DNA of 47,350 bases from Hahella sp. (GTDB lineage: Bacteria; Pseudomonadota; Gammaproteobacteria; Pseudomonadales; Oleiphilaceae): NCBI GenBank assembly GCA_028280065.1, contig JANQMN010000021.1:1-47350 (forward strand), written 5' to 3'. The position numbers and the translations under genes were made by a program. Below are positions 1-47,350 of the stretch, piece by piece (the first letter of the stretch is position 1; each line of letters starts with the position of its first letter). The notes under the pieces are model-generated. The model ran no database searches and was not told the origin of the DNA. It saw only the letters and a list, made by a program, of their open reading frames with translations.

Positions 1-1
1 C

Positions 2-550
2 ATTTTCATAGACAGCCATAATATTACCGGGCTGCCGATGCACGGTCGGGCCCGGAAGGGTATCGGCTATTTACCGCAAGAGGCATCGGTATTCCGTAAG
101 TTAAGCGTTGAAGATAACATCTACGCGATTCTGGAAACCCGCAAAGATCTGAACCGCAAATCGCGCAAACACAAAATGGAAACCTTACTGGAAGAATTTC
201 ACATTACCCATATTCGTAAAAGTTTGGGAATGAGCCTTTCGGGCGGCGAACGGCGGCGGGTGGAAATCGCCAGAGCGCTGGCAACCGAGCCGGACTTTGT
301 GCTGTTGGACGAACCCTTCGCCGGCGTTGATCCGATTTCCGTAAATGACATTAAGCAAATTGTTCAACACCTGAAAGATCGCGGCATCGGCGTGCTGATT
401 ACCGATCATAATGTGCGGGAAACCTTGGATATTTGTGAACGCGCCTATATTGTAAGCGAAGGGTATTTAATCGCGAGTGGAACTCCCCAACACATACTGG
501 AACACGAGAAGGTTCGCGAGGTCTATCTGGGGGATCGCTTTACTCTGTAG
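2..550 (+). CDS. lptB: LPS export ABC transporter ATP-binding protein LptB (5' end missing)
   Basis: ATPase of the LptB2FGC complex, which extracts lipopolysaccharide from the inner membrane and drives it to the outer membrane. The reading frame is open from base 2, so the N-terminus and Walker A lie outside the window; the first ATG inside (38) is internal. The ABC signature [15 protein letters not shown], Walker B with D-loop ([11 protein letters not shown]) and switch histidine (LITDHNVRE) are all visible, and the typical [15 protein letters not shown] stretch is diagnostic for LptB. It lies about 190 bp upstream of rpoN in the order usual for gammaproteobacteria. Identification is firm; only the 5' end is unseen. 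Confidence 0.96.
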
Positions 551-739
551 CAGATTGATCCAAGGCAGATAGGCGAATATGGCTCCGCGTTATTCTGAAT
601 CTGTCACTTGCTGAACCACAACAGGAAAAGTCTAAAGTCATCGCTTTGTCACTAAGAAAAACGCATAAGCGCATTGCAGATTTTTTAAAATTGTTATAGA
701 AAGATATACAAAATTTATGCCTAGATGGTTAGCAGTTAA

Positions 740-2260
740 ATGGTAATGAAAACTTCCCTGCAGCTGAAGATGGGTCAGCAGCTGACAATGACCCCGCAGT
801 TGCAGCAGGCAATCAAGCTATTACAGTTATCGACTCTGGATTTGCAGCAGGAAATTCAACAAGCGTTGGAATCCAATCCGATGCTGGACGTCTCGGAAGA
901 AGAGGAATCGCAACCGGATGTGCAGAACGACGCAATCGCCGACAAATTAGCGCAAAGCAGCAACTCAAATGAAACCAGCCAGGAAACGGGCACGGAACAC
1001 ACGGCTGACGATTCGAGCTACTCCAGCGAAGACGATTGGAACGACTCCATACCGAACGATCTCCCGGTGGACACCGCCTGGGACGATGTTTACCAGAGCA
1101 GCCCTGCACCGGCCTATAACGCCTCCGACGATGACGACTACGATTTCGAATCCCGCAACTCCAAAGGCGAAACATTGCAAGACCACTTGCTTTGGCAGCT
1201 CAATCTCACGCCGATGTCGGATGTCGACCGGGTTATTGCCATCGCCGTAATCGATGCGGTAGGCGCAGACGGTTATCTATCACAAACCGCCGAGGAAATC
1301 CATTCCGGTCTGCTCAGTGATGGCGAAGAAGAAATAGAACTGGATGAAATTCAGGCGGTACTTAAACGCATCCAGCAATTTGACCCGCCCGGCGTCGCTT
1401 CCGCCAATTTACAGGAATGCCTGTTAAACCAATTGAATCAGTTGCCCAAGGAAACTCCTTGGCTGGGGCAGGCAAAGCTGGTGGTCAGCCACTACATTAA
1501 CCTCCTGGGCAATCGCGATTATGCGCAATTGATCAGGCGCAGCCGGATCAAGGAAGACGACCTGAAGCAGGTGCTGAAACTTATTCAGGAACTCAATCCG
1601 CGTCCCGGCGAAGCAATACAAATGGGCGAGACCGAATATGTCGTGCCTGATGTTTTCGTACGCAAGCATAGCGGCCGTTGGCTTGTTGAGTTAAATCCTG
1701 AAATTGCACCCAGAATTCGGGTGAATCCCGATTATGCTTCCCTGGTCAGGCGCGCGGACAGCAGCTCGGACAACACTTATTTGCGTGACCAGCTCCAGGA
1801 AGCCCGCTGGTTTATCAAGAGTTTGCAAAGCCGAAACGAAACCCTGTTAAAAGTCGCCACCCAAATCGTCGAGCACCAGCAGGGATTCCTCGATTATGGC
1901 GAAGAAGCCATGAAACCCCTGGTTTTGCATGATATTGCCGAGGCGGTGGAGATGCATGAGTCCACCATTTCACGGGTAACGACGCAAAAGTATATGCATA
2001 CCCCCCGGGGTGTGTTTGAACTCAAGTACTTCTTTTCCAGCCATGTCAGTACCGATTCGGGTGGCGAATGCTCTTCCACGGCAATTCGCGCCATTATTAA
2101 GAAACTGGTGGCTGCAGAGTCTCCGAAAAAACCGCTGAGCGACAGCAAGATCGCAGCGCTTCTCGGGGAGCAGGGTATCAATGTCGCACGCCGCACGATT
2201 GCGAAGTATCGGGAGGCGATGTCAATTCCTCCTTCAAACGAGAGAAAACGACTGATTTGA
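740..2260 (+). CDS. rpoN: RNA polymerase sigma-54 factor RpoN
   Basis: Alternative sigma factor that directs RNA polymerase to -24/-12 promoters and needs AAA+ enhancer-binding activators. The N-terminal glutamine-rich region I ([20 protein letters not shown]) is followed by an acidic region II (about residues 50-140), the core-binding domain, and the RpoN box [10 protein letters not shown] at about residues 483-492 near the end. At 506 residues it has normal length. An ATG at 746 (MKTSLQLK) is an equally plausible start; neither has a strong Shine-Dalgarno. It heads the hpf-ptsN-rapZ-ptsO group, a conserved arrangement tying sigma-54 to the nitrogen phosphotransferase system. Confidence 0.97.
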
Positions 2261-2380
2261 TTTCGTCCGCCGGGGAGACGCTAAACCCCTACAATAACAG
2301 TGCTACATTTGGATGTGCTACTATGATTCATGGAAGTGTCATGATCATAATGCACCCTATATTGGTATTAGGAGCAGAAT

Positions 2381-2689
2381 ATGCAAATAAACATCACCGG
2401 ACACCAAGTCGAGCTGACAGAACCATTAAAAGACTACGTAAAAAATAAGTTCGACAAACTTGAACGTCACTTCGATCATATCAGCAATGTCCAGGTTACC
2501 TTGTCAATCCAAAAACAACGGCAAATTGCGGAAGCGACTCTGCACCTCAGCGGCGCCGATGTTCATGCCAATGCAGAAAATGAAGACATGTACGCTTCTA
2601 TCGATGGGCTGGTAGATAAACTTGACCGCCAGATTCTTAAACATAAGGAAAAAATGGTTGCGCGCTCACAGGGCGCCTTTGCTCGGTAA
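2381..2689 (+). CDS. hpf: Ribosome hibernation promoting factor HPF (short form)
   Basis: Binds the decoding region of the 30S subunit and promotes inactive 100S ribosome dimers in stationary phase. At 102 residues this is the short form. The start MQINITGHQVELTEPLKDYV and the basic C-terminal stretch (LKHKEKMVARSQ) are typical of the S30EA fold. A good Shine-Dalgarno (AGGAG at 2371-2375) precedes the ATG. It sits about 120 bp after rpoN and 33 bp before ptsN, so it is probably transcribed with ptsN. Confidence 0.95.
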   Translation: MQINITGHQVELTEPLKDYVKNKFDKLERHFDHISNVQVTLSIQKQRQIAEATLHLSGADVHANAENEDMYASIDGLVDKLDRQILKHKEKMVARSQGAFAR

Positions 2690-2722
2690 CGGTGAGTTTT
2701 TAAGTCCAACCAACAGGTTAAT

Positions 2723-3202
2723 ATGACCGAACACAGTATATCGATTGAATCGATCATATCTCCCGCCCTCACCCGCAGTCGGGTTGAGGGCTCCTCAAAG
2801 AAAAAGGTTCTCGAGTATATCGCCGGTTTAGTTGCCGAGCATTTTCCCTTTCTCGATGAAAATGCTCTCTTTACCAACCTGATCTGTCGCGAAAGGCTCG
2901 GTAGTACCGGCATCGGCCAGGGTATCGCCATTCCCCACTGCCGCCTGGAAAATTGCGACCGTGTAATCGGTGCGCTGCTGACGCTGGATAGTAAAATTCC
3001 GTTTGACGCCATTGATAACGAACCAGTTGATCTGCTGTTCGTACTAATAGTGCCGCAGGAAGCAACCAGTGAACATCTGGACCTGCTCAGCCAATTGGCG
3101 CAAAAATTTAATGACGCTGAATTTTGTGAGCAACTACGCCAATGCACCAATGATGAGGCGCTGTTCGCATTGGCATTGGGAACCGATAAACCCAATATGT
3201 AG
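2723..3202 (+). CDS. ptsN: Nitrogen-PTS enzyme IIA (EIIA-Ntr)
   Basis: Terminal phospho-acceptor of the nitrogen phosphotransferase system; it carries no sugar and acts as a regulatory switch on potassium transport and stress pathways in relatives. The 159-residue protein shows the PTS EIIA type-2 fold with the phosphorylatable histidine in GIAIPHCR (His72). The partner phosphocarrier NPr lies downstream after rapZ; the enzyme I (ptsP) is not in this window. It follows hpf by 33 bp, which suggests co-transcription. Confidence 0.96.
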   Translation: MTEHSISIESIISPALTRSRVEGSSKKKVLEYIAGLVAEHFPFLDENALFTNLICRERLGSTGIGQGIAIPHCRLENCDRVIGALLTLDSKIPFDAIDNEPVDLLFVLIVPQEATSEHLDLLSQLAQKFNDAEFCEQLRQCTNDEALFALALGTDKPNM

Positions 3203-3292
3203 AGGTTTTATCCCGGCCCTTGGATGGCCGGACGAAAACCGTCTAGCACGACTAAACCGGCAGTAAAACATGGATCCGCAAAGGGTATAGAC

Positions 3293-4159
3293 ATGCGACT
3301 GATCATCGTAAGTGGCCGTTCTGGGTCAGGGAAGAGCACTGCATTGCACGTCTTGGAAGACATGGGGTATTACTGCATCGACAATCTCCCGATCGGTTTG
3401 CTTGGGCCATTGACCCATGAAGCGATTGAGGAGTACCGCGGCGAAGCCCGGGCCAGTAAAATCGCGGTCAGTATCGATGCCCGCAACATGTACCGGGAGT
3501 TGGGAGATTTTCCGCTTATTCTCAAGGCTCTGCGCAATAGCCAGATAGATACCGAGGTAATCTACCTCGACGCCGACGACGAGACCCTGTTAAAGAGGTT
3601 CCATGCGACGCGACGCAAACACCCGCTAAGCGATCAAAGTATTTCGCTGAAAGAGGCCATTGCGATGGAAAAGGCGCTGCTGGAACCTATCGCCTCGCTC
3701 GCAGGGTTATATATAGACACGAAGGACTTATCCATCTATCAACTGCGGGACCAGGTAAAGCTGCGGATTCTAGGCCAAAAGGGCCAAGATCTTGCACTCT
3801 TGATCCAGTCTTTTGGCTTTAAACATGGTGTCCCTTCCGACTCTGACTTTGTTTTTGACGTGCGCTGTCTCCCTAATCCTTATTGGGATGCGACATTGCG
3901 CGGCTTTCGAGGCACCGACAAGGAAGTTGTGGAATTTCTCGAAAGTCACGAAGAGCCGCAAAAAATGGTGGAAGATATCGGCCAGTTTCTCCATACCTGG
4001 CTCCCGCATGCACAGCAGAACAACCGCACCTATGTCACGGTGAGTATCGGCTGTACCGGAGGCCAGCATCGTTCGGTATATATCAGCGAAAAACTGGCGG
4101 AAGCGCTTAAAGTGAAGTACAAAAATGTCCAGGTCAGACACAAGGAACTTGCCGAGTAG
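3293..4159 (+). CDS. rapZ: RNase adapter protein RapZ
   Basis: Nucleotide-binding adaptor that in Escherichia coli presents the small RNA GlmZ to RNase E and so controls glucosamine-6-phosphate synthase. Walker A GRSGSGKS lies at residues 8-15, and the conserved C-terminal GCTGGQHRSVYISE motif is present. I chose ATG 3293 over an in-frame ATG at 3224 because it gives the canonical MRLIIVSG start, a family-typical length of 288 residues, and has an AAGGG just upstream (about 3281). It lies between ptsN and ptsO, its usual place. No GlmZ or GlmY gene was recognised nearby. Confidence 0.95.
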   Translation: MRLIIVSGRSGSGKSTALHVLEDMGYYCIDNLPIGLLGPLTHEAIEEYRGEARASKIAVSIDARNMYRELGDFPLILKALRNSQIDTEVIYLDADDETLLKRFHATRRKHPLSDQSISLKEAIAMEKALLEPIASLAGLYIDTKDLSIYQLRDQVKLRILGQKGQDLALLIQSFGFKHGVPSDSDFVFDVRCLPNPYWDATLRGFRGTDKEVVEFLESHEEPQKMVEDIGQFLHTWLPHAQQNNRTYVTVSIGCTGGQHRSVYISEKLAEALKVKYKNVQVRHKELAE

Positions 4160-4236
4160 TCAAAGGGTTCGCACTTGGAAAGATAAACGGCTACCATGGC
4201 GGTTTACGGAAAATCAACGAAAACCAAAAAAAAGAA

Positions 4237-4506
4237 ATGCTTCAGGAAAGAGTGACAATCATCAACAAACTGGGCTTACACGCACGGGCCGCAGCCAAGT
4301 TCGTGTCCACCAGCGGAAGGTTTGGCAGCAGCATCAAGGTGTGCAAAGGAGCACAGGAAGTCGATGGCAAAAGTATCATGGCGGTTATGATGCTGGCAGC
4401 AAGCAAGGGCACCGAGTTGGATTTGAAAGTTGAAGGGTCTGACGAGCAGGAAGCGTTAAAGGCTTTAAAGGAACTCATCAACGATTATTTTGGCGAAGGC
4501 GAATAA
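4237..4506 (+). CDS. ptsO: Phosphocarrier protein NPr (HPr-like, nitrogen PTS)
   Basis: Relays phosphate from enzyme I-Ntr to EIIA-Ntr. The 89-residue HPr fold has the phosphorylatable His15 in KLGLHARAAAKF, and Ser46 in DGKSIMAVMML at the HPr regulatory-serine position. It closes the rpoN-hpf-ptsN-rapZ-ptsO group. The gap to rapZ is 77 bp. The next gene, mgtE, is 248-287 bp away and probably has its own promoter. Confidence 0.95.
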   Translation: MLQERVTIINKLGLHARAAAKFVSTSGRFGSSIKVCKGAQEVDGKSIMAVMMLAASKGTELDLKVEGSDEQEALKALKELINDYFGEGE

Positions 4507-4793
4507 ACCTTTGCATAATTAACACCCTATCTGAATAAGCTCTCACAACTCTCTGATTCAGCGACAGTATCGGTTTTCACTAAACTTACACTTTCGCGGA
4601 CCCTCGATTATACTTTTATCTTGTAAACAAAAAACTTGCAAAAGTTCGCACGGCAAATCGATCGCAATCGACATTGCCTATAGAGGTTATTGGCAAATTT
4701 CTCTGTCTTTAGTTTCTGGGTACTCTTGCCTGCACCAAAACCATAATTCGTTCAATGCACTACATGCCTCACAAATGTGGGGTTCGCCAAGCC

Positions 4794-6152
4794 ATGCCAA
4801 ACACTGAGAAGAACCTGACCAAAGCCCGCATTCGCTCGATTGTCGAGGCATTGGACAGTGGCTCTCTGCAACAGGTCACACGCATCTTGAACGGCGGGCT
4901 GGCGCCTTCCGATATTGCCCATCTGCTGGAGTCGTCGCCCCCGAAAGAACGGAAACTGCTTTGGCAGTTGATTGACGATGAACTGGAAGGCGAAGTTCTC
5001 CAATATCTGGGTGATGAAATCCGCTCCGATTTCCTACGGGAAATGAATGCTCAGGAAGTCATCGAGATTTCCGAAGACTATGAGATGGATGACCTGGCGG
5101 ATTTGCTGCAACAACTGCCGGAGTCGGTCATCAATGAAGTGCTTGACGCAATGGACAGCCAAGACCGGCAACGGCTGGTGGAAGTCCTATCCTACAGCGA
5201 GGATTCTGCCGGCGGCTTGATGACCACGGATATGGTGACCGTGCGTCCGGAGATCACCATCGATGTCGTGTTGCGTTATTTACGCCGTCATAAAGCCCTG
5301 CCGAGCATGACCGACAATTTGATCGTGGTGAACAGGAAAGACGAATATATCGGCGTTCTACCGCTAACGTCCATGCTGGTTGCCAGTCCCAATACCACCG
5401 TTAGAGAAATCATGCGAACCGACGTGGAAGGTATTCCCGTCAACTTAACCGACAAAGAAGTCTCCATTATTTTTGAACGTCAGGACCTGGTTTCAGCGCC
5501 GGTAACCAGTCCGGAGGGCTATTTGTTAGGCCGTATCACCATAGATGATGTGGTCGATGTTATGCAGGAAGATGCGGAACATGAAATTCTGAGCCGAGCG
5601 GGGCTTGACGAAGAAGAAGACATGTTCGCGCCGTTTCTGAAGACCGCAAAAAGCCGGGCCGTGTGGTTAGGCGTAAATCTGCTAACCGCATTCCTCGCCT
5701 CCGCCGTCATCGGCATGTTCGAAGCGACTATCGAAAAGGTTGTGGCGCTGGCTGTGCTGATGCCGATTGTCGCCAGCATGGGGGGGATAGCGGGGAGCCA
5801 GGCCTTGACCTTGGTAATCCGAGGCATGGCCACCGGCAAAGTCGGCGCGAACAACCTTGGCTGGCTGATCAAACGCGAGTTTTTGGTCGGTGCATTTAAC
5901 GGTATCCTATGGGCGTTGGTTGTAGCGACCACAGCAGTGGTCTGGTTTAACGATCTCACCATTGGTTATCTGATCGCGGCTGCCATGGTAATCAACCTTA
6001 GTGTTGCCGCTATTTCAGGCACCTTGCTTCCAGTCGTATTGGAGCGCATGAAAATCGACCCGGCTTTGGCGGGCGGGGTAATTCTCACCACTATTACTGA
6101 CGTGGTCGGTTTTTTGTCGTTTCTTGGCCTTGCCACCCTGGCTTATGCATAG
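4794..6152 (+). CDS. mgtE: Magnesium transporter MgtE
   Basis: Homodimeric Mg2+ channel gated by cytosolic Mg2+. The order is an N-terminal MgtE superhelical domain (about residues 30-120), a CBS pair (about 130-250, including MTTDMVTVRPEITIDVVLRY) and a C-terminal block of about five membrane segments. The TM5 pore aspartate is present in TITDVVGF. The pore-loop motif reads GGIAGSQ where GGNAGxQ is usual, so the asparagine is replaced by isoleucine. ATG 4794 (MPNTEKNL) is preferred over an in-frame ATG at 4755, which has no ribosome-binding site; this gives 452 residues. The upstream 4507-4754 stretch is AT-rich and probably holds its promoter. Confidence 0.93.
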   Translation: MPNTEKNLTKARIRSIVEALDSGSLQQVTRILNGGLAPSDIAHLLESSPPKERKLLWQLIDDELEGEVLQYLGDEIRSDFLREMNAQEVIEISEDYEMDDLADLLQQLPESVINEVLDAMDSQDRQRLVEVLSYSEDSAGGLMTTDMVTVRPEITIDVVLRYLRRHKALPSMTDNLIVVNRKDEYIGVLPLTSMLVASPNTTVREIMRTDVEGIPVNLTDKEVSIIFERQDLVSAPVTSPEGYLLGRITIDDVVDVMQEDAEHEILSRAGLDEEEDMFAPFLKTAKSRAVWLGVNLLTAFLASAVIGMFEATIEKVVALAVLMPIVASMGGIAGSQALTLVIRGMATGKVGANNLGWLIKREFLVGAFNGILWALVVATTAVVWFNDLTIGYLIAAAMVINLSVAAISGTLLPVVLERMKIDPALAGGVILTTITDVVGFLSFLGLATLAYA

Positions 6153-6230
6153 CCCGCAACCCGCGTCCGTAGCCGGAATAGACAGGCTGGCGTGACTATA
6201 TTGAACTAACTGACTACCCACCTGGAAAAG

Positions 6231-6764
6231 ATGAATCAGGATAAAGAAGCAGATAACTCAGCCGAAAGTGAAAACTGGTACGACGAACCGAGTAAATCAC
6301 AGCGCAAGCGGGAAATGCAGGCACTCCAGGACCTGGGACGGCAACTGGCAAAACTTAAGCCCGAGCAAATTAAGGATGCGCCGGTGGAGCAACGATTGGT
6401 TGACGAGATTCTGGAATACCAGAGCATCAGCAGCCATGAAGCGCAACGCCGGCAAATGCAATTTATCGGTAAACTCATGCGGTCGGTAGACGCTGAAGCA
6501 GTTGAAACCTTTATAGCCCGGTTCCGTGCAGACTCCGACCACCACCTGCAGCGCCACCACGAAGTCGAACAATGGCGTGATGCCATGTTAAACGGCGGTA
6601 ACGATGCGCTCACGGATTTCGTAGGGCAACACCCGGCGACCAACGTCCAGCATTTGCGGCAGATCCTGCGCGCGGCACACAAGGACCTCAAGGACAATAA
6701 AAACCGTGGCGCAAGTAAAAAACTTTACCGCGAAATCAAAGCCATTTTGGATGCGGAGGACTAA
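6231..6764 (+). CDS. darP: Ribosome-associated protein DarP (YjgA, DUF615)
   Basis: Small basic-acidic helical protein that associates with late 50S ribosomal intermediates in Escherichia coli. At 177 residues, the N-terminal SKSQRKREMQALQDLGRQL and the C-terminal NRGASKKLYREIKAIL are hallmark stretches of the family. It follows mgtE by about 80 bp. In many relatives pmbA/tldD genes sit beside yjgA; none is found here. Its end faces the 3' end of the lipoprotein gene at 6844. Confidence 0.93.
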   Translation: MNQDKEADNSAESENWYDEPSKSQRKREMQALQDLGRQLAKLKPEQIKDAPVEQRLVDEILEYQSISSHEAQRRQMQFIGKLMRSVDAEAVETFIARFRADSDHHLQRHHEVEQWRDAMLNGGNDALTDFVGQHPATNVQHLRQILRAAHKDLKDNKNRGASKKLYREIKAILDAED

Positions 6765-6843
6765 ACCCTTCGCACCCGATTTTATGCTCTGTCAAGGTAA
6801 CAAGGTCCGCTGTCGCGCACAGGAAAGTGGGCCTAGCCTAAGA

Positions 6844-8256
6844 CTATTCCTCGGGCTCCTCGGGAACAGGCAGTCTGACGGCTATTCCGATCCCGGATAC
6901 GCCAAGACTCGGCTGGCTGGCATCGTATACCAAAAAATCTCCGCGATTTGCCATCATACCCCGCTGCCCATTCACACTTAACTCGCCATCCGTATCGACA
7001 TTGAGTTCCAGCAAAATTGATCGGGGTGCGAGATCTTCCGACTGAGCCACGGGGGATTCGATCCCATTACCCAGGTCGTCCACTTCCCAAGAGGCAAAGC
7101 GGGTATTGATCGCACCATTGTCGACACCAACCTCAGAAAGCCAGTAATCTCCCGCTAGGGCAGTATTATTTAATCCGCGCCCGCGTTTCACACATACACC
7201 CCAACTTTCACGCGGGTGCCAGCCGGCATTTTCCAGTTTTACCTGCGCGCCGTCCGAACGGTCCAATTGCTCTTCCCGCAAGTTACGCTGCAGGTATCCC
7301 GCACTGGCAAAATGCAGTATCTGGCCATCCGGGCTCGCTCCGCCCATACTCTTGTATGCCTTGTGACAACTGGCGAACAATTGACTGTTCGGGGTTTTTG
7401 TCACCTCGGGATCGTCCTCGGTCCCTGGCGTGATAACCCGCAGTTCCCCTTTGGAACAACTCCCGGCAATATCCTCATAGACATGCGTGGGGATCATCTG
7501 TCCGGTAGCCGACTCCTGAGTCAGCTGCTCGGAAGGCTCATCCCATGCTTCAGGTGTCGTTCGGAACTCGGTAAATACCAGTTCCCCTTTTTCCTGAAAT
7601 TCATAGGGTGTACTGAATTGATACGCCGCATGGCCCGGCATGTCCATTTGAAAAAATGCTTCACCGGAGGCAAAAGTCACCTGATAAACACTCACGGACG
7701 AGTGAGAAGCTTCCTTGCCAAGCGTATCCTGTTCCTGGACAAAACAGGTGTATTCCCCAACGTCCAGATCCGGTAAGACAATCGGCTGTTCGGTATCCGA
7801 CTGTTCCTCCGCTTCATCTTCTTCAGGCAAAGGTTCTCTGGCAACACGCGTCGCCAGATTAATGCTCTGTTCCTCTACATCCGCGGTCACGACAAAATCC
7901 ACGGAATCCGGCAGGGCAATAAACTTGTCTGAGGAGTTTTGCTCGGAATAATAGCCCGGCGCTTCACGTTCGTAGGTCATGTCTCGAATATTTATGGGGT
8001 CGCCGAACTCATCGGTACTGAGAGTGTCGACTTCAATTCCGATGCCGGAGTCAGTGTAGGTTGTGTAACTTATTTGCGCCTCCTCACGATCCTGGGAAAC
8101 CTTGGTCGCCATGAACTCACCCGCCAACTCCGACGGAGGAGGTATAACCAAGGGCTTTTTGGGTTCATTTTCAAGTGGGGTGCACGCATTTAGCGCGGCT
8201 GCCAGCAAAGCCAAAGCGAGTAGTTTTCCTGCTCCATAGCGACTCATCAAATGCAT
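6844..8256 (-). CDS. Uncharacterised acidic lipoprotein
   Basis: I do not recognise the family. The 470-residue protein begins with a lipoprotein signal peptide (GKLLALALLAAALNAC) with lipobox LNAC and the lipidated Cys25, then a proline-rich linker (KKPLVIPPPSEL). The rest is acidic and looks beta-rich, with several cysteines (YTCFVQE, GSCSKGE, ASCHKAY, WGVCVKRG) and an acidic tail PVPEEPEE. Asp or Gln follows the lipidated cysteine in some sorting rules, but here it is Thr, so outer-membrane sorting is expected. An ATG at 8247 (MSRYGAG) is an alternative start. It lies 139 bp downstream of the wax ester synthase on the same strand. Confidence 0.7.
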   Translation of the reverse strand: MHLMSRYGAGKLLALALLAAALNACTPLENEPKKPLVIPPPSELAGEFMATKVSQDREEAQISYTTYTDSGIGIEVDTLSTDEFGDPINIRDMTYEREAPGYYSEQNSSDKFIALPDSVDFVVTADVEEQSINLATRVAREPLPEEDEAEEQSDTEQPIVLPDLDVGEYTCFVQEQDTLGKEASHSSVSVYQVTFASGEAFFQMDMPGHAAYQFSTPYEFQEKGELVFTEFRTTPEAWDEPSEQLTQESATGQMIPTHVYEDIAGSCSKGELRVITPGTEDDPEVTKTPNSQLFASCHKAYKSMGGASPDGQILHFASAGYLQRNLREEQLDRSDGAQVKLENAGWHPRESWGVCVKRGRGLNNTALAGDYWLSEVGVDNGAINTRFASWEVDDLGNGIESPVAQSEDLAPRSILLELNVDTDGELSVNGQRGMMANRGDFLVYDASQPSLGVSGIGIAVRLPVPEEPEE

Positions 8257-8395
8257 CGTTATTTGCGACCTTCAAGTTTCTCGACAATTACAATTCTCAC
8301 CAACTCTGCAGCGTCGGTGCAGACCATGGCTGCCGATCAGAGATTTGCAGCCATTTCGTTCGCTTGTGTAAAGATTTGTAATGATATCGAGGGGC

Positions 8396-9862
8396 TTATT
8401 TAATACGTTGATCGATTTGGCAAAAAGCACTACCAGCGCCCAAAAGTTCCTGTAGGGCCATGGTAATTCGGGTGATCAGTTGTTCGGGCTTGGCAACCAT
8501 TCCCTGGTCAGAATTTATTCCAATCCGGAAGTTTCCGTTATAACTGAGCAAACTGATGCCGAGCCCGATATCGCCGGCCTGGGGCACCCAAAACATCAGT
8601 TGCTTGACTTTGCTGCCTGCCAGATAGCGGGCTTTGCCGGCACCGGGGACATTGGACAGGACCATCGAGGTTTTATTGCTGAAGAGTTGCAGCAAGGCAT
8701 CCTGCACGCTGCCGGGCATCAAGCCGATTGCGGTCATCAGGGTATAGGAGAGCATGGGTTGTGAGGAATTCTTCAATGCCGCCATGTCGTGCTTGATTTT
8801 AAAAAGTCGCTCGATGGGATTGGCGATCGCAACCGGCAGAGGTACGAATACTGTCCCGAATTGATTACCCAGTTCATGCAGTTGTTGACGCCCGGCTTTG
8901 GTTTCCAATGGCCGCAAGTTTACCGGCATGGTGGCGTGTAAACGCAGATTTTGGGTATTTTCCGCATGTTCAGCCATATAGCTCCGCAATCCTCCGGCGA
9001 CTGCACCCAGTAACAGGTCATTGGTACTGCATCCGAACTGCCGGGCGATAGGTTTAATGGATGCGATCGGGATTGGCGCAGACCAGGCACAAGCCTTTTT
9101 CCGGCTGAGTTTGGCTTGCAATGCCAGGGCATTGTCCGATGGCAGAGCCGCCAACCTGGCCAGCTCCGCGGCACCGGTTAGTCCGTTACGAATGCTATCG
9201 GTGTTGGTCCCAGTCGCCGCCTCGGCGCGGCCGGTAAGTTGTTGGATCTTGATGCGGCCTTCTTCCGTTATTCGATAGCTCAGCCTTGTACAATGTTCAA
9301 CGGCCCGCGCAACGGAATCGATCCCGATGTGCAGGGCTTGCCGCACATATTGCGGTTTATCTTTAGATACCGGCGCATCCGATTGATTGCCCGGCGGATG
9401 CGGTGCGCGTTCTGAGATGCTGCCAAACACCGCTGCCAACGACAGGCCGTCGGCATAACAATGGTGAACGCGCATGATCAGAACGTTACCGTCCCGATAT
9501 TCCGGGACATGAATGAACTGCCAAAGCGGCCGGTCTACCGGCAGGGGGGTGCTCATCAACTCCCCGACCAAGGTTTGCAGCGCGGCCTGATCCTGGGGTG
9601 CCGCCAAGTGGGTTTGCCTTACATGCCGATCAACCTGAAACTCGGGATCCGACTCCCACAGATAAACACCCGAATATTTAACCGGGCGCTTGCTGAACCG
9701 GGAAAATGCCAGGAACCGATTTTCAATCACCTGCTTTAAGGTTTCGAACGACAATGGTTCCAACACCACCATTGCGGTAATGATCAACGGATTTGTCTCC
9801 GAATCCAGCCTTAACCATGCAGCATCCGCACCATTGACAGGATCAAATACCGGCCGCCCCAT
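8396..9862 (-). CDS. Wax ester synthase / acyl-CoA:diacylglycerol acyltransferase (WS/DGAT)
   Basis: Makes wax esters from fatty alcohols and acyl-CoA, and often triacylglycerol from diacylglycerol, for storage inclusions. The catalytic HHxxxDG motif is present as HHCYADG (residues 133-139 from the chosen start), and the C-terminal NVPGAGKARYLAG and LLSYNGNFRIGINSD stretches are typical. The frame is open to 9934, but AAGGAGG at 9867-9873 places initiation at one of two adjacent ATGs (9865 or 9862); 9862 has the better spacing. That gives 488 residues, normal for the family. The downstream lipoprotein and divergent hydrolase may take part in lipid turnover; that is inference from position. 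Confidence 0.92.
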   Translation of the reverse strand: MGRPVFDPVNGADAAWLRLDSETNPLIITAMVVLEPLSFETLKQVIENRFLAFSRFSKRPVKYSGVYLWESDPEFQVDRHVRQTHLAAPQDQAALQTLVGELMSTPLPVDRPLWQFIHVPEYRDGNVLIMRVHHCYADGLSLAAVFGSISERAPHPPGNQSDAPVSKDKPQYVRQALHIGIDSVARAVEHCTRLSYRITEEGRIKIQQLTGRAEAATGTNTDSIRNGLTGAAELARLAALPSDNALALQAKLSRKKACAWSAPIPIASIKPIARQFGCSTNDLLLGAVAGGLRSYMAEHAENTQNLRLHATMPVNLRPLETKAGRQQLHELGNQFGTVFVPLPVAIANPIERLFKIKHDMAALKNSSQPMLSYTLMTAIGLMPGSVQDALLQLFSNKTSMVLSNVPGAGKARYLAGSKVKQLMFWVPQAGDIGLGISLLSYNGNFRIGINSDQGMVAKPEQLITRITMALQELLGAGSAFCQIDQRIK

Positions 9863-10192
9863 CATCCCCTCCTTTGCTATTCTCATAGAAACGGCAATGT
9901 TTTTGTTACAAAAAATTACATTGCAGGAATACACTAAAACTATAATCAGACAGAAATAAAACGTTGATCTTTTTGTCGCAAATCAATGTTTCCAAGTCGC
10001 AAGCTGGCTTATTTTTAGACAGATAGCAGACAGAAATGGTGTAACAGGGCGGAGGGTTTGTCTAGCTAGACATTTGTCGTCATTGACGCGACGCCGCATC
10101 CGCCATCGGTAAGGAAGCCAATTAACTACAATAATCAATGCTTTGACCCATTTTGGGCTGAGTAAAGCACAGGTCAACAGTGGAGTGATCGG
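9863..10192. other. Intergenic region between divergent wax synthase and hydrolase genes
   Basis: AT-rich divergent spacer of about 330 bp, expected to hold promoters for both neighbours. Apart from the Shine-Dalgarno of the wax synthase (9867-9873) I see no clear operator, hairpin or small gene. The wax synthase frame stays open to 9934 without coding-like character. Confidence 0.5.
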
Positions 10193-11122
10193 ATGAAGGC
10201 GATTCACGCGCGCAAGCTATTACGCCCGATTGAAGCAACCTACTCGGAAATGTTTTCCGGCAAGGTGTACAAGGTAGGAAAAGGTGCTGTTTCCATACGT
10301 AATCACAGCGCCAAAGCAGCCAATACGGTGATTGCCGTCCATGGTTTTCTGGAAAATCACTGTTATTTCAGCCAGTCCTATCAAGCGCCGGATACGGAAC
10401 TAATACTCATCACCTGCAGCAACTACCATATCCCGGTCAGCGGCCCTGTACCCAAGGATGCGCCTTGGCAATATCCGATCAAGTATTTGGAAGCCACCAT
10501 CGAATACGATGCCTGCATTCTGAATCAGGCGATGCAAAACGTTCCGACAACCCAACGTATTCGGGTTCACGGCCATTCCCGCGGTGGCGCTGTCATCCTG
10601 GAAGCCATGCGCCAGCATCCTGAACTCTACGAAAACGTTGACGTAGTGCTGGAAGCGCCGGTCTTGCCGCAAGGGAAACTGTCCGCCTTTGTCAGCACCA
10701 TATTGGATCCCATCAGCCATGGTATGTGGCCTTGGGTGATTCGCCTATTCAATACCACTCCATCCAGTGCCTACGGCCAAACCTTCCTCGGGCGCATCAC
10801 CGACCGGAAAAAAGCACTATTCGAAAAAGTTTTCACTTCCACTAAAGACCATCTGACCGTGGTTCGCAACATTGAGAATATCATGGGTTGGATGGAAAAA
10901 ACCTCGCCTGATATCTACAAGCATATGCGCCAAGGGACTATTCTAATTCCGAAGGTGGACCGCATACTGGACCGGGAAGCGATGCTCGTCAGCGCGGAAA
11001 AATCGCTCAACACGGTACGCATAGTGGAAACCGACGCCACTAGCCATTTCGTGACGCTGGACAGCGCGGACTGGGTTCCTTCACTTAACTTTTTACCGGA
11101 TTTGGAATTGGCTCACGGTTGA
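10193..11122 (+). CDS. Alpha/beta hydrolase, probable esterase or lipase
   Basis: Serine hydrolase of the alpha/beta fold, 309 residues, without signal peptide or membrane segment. The nucleophile elbow is GHSRGG (Ser129), the oxyanion-hole region is VHGFLENH (residues 49-56), and a candidate catalytic histidine lies in TSHFVTLD near the end. The substrate cannot be read from sequence. It is divergent from the wax ester synthase, so action on a storage lipid or acyl ester is plausible but unproved. The start is ATG 10193, with GGAGTGATCGG just upstream. Confidence 0.8.
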   Translation: MKAIHARKLLRPIEATYSEMFSGKVYKVGKGAVSIRNHSAKAANTVIAVHGFLENHCYFSQSYQAPDTELILITCSNYHIPVSGPVPKDAPWQYPIKYLEATIEYDACILNQAMQNVPTTQRIRVHGHSRGGAVILEAMRQHPELYENVDVVLEAPVLPQGKLSAFVSTILDPISHGMWPWVIRLFNTTPSSAYGQTFLGRITDRKKALFEKVFTSTKDHLTVVRNIENIMGWMEKTSPDIYKHMRQGTILIPKVDRILDREAMLVSAEKSLNTVRIVETDATSHFVTLDSADWVPSLNFLPDLELAHG

Positions 11123-11280
11123 ATTCGAAGACAATCAGCAAATAATAAACCTGTCTATGAATGTGGTCCGCGCCAACACCACATTCCAGCGTTTCCCCGC
11201 AAGTTTATCGAGCATCACTTGAACAGCCCACGGTGTTGCCATTAGCGACCGGTAAAGTGCCCAGTTCGCTAGTTGGCCAT

Positions 11281-11301
11281 GCCTAATCAAGTGGATTAGG
11301 C
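11281..11301. terminator. Perfect hairpin between hydrolase and FFLEELY-protein genes
   Basis: Eight-base stem GCCTAATC / GATTAGGC with a five-base loop (AAGTG). It lies about 160 bp after the hydrolase stop and about 30 bp before the next start. No U-tract follows, so it may be a terminator, an operator or a 5' leader hairpin. Confidence 0.4.
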
Positions 11302-11331
11302 TTACGCTCCCGGTAAAGATTGAGAAGCTCG

Positions 11332-12099
11332 ATGTCCAGAGAAAAACTGCTTAGCGTAGTGCCAAGAAGTAAACATGCCAAACGCCTGCAACAATTAATG
11401 CTGGAGTATCACGAGTTTCGCCTGCAGCGCGACGCCCATCCGTTAGCGGATTTACTTGACGGGATCGGAGAATGGCAAATCAACCGGCTTAAAACGACAC
11501 ATCTCCATCTTTATGAAGAGCCTCGCTATCACCAGGCTCTGCAGTTTTTACTTGAAGATCTCTATGCGCCAAAACGTTTTATCCAACGGGATGCGGATTT
11601 AGAGCGCATTTTTCCGAAAATTGTCAAGCTGGTCCCAGAGAATGCTCTCGGGACAGTCGCCAACCTGGTTGAGCTTAACCTGCTTACCCAAAAACTTGAC
11701 GAACATCTGGCCACCCTGCTGCGGACAGCAATAACTTCGACGTCCTTTGAAGAGATCCAGTACGTACAGGCATTTCGTGCATGCGACAATCTGGCTGCCA
11801 GGAAACGCCAATTGCAACTCATTCGTATCACCGGCTTGGAACTAGAGCGCTATGTGGACAGCCGCTTGCTGGCGTTTTCTCTGGCAATCACGGAAACGCC
11901 TGCCGAACTGGCCGGGCTCGGTCAGCTTCACGGTTTTATTCGTCAAGGATTCAGCGCCTTCAAGACTATGGGAGGCGTCGCAGAATTACTGGATCAAGTG
12001 ATACAGGTCGAAGAGCGCTTGGCGGAACAGATTTTTGCAGGCGAGCTGACTACTTACGGATTGCAAAATAACGCCGGTTCAAGTGGGCAAGCGCACTAG
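11332..12099 (+). CDS. FFLEELY-motif protein, function unknown
   Basis: 255-residue soluble, mostly helical protein. Residues 71-78 read QFLLEDLY, a variant of the FFLEELY motif that names a family of uncharacterised gammaproteobacterial proteins. The rest has long amphipathic helices, including many Arg/Glu pairs, and a C-terminal segment GFSAFKTMGGVAELLDQVIQ. ATG 11332 (MSREKLLS) is preferred over an upstream TTG at 11320. Its stop overlaps the convergent PHA-system gene by 4 bp. No function is claimed. Confidence 0.75.
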   Translation: MSREKLLSVVPRSKHAKRLQQLMLEYHEFRLQRDAHPLADLLDGIGEWQINRLKTTHLHLYEEPRYHQALQFLLEDLYAPKRFIQRDADLERIFPKIVKLVPENALGTVANLVELNLLTQKLDEHLATLLRTAITSTSFEEIQYVQAFRACDNLAARKRQLQLIRITGLELERYVDSRLLAFSLAITETPAELAGLGQLHGFIRQGFSAFKTMGGVAELLDQVIQVEERLAEQIFAGELTTYGLQNNAGSSGQAH

Positions 12100-12377
12100 G
12101 AAAACCCATCCATACCGTCCAGATGATCGTGGATTTCACGTTCGATGCGATCTTTGAACGGACGCACCATGAAACCCAACTGCAACTTAATGTGAACGTG
12201 CTCGTCGTCCACTTCCAACTGGCCTGTCACGCCCGAGCGCTTGAACTTCAACACATCGCCTTCCCACCGATAATTCATGCTGAAATGGTCGGATAAACTG
12301 ACCGCCAACTCATCCGCCGTTTTCCTTGCGCCCTCAACGCCCATGGTATGGGCTCTACTGATTTCAATTACTGACAT
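12096..12377 (-). CDS. Polyhydroxyalkanoic acid system family protein
   Basis: Small protein (93 residues) of the PHA_gran_rgn type, often encoded beside polyhydroxyalkanoate genes; its biochemical role is not established. The family pattern RAHTMGVEGARKTADELA, then YRWEGDVLKFKRSGVTGQLEV and RPFKDRIEREIHDHL, is clear. ATG 12377 (MSVIEIS) has AAGGA about 9 bases upstream and matches the usual family start, better than the ATG at 12410. It is divergent from ubiE, as in Pseudomonas-like genomes. No PHA synthase is in the window. Confidence 0.85.
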   Translation of the reverse strand: MSVIEISRAHTMGVEGARKTADELAVSLSDHFSMNYRWEGDVLKFKRSGVTGQLEVDDEHVHIKLQLGFMVRPFKDRIEREIHDHLDGMDGFS

Positions 12378-12510
12378 TAGATTCCTTACTGCGAACTGCA
12401 CCGGATGCAATGTACTTTTTTAAAAGGTAAACGTAATTATAGACCGAATTAGTCGATCTAGGGCTATAGACTCGTTAAAATACGCCCCATCTAACATTCC
12501 GGAGCAACGC

Positions 12511-13260
12511 ATGTCTGAGCAGGAAACTACGCATTTTGGCTACAGGGAAGTCAAAGCCGAACAAAAAGAATCTGAAGTCGCCAAGGTATTCGATTCTGTC
12601 GCCGGCAAATACGACCTGATGAACGATCTGATGTCGTTTGGCGTACATCGGCTATGGAAACGCTTCACTGTGGATCGAAGCGGCGTGCGCGTAGGCCACC
12701 GGATTTTGGACATCGCCGGCGGCACCGGCGACCTGGCCAAGAAGTTTTCGCGCATTGTCGGTCCCCGGGGCCAAGTGGTTTTGGCGGACATCAACGCATC
12801 AATGTTGCAAGTGGGGCGTGACCGGCTGCTGGATCAAGGCTACGCCGACAATATCGAATATGTGCAGGCTAACGCCGAATCCCTGCCGTTTCCGGATAAC
12901 AGCTTTAACTGTCTTAGCATTGCCTTCGGTCTGCGCAACGTCACCGATAAGGACAAAGCTTTAGCCGAATTTGCTCGGGTACTGGCACCAGGAGGGAAAG
13001 CCCTGATTCTGGAATTTTCCAAGCCGGATAATCCGCTTCTGACCAAAGCCTATGACGCCTATTCCTTTACGGCACTGCCGGCCCTGGGAAAGCTCATCAC
13101 CAACGACAAGGATAGCTACCAGTATCTGGTGGAATCGATTCGGATGCATCCTGATCAGGAAACCTTGAAAAACATGATGGAAAACGCAGGCTTTTGCTTA
13201 TGCGAATATCACAATCTTACCGGTGGTATCGTCGCGCTACACACAGGAATCAAAGCCTAG
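12511..13260 (+). CDS. ubiE: Ubiquinone/menaquinone C-methyltransferase UbiE
   Basis: SAM-dependent methyltransferase that C-methylates the benzoquinol ring in ubiquinone synthesis (and demethylmenaquinol where present). The SAM-binding motif [10 protein letters not shown] is at residues 67-76; [31 protein letters not shown] and [11 protein letters not shown] are family signatures. At 249 residues the length is normal. It opens a ubiE-ubiJ-ubiB operon with a 6-bp gap to ubiJ. A GGAG sits just before the ATG. Confidence 0.97.
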
Positions 13261-13266
13261 CCGCCC

Positions 13267-13929
13267 ATGTCTATTCCACCCACCCTATTCACCGCTCTAT
13301 TGGCGGCACTGGAAACCCTGTTAAATGACGCCTTGAAATACGACCAGGCCAGCGCCGAGGGATGCCGAGAGCTGTCCGGCAAACTTATCGCCATTGAGAT
13401 CGTGCCGCACCGGCAAAAAATCTATGTCGAACTCGGATTTCCCTTACGTCTCAGTTCCGCGCCATCTAAAGAACCTGACGCAACCCTGGCCGCAACCCCT
13501 GTACAACTCCGGCAGTTTTTCGAAGGCCAAGGAAATGGATCTCAGGATATTGCCTCCGGCAATCGGGATCTGACAGACAAACTAAGCGCGATCTATCAAC
13601 AGGCGGAAATTGATTGGGAAGCAAAACTCGCGACTTTTGTCGGTGACCTACCCGCCCATTTTACCGGCCAGCGGCTCAGGGAACTGGGTAAATGGCTGGG
13701 GCACGTCAAGAATAGTTTCTGGCTCGATGCCGAAGAGTATATCCACTTCGAAACCGGCGTCTTACCCAGTCATCAGGAAATGCGACAATGGTTCCTGGAC
13801 GTTGATTCCTTGCAAGCGAAAAGCGCGCAACTGGAGGACAGAATTTCCCATCTGGAATCTGCCGTGCAACCGAAGCCTGTATCACCAGACCCATCGGATC
13901 CTTCCGGCGAACAGGAACAGAGTGCGTAG
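13267..13929 (+). CDS. ubiJ: Ubiquinone biosynthesis accessory factor UbiJ
   Basis: SCP2-fold lipid-binding scaffold of the cytosolic Ubi complex that presents hydrophobic intermediates to the modifying enzymes. The N-terminal SCP2-like domain spans about residues 10-110; the C-terminus is helical ([16 protein letters not shown], a short coiled coil) with an acidic, proline-rich tail. At 220 residues it fits the family. Its stop overlaps the GTG start of ubiB by 8 bp, indicating translational coupling. Confidence 0.9.
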
Positions 13930-15559
13930 ACTAGCCCGCTTTTTTGTTATTCTTTGGGTAATTTGCCGCTATCGGCTGGATACCTTCATTCCGCTCCAGG
14001 CACTGCCCCTGCCGCTGCGCATGCTGCTATGGCTAGCGCCTTGGCGCTTGTTTCCGCAGCCGAACGGAAGCCGTGCCTTATGCCTCCGGCAGGCGCTGGA
14101 AACGCTCGGCCCCATATTCGTGAAGTTCGGCCAGATTCTATCCACCCGCCGGGATTTACTGCCGGACGATCTGGCGGACGAACTGAAGAACTTACAGGAC
14201 AAGGTACCCGCGTTTTCCAGTCTGGAAGCCCGGCGGATTATCGAGCAGGCAATCAACGCACCGATCGAAGAGACGTTCGACCGATTTGAAGAGGTCCCGA
14301 TGGCGTCGGCATCCGTTGCTCAAGTCCATGCCGCACACCTGAAATCCGGAGAAGATGTAGTGCTCAAGGTCATAAGGCCCAACATCGAGTCCACTATCCG
14401 AATCGATATCGCACTGATGCTGATGGTCGCCAAACTGGTCGAACGGTATTGGAAGGACGGCAAACGCCTGCACCCCGTGGAGATTGTGCGGGACTACCGG
14501 AACACCATTATCGACGAACTCGATTTACAGCGCGAAGCCGCCAATACCTCCCAGCTGAAAAGAAATTTCGACGGCTCCGAGTTAATTTATATTCCGGAAA
14601 TCTACTGGGACTATACCTCTACCAATGTCCTGGTGATGGAGCGTATATACGGTGTCCCGGTCGCCGATGTCGAACAGCTTCGAAAAGCGGATGTCGATCT
14701 AAAGTTGTTGGCCGAGCGCGGTGTAGAGATATTTTTCACCCAGGTATTTCGGGACAGCTTTTTCCATGCCGACATGCATCCGGGCAACATCTTTGTCGAT
14801 ATCTCCAATCCCCGCAGTCCCCGTTATATCGCCATTGATTGCGGCATCGTCGGCAGCTTGGATCAAGACGATCAAAATTATCTGGCGCGCAATCTGTTGG
14901 CTTTTTTTAACCGGGATTACCGCCAGGTCGCAGCGCTGCACGTCTCCAGCGGATGGGTACCGGCAACCACCCGAATCTCTGAATTTGAGGCGGCAATCCG
15001 CATCGTCTGCGAACCCATCTTTGAGAAACCGCTCAAGGATATTTCCTTTGGTCAATTTCTGGTCCGGCTGTTTCAGACAGCACAACGGTTTGACATGGAA
15101 GTGCAGCCGCAACTGGTCTTGTTGCAGAAAACCTTACTGAATATCGAAGGCCTGGGGCGGCAGCTCTATCCGGAACTCGACCTGTGGAGCACCGCCCACC
15201 CTTTCCTGGAAAAATGGATGCGGGAGCGGGTCGCTCCTCCAAGCCTGCTCAAGGCTATCCGTGAACATTTACCGCAGTGGCTGGAACAAACACCTGAAAT
15301 GCCGCAACTACTTTATGACGCCGCCGATCGGCTTCGCCACTTGGACCAGTTCGATCAGACCAATCAGAGCATTCAGCAGGTCAAGGCATCACTGGACAGC
15401 GAACGACGGCAACGCAAGGATTATTTTTGGGGTGCGATTCTATTGGCCGCCGCCGCTGGGCTGGCGGCCTTTGATCTGGAGCCGCAGCCGCTTGAACTAC
15501 CCTGGCCTACCCTGGCATTAGGCTTTGTGGCAATTTACCTTTGGCTGAGGCCCAAGTAG
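13922..15559 (+). CDS. ubiB: Ubiquinone biosynthesis regulatory protein kinase-like UbiB
   Basis: ABC1/ADCK-type atypical kinase-like ATPase needed for ubiquinone production. The KxGQ motif ([16 protein letters not shown]) and the catalytic-loop region [12 protein letters not shown] are present, and two C-terminal membrane segments follow ([27 protein letters not shown]). The frame is open well upstream, but GTG 13922 ([11 protein letters not shown]) gives the canonical start and 545 residues, the usual length, and overlaps ubiJ by 8 bp. Upstream in-frame codons lie inside ubiJ and are not part of this gene. Confidence 0.95.
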
Positions 15560-15605
15560 TCTAAGCCTTTGAATATCATTCTGTTGCTTACGTATTGAGA
15601 AATTT

Positions 15606-15995
15606 ATGAATCAAACCGAACTGTGGTCTGCCATTCAATGGAATGATCAAGGCTTATTGCCGGCGATTGCGCAAGATGCCGAGAGCGGACAAATTCTGAT
15701 GATGGCCTGGATGAACCAGGAAGCCCTGCAGGCAACGATGGATTCTCGGGAGGCGGTTTACTATTCACGCTCTCGAGGCAAGTTATGGCATAAAGGCGAG
15801 ACATCGGGACATGTTCAGAAAGTGAAGGCGATGTATCTGGACTGTGACGGCGATACATTGGTATTACAGGTCGAGCAGATAGGTGGCATCGCCTGTCATA
15901 CGGGCAGGGCCAGTTGCTTTTTTCGAAAATTTTCCGGCGGCTCCTGGGAGGATGCCGCACCGGTTCTGAAGTCTCCGGATGAGATCTACCGGTAA
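15606..15995 (+). CDS. hisI: Phosphoribosyl-AMP cyclohydrolase HisI
   Basis: Opens the adenine ring of phosphoribosyl-AMP, the third step of histidine synthesis. Conserved [11 protein letters not shown] and the metal-binding stretch [13 protein letters not shown]...[13 protein letters not shown] are present. At 129 residues it is the monofunctional form, with HisE encoded separately 124-136 bp downstream. This unlinked-from-his-operon position after ubiB is typical of Pseudomonas relatives. Confidence 0.96.
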
Positions 15996-16118
15996 AATCA
16001 GCGTCGAATGACAAATTCCGGCAAAAGCGCTCAAAAAATAGGCAGCTTCCATTGGCAAATACAAGAAATGGCTTGCGAAGACGCTTCGTTCATGGTTTCT
16101 TAAAGTATTTGTAATCTT

Positions 16119-16460
16119 ATGGTGACCACAATGAGTGAAGTTCTTGAAGAGTTAGGCAAAGTGCTCGCCTCCCGTCGCCAGGCACACCCGGATTCGAGTT
16201 ACGTTGCCGGCTTATATGCCAAGGGCTTGAATAAAATTCTGGAAAAAGTGGGCGAGGAATGTACCGAAACCATCATCGCCGCCAAAGATGCGGAGCTCAG
16301 TCAGCATAAAGGCGATGTAATTTATGAAACCGCCGATTTGTGGTTTCATACATTGGTCATGCTAAGCCACTTGGAGATTGAGCCACAACAAATACTAGAT
16401 GAACTGGCCCGGCGATTTAACGTATCCGGTCTTGAGGAAAAGGCGTCGCGGCATTCGTAG
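16119..16460 (+). CDS. hisE: Phosphoribosyl-ATP diphosphatase HisE
   Basis: Hydrolyses phosphoribosyl-ATP to phosphoribosyl-AMP and pyrophosphate, just before the HisI step. The all-alpha MazG-like fold shows the conserved [15 protein letters not shown] motif and [14 protein letters not shown]. Length is 113 residues from ATG 16119; ATG 16131 (MSEVLEEL) is an equally likely start. It sits between hisI and tatA, 27 bp before tatA. Confidence 0.95.
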
Positions 16461-16487
16461 TTTTAACGATTTACCAAGGAGATAATT

Positions 16488-16742
16488 ATGGGTTTTTCAA
16501 TTTGGCAACTGCTGATCGTACTGATAATCGTTGCCCTGTTGTTTGGAACCAAGCGACTGAAGAATTTAGGCGGAGACCTGGGAGGAGCCATCAAGGGTTT
16601 TAAAAAGGCGATGGGCGACGGTGAAAAAGAGGAGCCAAACAATGCTCCCAATCAGCGCCTGGAAAATAAGGAAAATAGTACGGGCAATATTATAGAGGGT
16701 TCCGCCCAGCGAACCGACCAGCCAAAACAGGAAAACAAATAG
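16488..16742 (+). CDS. tatA: Sec-independent translocase subunit TatA
   Basis: Pore-forming subunit of the twin-arginine translocase. One N-terminal membrane helix ([20 protein letters not shown]) is followed by the FGTKRLKN hinge, an amphipathic helix ([14 protein letters not shown]) and a polar tail. Length is 84 residues. A strong Shine-Dalgarno (AAGGAG at 16476-16481) precedes the ATG. It is the first gene of tatABC. Confidence 0.97.
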
Positions 16743-16812
16743 GCGTGGCCGCCTGTTGTTAACGCGCGCGGAGTTAATGCCGCTACTTCCGATGTCGACC
16801 TGGAACTAGGAA

Positions 16813-17304
16813 ATGTTTGATATTGGTTTTTTTGAGTTAACCCTGATCGGTCTGGTCGGGCTCCTGGTGTTAGGGCCGGAACGCCTGCCTCAGGCCGCCA
16901 GGACCGCAGGGCTCTGGATAGGACGCGCTCGACGCATGGTGGGCGAAGTGACCAGGGAAGTGGACCGGCAATTAAAAGCCGAAGAGATGCGAGAGCGGCT
17001 CCGCAAGGAAGGCGATCAACTGGGCTTGGCAAAAATCAAGCAGACCGTGGACGACGCCCTTGGCGAGGCAAAACAGTTTGAACATTTGGTGGATAAAGAC
17101 CCCAACCAGATTTTGCCAGGGAAAAATCCGCAGCCCTCTGCCGATTCAGACTCCGCAGCTGACGACGCTAAATCAACTGCCCCATCAGGCAACCCGTTGA
17201 AAAAAGTATTCGATTCCCCAGCGCAAACACCGCCAGACACCACGAGTAAAGAGCAGGCAGCACAGCCTAAACCGCAACAATCGCCCTCTCAACCATCAAA
17301 CTAA
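16813..17304 (+). CDS. tatB: Sec-independent translocase subunit TatB
   Basis: Forms the Tat substrate receptor with TatC. The start [20 protein letters not shown] gives the single membrane helix with the conserved Glu8, then GPERLP and a long amphipathic helix. The tail from about residue 90 is polar and low in complexity (Pro, Gln, Ser). Length is 163 residues. It is 6 bp from tatC. Confidence 0.95.
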
Positions 17305-17310
17305 TCCCAT

Positions 17311-18075
17311 ATGGACGATCAACAACAGCCCGAGAAAGAAAATCTGCACGAAGCGCCGCTCATGGAACACCTGGTGGAGTTGCGCAATCGTCTGCTAAAA
17401 ATGGTGCTGGCCGTTTTAGTGATATTTATTCCGCTATACGCCTTTGCCAACGACCTTTACGCCATGCTTTCCGCTCCCTTAAGAGCGGCCTTGCCCGAAG
17501 GCGCTACCATGATTGCCACGCAGGTGGCGTCGCCTTTTCTGGCGCCATTTAAGCTTACCCTGGTATTAGCGATCTTCTTGGCCATACCCTACATCCTGTA
17601 TCAGATTTGGAGCTTCATCGCTCCCGCTCTTTATAGACAGGAAAAACTGCTGGCGATTCCACTGCTGATCAGCAGCATACTACTCTTCTATTTAGGCGTA
17701 CTGTTTGCTTACTACGTTGTGTTTCCGTTGGCATTCGGATTCTTTGCCGGCGCCAGTCCGGAAGGGGTGGCAATGATGACGGACATTAATAGCTATCTCG
17801 ATTTTGTCCTTAAACTTTTCTTTGCCTTTGGCGTCGCCTTTGAAATTCCCATTGCCACGGTACTAATGGTGAAAGCGGGAATAACCACAGTCGAAAAACT
17901 TCGCGAGAAGCGGCCGTATGTCATCGTAGGCTGTTTCGTTGTCGGCATGTTGCTGACCCCCCCCGATGTCATCTCACAAACACTACTGGCAATTCCCATG
18001 TGGGCGCTGTTTGAAGCAGGTATTCTCTGTAGTCTCTGGATGAACCGGTCGGCAACCAAACCAGCGGCCGAATAA
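17311..18075 (+). CDS. tatC: Sec-independent translocase subunit TatC
   Basis: Six-helix membrane protein that recognises twin-arginine signal peptides. [18 protein letters not shown] is the conserved cytosolic N-terminal segment; [16 protein letters not shown] and the loop PPDVISQ are also typical. At 254 residues it is complete. It lies 9 bp upstream of rsmE and probably shares the transcript. Confidence 0.97.
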
Positions 18076-18084
18076 CCGTCCAAA

Positions 18085-18798
18085 ATGAATCTTTTACTAC
18101 TAGCGCCGGAAGAAATCTCTGATCGCTCGACAGCCCGCCTGCTTCGCAGCGACAGGCGCGCCGTTCATATTTGCCAAGTACTTAAGCTGCAGCCGGGCGA
18201 TAACCTAAAAGTCGGCGTGATCGGCGGCAACATGGGCGTCGCCAGGTATGAAGTGGCGAGCCCGGATTCCCTGACCTTTAGTTTGGTGCTTGATCAATCA
18301 CCGCCGCCGCCACTGGATCTCACACTAATTGTCGGCCTACCCCGGCCTAAAACGATGCGCCGGGTAATCCAGTCCATTGCCGCCCTCGGGGTTAAAGATC
18401 TCATTCTCCTCAACACCTATAAGGTAGAAAAGAGCTATTGGCAGTCACCTTGGCTACAGGCCGAAACCTTGCACGAACAATGTCTACTGGGACTGGAGCA
18501 GGCGATGGATACGGCCGTTCCCCGCATCCGTCAATTCAAGTTATTCAAGCCCTTTGTCGAGGATACCCTACCGGAAGTTCTGCACCATCGGTCCGGCTGG
18601 TTTGCGCATCCAAAGGCGGAACATGGCATTCCTTCGGACGCTGAGCGACTGGTTCTGGCCATTGGACCCGAAGGAGGTTTTACTCCCTACGAAGTTGGCA
18701 AACTAACCGAAGCCGGTATGCAAGGATTTCATCTTGGACCGAGAATATTACGCGTGGAGACGGTCATTCCCAGTCTTGTGGGACGCCTCTTTCTTTAG
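18085..18798 (+). CDS. rsmE: 16S rRNA (uracil-1498-N3)-methyltransferase RsmE
   Basis: SPOUT-class methyltransferase that makes m3U1498 in 16S rRNA. The C-terminal knot signature LAIGPEGGFTPYEV, followed by LGPRILRVETVI, is diagnostic. Length is 237 residues. It ends the tat gene block; the region 18799-18974 after it has no gene and no clear terminator. Confidence 0.94.
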   Translation: MNLLLLAPEEISDRSTARLLRSDRRAVHICQVLKLQPGDNLKVGVIGGNMGVARYEVASPDSLTFSLVLDQSPPPPLDLTLIVGLPRPKTMRRVIQSIAALGVKDLILLNTYKVEKSYWQSPWLQAETLHEQCLLGLEQAMDTAVPRIRQFKLFKPFVEDTLPEVLHHRSGWFAHPKAEHGIPSDAERLVLAIGPEGGFTPYEVGKLTEAGMQGFHLGPRILRVETVIPSLVGRLFL

Positions 18799-18974
18799 AA
18801 ATCTACCCGCCTAACTCATCTCCCGCCCTTTCTCAAGCAAACAATATAATCTCAAGTTTTGTTAAGCCACTCACGAAATTCAGTATTCGTCTAAAAAACG
18901 CTCATTCTTACCGCCTGAGATTCGTATACTTAACATACGACTTTGGTCCAATCGCAGTAGCGGAGTCTTGACAA

Positions 18975-19145
18975 ATGAACGAATACCAAGTTAGAGCCCT
19001 GGAGATCATCAAAGATCCGAATCAAACCCATGAAGCCAAGTGGATGGCGACGGAAATGTTAATGAATGCAGGATTCTCCAAGCAGCAAATCAAATGGCTC
19101 ACGGAGGATGCTTCTCAGGATACCCCCTTCATTTTTTGGGCCTAA
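18975..19145 (+). CDS. Small hypothetical protein (56 aa)
   Basis: Short frame with a GGAG about ten bases before ATG 18975. The product (MNEYQVRALEIIKDPNQTHE at its start) is a compact helical-looking peptide, with EAKWMATEMLMNAGFSKQQI resembling an amphipathic helix-turn-helix. I do not recognise it. It lies 113 bp before the CBM21-bearing AraC gene and is co-directional with it, so it could be a small partner or a leader ORF. It may also be non-coding. Confidence 0.5.
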   Translation: MNEYQVRALEIIKDPNQTHEAKWMATEMLMNAGFSKQQIKWLTEDASQDTPFIFWA

Positions 19146-19258
19146 CGACCCGCTCTTCAAGTTTTCATAAGACACAAGCCTACTGCCGGATTTTGGTAAT
19201 TGGGCTACTATCCAGCCATATAATTTTCTACTGTTTGGGTTTTGGCATTTTTCCCCTT

Positions 19259-20827
19259 ATGGCTGGCAAACAAATAATAGAAGGAAATCCGGACATCCTG
19301 GTCCAGGAACAGCTTGACCTCGCTTATAACAACTTCCCTTTAAAGGCGATTGAGTTGGCCAACGGTCGAATCTCCCTCGACAGCTTTTTAAGTCAGGCGG
19401 ATTATCAACTGCTTGCCTGCGATAATCTTGACCAGGGTTTGCAAGCTTGGGTTCGTGTAATTTCGCCTGTTTCCAGGGATGCCCTCATCCATCTGTTGAA
19501 ACAACGGGGGGGAACCCTACTGCTTCTGGAAACTCCAGCAGCGCTTTCCAGCGCCTGGCTCCACCTGTTGCGCGCGGTCGAACTCCGGTTGCAACGTTTT
19601 GTGCCCAATAGCGGCTACTCAAGAGCCTTGAAATGGCAGTGGCAAATCCACTCACGAAAGAGCTGGCTCGAAGGTCGTGATATCGGCCTGCAAAACTGCA
19701 CCCGTGGTTCGCAAAATCACCTGCTTTTACCCGCAGACCTAACCAGATACTTCTATCCGGATCCGCTGCCGCGCGTACACCAGCTGCTGGATTTATATGT
19801 ACAACAAGTATTACTGGATCAGGGGCCGACCCTCAATCTGGTAGAGCAATGCAAGCAAATCCTGTTGCGAGCACTGCCACGGGTTCTGAAACTTCCCGAT
19901 TTAGCGGCGGAGTTGGATCTTTCCGGGCGCGCCCTGCAACGCAGGTTACAGGAGGATTCCGCCAGTTATTCCGAACTGCTATCCCAAGTACGACAGGTCA
20001 AGGCTCGTAGTCGATTGGTCGACAGCAAAGTATCGGTACAGCAACTGGCTAGCGAGTTGGGCTTCGCAGAGCCCGCGAGCTTTATCAGAGCCTTTACCCG
20101 CCTGGAAGGTTGTTCGCCGGCGGAATATCGTCGTCAATCCCAACTGCAGCATGCGGCGGCAGCCCATCATCCGGTACGGCTTTATTACGCGGAGAACTTT
20201 CTCCAAACCAAGGAGGCTCATTCCCGCCGCGGCGCCAAGGTGTGGATAGCGATTCAGAATCTCGCCTATAGCAAGGAAGTCTCAGTCGCATGTGAGGATT
20301 TGGACGGTACCTGGCGGCGTTACGCCTGTAGCTTCGAAAGGTGGATTTCAGAGCATTTCGAACTCTGGTCCAGCTGCAATATTCCGGTGTTTAATCCTTT
20401 TCGCTTCCGCATTTATTATCGGGTCGGCCACGTGTTATACACGGACGATAACGACGGCCATGACTACATACTATCTCAGGAAGACGCCTATCTTTTAGGA
20501 AAAGTCGATGTCGTTTGTCAGCACCTGGATTTAATTCAACTCCCGGACCGATTTCTCCTCACGGGCAGAATTCTTAGCCGCCGACAGGGTGCGGATAAAT
20601 TGACGGCGAGTATCAGAAATGACCATACCAACAAAGTTGAGAGGGTGCCTGCAACAGCGATAAGGCACAATCAGCAGGGTGTGATGCAATGGCACCTGGG
20701 CATCGAAATCAAACGCAAGAAATTACCGGCAAACTCAACTCTCAGAGTTACTTTTCAGCACGATTCCGCCAAGGAAAGCACCATAGAAGACAATGAAGGG
20801 CATGGCTTTATCCCGCGTTTTTACTAA
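19259..20827 (+). CDS. AraC-family regulator fused to C-terminal CBM21-like domains
   Basis: 522-residue protein. Residues 1-195 are an unassigned effector or oligomerisation region. An AraC-type DNA-binding domain follows, with helix-turn-helix LPDLAAELDLSGRALQRRLQ (212-231) and a second one around VSVQQLASELGFAEPASFIR (258-277). Residues 325-405 match a CBM21 starch/glycogen-binding domain: VWIAIQNLAYSKEVSV, an FRIYYRVG strand and DDNDGHDYIL. Residues 430-522 look like a second, diverged copy ending IEDNEGHGF. No signal peptide or membrane segment, so it is cytosolic. ATG 19259 is chosen because in-frame codons upstream overlap another small gene and read as non-coding. It lies 121 bp before the GH13 lipoprotein gene and probably controls it. 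Confidence 0.8.
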   Translation: MAGKQIIEGNPDILVQEQLDLAYNNFPLKAIELANGRISLDSFLSQADYQLLACDNLDQGLQAWVRVISPVSRDALIHLLKQRGGTLLLLETPAALSSAWLHLLRAVELRLQRFVPNSGYSRALKWQWQIHSRKSWLEGRDIGLQNCTRGSQNHLLLPADLTRYFYPDPLPRVHQLLDLYVQQVLLDQGPTLNLVEQCKQILLRALPRVLKLPDLAAELDLSGRALQRRLQEDSASYSELLSQVRQVKARSRLVDSKVSVQQLASELGFAEPASFIRAFTRLEGCSPAEYRRQSQLQHAAAAHHPVRLYYAENFLQTKEAHSRRGAKVWIAIQNLAYSKEVSVACEDLDGTWRRYACSFERWISEHFELWSSCNIPVFNPFRFRIYYRVGHVLYTDDNDGHDYILSQEDAYLLGKVDVVCQHLDLIQLPDRFLLTGRILSRRQGADKLTASIRNDHTNKVERVPATAIRHNQQGVMQWHLGIEIKRKKLPANSTLRVTFQHDSAKESTIEDNEGHGFIPRFY

Positions 20828-20948
20828 TCAACCACTCCTGAGCTGTCGCGAAATATCAATGCTATTGACGCAATAGGACGATTTCTTAATTGATCCAGTC
20901 CTTAAACTATCACCCATCCTTTCGTAGAGTAACAGGGTGAGAAGAATA

Positions 20949-23900
20949 ATGATCCAAAATAACATTTCTTTTCGTCGCCGCTTGCTATTGGCCGCGATTG
21001 CCTCAGCCGTAGCGCTGAGCGGTTGCAGCGACAACGGTAACAATAGCAATAACGACGATGACAGCGGCGTAGACATCAGCACCAACCTGCACGTGGCATC
21101 ACCTGAGTGGCAGGACCAGATCATCTACTTTGTCATGACCGACCGGTTCAATGACGGAGATCCCAGCAACAACGATCAGGGCAGCGGCGAATACAATCCG
21201 GAAAATAAGGATTTTTATAGCGGTGGCGATTTAAAAGGCATTACCGACAAGGTGAATTACATCCAGAATCTCGGCGCGACGGCGGTCTGGATTACGCCTC
21301 CCGTGGCGAACCTCTGGTTTGATCAATCCATTCCTTTTACCGGTTACCACGGATACTGGGCGGAAAACTTTAAGGAAGTCGATGCTCACTATGGCACCTT
21401 GGACGACTATAAAAACCTTTCCAGTGCCCTACACAATAAAGGGATGTATTTAATCCAGGATATAGTCGTCAATCACACCGGCAACTTCTTCGGTTATGAG
21501 GGCGGCATTGCCGGCTGGAGCACCGATGATCCTGCGCAGAACTTTATGCTGAACGATCAGGCAACGCCCCAGGTGCGCCCAAGCCAGGCTCCCTTTGACT
21601 TGAACGACGCAACCAATCCCGAACATGTCAGTGCTGCTATCTATCACTGGACACCTGACGTTGAAGATTTCCAGGATGAAAACCAGGAAAAGAACTACCA
21701 GCTACAGTCGCTAGACGACCTCAATACCTCTAACCCGGTAGTTCGCGAGGCCATGCGCGACTCCTATGCCTACTGGATTGAAGAAGTGGGGGTGGATGCT
21801 TTCCGCGTCGATACCGCCAAGTTTGTCGAACACGAGTTTTGGCATGACTTTTTTCATAGTACCGATGCAGAGAATCCTGGAATCCTAGCCGCGGCGGCAG
21901 CAACCGGTCGCGATAACTTCCTGGCGTTTGGGGAAGTGTTCGAATCCTCACTGCCATTTGAAACTACGGGAGATGAAAAGGTTGTCAGCTATCTGGGCAG
22001 CGATGACGTACCTGAGTTTCCTTCCTTGATACAGTTTCCACTCCGGGAAGATATCGACCGGGTGTTTGCCGGTGGATTGCCAACCTCGTTGCTCGCTTTC
22101 CGGCTGGAAACCTTTATGGATGAAACGCTGTATAAAAATCCTTACATCACGCCGACTTTCATCGATAACCACGATATGGCGCGGGTCCGCTCAAAAACCC
22201 TGTCTGCCGGGATGAAGCAAGCCTTGGCATTTATCATGACTATTCCCGGTATCCCCATTATTTATCAGGGCACCGAGCAGGAGTTCACCGAGTCCCGGTC
22301 CTCGATGTTTGCCGGCGGTTGGCAATCGGAGGACGCGGACCACGTCAATACCGATCACTTTAATGAAAACAGCGATATATTCCTGCATATCCGGCAACTA
22401 GCCGATTTACGGAAATCCAACAAGATATTTACTCGGGGAACCCTGGAAATTCTGGCTGAGAACGGCAGCGGACCCGGCGTTCTGGCCTACCAGCGCGAAT
22501 ATGAAGGCAAAACCGCGATAATCGTTTTTAACACCGCTGACGGTGAGCGTCTATTGAATCTGGACACTGATCTCGCTGCGGGGACCCGACTCGACCTGAT
22601 GTTCGGCATGGGCGTCAATGGCGGGTTTGTCCTTGGCGAAGAAGGAAAATTGGCCGCAGAGCTGCCGGCAAAATCCATTGCCGTGCTGATGCAAAGTGAC
22701 GAAATTTCAGAAGCCCCTGCTGCGGTATCCGTGACCATCGACCAGACCGTCGACGGTGAAACGCTGACGGAAGACCTGGCGCTGAGCGGCACTTTGACCC
22801 AGGGGGTAGAACGTATGCTATTGGTCGTGGACGGCATCATCGATACCGCGACCGAAGCCAGCATTGCCGACAACGGCAGCTGGAGTGCGAACCTAAGCCT
22901 GGATAACGTTCAATGCGGCGTTTCAGCCCATACCGTCGACTACTACTTCCCGGATCAGGGCGCTGTCGCCTTGTCACAGAGTTTTACTTCCGACGTGCCC
23001 TTCAATGGCGTCAGAATCGTCAGTGACGATCCTACCCGGGACGATACCGGACCGACCGGGCTCTATACCTATCCGGAAGGCGATGGTTCCTACGGCGACG
23101 GGGGGCAGGCGGATATTGAGGAAATGAAGGTTGAAGCCTGTAAGAGCACCCTGTTTGTGACCTTTACCATGAACACCTTAAGCCAGGTATGGGTGCCGCC
23201 TAACGAGTTTGACCATACTTCCTTCAATATCTATCTCGATGTACCGGGAGAAGAAGGCTTGTCCGTACTGCCGAAAATCCAAGCCAATGCACCGGACGGG
23301 TTCCTCTGGGATATCTCGCATCAGGTCTTTGGCTGGAGCAATGAGTTATTTGGCACCACTGACGCTTCGGAAGACAGCAGCGGAAATCCAAGGGGCGTGG
23401 CGCCGACGATTGTCGTCGATGCCGAAAACAACCTTATCCAGTTATCCTACGACGGGCGTTTTCTAGGAATCTCAGACTGGACCGGCACCAAAGTCTATGC
23501 GACCACCTGGGACATCGACGGCTTGGAAAATATCCATCGCGGCTTGAAAACGCCACCCGATCTATGGACCTTTGGCGGCGGCTCGGCGGACGATCCTCTG
23601 ATCATGGATGACACCGAAGTCGTTACCGTACCGGCCATCGGCGGCAACTTCGATGCGGTGTTGACACCCCTCGAACCGGAAGAGGATAGCAACGATGCAA
23701 GCTTGGGACCCTACGGCACCGAACTCTACGTAAGAGGCATCAACGAGGATTGGGAAACCACCAACCAGATGAGTCATGCCGACAACATCTTCAGCTCCAC
23801 CATTGCATTAAACGCAGGAGACCATAACTTCAAGCTCGCGGATGCGGAATGGTCGGCCGGTTCCAACTTTGGTTCCGACGCGGGCTTCGGCGAATCGGTG

Positions 23901-24386
23901 GAAATTTCGCTGGGCACCGCAGTGGCGCTGACCGATGGCGGGGGCAACTTGCAGCTGGCCGGAATCGCCGCCGGAGATTACACCTTTACCCTGGACGCAA
24001 CGGACAGTGCCGCACCCGTGCTAACCGTCACAGGAGGTGTGGATTCCGCGAATCCCTATGGCGTCGACCTCTTTTTGCGAGGAGCAAACAACGAATGGGA
24101 TCCCAACAATAGGCTGAGTTTTGCCGACAACCAGTTCAGCATCGTTGTGGAGCTGAATGCAGGTGACCATACCTTCAAGATCGCCGATGCAAATTGGACA
24201 GCCGGATCTAACTTCGGCTCCGATGCCAGCTTCGGCGAGTCGGTGGAGATCCTGCTGAATACCGGATTAGCCTTAACCGATGGCGGCGGCAATCTGAAGT
24301 TGACTGGTATTGCTGCGGGTACCTACACCTTTACCCTGGATGTTTCGAGTTCGACAACAAGTCCGACGTTAACCGTCACACAATAA
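20949..24386 (+). CDS. GH13 alpha-amylase-type lipoprotein with accessory domains
   Basis: 1145-residue secreted glycoside hydrolase. A lipoprotein signal (LLLAAIASAVALSGC) gives lipidated Cys26, then an Asn/Asp-rich linker. The GH13 barrel spans about residues 50-580: region I DIVVNH, nucleophile Asp288 in FRVDTAKF, acid/base Glu329 in FGEVFE, transition-state Asp409 in FIDNHD. Next come an Ig-like domain (about 590-690), a domain resembling the glucodextranase C-terminal module (about 690-900; FNIYLDVPGEEG, GTKVYATTWDIDGL), and two near-identical beta modules. GTG 20937 is an alternative start. It probably cleaves alpha-glucans at the cell surface; exact specificity cannot be read. The upstream AraC-CBM21 gene is the likely regulator. 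Confidence 0.9.
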   Translation: MIQNNISFRRRLLLAAIASAVALSGCSDNGNNSNNDDDSGVDISTNLHVASPEWQDQIIYFVMTDRFNDGDPSNNDQGSGEYNPENKDFYSGGDLKGITDKVNYIQNLGATAVWITPPVANLWFDQSIPFTGYHGYWAENFKEVDAHYGTLDDYKNLSSALHNKGMYLIQDIVVNHTGNFFGYEGGIAGWSTDDPAQNFMLNDQATPQVRPSQAPFDLNDATNPEHVSAAIYHWTPDVEDFQDENQEKNYQLQSLDDLNTSNPVVREAMRDSYAYWIEEVGVDAFRVDTAKFVEHEFWHDFFHSTDAENPGILAAAAATGRDNFLAFGEVFESSLPFETTGDEKVVSYLGSDDVPEFPSLIQFPLREDIDRVFAGGLPTSLLAFRLETFMDETLYKNPYITPTFIDNHDMARVRSKTLSAGMKQALAFIMTIPGIPIIYQGTEQEFTESRSSMFAGGWQSEDADHVNTDHFNENSDIFLHIRQLADLRKSNKIFTRGTLEILAENGSGPGVLAYQREYEGKTAIIVFNTADGERLLNLDTDLAAGTRLDLMFGMGVNGGFVLGEEGKLAAELPAKSIAVLMQSDEISEAPAAVSVTIDQTVDGETLTEDLALSGTLTQGVERMLLVVDGIIDTATEASIADNGSWSANLSLDNVQCGVSAHTVDYYFPDQGAVALSQSFTSDVPFNGVRIVSDDPTRDDTGPTGLYTYPEGDGSYGDGGQADIEEMKVEACKSTLFVTFTMNTLSQVWVPPNEFDHTSFNIYLDVPGEEGLSVLPKIQANAPDGFLWDISHQVFGWSNELFGTTDASEDSSGNPRGVAPTIVVDAENNLIQLSYDGRFLGISDWTGTKVYATTWDIDGLENIHRGLKTPPDLWTFGGGSADDPLIMDDTEVVTVPAIGGNFDAVLTPLEPEEDSNDASLGPYGTELYVRGINEDWETTNQMSHADNIFSSTIALNAGDHNFKLADAEWSAGSNFGSDAGFGESVEISLGTAVALTDGGGNLQLAGIAAGDYTFTLDATDSAAPVLTVTGGVDSANPYGVDLFLRGANNEWDPNNRLSFADNQFSIVVELNAGDHTFKIADANWTAGSNFGSDASFGESVEILLNTGLALTDGGGNLKLTGIAAGTYTFTLDVSSSTTSPTLTVTQ
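23709..24383 (+). repeat. Tandem duplicated beta modules at the amylase C-terminus
   Basis: Two copies with a period of 345 bases, starting at 23709 and 24054. Each encodes about 110 residues of the pattern PYG..L(Y/F)(V/L)RG.N..W, LNAGDH.FK(L/I)AD..W.AGSNFGSDA, then ALTDGGGNL and YTFTLD. They resemble the carbohydrate-binding modules seen in pullulanases and bacterial amylases (X25/PUD-like), a likeness judged by eye. Confidence 0.85.
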
Positions 24387-24392
24387 CCCATC

Positions 24393-24420
24393 GAGATGCG
24401 ATGAATTTTCATCGCATCTC
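24393..24420 (+). terminator. Strong hairpin after the amylase gene
   Basis: Perfect 12-bp stem GAGATGCGATGA / TCATCGCATCTC with a four-base loop, 7 bases after the amylase stop. There is no T-run after it, so it is a terminator-like or 3'-protective hairpin. Confidence 0.65.
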
Positions 24421-24573
24421 CAAAACTCACCTTGACTAATCGCCTTGGTCAAAGAAAATGGCTAGTCTGCCCGATTTGCCGAGCAAGTGGTTTTAGAATA
24501 CAAACGATTCGTTTATCTGGTGGCGGTCATGACTGAGGTAGCTGGGGCGATGGATAACGCCACAGCCTACCGA

Positions 24574-26205
24574 CTATATTGCCACCTCCGGCTGCATAGG
24601 TTGTTGGTTCACGGAGGTTGAATCGATGATTTTTCCGCCTTCTAGATAAAGGACCCGATCCGCCACATCAAAATAACGGTCATCATGACTCACGACCAGC
24701 AGGGTGACACCCTGGGCCTTGAGTTTGGGCAACAACTCAAAATAGAAGCGCTGCCGAAACACCGGGACCTGATCGGCCGCCCATTCATCGAGAATCATCA
24801 CCGGACGGTGTTCCGCAACCGCCCCTACCATCGCCAGGCGCTTCCGCTGGCCGGTACTTAAGTCAGTAGTGCTGAAATGTCCCTCTGTAAACTGTACTTT
24901 TTCATCCAAGCCGAGCAGTTCAAGCCATTCGTGAACCTCTTCTTGCTGGGAGCGACCCAACTCTTCCAAATCCTCGAACAGATGAAAGTCCGCTAGAACC
25001 GCCGAAAATCCATGTCGATAGGCGCGAATGTCAGAATCCTGCAAGGGCCGCCCATCGACCAACAGCTGCCCGGCCTTCGGCTTTAATAATCCCAGAACCA
25101 GTCTAATAAGCGTGGTCTTCCCAGCGCCGTTATGTCCCGCCAGGAAGACCAACTCGCCACGTTTCAAAGCGAAATTCAGCGGCCCCAACTGAAAACCGGA
25201 CTGATCCCGCTCATACTGATAGGTAACACCATGCAGTTGCAAGGTTTGCCAATGCAGGGGTTCTTCAACCGCTGCCGGTTTAGCGTCATGACCCAACTTT
25301 AAAGATTTCAGTTTTTGCAACGACACCCGTGCGACAAGAATCGGTCCCAACTGGTTCATTGCCATATTCAATGGCTGGCGAATAAACATCAGGGTTAACG
25401 CAAAAGACGTAGCCATGGCCAAACCACCCCAATTCATGGTGTAAACCAGCCAGAATACCAGTGCGATCTGAAACAGGATCAGGGTCGTCATAAAGTGAAT
25501 ATTCACCACGATATAACGGTCGCCCAAGGTACGCATCTGCAACGACTGCAATGCCGGTCCGTGCATCACCAGATCCAGCAAGCGCTGGCCGCGTGCTTCG
25601 TTAAGCAACAATTCCTTGTGGCCATCCAATACCGTGCTGTATTGGGCAAAGAGCTGATCTTCCAACTCCCGGTCTTTGCGAATCAAGGTTTGAAAACGTT
25701 GCGTCAATACCTTGGCAATATAAGCGGCGGTAACGATGCTGGCTAAGACGATAGAGGCAAGTCCGAGATGCAGGGTAAACATGTAGAGAATACCGCCAAT
25801 CGCCATAATGGCGGCATAGAGAAAGAACGGCAGCATGATAAAGCCATCCTGCAAGGAGCGAATATCCTTGGTAATGGCGGCATAAATGCGGTTCGTGCCG
25901 AGCCTATGTAAATGCTCGTAGTCCGTATTCAATACCTGCTGCAGGAGACGGCCTCGCATCTGGTATATCACCCGGTAGCCGAGTTGGGTCATGATCATTT
26001 GGGAACTAACGCCGAATCCGAAAGCGCCGGCAAGCAGCAACAGCAGAAATCCCATATTGTCCCGAATAAAGTCTCCTTCCGTCGCAATAGCCTGATTTAT
26101 AAAATTGATGGTGCCGACATTGGCGAGCGCGCTTGCCAGCACCAACAGCACACCGGCAATGACAAAGGCGCGATTTTCGCGAAACAGGGCGACAAGAACT
26201 TCCAT
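24574..26205 (-). CDS. Cyclic-peptide-type ABC exporter (fused membrane and ATPase domains)
   Basis: 543-residue half transporter: N-terminal membrane domain with about six helices, then one ATPase. Walker A GHNGAGKTT, signature LSTGQRKRLA, and Walker B followed by DEWAADQ, a variant characteristic of the SyrD/PvdE/YojI cyclic peptide exporter family. ATG 26205 (MEVLVALFRENR) is chosen; a GTG at 26241 extends the frame but has no ribosome-binding site. No siderophore, microcin or peptide synthetase gene is nearby, so the cargo is unknown. The convergent amylase gene ends about 190 bp away. Confidence 0.88.
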   Translation of the reverse strand: MEVLVALFRENRAFVIAGVLLVLASALANVGTINFINQAIATEGDFIRDNMGFLLLLLAGAFGFGVSSQMIMTQLGYRVIYQMRGRLLQQVLNTDYEHLHRLGTNRIYAAITKDIRSLQDGFIMLPFFLYAAIMAIGGILYMFTLHLGLASIVLASIVTAAYIAKVLTQRFQTLIRKDRELEDQLFAQYSTVLDGHKELLLNEARGQRLLDLVMHGPALQSLQMRTLGDRYIVVNIHFMTTLILFQIALVFWLVYTMNWGGLAMATSFALTLMFIRQPLNMAMNQLGPILVARVSLQKLKSLKLGHDAKPAAVEEPLHWQTLQLHGVTYQYERDQSGFQLGPLNFALKRGELVFLAGHNGAGKTTLIRLVLGLLKPKAGQLLVDGRPLQDSDIRAYRHGFSAVLADFHLFEDLEELGRSQQEEVHEWLELLGLDEKVQFTEGHFSTTDLSTGQRKRLAMVGAVAEHRPVMILDEWAADQVPVFRQRFYFELLPKLKAQGVTLLVVSHDDRYFDVADRVLYLEGGKIIDSTSVNQQPMQPEVAI

Positions 26206-26307
26206 AGCAGAGTTACCGGTTCCAGAAAAGAGACCCACCACTATAGCAGATGGTCCCCGACGCGAACCAAAAATCAGGGAAATTACGGATAAACGAGTTC
26301 GCGCCCG

Positions 26308-26838
26308 CTAATTCAGCGAAGCCAAGTATTTCTTAGCCGCCTTGGGGCTCGTTAAGCGAACGAAGTTAATATGGCGATATTCCGGAGCAACCGCGGCATT
26401 CTGATAACGCCGGCGGTTTTTCCGATAAGTCGTTATGGTCCACAAGAGAATCGAGTTCTTATTCAGAAATGACTTCCTGAAGGTTTCTTTGTTTCCGGTG
26501 CCTGGCCACAACTCTTCACCCGTCACCGAGCGGATGATTGCCCGCTTCGTCGCCTGAAATAGCGTTCTGGGCAAACTGAAATCAATCCAGATAACCGTGT
26601 CTACCTGTTTCCATTTAACCGGCACGGAGCGATTGTAGTTACCATCCAACACCCAGGCAGGTGCGGCCAATTTATCCTCCAGTTTTGCAAAAAACTCGCC
26701 ATCGCTGGACTCCTGCCAATCGGGCTTCCAGAAGAGCGCATCCATTTCCAGATAGGGGTAGCCCAGCCTTGCAGCAAGTTTTTTGGCAAAAGTCGATTTA
26801 CCACTGCCGCTTGTACCGACAATATTGATTCGTTTCAT
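26308..26838 (-). CDS. Small P-loop kinase, adenylate-kinase-like
   Basis: 176-residue protein starting MKRINIVGTSGSGKSTFAKK, with Walker A GTSGSGKS at once, then LGYPYLEMDALFWKPDWQ, a stretch typical of the so-called DNA topology modulation/adenylate kinase-related ATPases. VDTVIWIDF fits a Walker B strand and LPRTLFQATKRAI a lid-like helix. ATG 26838 is preferred over an upstream start at 26904 because Walker A then falls next to the N-terminus as in the family. Substrate unknown. It lies just upstream of the ABC exporter on the same strand with a 102-bp gap, so they may be co-transcribed. Confidence 0.8.
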   Translation of the reverse strand: MKRINIVGTSGSGKSTFAKKLAARLGYPYLEMDALFWKPDWQESSDGEFFAKLEDKLAAPAWVLDGNYNRSVPVKWKQVDTVIWIDFSLPRTLFQATKRAIIRSVTGEELWPGTGNKETFRKSFLNKNSILLWTITTYRKNRRRYQNAAVAPEYRHINFVRLTSPKAAKKYLASLN

Positions 26839-27068
26839 GGCACTCAAATATTCAGAGAAATGATTATTAGCGGTAACGCGGTTTAACTCAAAGCTCCAAG
26901 TCACTCAAGGTTTTCGTTGGCGCTATTTGCGTGCCAGATGAAACTGCTTCCGGAATCCATCTATTTTTCACCATAAGCACTCCCTATTCCAGCAATCCAA
27001 CTATCCTTTGTAAACACATCCCGTCGGCGGGACCAACAGTTAAGACCATATAACCTGCTAAAGCAAAT

Positions 27069-28187
27069 ATGATTACCAAACGCCAGCTACTTAAATCCTG
27101 TTCCCTACTGATGGGGGGGCTTATGTTAAACGGCAGACCGTTAGCCGCTTCCGATCAAACAACTCCCCAAACCCTATTTATGCCGGATGAAAGCCATCGC
27201 CATAAGCGCACTTGGATGGCCTTTGTCGCCAACGAGTATATCTGGGCAAAGCGGCAGGTCCCGGAGGTCAAACGCAACCTCGCCGCTATCGCCAAGACCA
27301 TTGCCAAATACGAACCGGTGTCCATATTGGTCGGTGCCGCCGACATGGAACAAGCCGAAAGCTTATTGGCTCCGGATCAACACCCTTTTCCCATAGAGTT
27401 GATTGAGTTTGAAACAGATGACCTCTGGCTTCGAGATACCGGGCCGACATTTGTCACTAACCATGCAGGTGAAAAGTTTGCCATTGACTTCAATTTCAAT
27501 GGCTGGGGCAACAAGCAAGCGCATACCCGTGACGCGAAAGTCGCCCGATTTATTGCTCACCGTGCCAAGGCAAAATTGATAAGCACAAATTTAGTACTGG
27601 AAGGCGGCTGCTTTGAAGTGGACGGACATGGCACCGCCATCCTCACCAAAAGCTGCGTCTTGAATGACAACCGTAATCCCGGCTGGAGTCAGCAACAGGT
27701 TGAAGAGGAGCTTAAATATCTACTTGGATTGCAGAAAATCATCTGGCTGGAAGGAATCAAAGGCAAAGACATCACCGATGGGCACACGGATTTTTACGCC
27801 CGTTTCGCCAAGCCGGGCGAAGTCATCGTAAGCAGAGACAACTACGAGGCCTCCTACGATTACCAGGTGACCCGCGAAAATATCGAGATACTTGCAAACA
27901 GTACGGATGCAAGCGGAAAAAAATTGAAACTCGTCATCATCGATACCCCAGAGACCATCAACGAACGCTTCGGTACCAGCGATTTTGCTGCCGGTTATAT
28001 CGGTTATTATGTCTGCAACGGTGCCGTCATCGCGCAAAAATTCGGCGATAAAAAGGCCGACCGGAATGCCAAACTGTTATTGGAAAAAGCCTACCCCGAT
28101 AGAGTCGTAGAGCAAATCGCCATTGACGGGATAGCTTCCGGTGGGGGGAGTATTCATTGTGCGACGCAGCAGGAGATTGCTGTTTAA
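27069..28187 (+). CDS. Agmatine deiminase / peptidyl-arginine deiminase family protein
   Basis: 372-residue member of the guanidino-group-modifying fold. Visible active-site elements are WLRDTGP, EGGCFEVDG, TDGHTDF and the nucleophile Cys364 in GGGSIHCATQQ. An N-terminal signal ITKRQLLKSCSLLMGGLML ends near AAS; its KR-x-LLK pattern resembles a Lys-Arg variant of a Tat signal, so export is likely. It may deiminate agmatine or a related guanidine in the periplasm; exact substrate not determined. No N-carbamoylputrescine amidase gene is next to it, unlike cytosolic agmatine pathways. Confidence 0.88.
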   Translation: MITKRQLLKSCSLLMGGLMLNGRPLAASDQTTPQTLFMPDESHRHKRTWMAFVANEYIWAKRQVPEVKRNLAAIAKTIAKYEPVSILVGAADMEQAESLLAPDQHPFPIELIEFETDDLWLRDTGPTFVTNHAGEKFAIDFNFNGWGNKQAHTRDAKVARFIAHRAKAKLISTNLVLEGGCFEVDGHGTAILTKSCVLNDNRNPGWSQQQVEEELKYLLGLQKIIWLEGIKGKDITDGHTDFYARFAKPGEVIVSRDNYEASYDYQVTRENIEILANSTDASGKKLKLVIIDTPETINERFGTSDFAAGYIGYYVCNGAVIAQKFGDKKADRNAKLLLEKAYPDRVVEQIAIDGIASGGGSIHCATQQEIAV

Positions 28188-28403
28188 GAAGAGTGTGGTG
28201 AATTCTGGTTTGTTGCTATTTCGGGAGCTGAAAATGGCAGTGTCGCCTTGCTGTTTTCCGATAGTTAGTGGAACGGAATTACAAAAAAACGTTCAAAGTA
28301 CTGCTTCAAGCCATTTCAGCCTTCTACACAAAAACACTTGAATAAAATCTTCGCTTCTATTTAGAATTCAAGAATGAAATCGAGATGTGAAGCGAATTTT
28401 CCT
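28188..28403. other. Non-coding start of the accessory island
   Basis: AT-rich stretch after the deiminase gene. I see no convincing gene, tRNA or attachment core. Base composition drops here relative to the upstream genes and stays low to about 32760. Confidence 0.45.
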
Positions 28404-28513
28404 AGCCACCAAATGTGGCTCAATCCGCAGCGAATGCTATGCGGAGTGAGCTGCGCGCCCTCTGTTTAATCCTAGTTAATCAAGCCCCCAACCACAACAG
28501 ATCAGCTCACTCC
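28404..28513 (+). promoter_or_regulatory. Three consecutive hairpins in the leader of the methionyl-tRNA synthetase gene
   Basis: Hairpin A: AGCCAC (28404) / GTGGCT (28415). Hairpin B: CCGCA (28425) / TGCGG (28440). Hairpin C: perfect 11-base arms GGAGTGAGCTG (28443-28453) and CAGCTCACTCC (28503-28513) around a 49-base loop. B and C share two bases (28443-28444) and so may exclude one another. The ATG of the synthetase follows 59 bases later. A folded regulatory leader or a decayed recombination site are both possible. Confidence 0.45.
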
Positions 28514-28572
28514 TACGTTGTCTCAACTGAAGTATTAATATTTTGTGCGCTTATGCGCCATAGGAGAGATCA

Positions 28573-30096
28573 ATGGAAAAGTACGTTACTACGCCTATTT
28601 TTTACGCGAGTGGTAATCCCCATTTAGGACACGTTTACAGTGTTTTTATAGCGGATGCGTTAAAGCGATATTGGCAATTAAAGGTCGGACGGGCCTTTTT
28701 AATTACTGGAACTGATGAGTACGGTCAAAAAATAGAAAGAACAGCAAAAGATAGTGGAATATCCGTTAAGCAGTTTGTCAATCAAAAATCCCATTGCTTT
28801 GCGGAGCTATGGAAAAAACTAAAAGTCTCACCTGATTATTTTGTCCGCACGACTGACGATAACCATAAGCACAACGTTATTGATGTTTGGAGTTTGCTAA
28901 CACGTTCGGGTGATATATCACTTGGGGACTATACAGGGCTGTATTGTGTAGAGTGCGAACAATTTTATTCGGAACACCAACTTGTTGACGGCTGCTGTTC
29001 AATACATGAAACACCTGTGATTCAGTATTCAAAGCCTTCATATCTTTTTAACCTCTCTAAGCATTTACAAAGCGTCCTCTCCTACATAGAGGCCAATGAA
29101 GATTTTATTCAGCCAGAGAATTATCGGAGAGAAGTCATTCGTTTCTTGAAAGAATCCGATCAGGAGAACCTTTCGATTTCAAGAACCGATTTCCAATGGG
29201 GTATATCAGTGCCAGGTAACAATGAACATGTAGTATATGTCTGGGTTGACGCCCTGTTTAGTTATCTAACGGCAATTCAAGCGTTGGGTGGGGCAAAACA
29301 GAATTTAGCAAATACGATACAGGTTATTGGAAAAGACATCCTGTTGTTTCATGGAGTCTACTGGTTAGCTCTCCTATCGGCTCTCAAATTCCCTTTTCCA
29401 GAAAAAATTATCGTTCATGGATGGTGGACTTTAAGAGGCAAGAAAATTTCAAAGTCCAATCCTAGCAGCCTCATTCAACCTATCGACCTGGCCGGTATTA
29501 CAACGATAGATGGCTTGAAATATTCACTTCTGGTAAAAAAACCATTGGGTCGAGATGGAGATCTAACAACCAAAACACTTGTCGAAACAATAAATTCCGG
29601 GCTAGCTAATAGTTTGGGCAACTTGGTAAAACGGTGCACGACACTAATATCTAAGAACCATCAAGGTCTATTGAAAACGCCAGATAAGCTAACCACCTAT
29701 AGCGAGCAAAGTATCGCTCTTATTGCAGAAACAGATTCCTTGTTATCCCGATTGGAGAAAGCTTACCAAGAAGCTCAACTTCACGAAGTTTGCTTTTTGG
29801 TTGATGCACTCATCTCATCGGCAAACACGTACTTCCATGAAAGAGCGCCCTGGAATCCGAAAGATAGTAATCCACTAGATCACGCAGTTGAAACCCTTCA
29901 GATTATTTGCTCCTTACTTCATACGATTTCTATTGTCTATTCACCGATAATTCCAAATATTTGCTTCGATATTCGCCGTCAACTGGGTATTGAGGAGCGA
30001 GAATTGGTATGGCCTGGCCGTGTTGAAATACTAGAGTTCGTAATCAACAAACCAGAATCAGTGTTTCAAAGAATCGTCTACGAAGGAACAAAGTAG
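28573..30096 (+). CDS. Methionyl-tRNA synthetase, short form (possible second copy)
   Basis: Charges tRNA-Met with methionine. Class I motifs are clear: HIGH as HLGH (residues 17-20) and KMSKS as KISKS (291-295). The connective peptide has CVEC (125-128) and CCSIH (141-145), a possible zinc site. At 507 residues it lacks the C-terminal dimerisation/tRNA-binding extension of Escherichia coli MetG (677 residues). Shine-Dalgarno AGGAGA lies 7 bases before the ATG. AT-rich codon use and an accessory setting suggest horizontal transfer; whether another metG exists cannot be seen here. Second MetRS copies can confer resistance to MetRS inhibitors in other bacteria. Confidence 0.9.
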   Translation: MEKYVTTPIFYASGNPHLGHVYSVFIADALKRYWQLKVGRAFLITGTDEYGQKIERTAKDSGISVKQFVNQKSHCFAELWKKLKVSPDYFVRTTDDNHKHNVIDVWSLLTRSGDISLGDYTGLYCVECEQFYSEHQLVDGCCSIHETPVIQYSKPSYLFNLSKHLQSVLSYIEANEDFIQPENYRREVIRFLKESDQENLSISRTDFQWGISVPGNNEHVVYVWVDALFSYLTAIQALGGAKQNLANTIQVIGKDILLFHGVYWLALLSALKFPFPEKIIVHGWWTLRGKKISKSNPSSLIQPIDLAGITTIDGLKYSLLVKKPLGRDGDLTTKTLVETINSGLANSLGNLVKRCTTLISKNHQGLLKTPDKLTTYSEQSIALIAETDSLLSRLEKAYQEAQLHEVCFLVDALISSANTYFHERAPWNPKDSNPLDHAVETLQIICSLLHTISIVYSPIIPNICFDIRRQLGIEERELVWPGRVEILEFVINKPESVFQRIVYEGTK

Positions 30097-30115
30097 AGTT
30101 TTTTTGGATCAAATA

Positions 30116-30145
30116 TTGACCCACTCACAGGGAAATGTGGGTCAA
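30116..30145. terminator. Inverted repeat between convergent metS-like and ddl-like genes
   Basis: Perfect 9-base arms TTGACCCAC / GTGGGTCAA with a 12-base loop, 20 bases after the synthetase stop. No T-run follows on either strand. Likely a shared transcription stop or processing hairpin. Confidence 0.5.
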
Positions 30146-30278
30146 TCCTTGCGTTTAGCTTGGGTCAAGAACGAATACAAATCACTTAAAAGAACTTTAA
30201 ATTCAATATTTTAGTTGCGATTCGACTTCAAATGAGAAGCGCTCTCTGTAGCATATAAAGTCCGATCCCAATTAACTC

Positions 30279-31229
30279 TTAGCTGCGCCTACGTTTATAA
30301 GCCTGTTCAATAAATAGAACCATTAAATCCTCAAAACTAATGCCGGCAGCCTGTGCTCCATCAGGGTATAGGCTCGTTGGCGTCATGCCTGGCAATGTAT
30401 TCACCTCCAATAGTATCGGATCACCATTATCGGGAACAATAAAATCAGCTCGGGATAAATCTCTACACCCAAGAGCCTTATGAGCCAGCAAAGCAATTTT
30501 CTGACAGCTTTGGTATTGCTCAGTTGGGAGCGAGGCGGGAATAATGTGTTCGCTTTCCCCTGCGGCATACCTGTGCTTAAAGTCATACCATGTACCCTCT
30601 GGGGTTACGATCTCAATAACGGGAAATGCCTGAATCTCACCCACATCCAAAACCCCAACGGTAATCTCCCGGCCATAAATTCGCTCCTCGACAAGTACAT
30701 CGTAATTGTAAGCCCGAGAGTTCAGTAGTAATTGCCTAACTTCATCTGGCGTACTGCCGAAAGATACACCAATAGCAGAGCCTTGGCTTGAAGGCTTAAC
30801 CACAACTTCACAACCCAAAGTGTCTAAGATTTTACGGTGAGCGTCTTCTATGTTTTCAAACTTGGAAATATTCAGCCCTTTTGCGACAGGAATGCCTGCT
30901 TTCTGGAAAAGGCCTTTCGCAACAGATTTGTCCATGGCAAAAGCACTGGACTGGACATCGCTACCAACATAGGAATATCCACTTATTTCAAGAAACCCTT
31001 GAAAAGTTCCGTCCTCACCAGGAGGGCCATGCAGAGCAGGAAAAACAACATCAATTCCATTAAGTTCTAATGCCTTCGACAAGTTAGTATCGAATTCCAT
31101 GATTATCACGTTCGAGTAATTTTGTTGAAGTGCATCTGCGACACAGCGACCCGATGATCTTGACACTTCGGCCTCAGCTGAAGAGCCACCACACACAACG
31201 GCTATTGACAAATCATTAGTTGGTCTCAT
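30279..31229 (-). CDS. D-alanine--D-alanine ligase family ATP-grasp protein
   Basis: 316-residue ATP-grasp enzyme. Ddl signatures are in order: HGPPGEDGTFQGFLEISGYSY, AFAMDKSVAKGLF, KPSSQGSAIGVS (the Ddl serine loop) and LEVNTLPGMTPTSL. Expected role is ATP-dependent ligation of two D-alanines for peptidoglycan, but a paralog making another dipeptide or giving D-cycloserine tolerance is possible. It is not next to mur or fts genes, as the housekeeping ddl usually is. ATG 31229 lies about 20 bases from an attC-like site, so it reads like a cassette gene. It converges on the methionyl-tRNA synthetase gene. Confidence 0.88.
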   Translation of the reverse strand: MRPTNDLSIAVVCGGSSAEAEVSRSSGRCVADALQQNYSNVIIMEFDTNLSKALELNGIDVVFPALHGPPGEDGTFQGFLEISGYSYVGSDVQSSAFAMDKSVAKGLFQKAGIPVAKGLNISKFENIEDAHRKILDTLGCEVVVKPSSQGSAIGVSFGSTPDEVRQLLLNSRAYNYDVLVEERIYGREITVGVLDVGEIQAFPVIEIVTPEGTWYDFKHRYAAGESEHIIPASLPTEQYQSCQKIALLAHKALGCRDLSRADFIVPDNGDPILLEVNTLPGMTPTSLYPDGAQAAGISFEDLMVLFIEQAYKRRRS

Positions 31230-31247
31230 CTTTCGGACTCGTTTTGT

Positions 31248-31299
31248 AGATAACGCCCGGATTTGCGGGCGGCAAGTAGCGACTTGGTTTGTGTTAAAG
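31248..31299 (-). other. Degenerate attC-like site upstream of ddl-like gene
   Basis: 52-bp element, reading on the minus strand from CTTTAAC to GCGTTATCT, with CGCCCG / CGGGCG as an internal palindrome. Outer cores match the attC consensus RYYYAAC...GTTRRRY only partly. Length and layout resemble the site at 31624-31674. Confidence 0.5.
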
Positions 31300-31332
31300 T
31301 GGCGCAGGCTCAGTCCATTTTATTTGAGCCAT
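31294..31332 (-). pseudogene. RelE-type toxin remnant (first 12 codons only)
   Basis: The frame begins MAQIKWTEPAPL and stops at once inside the attC-like site. The start MAQIKWTEPA is typical of RelE/ParE-family toxins, normally about 90-100 residues, so nearly all of the gene is missing. It overlaps the last codons of the decayed antitoxin gene. Confidence 0.55.
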
Positions 31333-31576
31333 CTACCCATTTTCTCTTCTGCTTCCGATTCAGAATAGATACGCCCTTCAAATATAGCTCTCTCCACGCG
31401 CGATACCTTCGAGAATGCGCATTCTATGTTGCATTTGCTCATAATCATCGACATCAACGAGACACGCGGAGGGCTGGCCGTGTTCAGTAATTAATACAGG
31501 TTCTTTCGAGGAATGAAGGTCAGCTAATATCTTTGTAGCTTGCCCTTTTTAATGTAGTTACAAGTTCTGTCTTCAT
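31320..31576 (-). pseudogene. Phd/YefM-type antitoxin pseudogene with two frameshifts
   Basis: Starts MKTELVTTLKR at 31576; one shift just after this, in the A/G-rich tract near 31540, moves the frame to ATKILADLHSSKEPVLITEH and VDVDDYEQMQHRMRILEGIA. A second shift near 31390 moves it to AIFEGRIYSESEAEEKMGRW and a stop at 31320-31322. Restored, it is an antitoxin of about 85 residues. Its RelE partner is reduced to a stub, so the module is dead. Confidence 0.65.
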
Positions 31577-31623
31577 AAAAGTGACACTATTCTATCACTC
31601 TTCGGTTTGCAAAGATTATTTGC

Positions 31624-31674
31624 ACTTAACGCCGCGTGAGCCGAAGGGGAGTCCGGTTGAACGCTTGGTTAAAT
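31624..31674 (-). other. attC-like recombination site (51 bp)
   Basis: On the minus strand it runs from ATTTAAC to GTTAAGT, matching RYYYAAC and GTTRRRY. The interior is an imperfect palindrome (GCGTTCAACCGG against CCGGCTCACGC-like bases). The YoeB stop codon overlaps its first base, as is usual for integron cassettes. Confidence 0.7.
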
Positions 31675-31940
31675 CATTTTTCATAGTGGTACCTGCAAGA
31701 GATGATTGTAAGTTTATTGTCATCAACTACGTATACCAGTCGGTTATTGTCATCAATACGTCGAGACCAGAAGCCTGCCAAGTTTTCCTTGAGAGGCTCA
31801 GGTTTTCCAATACCCTCGAAAGGACTACGTTGCGTATCGGATATTAGCTTATTAATACGTTTTAGTGTTTTCTTATTTTGGCCTTGCCAGTAAACGTAAT
31901 CGGACCAGGATTCCCTGGTCCATGCCAATATATCAGTCAT
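31674..31940 (-). CDS. yoeB: YoeB/Txe-family mRNA interferase toxin
   Basis: Ribosome-dependent endoribonuclease toxin. From ATG 31940 the protein has 88 residues starting MTDILAWTRESWSDYVYWQG. It closely follows the Escherichia coli YoeB pattern PFEGIGKPEPLKENL...GFWSRRIDD..RLVY...SCRYHY; catalytic Glu48, Arg67 and His85 correspond to Glu46, Arg65 and His83 there. The start overlaps the antitoxin stop by 8 bases, the usual coupling. An upstream ATG (31973) lies inside the antitoxin and is not used. The gene ends in an attC-like site, so the pair sits on a cassette. Confidence 0.93.
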   Translation of the reverse strand: MTDILAWTRESWSDYVYWQGQNKKTLKRINKLISDTQRSPFEGIGKPEPLKENLAGFWSRRIDDNNRLVYVVDDNKLTIISCRYHYEK

Positions 31941-32187
31941 CGAGCAATCCGTGCTCTTCTGTTTCGTCTGCATGATATTGCTGTATTGATCTAATTAGAT
32001 GAGCTGCATTGGCGGGACTCTTAAGCAAATGAACTGTCTCCATTAGCCCATTAAACTGATCGAGTGACATGACTACAGCATCTTCGGCATCACGCCTTGT
32101 TATAACCGTATAATCAGCATCTTCAACTACTTGATCTAAAACGCTTTTAAGCCGATTTCTAGCTTCAGAGAAATTTACAACCTTCAT
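31933..32187 (-). CDS. yefM: YefM/Axe-family antitoxin
   Basis: 84-residue antitoxin that neutralises the adjacent YoeB and represses its own promoter. The start MKVVNFSEARNRLKSVLDQV and TVITRRDAEDAVVMSLDQFN match the Phd/YefM DNA-binding fold; the C-terminal LLKSPANAAHLIRSIQQYHA is the toxin-binding part. It overlaps the toxin gene by 8 bases, and operator-like repeats lie just upstream at 32210-32252. Confidence 0.93.
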   Translation of the reverse strand: MKVVNFSEARNRLKSVLDQVVEDADYTVITRRDAEDAVVMSLDQFNGLMETVHLLKSPANAAHLIRSIQQYHADETEEHGLLDD

Positions 32188-32209
32188 AATCCACTCTCAC
32201 TTGAACAAA

Positions 32210-32252
32210 ATATTGTACAAGTATAACTTGTTCTGTATATTGTGCAAGTATG
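32210..32252 (-). promoter_or_regulatory. Twin operator repeats of the yefM-yoeB promoter
   Basis: Two 16-base direct repeats, ATATTGTACAAGTATA (32210) and ATATTGTGCAAGTATG (32237), with centre spacing of 27 bases. Each is built on a TTGTACAA-type palindrome. YefM proteins are known to bind sites with a TGTACA core, and that core is at 32214-32219. Confidence 0.7.
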
Positions 32253-32267
32253 AAGACTGACTTAGAG

Positions 32268-32364
32268 GTTTAACGCCCGGGCTCAGCTGCTCTTGACGGC
32301 GACCGACCGAAGCGGCAGCGAAGGGAGGAAGCAGTCAAGCGTCGGTTGTAGTCCATTGTTAGGC
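32268..32364 (-). other. attC-like recombination site (97 bp)
   Basis: Read on the minus strand it starts GCCTAACAATGG and ends GGGCGTTAAAC, so both outer cores match RYYYAAC and GTTRRRY exactly. The inside holds paired CTTGAC / GTCAAG arms around a GC-rich hairpin. The upstream membrane-protein gene stops inside it (GCC TAA), the normal layout of a gene cassette. Confidence 0.8.
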
Positions 32365-32739
32365 ATGTTTATTGCCAATCCATACTTGAAAATATGCGAT
32401 ACTAAGAAACACCTCAGTAACAACAGCAAGAAAAATACCCATACCGACAAAGTTGCGAGCAAATTCAAATGCACCTAAGACTGCCAAGGCCAACATAGAA
32501 ATAGACATACCAATACAAGTAGCTTGCCTTGATTCAGAATGTAGGGCATTACGCCCAAACCAAGAAAAAACAGCAATACCTAGAAAGAGCATTGCCGCTC
32601 TTCGGGATATAACGAAAGCAGACTAACTCTCTTGCACTTGAAATAACGAGAACACAATTTCAGGCGCAAACAAGAGGAGAAGAAACAATGTAATGGCAAT
32701 GACTGCCATAAATATGCTGAGTTTTTTGAAACTTATCAT
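32359..32739 (-). pseudogene. Small membrane protein gene with an in-frame amber stop
   Basis: A single frame of 127 codons from ATG 32739 to TAA 32359-32361 is broken only by TAG at 32623-32625. Before the stop: MISFKKLSIFMAVIAITLFL and more; after it: SAFVISRRAAMLFLGIAVFS and more, ending VFLSIAYFQVWIGNKHA. Continuous hydrophobic segments on both sides (about four helices) show that it was one protein. A 77-residue product could start at ATG 32592. The cassette is bounded by GTTAGGC at 32757-32763 and the attC at 32268-32364. Confidence 0.7.
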
Positions 32740-32756
32740 GGTCTCTTTTCGTAATT

Positions 32757-32763
32757 GCCTAAC
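32757..32763 (-). other. Isolated GTTAGGC cassette-boundary core
   Basis: GTTAGGC on the minus strand matches the recombination core GTTRRRY exactly and lies 18 bases before the ATG of the interrupted membrane-protein cassette. I cannot find a matching RYYYAAC partner or palindrome upstream, so it may be the join to an attI-like or secondary target site. Confidence 0.5.
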
Positions 32764-33054
32764 AATTTCTTATACAGATGCCATATTTTAGCCGGTTATA
32801 AAGCGACTGTATAATTCGACACTTTTGTCCATGAGCAAGGTTACAAAACATATGCAAACCAGCGAGAGATGCGCTAGGAAAGACAAGCAGAAATGATTTT
32901 AGAACAATCAGTTAGAGACACCTAAACCACACCACCTCAAACGCTCTTTTGTTAATAGTATGAGCACCATTCGGAAAATTTCATAAGGACTTATAAAGCG
33001 CTAGCGGATGAGGTTTCAAGTCCATAGCTGGCTCATGCCTTATCAAGCGGAAAA
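32764..33054. other. Gene-free stretch at the island edge
   Basis: About 290 bp between the cassette array and the membrane-protein gene at 33055. No gene, tRNA or integrase fragment was recognised. It is the most likely place for an attI-like or insertion junction. Confidence 0.4.
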
Positions 33055-33480
33055 CTAAATGAAGTAGATCGCGGCAAGCACTGCGTTCCAAACCGCCAAG
33101 CTAAAATCAGTGATAAAAATAAATAGCATGGTGCCTTTTAACACTTGCCAAATACCTTCTCCGCGAAGGTTGGCTAATGCAACCGGTACATTAAACGCCC
33201 ATTGAGTGCCGTGGGCGATTGCATTGACGAATAGCAAAATACTCCATTGAGTATCGTCAGGAAAAGTGCTTAAGTTCAGTAGCAGCAATATGTTCAATAT
33301 TGAAAAGGCGAGGTTGAATCCGCCCAGAAAGCGCCCGGATGCTGCCAGTACATCAAAGACCGGCGTATCTCTTTGCTCTCTCGGCACGAGCAGCTTCGCA
33401 AAGATTTTATTGCGAATGGAGAATACGTTGAATCCCATCGCGAACCAAAGTGCGTTCAATACCAGAACTAACTCAAGCAT
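33055..33480 (-). CDS. Uncharacterised four-helix membrane protein
   Basis: 141-residue protein with about four hydrophobic segments: LELVLVLNALWFAMGFNVF, NLAFSILNILLLLNL, WSILLFVNAIAHGTQW and the C-terminal FIFITDFSLAVWNAVLAAIY. I do not recognise the family. It lies 25 bp after the tautomerase gene and, through it, in line with the AGPS-like flavoenzyme, so a three-gene minus-strand operon is likely. Confidence 0.7.
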   Translation of the reverse strand: MLELVLVLNALWFAMGFNVFSIRNKIFAKLLVPREQRDTPVFDVLAASGRFLGGFNLAFSILNILLLLNLSTFPDDTQWSILLFVNAIAHGTQWAFNVPVALANLRGEGIWQVLKGTMLFIFITDFSLAVWNAVLAAIYFI

Positions 33481-33505
33481 TCGTCACTCCTTCTGTTTTA
33501 TGGAT

Positions 33506-33733
33506 CTATTCGGATTCAGTGGCATTCACCAACTTTTTTAGGGTTTGCGCTTTGAGGGTATGACCGCCGATGTAAAAACTTCCTTCCCGTACTTCATTTA
33601 ATGTGACCCATACGTTGGGTTTTATGCTTCCTCCAAGAGTTTGGGTGACGGCATTGGTTAATGCTGATGACAGTTCTTGTTTTTTGGTCTCCGTTAAAGC
33701 ACCTTCGACTGTGGTGTAGGTGATGAATGGCAC
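33506..33733 (-). CDS. 4-oxalocrotonate tautomerase family protein
   Basis: 75-residue tautomerase-fold protein. The GTG start at 33733 is fixed by GGAGG 7 bases upstream and makes the mature protein begin PFITYTTVEG, giving the catalytic Pro1 of the family after Met removal. An ATG further upstream would bury that proline and is rejected. Substrate unknown. Position between an FAD-linked oxidase and a membrane protein suggests a shared catabolic or lipid-related task. Confidence 0.8.
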   Translation of the reverse strand: MPFITYTTVEGALTETKKQELSSALTNAVTQTLGGSIKPNVWVTLNEVREGSFYIGGHTLKAQTLKKLVNATESE

Positions 33734-33834
33734 ATGGTTTTCCTCCATTAGCGTAGGTTCTAACCACCTATTAACAGGCGTTAACTTCAGTGCAAAATCG
33801 ATACTGTTCCTCTTGAACAAGGTCTGCGTATTAA

Positions 33835-35430
33835 TCAGTATTGCTCAGGTATCAGTACACCGGGATTTAACACATGTGACGGATCAAGGTCGCTTTTTAT
33901 CGCGCTAAGCGCCTGAGACATAAAGGGGCTGAGTTGCTTCTGATAGGTATCTCTATGATCTTTGCCAACAGCATGATGGTGGGTGATGGTCGCGCCTGAT
34001 TCATATATGATTTGATTGGCTTTAGCTTTAATTGCCGCCCATTGCTCCAGTTCACGGCCCAACTCAACTTTCGCAACGACGGTAAAATAGGGTGCCGGAC
34101 CGTCGGGATAGACATGGGTAAAACGACAGGTCAGCATGCCTTTTCCGCATTGCTCAATAATGGTTGTCCGGAGCTCGTTCATCATTTTCTTATGAAAGGT
34201 ATCAAATTTGTCCCAGGTAATCGCCGTTTCAAAGGTTTCAGCGAGTATTCCAAGTTGCGCCAGTTCGTCTCTCAGGTAGGGGGCTTCAATAAATGACGCT
34301 TTCCAGGTTTCAACATCCATTTCTGTTTCATTAGCTTGGCTTTTTTCTTTGCGCCACTCGCCCCCAAATTCGCGGGCAATTTCCATTGCAGAATTCAACT
34401 TTTCATCAACGGCAACTTGTGCGGATTCAAAGGCTAACAGCAGCACGCTGTGTGAGCCATTTCCGAGTCCCATTGCAAAAGCCTCGAATGGGTCCACCAA
34501 ACGACAGTTGGACGGATACAAACCCGCCTGGGCAATCACCCGTGTTGCATTCACGGCCTGGCCGTAGCGCTTGAAGCGAATGGCCACTGACCGCTTGTAC
34601 TTTGGTACGTCCTGGATCCGCAGCCAGGCTTCGGTAATAAAACCAAAAATGCCTTCCGAACCCAAAATCAATCGTTCTTCGCTGGGACCCGCACCGGATG
34701 CCGGCAGTCGCCGAGTCTCGGATTTACCCTTAGGCGTGACCATTCGCACCGATTCAACCAGGTCATCTATGTGCGTGTACAAGGTGGCATAATGCCCTCC
34801 TGCGCGTGTGGCGATCCAACCACCCAACGTAGAAAACTCGAAACTTTGTGGAAAATGCCGCAAGGTGAAGCCATGGGGTTTTAATTGAGTTTCCAGGTCG
34901 GGACCATACACACCCGCCTGAAATCTGGCACAGAGTGAAATCGGGTCGATCTCTAATAAACGATTAAATCGGCGCATGTCAACGGATATGCAACCACGAT
35001 AGTGCTGGCCCTTTGTCGGTTCCACACCTCCGACCACACTGGTGCCGCCACCGTATGGTACCAGTGCAACCCGCTGTTGATCTGCATAATCCATCAGGGC
35101 AAGTAGCTGGTCTTCCGTTTCCGGGAAGGCAACATAATCAGGAGGATTGGGAAACACTCCATATAAGCCTCGAATCACATCGTTGTATGACTTGCCATAG
35201 CTATGAGAGAGCCGATCAAACTTAGAGTAACTACAAAGACCTGCAAGCTGCTCGTTTACCTCAATTCGTGGGGCACGTACTGCTATTTCATCTAATGCCA
35301 GAGGACGTTTTATTTTCTCGCTACCTACTCCCAACGATTGACATAAGAACTGGATGGTTTTGCTGAGTGTCGGCGAGGAAATCTGTTTACCTTCATATCC
35401 CCAACCCCAGTATTTTCTTGTTTTTGTCAT
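33835..35430 (-). CDS. FAD-binding oxidase of the alkyldihydroxyacetonephosphate synthase (AGPS) type
   Basis: 531-residue flavoprotein of the VAO/PCMH class. The FAD-binding region shows YGGGTSVVGGVEP and FSTLGGWIATRAGGHYATLYTHIDD, and near the end ATITHHHAVGKDHRD carries the triple histidine seen in AGPS homologues. In animals AGPS forms the ether bond of plasmalogens; bacterial members are mostly untested and may oxidise other alpha-hydroxy acids. It is divergent from an AraC-type regulator (144 bp) and upstream of the tautomerase gene. Confidence 0.87.
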   Translation of the reverse strand: MTKTRKYWGWGYEGKQISSPTLSKTIQFLCQSLGVGSEKIKRPLALDEIAVRAPRIEVNEQLAGLCSYSKFDRLSHSYGKSYNDVIRGLYGVFPNPPDYVAFPETEDQLLALMDYADQQRVALVPYGGGTSVVGGVEPTKGQHYRGCISVDMRRFNRLLEIDPISLCARFQAGVYGPDLETQLKPHGFTLRHFPQSFEFSTLGGWIATRAGGHYATLYTHIDDLVESVRMVTPKGKSETRRLPASGAGPSEERLILGSEGIFGFITEAWLRIQDVPKYKRSVAIRFKRYGQAVNATRVIAQAGLYPSNCRLVDPFEAFAMGLGNGSHSVLLLAFESAQVAVDEKLNSAMEIAREFGGEWRKEKSQANETEMDVETWKASFIEAPYLRDELAQLGILAETFETAITWDKFDTFHKKMMNELRTTIIEQCGKGMLTCRFTHVYPDGPAPYFTVVAKVELGRELEQWAAIKAKANQIIYESGATITHHHAVGKDHRDTYQKQLSPFMSQALSAIKSDLDPSHVLNPGVLIPEQY

Positions 35431-35573
35431 GATCGAGTCCCATCTGCCAATCTGATACTCGCTGCTATTCTGCGCCCTATCGACAACACTGTCTTTAACA
35501 TCTTATTCCAGTATGTTTGCATTTCACGCCAAATATGGCTTAGCTTGTTGTCTCACTCTGATAATTTGCTGAA

Positions 35574-36602
35574 ATGAAACAACACCTGACTATCTGTTCT
35601 CCCTGGCTCAATGAAATATTGTTGGCGATGAAAGAGGTGGGATTGGATGTCGAATCGCTCACGAAGGAATTGCCCGAACTCCACACCTACCCCGATACGG
35701 TCACCCATTGGGTCCCGGTCAGCACCGTGCGTAGCCTATGGCATCGCGCTGTCGAGTTGAGTGGAAATCGCAGCCTGGGCTTTCAGGTGGGAAAGCAGGT
35801 ATCCGTTAGAGCATTCGGAGTACTCTCCACCCTAATCTGCCATAGTCCTAATCTTGCCACTGCATTAGACCAGGTTAGCCGGTATCAATCATTAGTATCT
35901 CAAAGCGGGCGATTTGATCTACAAGTACATCAGGGGCAACCTGTACTTTGCTACATTCCTGCAGAATGCCATATTCCAATCCATATTGCGCAAATCGAAT
36001 CCGTGGTTACGGCAAGTGTTGCAGCAATTCGCAAACTAGTGCGGGAAAAGCCATTTTTCTCTGCGATCGAATTTATGGGGGAAAGGCCAACTTATGCCAG
36101 GGAATATGAACGTTTTTTTGATTGCGAAATACACTTCGAAAAGCCCCAAGTGAAGATCTACCCTCGCCTTGCGGAACTCAATGCTCCTATCCACAATACC
36201 GATCCACATTTGTTTGCCAGTTGTCGTTCGCTAGCTGAGAATCAATTGAGCCTGATGGACAACATCGTACAGCTACACCAGAGCGTAAAAGAATCGATCG
36301 CATTGCTGGGATATAACTCCGCAAGCCTGGACAGAGTGAGCGATAAAATAGGCATGACGCCTCGTACTCTACAACGCAAACTCGAAGATAGCGGCGCAAG
36401 TTATCGTCAAATTTGGCAGGAAACAGTGCTTACCGAAGCGGTACACCGCCTGCAACTGCCAAATGCGTCGATCAAACAGGTCGCCACCGCACTCGGCTAT
36501 GAGGAAACCAGTACCTTTACCCGAGCGATCAAGCGTTGGTCAGGTAAAACTCCCGGACAGTGGCGTCATACCACTCTGCAAGGCCGTGACCAGCAGTCAT
36601 GA
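35574..36602 (+). CDS. AraC-family transcriptional regulator (arabinose-binding-like N-domain)
   Basis: 342-residue regulator of the OruR/ArgR-like type: N-terminal effector domain about residues 20-210 (VGKQVSVRAFGVLSTLICHS), C-terminal AraC HTH with LDRVSDKIGMTPRTLQRKLE and ASIKQVATALGYEETSTFTR. It is divergent from the AGPS-like gene and is its likely activator. The shared 144-bp spacer should contain the operator, though I see no obvious repeat there. Confidence 0.9.
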   Translation: MKQHLTICSPWLNEILLAMKEVGLDVESLTKELPELHTYPDTVTHWVPVSTVRSLWHRAVELSGNRSLGFQVGKQVSVRAFGVLSTLICHSPNLATALDQVSRYQSLVSQSGRFDLQVHQGQPVLCYIPAECHIPIHIAQIESVVTASVAAIRKLVREKPFFSAIEFMGERPTYAREYERFFDCEIHFEKPQVKIYPRLAELNAPIHNTDPHLFASCRSLAENQLSLMDNIVQLHQSVKESIALLGYNSASLDRVSDKIGMTPRTLQRKLEDSGASYRQIWQETVLTEAVHRLQLPNASIKQVATALGYEETSTFTRAIKRWSGKTPGQWRHTTLQGRDQQS

Positions 36603-36621
36603 AGGGCAAAGATGGATCATG

Positions 36622-37209
36622 CTAAGACGGATTAAGAAAGCCCGCAGCCAAGGCTCGAAATGCTTCAATCGATCTAGGGAGAACATCCTCCGGGGCCGCA
36701 CTGGCCGCTACCCAAAGTGCTGCATTGAGTGCTGCGCCGCAGAGAAGCCTGGCGGCTGCTTCTGCATCAACCGGTTTAAGGATACCTTCACAGATAAGCT
36801 TCTCCACCTTACTTTTTGTGGCTGCAAGGCAGCTGCTCTGGCTTGGCCATTGGGATGGATCCCCGAGAAAAGCCGGACCGTCCAGCAAAACGATGCGCTG
36901 GATCACAGGATCAAGCGCCATTTCAATATAGGCCGTGCCCTCAGCAAGCAGGCCCTGCCAGGGATCGTCATATTTAACGCCAACCTCCCGCGCCTTCAAA
37001 GCCATCTCCGAATCAAGCTGGTCAACCACTGCGGCCAAAAGGCCTCGTTTGTCGCCAAAATTATGATAAAGAGCCCCCCGCGTTAATCCTGCTGATGCTG
37101 TTAACTCATCCATTGAAGAGGCCGCAAAGCCTTTTTCCGCAAAGGCTTTTTTGGCAGCTGAGATAAGCTTGGCCCTATTCTCCGCCATTTTTTTTGAGCG
37201 TTTATTCAT
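36622..37209 (-). CDS. TetR-family transcriptional regulator
   Basis: 195-residue repressor. The N-terminal HTH reads AAKKAFAEKGFAASSMDELTASAGLTRGALYHNFGDKRGLL; the rest is an all-helical ligand-binding domain with C-terminal LLCGAALNAALWVAA. It is divergent from the RidA-like gene, and four matching palindromes in the gap make it the likely repressor of that gene and itself. Ligand unknown. Confidence 0.93.
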   Translation of the reverse strand: MNKRSKKMAENRAKLISAAKKAFAEKGFAASSMDELTASAGLTRGALYHNFGDKRGLLAAVVDQLDSEMALKAREVGVKYDDPWQGLLAEGTAYIEMALDPVIQRIVLLDGPAFLGDPSQWPSQSSCLAATKSKVEKLICEGILKPVDAEAAARLLCGAALNAALWVAASAAPEDVLPRSIEAFRALAAGFLNPS

Positions 37210-37230
37210 TATCTATTTCCCAGCCAATTA

Positions 37231-37321
37231 ATATACGTGACGCACATTTAATTACATACGATACGTATATGAAATTGACATACGCACCGCATATGAAATA
37301 TTCTACATACGCGACGTATGT
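37231..37321. promoter_or_regulatory. Array of four palindromic operators between tetR-like and ridA-like genes
   Basis: Four 17-bp sites with 7-base arms and a 3-base centre: 37231 (ATATACG TGA CGCACAT), 37254 (ACATACG ATA CGTATAT), 37278 (ACATACG CAC CGCATAT) and 37305 (ACATACG CGA CGTATGT, perfect). Starts are spaced by 23, 24 and 27 bases. They fit TetR-type operators, and their number suggests cooperative repression. Confidence 0.85.
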
Positions 37322-37425
37322 TAACTTACTTTCGTCGCAATACCCAAGCATAGGGCCGTTTGCGACGCTGTTCGCGCTTCGCGGTAACGACCCGCTCCCG
37401 CATCAGGTTTAACGAGAGGTCAAAA

Positions 37426-37821
37426 ATGCAGACGCGTAAGGCAATTTTTCCAGCAAAAAGGCATGCACTCTATGAAGATCATGGCTACTCGGCAGCCATT
37501 AAATCCGGGGATTTCCTTTTTGTATCGGGGCAGGTTGGAAGCCGACTCGACGGTACTCCTGAACCGGACTTTAAAACACAAGTTGAGTTAGCATTCGACA
37601 ACCTTAAGGCGGTATTGGAGGCCGCAGATTGTTCTTTTGACGATATTGTCGATGTGACCACATTTCACACAGATCCGGAGACCCAGATTGCCGACATAAT
37701 GGAAGTTAAAGAAAGCATCTTCAGTGAGAAACCATATCCGAACTGGACAGCGGTGGGCGTAACCTGGCTGGCCGGATTTGATTTTGAGATAAAAGTAATC
37801 GCCAGAACTCCTTCTACCTGA
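37426..37821 (+). CDS. RidA (YjgF/YER057c/UK114) family protein
   Basis: 131-residue protein with the Rid fold: GYSAAIKSGDFLFVSGQVGS, QVELAFDNLKAVLEAADCSF, DDIVDVTTFHTDP. In classical RidA imine deaminases a conserved Arg lies in a PAR-type motif before the last strand; here that stretch reads PNWTAVGVTWL, so the Arg is absent and another activity is likely. ATG 37426 follows GAGAGGT; upstream in-frame codons overlap the operator region and are rejected. Divergent TetR gene is the likely controller. Confidence 0.85.
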   Translation: MQTRKAIFPAKRHALYEDHGYSAAIKSGDFLFVSGQVGSRLDGTPEPDFKTQVELAFDNLKAVLEAADCSFDDIVDVTTFHTDPETQIADIMEVKESIFSEKPYPNWTAVGVTWLAGFDFEIKVIARTPST

Positions 37822-37850
37822 TTAGTTGTGATTTTGGAAGTGCATCCGGT

Positions 37851-37930
37851 TGCTTCGTGCTTCGTGCTTCGTGCTTCGTGCTTCGTGCTTCGTGCTTCGT
37901 GCTTCGTGCTTCGTGCTTCGTGCTTCGTGC
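37851..37930. repeat. Heptanucleotide microsatellite (TGCTTCG) of about 11 copies
   Basis: Perfect 7-base tandem array, TGCTTCG repeated, 80 bases long. It starts 29 bases after the ridA-like stop and ends about 105 bases before the lipoprotein start. Unit length is not a multiple of three, so any frame crossing it encodes a 7-residue repeat; I regard such frames as non-coding. Confidence 0.95.
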
Positions 37931-38035
37931 ACTAAAGAATAGCCGCCAATCTTAACTTTGCCGTAGATGGTTTGATATGCTCCTATACAACCTCTCCGCA
38001 ATAACTGACTAATAAATAAAAAGGAACGGCGATAG

Positions 38036-38362
38036 ATGAATAAAAACAGCCCGAAAGCAATCCTGGTTATAGCTGCTTTATTAGTTGGCGGTTGTGCGAT
38101 AAATAACCCAAGCCCAGCGAAAGATGGACCAATTGCTAACGAAGCAGTTCCGAATGTCGCCAGGGCGGATGATAGCAGTCCGCAGCAAACGAAAATATGT
38201 AAACGTGTGGAACGCACAGGCAGTCGTATTAAAAGGCGGATCTGCCACACAGAAAAAGAGTGGGACGAAATCAAACGCCAGACGGATGAACAGTTGAAGA
38301 AGATGCAGGCAGTCGGGGATATGAAACGTAGTGCCGGTATGGGTCCATCAACAATGAATTAG
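38036..38362 (+). CDS. Small putative lipoprotein
   Basis: 108 residues with a lipoprotein signal (AILVIAALLVGGC, Cys20). The mature part is polar; it carries ICKRVERTGSRIKRRIC, a pair of cysteines around a very basic stretch, then EKEWDEIKRQTDEQLKKM, a helix. This C-K-R-x5-R-I-K-R-R-I-C pattern occurs in many short gammaproteobacterial proteins of unknown role. GGAACGG lies shortly before the ATG. The DUF6445 gene follows after 13 bp, so they are probably co-transcribed. Confidence 0.72.
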   Translation: MNKNSPKAILVIAALLVGGCAINNPSPAKDGPIANEAVPNVARADDSSPQQTKICKRVERTGSRIKRRICHTEKEWDEIKRQTDEQLKKMQAVGDMKRSAGMGPSTMN

Positions 38363-38375
38363 GTTGAAGACCGAA

Positions 38376-39071
38376 ATGGCAATGAATCCTTTTAAAATCA
38401 ACAAAAACATGAAACCCAGGGTGCACTGGCTGGGTGACCGCGAAGCCCCCCTGTTACTCATAGACGAACTTTATGACGCCCCCGATCTGATTCGACAATT
38501 AGCATTCGAAGGCGAGTTCGGCATTCCGGGCTCCTACTATCCGGGAAAACATCAACAGGTTGATCTGACTGGCTCGAATGTACGCGAGTTCTGTGATTTT
38601 ATTGCGGATTTTGTCGCCCACTTCACCAAGATGCGGGTGTCAGGCAATGATATCGAAACGGACTTTTCGGTGATTACCACACCTGAAAATCAGCTTAAGC
38701 ACATCCAGGGGCAACCTCACATCGACGGTACGCCATTCCTTGGCGTTATCTACCTCAATCCGACGGATATGGGTGGCACCATGTTCTTTCGCAACCGCCA
38801 CACCGGTTCGGTGATGGTGATGAGCGAAAAGGAAAAAGCCCATTACAGCGCGTTAACAGAGCGCAAAATGGCCAGTGACGAGCGAAAAAGCTATTTGCTT
38901 GATTCAAATGCGGAATGGGAGAAAATAGATACCATACCGGGCCAGTACAACCGGCTGACGATTTGGCCGGGCCAAGTATTTCACTCGGTTGAAATTAAAA
39001 GCAATCCCGGCAAAGGGGAGATCGAGGAAAAACGCTTGACCCAACGGGTGATCATCAATCGTATTTCTTAA
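38376..39071 (+). CDS. DUF6445 family protein, possible 2-oxoglutarate/Fe(II) oxygenase
   Basis: 231 residues from ATG 38376 (ATG 38382 is equally possible; a TTG at 38364 is less likely). It carries PHIDG (His115, Asp117), a distal VFHSVE (His203) and RLTQRVII (Arg224), the spacing of a 2-His-1-carboxylate facial triad plus a 2-oxoglutarate-binding arginine. The family is uncharacterised; activity is inferred from these residues only. Substrate unknown. Confidence 0.75.
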   Translation: MAMNPFKINKNMKPRVHWLGDREAPLLLIDELYDAPDLIRQLAFEGEFGIPGSYYPGKHQQVDLTGSNVREFCDFIADFVAHFTKMRVSGNDIETDFSVITTPENQLKHIQGQPHIDGTPFLGVIYLNPTDMGGTMFFRNRHTGSVMVMSEKEKAHYSALTERKMASDERKSYLLDSNAEWEKIDTIPGQYNRLTIWPGQVFHSVEIKSNPGKGEIEEKRLTQRVIINRIS

Positions 39072-39084
39072 CTCGACAACCGGA

Positions 39085-39339
39085 TCATTTATCTTTTTTC
39101 TCGTATAACGCGTATTTTTTGCAGACAAACAGACTCGCATAATGCCCAAAAAGCGCGGACAAAAACGCAAAGATACCAATGGCAATATTTGCGGTCAGAA
39201 ACCAAAACATACCGCCGGCAACGATAGCCCCGGAAGGATACCTGTCCGCAGCCTTGCCTATGGCTGCACGACTCGCCTGATGGATCGCGAATACACAAAC
39301 GAAGCTCACGAGAACGACTGCAGCAATTGATAATTTCAT
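39085..39339 (-). CDS. Small two-helix membrane protein
   Basis: 84 residues. The N-terminal helix LSIAAVVLVSFVCVFAIHQA and second segment GGMFWFLTANIAIGIFAFLSALFG are hydrophobic; the C-terminus is basic (KKYALYEKKDK). Family not recognised. Its 3' end lies 13 bp from the DUF6445 gene end, converging. The ribosome-binding site is weak. Confidence 0.6.
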   Translation of the reverse strand: MKLSIAAVVLVSFVCVFAIHQASRAAIGKAADRYPSGAIVAGGMFWFLTANIAIGIFAFLSALFGHYASLFVCKKYALYEKKDK

Positions 39340-39385
39340 GGTTCGATGCTATCCACTTTCCGCTGTAGTTGGTTTAACCACACTA

Positions 39386-39568
39386 TCAACGACAATAGGT
39401 ATAGGTGTCAAACGGTTGCGCGTCGCTCCACTGAAATTCCCAGCAGGCCTCTCCAGCATTGGATTCGCGATATCTTACACAAGGCCTTCGAACTTGGTAT
39501 AGCTTACTCAACAGATGGGGAATAAATTCGCATGCAATATGAAACAGCAAATGGCGTAGCGAAAGCAT
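39386..39568 (-). CDS. Possible small protein downstream of the GH13_18 gene
   Basis: 60-codon frame beginning 6 bases after the glycoside phosphorylase stop on the same strand, with AAAAGGAC immediately before the ATG. The latter half (YRESNAGEACWEFQWSDAQPFDTYTYC) has a protein-like mix of Trp, Cys and acidic residues. No family recognised; it could equally be spurious. Confidence 0.3.
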   Translation of the reverse strand: MLSLRHLLFHIACEFIPHLLSKLYQVRRPCVRYRESNAGEACWEFQWSDAQPFDTYTYCR

Positions 39569-39574
39569 GTCCTT

Positions 39575-41407
39575 TTAGCGCTTTGGCGTAAGCCATACCA
39601 CGTCGTAAGGTTGCAGATCGATTGAGATAGCATTGCCGGCTACGCGACACGATTTTGCACTTAGCAAATCCCGCCATTCTATTTCCTGAGTTTCCAGTGC
39701 ATTGATGGGGATACTTAAACCGATACTTTCTTCCGTTACATTTGTCAGTGTCAGCACATGACTGTCCCGTTCCGGCGAGACCCTGTATACGGCAAAAACC
39801 TCGGGGCAAACAGAAAGAACCTTTTGTAACCCCTGTGGATGGAAAGCCCTATTCCTGGTTCTGGCTTCAGCAAGCTTTAGAAAACCAGGCCGTAACAAAG
39901 AGCGCTTTGAATCAGGATTCTGCAACTGAGAGTTGAAAAATTCAGGATCAATTTCGCTGCGATTGATATCGCGCTTTACGCCGGTCTTTTTAACCAGTTC
40001 ATAATCATTAGGAATAGCCAATGCCCCATGAGAATAAATGGCAGGCACCCCTTTAACGACAAACGCCAGGCTCCTGGATGCGACATACCTTTGTACTTGC
40101 AAAGGCAGTTCTTCACTGCCCGCATCCTTATTCAGAGCACTCCACCAGGTGGTATTGATTTCATAGGGTTCTTCGCCTAACTCAGTCGATTTGTAGGAAA
40201 TATAGGCGTTATGATCTTTGGCGCAGCTGATGAGAAATGCTATCTGATCTTTGCTTAGGATGCCTTTCACGCCCATCAAGCCGACGCCGTCATGGGTATC
40301 CAGCATATTGAAATAGGTCGCCGTATTGGAACTAAATTCCAGGTTATCGGCCCACTGCGATATCGCCGTCGTGTCCTTCGCATAAAAGGTATGCAGCACC
40401 AAAGGCGGTAAGGCGAAGTTATAGACCATATGCGCCTCATCTTTACCGTTGCCGAAATAAGAGATGTTTTGCGCATGGGGGACGTTGGTTTCGGTAATAA
40501 TCGCAACACCTGGCGCCACGGCATCCATAATGGTTCGGATTAATTTAATGATTGCGTGGGTCTCAGGAAGGTGAACGCATTCCGTTCCCGGTTCCGACCA
40601 AAGGTAGGTGACTGCGTCGAGGCGGAGAATATCCGCACCGCGACGCACGTAAAACAGTAAACCTTCGATCACGCTAAGCAGGACTTCGGGATTACGAAAG
40701 TTCAGGTCAATTTGATCTTCCGAAAAGGTCGTCCAAACGTATTTAGGCCCGTCGATGCTGTCAAACCTGGTCAGAATGTCGGAAGTGCGCGGCCGGAATA
40801 TTTTCTGCCGCTGGTCTTCAGTCAAATCATCCGGCGAATCGTAAGCAATGAAGAAGTCCCGGTATTGCGGATTGCCCTTCAAATATTCCCGGAACATTTC
40901 CGACCTCGACGAGCAGTGATTGACCACACCGTCAAACATCAGGTGATAGTCGGCGCTCAGGTTGCGTACGCTATCCCAGGTGCCAATCTTCGGATCAACG
41001 GTTTTGTAATCCACAACCGCAAAGCCACGGTCTGACGAATAAGGGAAAAAGGGCAGAATATGAATCGTGTTGGCCACGCCACGGTTGTATTCCTGAATAA
41101 AACCATGCAACGCCGCCAGCGTTTTGCTGTACTCGCCCTTGACTGAATCGCCGTAGGTAATCAGCACCAGATCTTTCTGGGTAAACCGTTCCGTTGCCAC
41201 GTAGTGTTTTTCTGCCTCAGCGAGCGCCTGGGGTTTGTGCGCATGGTGAACTTTCAAAACCCTTTCCAGTTGCGGCAACCATTGTTCGGCCGATTCCTTG
41301 CCATACAGAAAAGAAAGACGGGATAGCAATGATTCTCTGAGTTCCGTGGATATTTCAAAGAGCGGGTGCGTGAAATCAGGGTCGCGATTGTAAGCAAATC
41401 GGCGCAT
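39575..41407 (-). CDS. GH13_18 sucrose-phosphorylase-type enzyme
   Basis: 610-residue cytosolic enzyme without signal peptide. GH13 catalytic residues: nucleophile Asp264 in LRLDAV, acid/base Glu306 in ITETNVP, transition-state Asp373 in LDTHDG. The overall pattern (YGDSVKGEYSKTLAALHGFI; ILPFFPYSSDRGFAVVDY; DLNFRNPEV) is that of the subfamily covering sucrose, glucosylglycerate and glucosylglycerol phosphorylases. It would cleave an alpha-glucoside with phosphate to glucose 1-phosphate. Which glucoside cannot be told here; in marine bacteria turnover of the osmolyte glucosylglycerol or glucosylglycerate is a reasonable guess. Divergent from the small secreted protein. Confidence 0.88.
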   Translation of the reverse strand: MRRFAYNRDPDFTHPLFEISTELRESLLSRLSFLYGKESAEQWLPQLERVLKVHHAHKPQALAEAEKHYVATERFTQKDLVLITYGDSVKGEYSKTLAALHGFIQEYNRGVANTIHILPFFPYSSDRGFAVVDYKTVDPKIGTWDSVRNLSADYHLMFDGVVNHCSSRSEMFREYLKGNPQYRDFFIAYDSPDDLTEDQRQKIFRPRTSDILTRFDSIDGPKYVWTTFSEDQIDLNFRNPEVLLSVIEGLLFYVRRGADILRLDAVTYLWSEPGTECVHLPETHAIIKLIRTIMDAVAPGVAIITETNVPHAQNISYFGNGKDEAHMVYNFALPPLVLHTFYAKDTTAISQWADNLEFSSNTATYFNMLDTHDGVGLMGVKGILSKDQIAFLISCAKDHNAYISYKSTELGEEPYEINTTWWSALNKDAGSEELPLQVQRYVASRSLAFVVKGVPAIYSHGALAIPNDYELVKKTGVKRDINRSEIDPEFFNSQLQNPDSKRSLLRPGFLKLAEARTRNRAFHPQGLQKVLSVCPEVFAVYRVSPERDSHVLTLTNVTEESIGLSIPINALETQEIEWRDLLSAKSCRVAGNAISIDLQPYDVVWLTPKR

Positions 41408-41699
41408 GGCAAATAGCTCTCAAGACAGGGTCATCAACAAAAAGCATTCGGCAGGTGGTAGGAGTAAGAATAGTAAACAACGGACAAAAATGTAGAAAAA
41501 CCCAGGATCTTATTTGCAATCGTCGTCCATTGTTGATGGCGTTGGGATATTGCCAGGCATGTTTAACACTTACATTTCATTACACAAATCTCCGAACTAA
41601 TCAGAGAGCGCCCAGTCTATTTAACCATAACGATGCTGATGCATCAGGTAACAGAAAAGAAGCGAAAACATATTTTAAATACACCATTTGGAGAAAATT

Positions 41700-41984
41700 A
41701 TGAAAATTTTTACGACCACCGTTTTAACTGCAATCATTACTGGCGCTAGCTTTTCAGCCATCGCAGCGGAACCTTCCTACGTTAACTATAACTTCGAATC
41801 CAGCAGCGAAGCACTGAATGTCGGCGACATTAACCGCATTAATGAACTGCAACCTTCAGCCTCTGCCAATGGCGTCCTTGAACCGGGTTACCTGAACTAC
41901 AACTACTCAGGAAAAACCCGCCATGTGCCCTCAAAAGCAGTATTTGATAACCAAACCTTGAAGCCGCTTTATAACGACTTCTAA
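41700..41984 (+). CDS. Small secreted protein with a duplicated motif
   Basis: 94 residues from ATG 41700, with GGAG 9 bases before it. A signal peptide (KIFTTTVLTAIITGASFSAI) should be cleaved near AIAA|EPS. The mature part holds two copies of an 11-residue motif: EPSYVNYNFES (24-34) and EPGYLNYNYSG (61-71). I do not know the family. No cysteines and no membrane segment in the mature part, so a free periplasmic or extracellular peptide is expected. Confidence 0.72.
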   Translation: MKIFTTTVLTAIITGASFSAIAAEPSYVNYNFESSSEALNVGDINRINELQPSASANGVLEPGYLNYNYSGKTRHVPSKAVFDNQTLKPLYNDF

Positions 41985-42001
41985 GACATGCTGGAACTTG
42001 A

Positions 42002-42029
42002 GCGCTACCGGAATCTGCAAGGGTAGCGC
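42002..42029 (+). terminator. Hairpin after the small secreted protein gene
   Basis: Eight-base stem GCGCTACC / GGTAGCGC with a 12-base loop, 17 bases after the stop codon. No T-run, so a terminator-like hairpin. Confidence 0.55.
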
Positions 42030-42136
42030 GCTCTAACGAACTATAAAATATTCCTGCAAACCTGTAATTGGCAAGCCCGCCTCCCGCTGCTACCATAGGA
42101 CTTTCCGTTTTCAATCGTTCAATAAGGAGGCCCTGT

Positions 42137-42226
42137 ATGTCATTGTGCACGCTTCCCAGAGTTTATCTGGGCATTGCACAAGTTCCTTCAGGAGCTTGCC
42201 GCCAGTCTGCTTCGCCTAACGCGTAA
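42137..42226 (+). CDS. Candidate leader peptide (29 aa) upstream of the ABC-F gene
   Basis: Short frame MSLCTLPRVYLGIAQVPSGA to a stop at 42226, preceded by the strong Shine-Dalgarno AAGGAGG at 42124-42130 with six-base spacing. It ends 87 bases before the ABC-F start. An internal nested hairpin (42143-42181) lies inside it. No homologue recognised. Short translated leaders that sense ribosome stalling are known upstream of several ABC-F antibiotic-resistance genes in other bacteria; the same role here is inferred. Confidence 0.5.
   Translation: MSLCTLPRVYLGIAQVPSGACRQSASPNA
42143..42181 (+). promoter_or_regulatory. Nested stem-loop within the candidate leader ORF
   Basis: Outer arms TTGTGCA (42143-42149) and TGCACAA (42175-42181), inner arms CCCAGA (42155-42160) and TCTGGG (42166-42171) with a five-base loop. 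Both arms are perfect. A ribosome translating the leader would melt it, so it could act in attenuation of the downstream ABC-F gene. Confidence 0.55.
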
Positions 42227-42313
42227 ACCTTCCAGACTGGTATATTCACTTCTTTAAAATATTGCCTGTACGGTCGGTCTGCGCATGTCAGTTATACAAT
42301 GCAGGACTGGACG

Positions 42314-44032
42314 ATGAGTCATTTATTGCAGGTTAAAAACCTTTCTTTTTCTCGAAATAGTAAATCCTTATTTGCGGATTTGAACTTTGCCGTCAATCAA
42401 CAAGACCGCATTGGCTTGGTAGGCCACAACGGTTGCGGTAAAAGCAGCTTATTACAGTTATTGGCCGATCAGGAAGAACCCGATGATGGCCGAATACAAA
42501 AGCATCGTGGCCTCAAGTGGTCTTTCGTGGAACAGTTTCTACCCGGCAAGATCGCTGAAGAAACGCTGCTAAACGCGGTAGTCCGGCGATTGCCGAAGGT
42601 CTGCCAAGCCAGCGAACAATATCGCGCGGAAACTCTGCTCTCCGGTTTGGGATTCGGTCCGGATCAGTTCCACATGCCCTTGGCAAAATTATCCGGCGGC
42701 CAGCAAAACCTCGCGCTACTGGCCCGAGCGTTGATCACCGATCCCGAACTACTGCTGATGGATGAACCCGGCAACCATATGGACAACCAGGCGATGGAAA
42801 TGTTCAAGAGCTACCTCAAGCAAACACGCTCTTTTGCGTTGCTAATGATCGCTCACGATCGCGATTTACTGGATTCCTGCACAACCAAAACCTGGTTTAT
42901 CCGCGATCGAAGGCTCTATGAATTTGCATCGGCTTACAGCAATGCGAAACAAGCTCTTGCAATGCAAGATGCGCAATCGCAAAAAAGACGCAGCGACGAG
43001 GAAAAGGAAATCTCCCGCATACGCGCCAGCGCCAAGCGCCTGGCCGTATGGGGCAAGGTACATGACAACGAGGACTTTTCCCGCAAAGCCAAGTCGATGG
43101 ATCGCAGAGCGGACAGGTTGGAAGCCGAAAAAACCTTCGTATCCATGGGCAGCGGTTTGCAGCTATCGGTGGACGCGGACCGGCTAAACAGTAAATCGAT
43201 GATTACCCTGGAGGGTGTTTCGGTTGATTTGCCGAACGGCCGGAACTTGGTCAACTGCGACTACCTGATGATTCGGCCTGGCGAGAGGGTGGCCTTGCTG
43301 GGAAAGAATGGCCTAGGCAAATCCACAACTCTAAGGCAACTGCTATCCGAATATCACGAGCCCGGCAACAGCGGGATTCGATTCAATCCCCAGGCAAGGT
43401 TGTTCTACTACGATCAGGAGTTATCTCAACTGGACCAACCACTGGGCCGCTTCGACTGGTTGCGCCAACGCGTAGATAACGAGGATCGAGAAGTAAAGCA
43501 GGTGCTGATTCAATCCGGAGTACGATATCGGGATTTTACTCAACAGGTCAATACCCTCAGTGGCGGCGAAAAAGCCCGGATGATGTTTATCTTGATGCAA
43601 CTGCGAAGGCCAAATCTCGCAATTCTCGATGAACCGACCAACCATATTGATCTGGAGGGACGCGAGCAGTTGGAACAACAACTGGTCGCGTCCGGAATGA
43701 CCCTGTTGGTGACCAGTCATGACCGCGCCTTTATTGAAAAAGTCGCCAATCGATGGTTATGGATAGAGCGCCGGGAACTGCAGGAGATATATGATTTGGA
43801 TACCTTCTACCATTCACTGCAGCCAATGCCCGAATCCAATGAGGTCAGGCCGAAGCAACTCTCCCAGCCAGAATTGATCGATTCCGAAGGGTCATTATTG
43901 GAAAGGATTGAGGAACTGGAAAAACTTGTAAGGGAAGACAAAGCCCGCAAGCCAAAATTTCAAAAACCTGAAAAGCAGCGGCTTTGGTGCGAGGAACTGG
44001 AAAGCTTATGGCAACAGCTGGAGGCTATGTAG
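42314..44032 (+). CDS. ABC-F family ATPase
   Basis: 572-residue protein with two ATPase domains and no membrane segments. Domain 1: Walker A GHNGCGKS, signature LSGGQQNLALLARAL, Walker B LLMDEPGNHMD. Domain 2: GKNGLGKS, LSGGEKARMMFIL, AILDEPTNHIDLEG. A basic, charged linker (KRRSDEEKEISRIRASAKRL and on) joins them, and a coiled-coil tail (LLERIEELEKLVREDK) follows. ABC-F proteins act on the ribosome as translation or resistance factors. In domain 1 the usual TNHLD is GNHMD. ATG 42314 (MSHLLQVKNLSF) is preferred over one at 42299. Confidence 0.9.
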   Translation: MSHLLQVKNLSFSRNSKSLFADLNFAVNQQDRIGLVGHNGCGKSSLLQLLADQEEPDDGRIQKHRGLKWSFVEQFLPGKIAEETLLNAVVRRLPKVCQASEQYRAETLLSGLGFGPDQFHMPLAKLSGGQQNLALLARALITDPELLLMDEPGNHMDNQAMEMFKSYLKQTRSFALLMIAHDRDLLDSCTTKTWFIRDRRLYEFASAYSNAKQALAMQDAQSQKRRSDEEKEISRIRASAKRLAVWGKVHDNEDFSRKAKSMDRRADRLEAEKTFVSMGSGLQLSVDADRLNSKSMITLEGVSVDLPNGRNLVNCDYLMIRPGERVALLGKNGLGKSTTLRQLLSEYHEPGNSGIRFNPQARLFYYDQELSQLDQPLGRFDWLRQRVDNEDREVKQVLIQSGVRYRDFTQQVNTLSGGEKARMMFILMQLRRPNLAILDEPTNHIDLEGREQLEQQLVASGMTLLVTSHDRAFIEKVANRWLWIERRELQEIYDLDTFYHSLQPMPESNEVRPKQLSQPELIDSEGSLLERIEELEKLVREDKARKPKFQKPEKQRLWCEELESLWQQLEAM

Positions 44033-44052
44033 TTACACAGCGAGTCTCCGAT

Positions 44053-44070
44053 AAGCCGTGCTAGCGGCTT
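44053..44070 (+). terminator. Terminator-like hairpin after the ABC-F gene
   Basis: Stem AAGCCG / CGGCTT with a six-base loop, then TCTTCTC. It lies 20 bases after the stop codon and fits a weak intrinsic terminator. Confidence 0.6.
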
Positions 44071-44082
44071 TCTTCTCAACAG

Positions 44083-44127
44083 ATCGTATCCCTATCTTAC
44101 CCAGGCGGAACAGAGACGGGATACGAT
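44083..44127. repeat. Inverted repeat ATCGTATCCC / GGGATACGAT
   Basis: Perfect ten-base arms at 44083-44092 and 44118-44127, 25 bases apart, between the convergent ABC-F and peptidase-like genes. The same decamer GGGATACGAT recurs at 45181-45190. Role unknown. Confidence 0.6.
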
Positions 44128-44223
44128 ACAACTGAAAAGTAGATCCGGGCTATTGCCTTTCGTAGCTTTCTCTCACTCTCTTATTCTCATTCTCTATTTC
44201 GGTTTGGCATTTTATCCGACACC

Positions 44224-44862
44224 TTATTCGCCAACTTCAATCGGATAGGATTTGGCGTTGAGCTCCAGGTTTTCGCCATTCGAATAAACGTCTTTGGCGA
44301 ACACATACTGCCATAGCGCAGAGGTACGCTTTCTGCCGACACCGACAACCTTTTTATTCTTTTCCACTTCCACAAGGCCTCGGTATCCAATAACGCTTCC
44401 TCTTATTGGCGTTCCTTCCAAGGTCGACAAATGACCCGCCAAGCGCTGTGCAAAGGATTGACCAAACCAGGCTTTTGCCGTGATACAGCCGACTATATGT
44501 AAATTGAGGGCGATTGGCTGGCTGGGTAATTTACCGACCAGATAATCTCCTAAACCATCGTATTTCATCCACTGCAGTCCTTCCTGCTGGCCATTGACTT
44601 TCGCATTCTTCCATTTGATGTGACCGCTCCAAAAAGCGTCGCCATGGGCACAAATCAACAGGCTATCTTTATCTGAGACATCTGACCAAGCTTTAATCTT
44701 ACTTCCGTTAAGCATGCGAACCTCGGCATAACGATCGCCGCCTGTTTCATTTTCACCGGGGATATAATATGCCTCTTTTCCAGAAAAGTTCTGCGAAAAC
44801 AGGCTTTTCATTACCAGTGAAACTGCGTTGTCATAGTAAGGAGCGTGAATAAAAACTGCCAT
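44224..44862 (-). CDS. Uncharacterised protein, possible clan CD-like cysteine peptidase
   Basis: 212 residues, no signal peptide. SLLICAHGD (His73) follows a hydrophobic strand, and LNLHIVGCITAKAWFGQSFAQRL (Cys126) follows another about 50 residues on. This strand-His-Gly then strand-Cys layout is what clan CD peptidases (caspase-like, C80 type) show, but the family itself I do not recognise, and the match is by eye. AAGGAATT precedes ATG 44862. It stands alone, flanked by a 10-bp inverted repeat and by a decayed gene. Confidence 0.6.
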   Translation of the reverse strand: MAVFIHAPYYDNAVSLVMKSLFSQNFSGKEAYYIPGENETGGDRYAEVRMLNGSKIKAWSDVSDKDSLLICAHGDAFWSGHIKWKNAKVNGQQEGLQWMKYDGLGDYLVGKLPSQPIALNLHIVGCITAKAWFGQSFAQRLAGHLSTLEGTPIRGSVIGYRGLVEVEKNKKVVGVGRKRTSALWQYVFAKDVYSNGENLELNAKSYPIEVGE

Positions 44863-45038
44863 AAAATTAATTCCTTATCAGTGGTACTTTCTGTTTGTCA
44901 GATATAGCGACAATTTTTTGACAATCCCGGAATAAGAATTGTGTAAAAAATAAGGATCATGCTCAATCTACTTAGCACGAATCATTATTACGCGAATCGG
45001 CAAGACCAATGCTACCTTTTTATTAACGTTTGCAGTGA

Positions 45039-45239
45039 CTTTCCTTTCGGTTAGGCAAATTTCATCCGAATGAATTCAATAATATTGTCAAGGTTGAGCC
45101 GCCTACTTCCACCAAAACCTACTATCTGATGCTTTCCCACCTATTTGTATCCCGACACCCGGAACTGGCCGAGCGGATATGGGATACGATTAAGTTGATT
45201 CCCGAGACGGAGTTATTGGATATCGCCGCGAAATACTAG
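45039..45239 (+). pseudogene. Remnant of a transporter substrate-binding-domain protein
   Basis: An open stretch with no proper start, ending at TAG 45237-45239. Translation includes GKFHPNEFNNIVKVEPPTST and then KTYYLMLSHLFVSRHPELAE, RIWDTIKLI. That reads like the C-terminal part of periplasmic solute-binding (SBP_bac_3-type) proteins, where KTFYLMLS.NFV..HPELA-like patterns are seen. About 66 codons are left and everything upstream is missing, so it is a decayed fragment. Confidence 0.55.
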
Positions 45240-45337
45240 CGGGGCATCCCACCTTCCGGACCTGGACAAGCCCTACAGTACTAGGCAGGATACAGCAGCC
45301 AATTCATTAAGCCACTTGTTATTGAGGAAGGTTAATC

Positions 45338-45838
45338 ATGGCCGAATCGCTGACTATAGATTCTTCGCAAGGCCGGGAAGTTAGGTATCGGGAGTTGCTG
45401 CCGCAATTGCAGGGACTTACCGCAGGAGAACCCAATACGGTTGCCAATCTGGCCAATACTGCGGCAGCATTGAAGCAAACTTTTGGCTTCTTCTGGGTTG
45501 GCTTCTACCTGGTGGATAAGGAACAACTGGTGTTAGGGCCATTTCAGGGGGACATTGCCTGCACTCGCATTGACTACGGCAGGGGCGTGTGTGGAACTGC
45601 CTGGGCCAGCGGAGAAACGCAGATTGTTCCCGATGTAGACCAATTCCCCGGCCATATTGCCTGCAGCAGTTTGTCGCGATCGGAGATTGTGGTGCCGATC
45701 AAAAAAAATGGCCAAGTGATTGGCGTATTGGATGTGGATAGCGACATACCTGACGACTTTTCGAAAGCAGATGCAATCGGTTTGGAAACTATTTGCCAAT
45801 GGCTTGAGACAATTCTAACGGGCGAATTAACAGCCTGA
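45338..45838 (+). CDS. msrC: Free methionine-(R)-sulfoxide reductase (GAF domain, fRMsr)
   Basis: Reduces free methionine-R-sulfoxide in the cytosol. The 166-residue GAF protein has all three redox cysteines, Cys75, Cys85 and Cys109 (GDIACTRIDYGRGVCGTA and HIACSS), with the 10- and 24-residue spacing of Escherichia coli Cys84, Cys94 and Cys118. GGAAGG lies 6 bases before the ATG. Its 3' end overlaps the convergent glycosyltransferase gene by 50 bp. Confidence 0.94.
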   Translation: MAESLTIDSSQGREVRYRELLPQLQGLTAGEPNTVANLANTAAALKQTFGFFWVGFYLVDKEQLVLGPFQGDIACTRIDYGRGVCGTAWASGETQIVPDVDQFPGHIACSSLSRSEIVVPIKKNGQVIGVLDVDSDIPDDFSKADAIGLETICQWLETILTGELTA

Positions 45839-46883
45839 AGATTTCATCCACTATTTCAACAGCTCCCGCAGGGGTTGTTGGATTGCATGGCAGTTTTTGC
45901 CCAACGAGTTCTATAGCGCCACTCAGACCTCCACCTAATAGCGCATCCGCCGTGATCTGCAAAGTCGGTACATAGCGCTCGAGCCATTCCACCAAATAAG
46001 CTGTCTCAGGCCAATCGTCACGCTGCAAATAAGCCACCGGTATGCCACTGATTGCGCATTCGGTAAAGGTTCCGTATCCCGGCTTACAGACAACGAGATC
46101 GGTGCTGGCTAGCAATTCGCCGTGAGGGACTGGCAGCAACCGGAAGTCTACGATGTCTTCCCGCGCAACGTTACCGGGAACCAGCCAGACCAAATTTTTC
46201 CTTTGCGGTAAGCGGGAATAGTCCATCGGATAGGCATGACCACCCATGCTAACGAGTCCGAACCGGGTTTCCCGAGGCAATCCTAATCCATCGGCCAAAT
46301 CTATCCTTGGGAACTGCCTTATCAAGGCTCCTACGGGTTTAACCTTAGCCAACTCTATGCCGGGCATACCCGGAGTGACGGCGAAGAAACATTCCGCTTG
46401 ATTGTAACTTTCGCAAAGAAAATCGTAGACAATCGACGCTTGAGGATAATGACCGCAATAATGATTGAACATGGCAGCCCAGTTAAGGGAACAGAAGTGA
46501 AAACTGGGGATGCCCAGTTCCGCAGCCGCGCGGGATAGCAAATAACTATTATTGGTAATAACCACATCGGCATCCGACTTGGCAATTTCCGTCTTTAACC
46601 GGCTAACGATAGAAGACCTTGATTGATACTCCCGCCAATAAGCCTGAAACGAGGCATCAACGTCCACTCGGGAAGCATGCACCATCTGCAGGCCTTGATC
46701 CGTTTCCAGTTGCACATGGCGGAAAGGCACTTTAATCCAGTGCTGAAGCAACGGCTTGTCTGCCATACACTGCACTGTAAGCGATAGCTCGGGGATTTTT
46801 CGGGCCAGTTGATCGAATACCAGAGAGGTCTGCGTCAGATGCCCATAGCCATGAAAGGAGACGCCGCAATAAACGCTAATCAT
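45789..46883 (-). CDS. Glycosyltransferase, GT-B/MurG-like
   Basis: 364-residue GT-B enzyme. N-terminal acceptor domain starts ISVYCGVSFHGYGHLTQ, a typical GHxxR/G-like opening; the donor-binding end reads LVVCKPGYGTFTECAISGIPVAYL, the usual nucleotide-sugar motif of GT1/GT28 enzymes. No membrane segment. Sugar and acceptor unknown. The 3' end overlaps msrC (convergent) by 50 bp; the DUF3291 gene lies 51 bp upstream and may be co-transcribed. Confidence 0.82.
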   Translation of the reverse strand: MISVYCGVSFHGYGHLTQTSLVFDQLARKIPELSLTVQCMADKPLLQHWIKVPFRHVQLETDQGLQMVHASRVDVDASFQAYWREYQSRSSIVSRLKTEIAKSDADVVITNNSYLLSRAAAELGIPSFHFCSLNWAAMFNHYCGHYPQASIVYDFLCESYNQAECFFAVTPGMPGIELAKVKPVGALIRQFPRIDLADGLGLPRETRFGLVSMGGHAYPMDYSRLPQRKNLVWLVPGNVAREDIVDFRLLPVPHGELLASTDLVVCKPGYGTFTECAISGIPVAYLQRDDWPETAYLVEWLERYVPTLQITADALLGGGLSGAIELVGQKLPCNPTTPAGAVEIVDEIFRLLIRPLELSQAIGK

Positions 46884-46934
46884 GGCGTTGTTTCTGCAGG
46901 TCCATTTGAGAAAACGAAGGCTTTATCCTGCAAC

Positions 46935-47350
46935 TCATTCGACTTCGACCGCAGCCATCTCAAATGGTCTGGCAAAAGTGAAGGCTTGCGGACCGGGTCC
47001 GTTTTCCCGCAAGGCCGTCAACCTCGCTTTCCCTTCTGCAACGGTGGGTATATGTCCTTGCGGAACCCACCAAAGCGCTTGATGGGCTTCAACCATCTTA
47101 TGAAACCATGCCGCGCGTTGAATAAAAACCTCCACGTGGGCAGACTTGTAAACGAAGTTCTTTAGTGAAGAAATATCTTCCCAAACACTCATATTGACCA
47201 ATAACAGCGGATCGTCGAAGGCTTGAATGGATGTGGCATCGCCACTCTCATCCTGCAAGCGCCAAACGAACCCCGGCGAGGCTTCGGCCAACTGATTAAT
47301 CGCATCGAGTTGGGCGACAAAGGCCTGCATTGTTTCGCTTTCCATATCGT
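46935..47350 (-). CDS. DUF3291 domain protein (5' end cut by window)
   Basis: 136 residues are visible from an internal ATG at 47345, with SPGFVWRLQDESGDATSIQ and FHKMVEAHQALWWVPQGHIPTVAEG, hallmarks of DUF3291 (a monooxygenase-like ABM fold of unknown role). Relatives have about 15 more residues before this point, and the frame stays open past 47345 to the window edge, so the true start is outside. Upstream of the glycosyltransferase gene on the same strand. Confidence 0.85.
   Translation of the reverse strand, partial: DMESETMQAFVAQLDAINQLAEASPGFVWRLQDESGDATSIQAFDDPLLLVNMSVWEDISSLKNFVYKSAHVEVFIQRAAWFHKMVEAHQALWWVPQGHIPTVAEGKARLTALRENGPGPQAFTFARPFEMAAVEVE

Follow-up and report, generated by a model that had tools for sequence, protein, structure and literature searches.

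Members of the AraC/XylS family ordinarily end after their helix-turn-helix (HTH) domain. In E. coli the maltose genes, including malS, are activated by MalT, which senses maltotriose, and to our knowledge bacteria generally regulate the use of polysaccharides by sensing either small sugars or polymers outside the cell. For modules of the CBM21 family, the affinities given in extracts of two papers are 20.7 µM for beta-cyclodextrin and 197 µM for maltoheptaose in the case of Rhizopus (PMC3398936), and 59 µM for beta-cyclodextrin in the case of PTG (PMC9582199); such affinities for soluble glucans would suit a metabolite sensor. A protein joining the two kinds of domain is encoded in a 47,350-nucleotide stretch of DNA from Hahella, a gammaproteobacterium (this whole stretch is hereafter called the window), and its parts are the following:

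19259..20827, + strand: AraC–CBM21 regulator gene (P0001, 522 aa), by open reading frame and Pfam
19259..19708, + strand: N-terminal domain (residues 1–150), helical in a low-confidence model, of no confident family
19901..20137, + strand: AraC-type helix-turn-helix domain HTH_18 (residues 215–293), Pfam 65 bits, cut-off 33.6
20162..20476, + strand: CBM21 module (module 1, residues 302–406), by profile, hhalign and model
20501..20824, + strand: second C-terminal module (module 2, residues 415–522), Ig-like beta sandwich in the model, family uncertain

The protein belongs to the AraC family by its DNA-binding domain, HTH_18 being matched with an E-value of 7.6e-18, and the shorter AraC family PF00165 scored 24.9 bits, under its cut-off of 26.6. 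The CBM21 follows the HTH in frame and without a stop codon between them. A longer form of the regulator starting at GTG 19040, with an added hydrophobic stretch, was ruled out on its low codon score and GC content and on the absence of the stretch from the nearest relative, the regulator of locus L168. The N-terminal part has no Pfam match, its residues 1–200 score like shuffles against a profile of AraC relatives, and hhalign detected a weak resemblance to the middle of AraC proteins (probability 25.5), none of these being a significant match to the usual AraC effector domain. From the full-length structural model (mean pLDDT 60.3), the strand pattern alone was used.

The first-pass annotation had read this frame as an AraC regulator fused to two CBM21-like domains, at residues 325–405 and 430–522, with a Pfam search as the check. 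That search did place CBM_21 (PF03370) on residues 330–405, but the match lies far below the cut-off of 28.9 bits, either with the whole regulator (E 0.27, 11.9 bits) or with its C-terminal part alone (E 0.013, 16.2 bits); the score of a second fusion protein, P0008, is also below it (23.2 bits). When the C-terminal part was searched against the sequences of solved structures, the Rhizopus glucoamylase starch-binding domain came first (E 0.0025) and antibody chains came next, from E 0.0072; because the latter score almost as well, the evidence from the single sequence is marginal. The sub-threshold Pfam score and the antibody chains would both fit a resemblance due to chance, or an artefact in which a sequencing error has fused two genes. 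Profiles gave a clearer answer as to the module: residues 296–420 scored 69.8 bits against a CBM21 profile, the best of 2000 shuffles reaching 6.3, the profile consisting of 114 trimmed CBM21 sequences without a row for the window protein, and its rows having been trimmed using a profile that did include that protein. Profile–profile comparison of module 1 with CBM21 gave an hhalign probability of 99.4 (E 1.8e-21), the ten regulators now known (see below) score 37.0–65.0 bits, the end of the module, DDNDGHDY, lines up with that of CBM21 proteins, YWDNNxGxNY, and module 1 has the beta-sandwich fold of CBM21. On the profile score and the aligned end, the identification of residues 325–405 was borne out, and we regard module 1 as confirmed, at the level of sequence, to be a CBM21.

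The fusion itself recurs. Another gammaproteobacterial order, sampled with 247 genomes, yielded nine further AraC–CBM21 fusions in nine of them. A profile made from two C-terminal parts matched 17 places in 11 genomes of this sample: nine of these places are fusions of 475–524 residues with both AraC and CBM21 matched, in nine genomes from three families, and at the remaining eight lie tandem-CBM21 proteins in which AraC is not matched. The first further fusion (P0008, 474 aa, genome G1234) came from a search of 398 genomes of the phylum with a larger profile, two genomes being matched, and the regulator of L168 shares 44% identity with the window protein across 512 residues. Since nine other genomes carry the same fusion in one frame, the joining of two genes by a sequencing error, which had been named beforehand as what would undo the claim, is excluded; recurrence refutes the chance or artefact reading, which we now consider vanishingly improbable. 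The AraC–CBM21 regulators are thus a small family and not a one-off. No other AraC fusion was found in PF03370 searches of 163 genomes of the window's family (three matched), 390 of its order (four matched) and 369 of its class (one matched, the window's own); these and the other genome sets are samples, overlapping one another. In each of six other Hahella genomes the best match to the regulator spans the AraC part only, a first scan of genome contigs with P0001 as the query found no relative, and among plasmid records P0007 had no match, while the best ten of 404 records for P0001 cover just 20–29% of the protein. A FastTree phylogeny of 142 CBM21 domains unites the modules of the ten regulators in one clade with a support of 0.997, and the fusion therefore probably arose once; the clade sits among the first domains of tandem proteins, the enclosing clades having supports of 0.76–0.94.

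CBM21 is not confined to eukaryotes, as bacterial tandem-CBM21 proteins occur. The 77 CBM21 loci that were fetched hold 112 CBM21 frames (204–362 aa), none with an AraC match. Tandem proteins, mostly of 240–310 aa, are present in Paenibacillus, Aquimarina, Clostridia and others, and some loci have two to three such genes in a row; in five genomes of the order that carries the fusions (L154, L155, L158, L159 and L161) they measure 367–380 aa and have an extra C-terminal stretch. The window genome encodes on another contig (C95, L031:1360-2946) a protein, P0002, in which two CBM21 domains are followed by an endonuclease/exonuclease/phosphatase (EEP) domain, and the tandem-CBM21 protein of Hahella genome G006 is identical to that of H. 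ganghwensis. In the regulator of genome G1393 (L165:7902-9455) a series of LQRR repeats lies in frame within the HTH; its close relative at L166 lacks them.

The proposal that residues 430–522 repeat the CBM21 was not confirmed. Module 2 scored 4.8 and 3.3 bits against the CBM21 profile, below the best shuffles, and hhalign gave a probability of 1.3 with a score of 15.4, which the best column shuffle exceeded (17.2), so that a second CBM21 was rejected by sequence. Compared with the regulators' own module 1, module 2 (three rows) had an hhalign probability of 56 over 33 columns. As regards the beta sandwich looked for in residues 300–522, one was modelled for both modules, and it was the assignment of module 2 to CBM21 by sequence that failed. 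The first model, in which module 2 is an Ig-like beta sandwich, was influenced by the alignment, and a second model with alignment rows for module 1 only has a similar strand pattern (pLDDT about 57–68, residues 421–490). The two nearest relatives have DDNAGEGY and DDNDGQGY where the window module has its IEDNEGHGF end; given this matched end and the modelled fold, descent of module 2 from a second CBM21 is possible, and, with module 1 placed among the first domains of tandem-CBM21 proteins, their second domain may be its source.

The numbering and roles of the CBM21 ligand sites are taken from extracts of PMC3398936 and PMC9582199, the latter giving site II as the primary one. Site II consists of N29, Y32, K34, F58, Y67 and E68, and the aromatic residues of site I are W47, Y83 and Y94. 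At the site II positions the window regulator has N, Y, K, F, F and E (N334, Y337, K339, F359 and E368 being kept residues), and N, Y/F, K, F and E are present in all ten regulators, i.e. five of six positions are kept in character; the sixth, position 67, is F in the window regulator only and R, T or I in the others. At site I, W47 is kept in nine of the ten, and none has an aromatic residue at positions 83 and 94, where the window regulator has R384 and T395, the site thus being lost. With site II kept and site I lost, the regulators would therefore have retained the site that dominates in the binding of soluble glucan and lost that for insoluble starch, and since the primary site is largely kept in all ten, binding of soluble glucan is supported indirectly; we infer that the CBM21 of the regulators binds soluble alpha-glucan. 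Of 70 stand-alone CBM21 sequences, 69 have W at position 94, and in these proteins too the site II residues, position 67 apart, are for the most part kept, so that retention of site II in the regulators may be inherited structure.

It could also be that the CBM21 serves as a structural or dimerisation module from which glucan binding has gone, a small sugar being sensed by the N-terminal domain as in ordinary AraC proteins. AraC proteins do usually sense with that domain, and the loss of site I in all ten regulators would agree with such a role, but the site II residues have been kept throughout and the pattern of conservation points the other way: between clades the CBM21 is the best conserved part of the regulators (50.4% identity, against 45.9% for the HTH, 23.4% for the N-terminal part and 21.2% for module 2). 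We regard a purely structural CBM21 as quite improbable. Within one clade, in a comparison for which dS of the CBM21 is saturated, dN is lower for the CBM21 than for the HTH in each of six pairs (0.080–0.138 vs 0.118–0.183). In another clade the values for three pairs are 0.042 vs 0.021, 0.160 vs 0.155 and 0.160 vs 0.171, the CBM21 not being clearly slower than the HTH.

In all ten fusions the next gene on the same strand after the regulator is an orthologous GH13 amylase, the gap between the two being 116–175 nt. In the window, the gap and the amylase gene have the following features:

20844..20858, + strand: predicted operator, distal half-site TGTCGCGAAATATCA, by a matrix from the shared direct repeat
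20866..20880, + strand: predicted operator, proximal half-site TGACGCAATAGGACG, 22 bp from the distal one, by the same matrix
20903..20908, + strand: −10-like TAAACT, 22 nt after the proximal half-site (TAnnnT at 22 or 23 nt in 10/10)
20949..24386, + strand: GH13 alpha-amylase, predicted lipoprotein (LSGC), presumed target gene, by Pfam, lipobox pattern and orthology

The amylase orthologs of nine loci have 39–50% identity over about 900 residues, and a lipobox-like pattern is found in all ten amylases; of three GH13 motifs searched by pattern, two occur in all ten and one in nine. In NCBIfam the window amylase comes closest to PRK09505-type alpha-amylases, none of its best rows reaching the cut-off. 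At 1149 aa its frame is longer than those of seven of the nine orthologs (885–929 aa), and Pfam gives the enzyme two AMPK1_CBM-like C-terminal matches. The surroundings of the pair differ between families (six of nine loci inspected), and in four Hahella relatives the tat–rsmE block that precedes the window pair is conserved and the pair itself is absent. An amylase at E 1e-100 or better is present in 16 of the 247 order genomes, the nine with the regulator among them. Around the amylase of the remaining seven, the flanks inspected (up to 1.5 kb per side, one locus being cut by a contig end) contain neither an AraC nor a CBM21 frame. Among six other Hahella genomes, two have matches to the amylase of 32–34% identity in 2179-aa frames and four have none at E 1e-30. 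Pairwise identities of regulators and amylases are correlated (Mantel r 0.946, 0 of 5000 permutations), as expected if the pair travels together.

That the regulator controls the adjacent GH13 amylase, as the first-pass annotation had proposed, is supported by this constant gene order and by a direct repeat that the gaps share, the predicted operator. The repeat, of type TGGCGCAAAATGACA with a spacing of 22 bp, is common to all ten gaps; it and a TAnnnT hexamer were first spotted by eye in the same ten gaps in which they were later tested. With a matrix made from the other two clades only, no dinucleotide shuffle in 5000 reached the score of the window (12.5) or of L168 (25.6), and the repeat is weak in L169 (4.7, 365 of 5000); against plain shuffles the counts are 3 of 3000 for the window and 79 of 3000 for L169. 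With a matrix of a single half-site, the best position in the window gap was a different one (73 of 5000), and the result for L169 was not significant (1512 of 5000). When each clade was left out in turn, a spacing of 22 ranked first of 29 in eight of the ten gaps, fourth in L163 and fifth in L169. Over the 47-kb window the top site for the all-ten matrix, which had the window site among its inputs, is the predicted operator (25.4), the next scoring 11.3, and around the three glgA genes, the CBM21–EEP gene and another GH13 gene of the window genome no predicted operator exceeds 10.8. The TAnnnT hexamer, noticed post hoc, starts 23 nt after the proximal half-site in seven gaps and 22 nt after it in three; in several gaps hexamers at other offsets fit TATAAT equally well or better, and a promoter scan of the window gap gave no sigma-70 consensus. 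In class II AraC activators the proximal half-site lies against the −35 position, and the predicted operator would have the same layout.

Another possibility is that the CBM21 is a tether and not an allosteric sensor: it would hold the activator on glycogen particles, and depletion of glycogen would free the activator and turn the amylase on. The human CBM21 of PTG belongs to a subunit that directs PP1 to glycogen, according to an extract of PMC9582199. The glycogen synthase gene glgA is present in all nine other fusion genomes, and the window genome has three copies of it (contigs C131, C6 and C57), but it is common anyway, being found in 11 of 14 control genomes. In Hahella, glgA is absent from four of seven genomes and co-occurs with CBM21 in the same three, a match in line with a link to glycogen, with kinship as a confounder. 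Furthermore, predicted operators in the stretches around the three glgA genes score no more than 10.0, where the amylase has 25.4, and site I, thought to help with long chains, has been lost. We therefore consider sequestration on glycogen unlikely, and rank the sensing of maltodextrin above it because an amylase that is a lipoprotein outside the cytosol would be more naturally induced by imported maltodextrin.

The reading we favour, to which we give a probability of about 0.62, is that the regulator is an activator of the AraC family, presumably cytosolic and dedicated to the adjacent amylase gene. Through site II the CBM21 would bind soluble alpha-1,4-glucan, the ligand being maltodextrins from imported starch products or the outer chains of glycogen, and glucan occupancy would set whether the regulator activates. 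Bound as a dimer to the direct repeat, next to the −35 region of the promoter of the amylase gene, the regulator would recruit RNA polymerase there, and would thus activate and not repress. The presence of the same regulator directly before the same amylase in other bacteria suggests control by direct contact with glucose chains.

In full-text searches of the open-licence literature no CBM21–AraC protein was among the matches listed (titles and abstract openings). Compared with AraC/XylS activators such as AraC itself, the regulator is alike in its HTH_18 domain and in a predicted direct-repeat operator abutting the −35 region, but it has no recognised arabinose-binding domain, and CBM21 and module 2 follow the HTH. 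MalT, a member of an unrelated protein family, is a functional parallel, in that the regulator, too, would respond to maltodextrin by controlling a MalS-like amylase. In cellulolytic clostridia the RsgI anti-sigma factors, as presented in an extract of PMC6056542, likewise couple polymer sensing to transcription of the degrading enzymes, but they do so with an extracytoplasmic sensory module on a membrane protein and act through a sigma factor. The nearest CBM21 sequences are those of the tandem-CBM21 proteins and the Hahella CBM21–CBM21–EEP protein; the tandem proteins differ in that the CBM21 frames of the fetched loci have no AraC domain. With the Rhizopus oryzae glucoamylase starch-binding domain (2djm), the best match of solved structure by sequence, the window regulator shares identical residues at N29, Y32, K34, F58 and E68; it keeps W47 and loses Y83 and Y94, i.e. 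the raw-starch site I is not kept. For this regulator the presumed target gene, the predicted operator and the predicted binding residues can all be named, and a conserved family with a module of the glycogen-targeting type beside a DNA-binding domain would make polymer sensing in the cytosol directly testable. PTG (PPP1R3C), the human glycogen-targeting subunit of PP1, also has a CBM21; here the module is bacterial, is attached to a DNA-binding domain and has T395 in place of the YWDNN tryptophan. A bolder idea, which we hold tentatively, as possible and short of probable, is that these regulators read polysaccharide itself inside the cell. By its CBM21 the regulator would dock on long maltodextrin or the glycogen particle, and amylase transcription would then follow the physical state of the stored polymer instead of a small sugar. 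If true, such polymer-reading regulators would be the bacterial counterpart of the docking of PTG/PP1 on glycogen.
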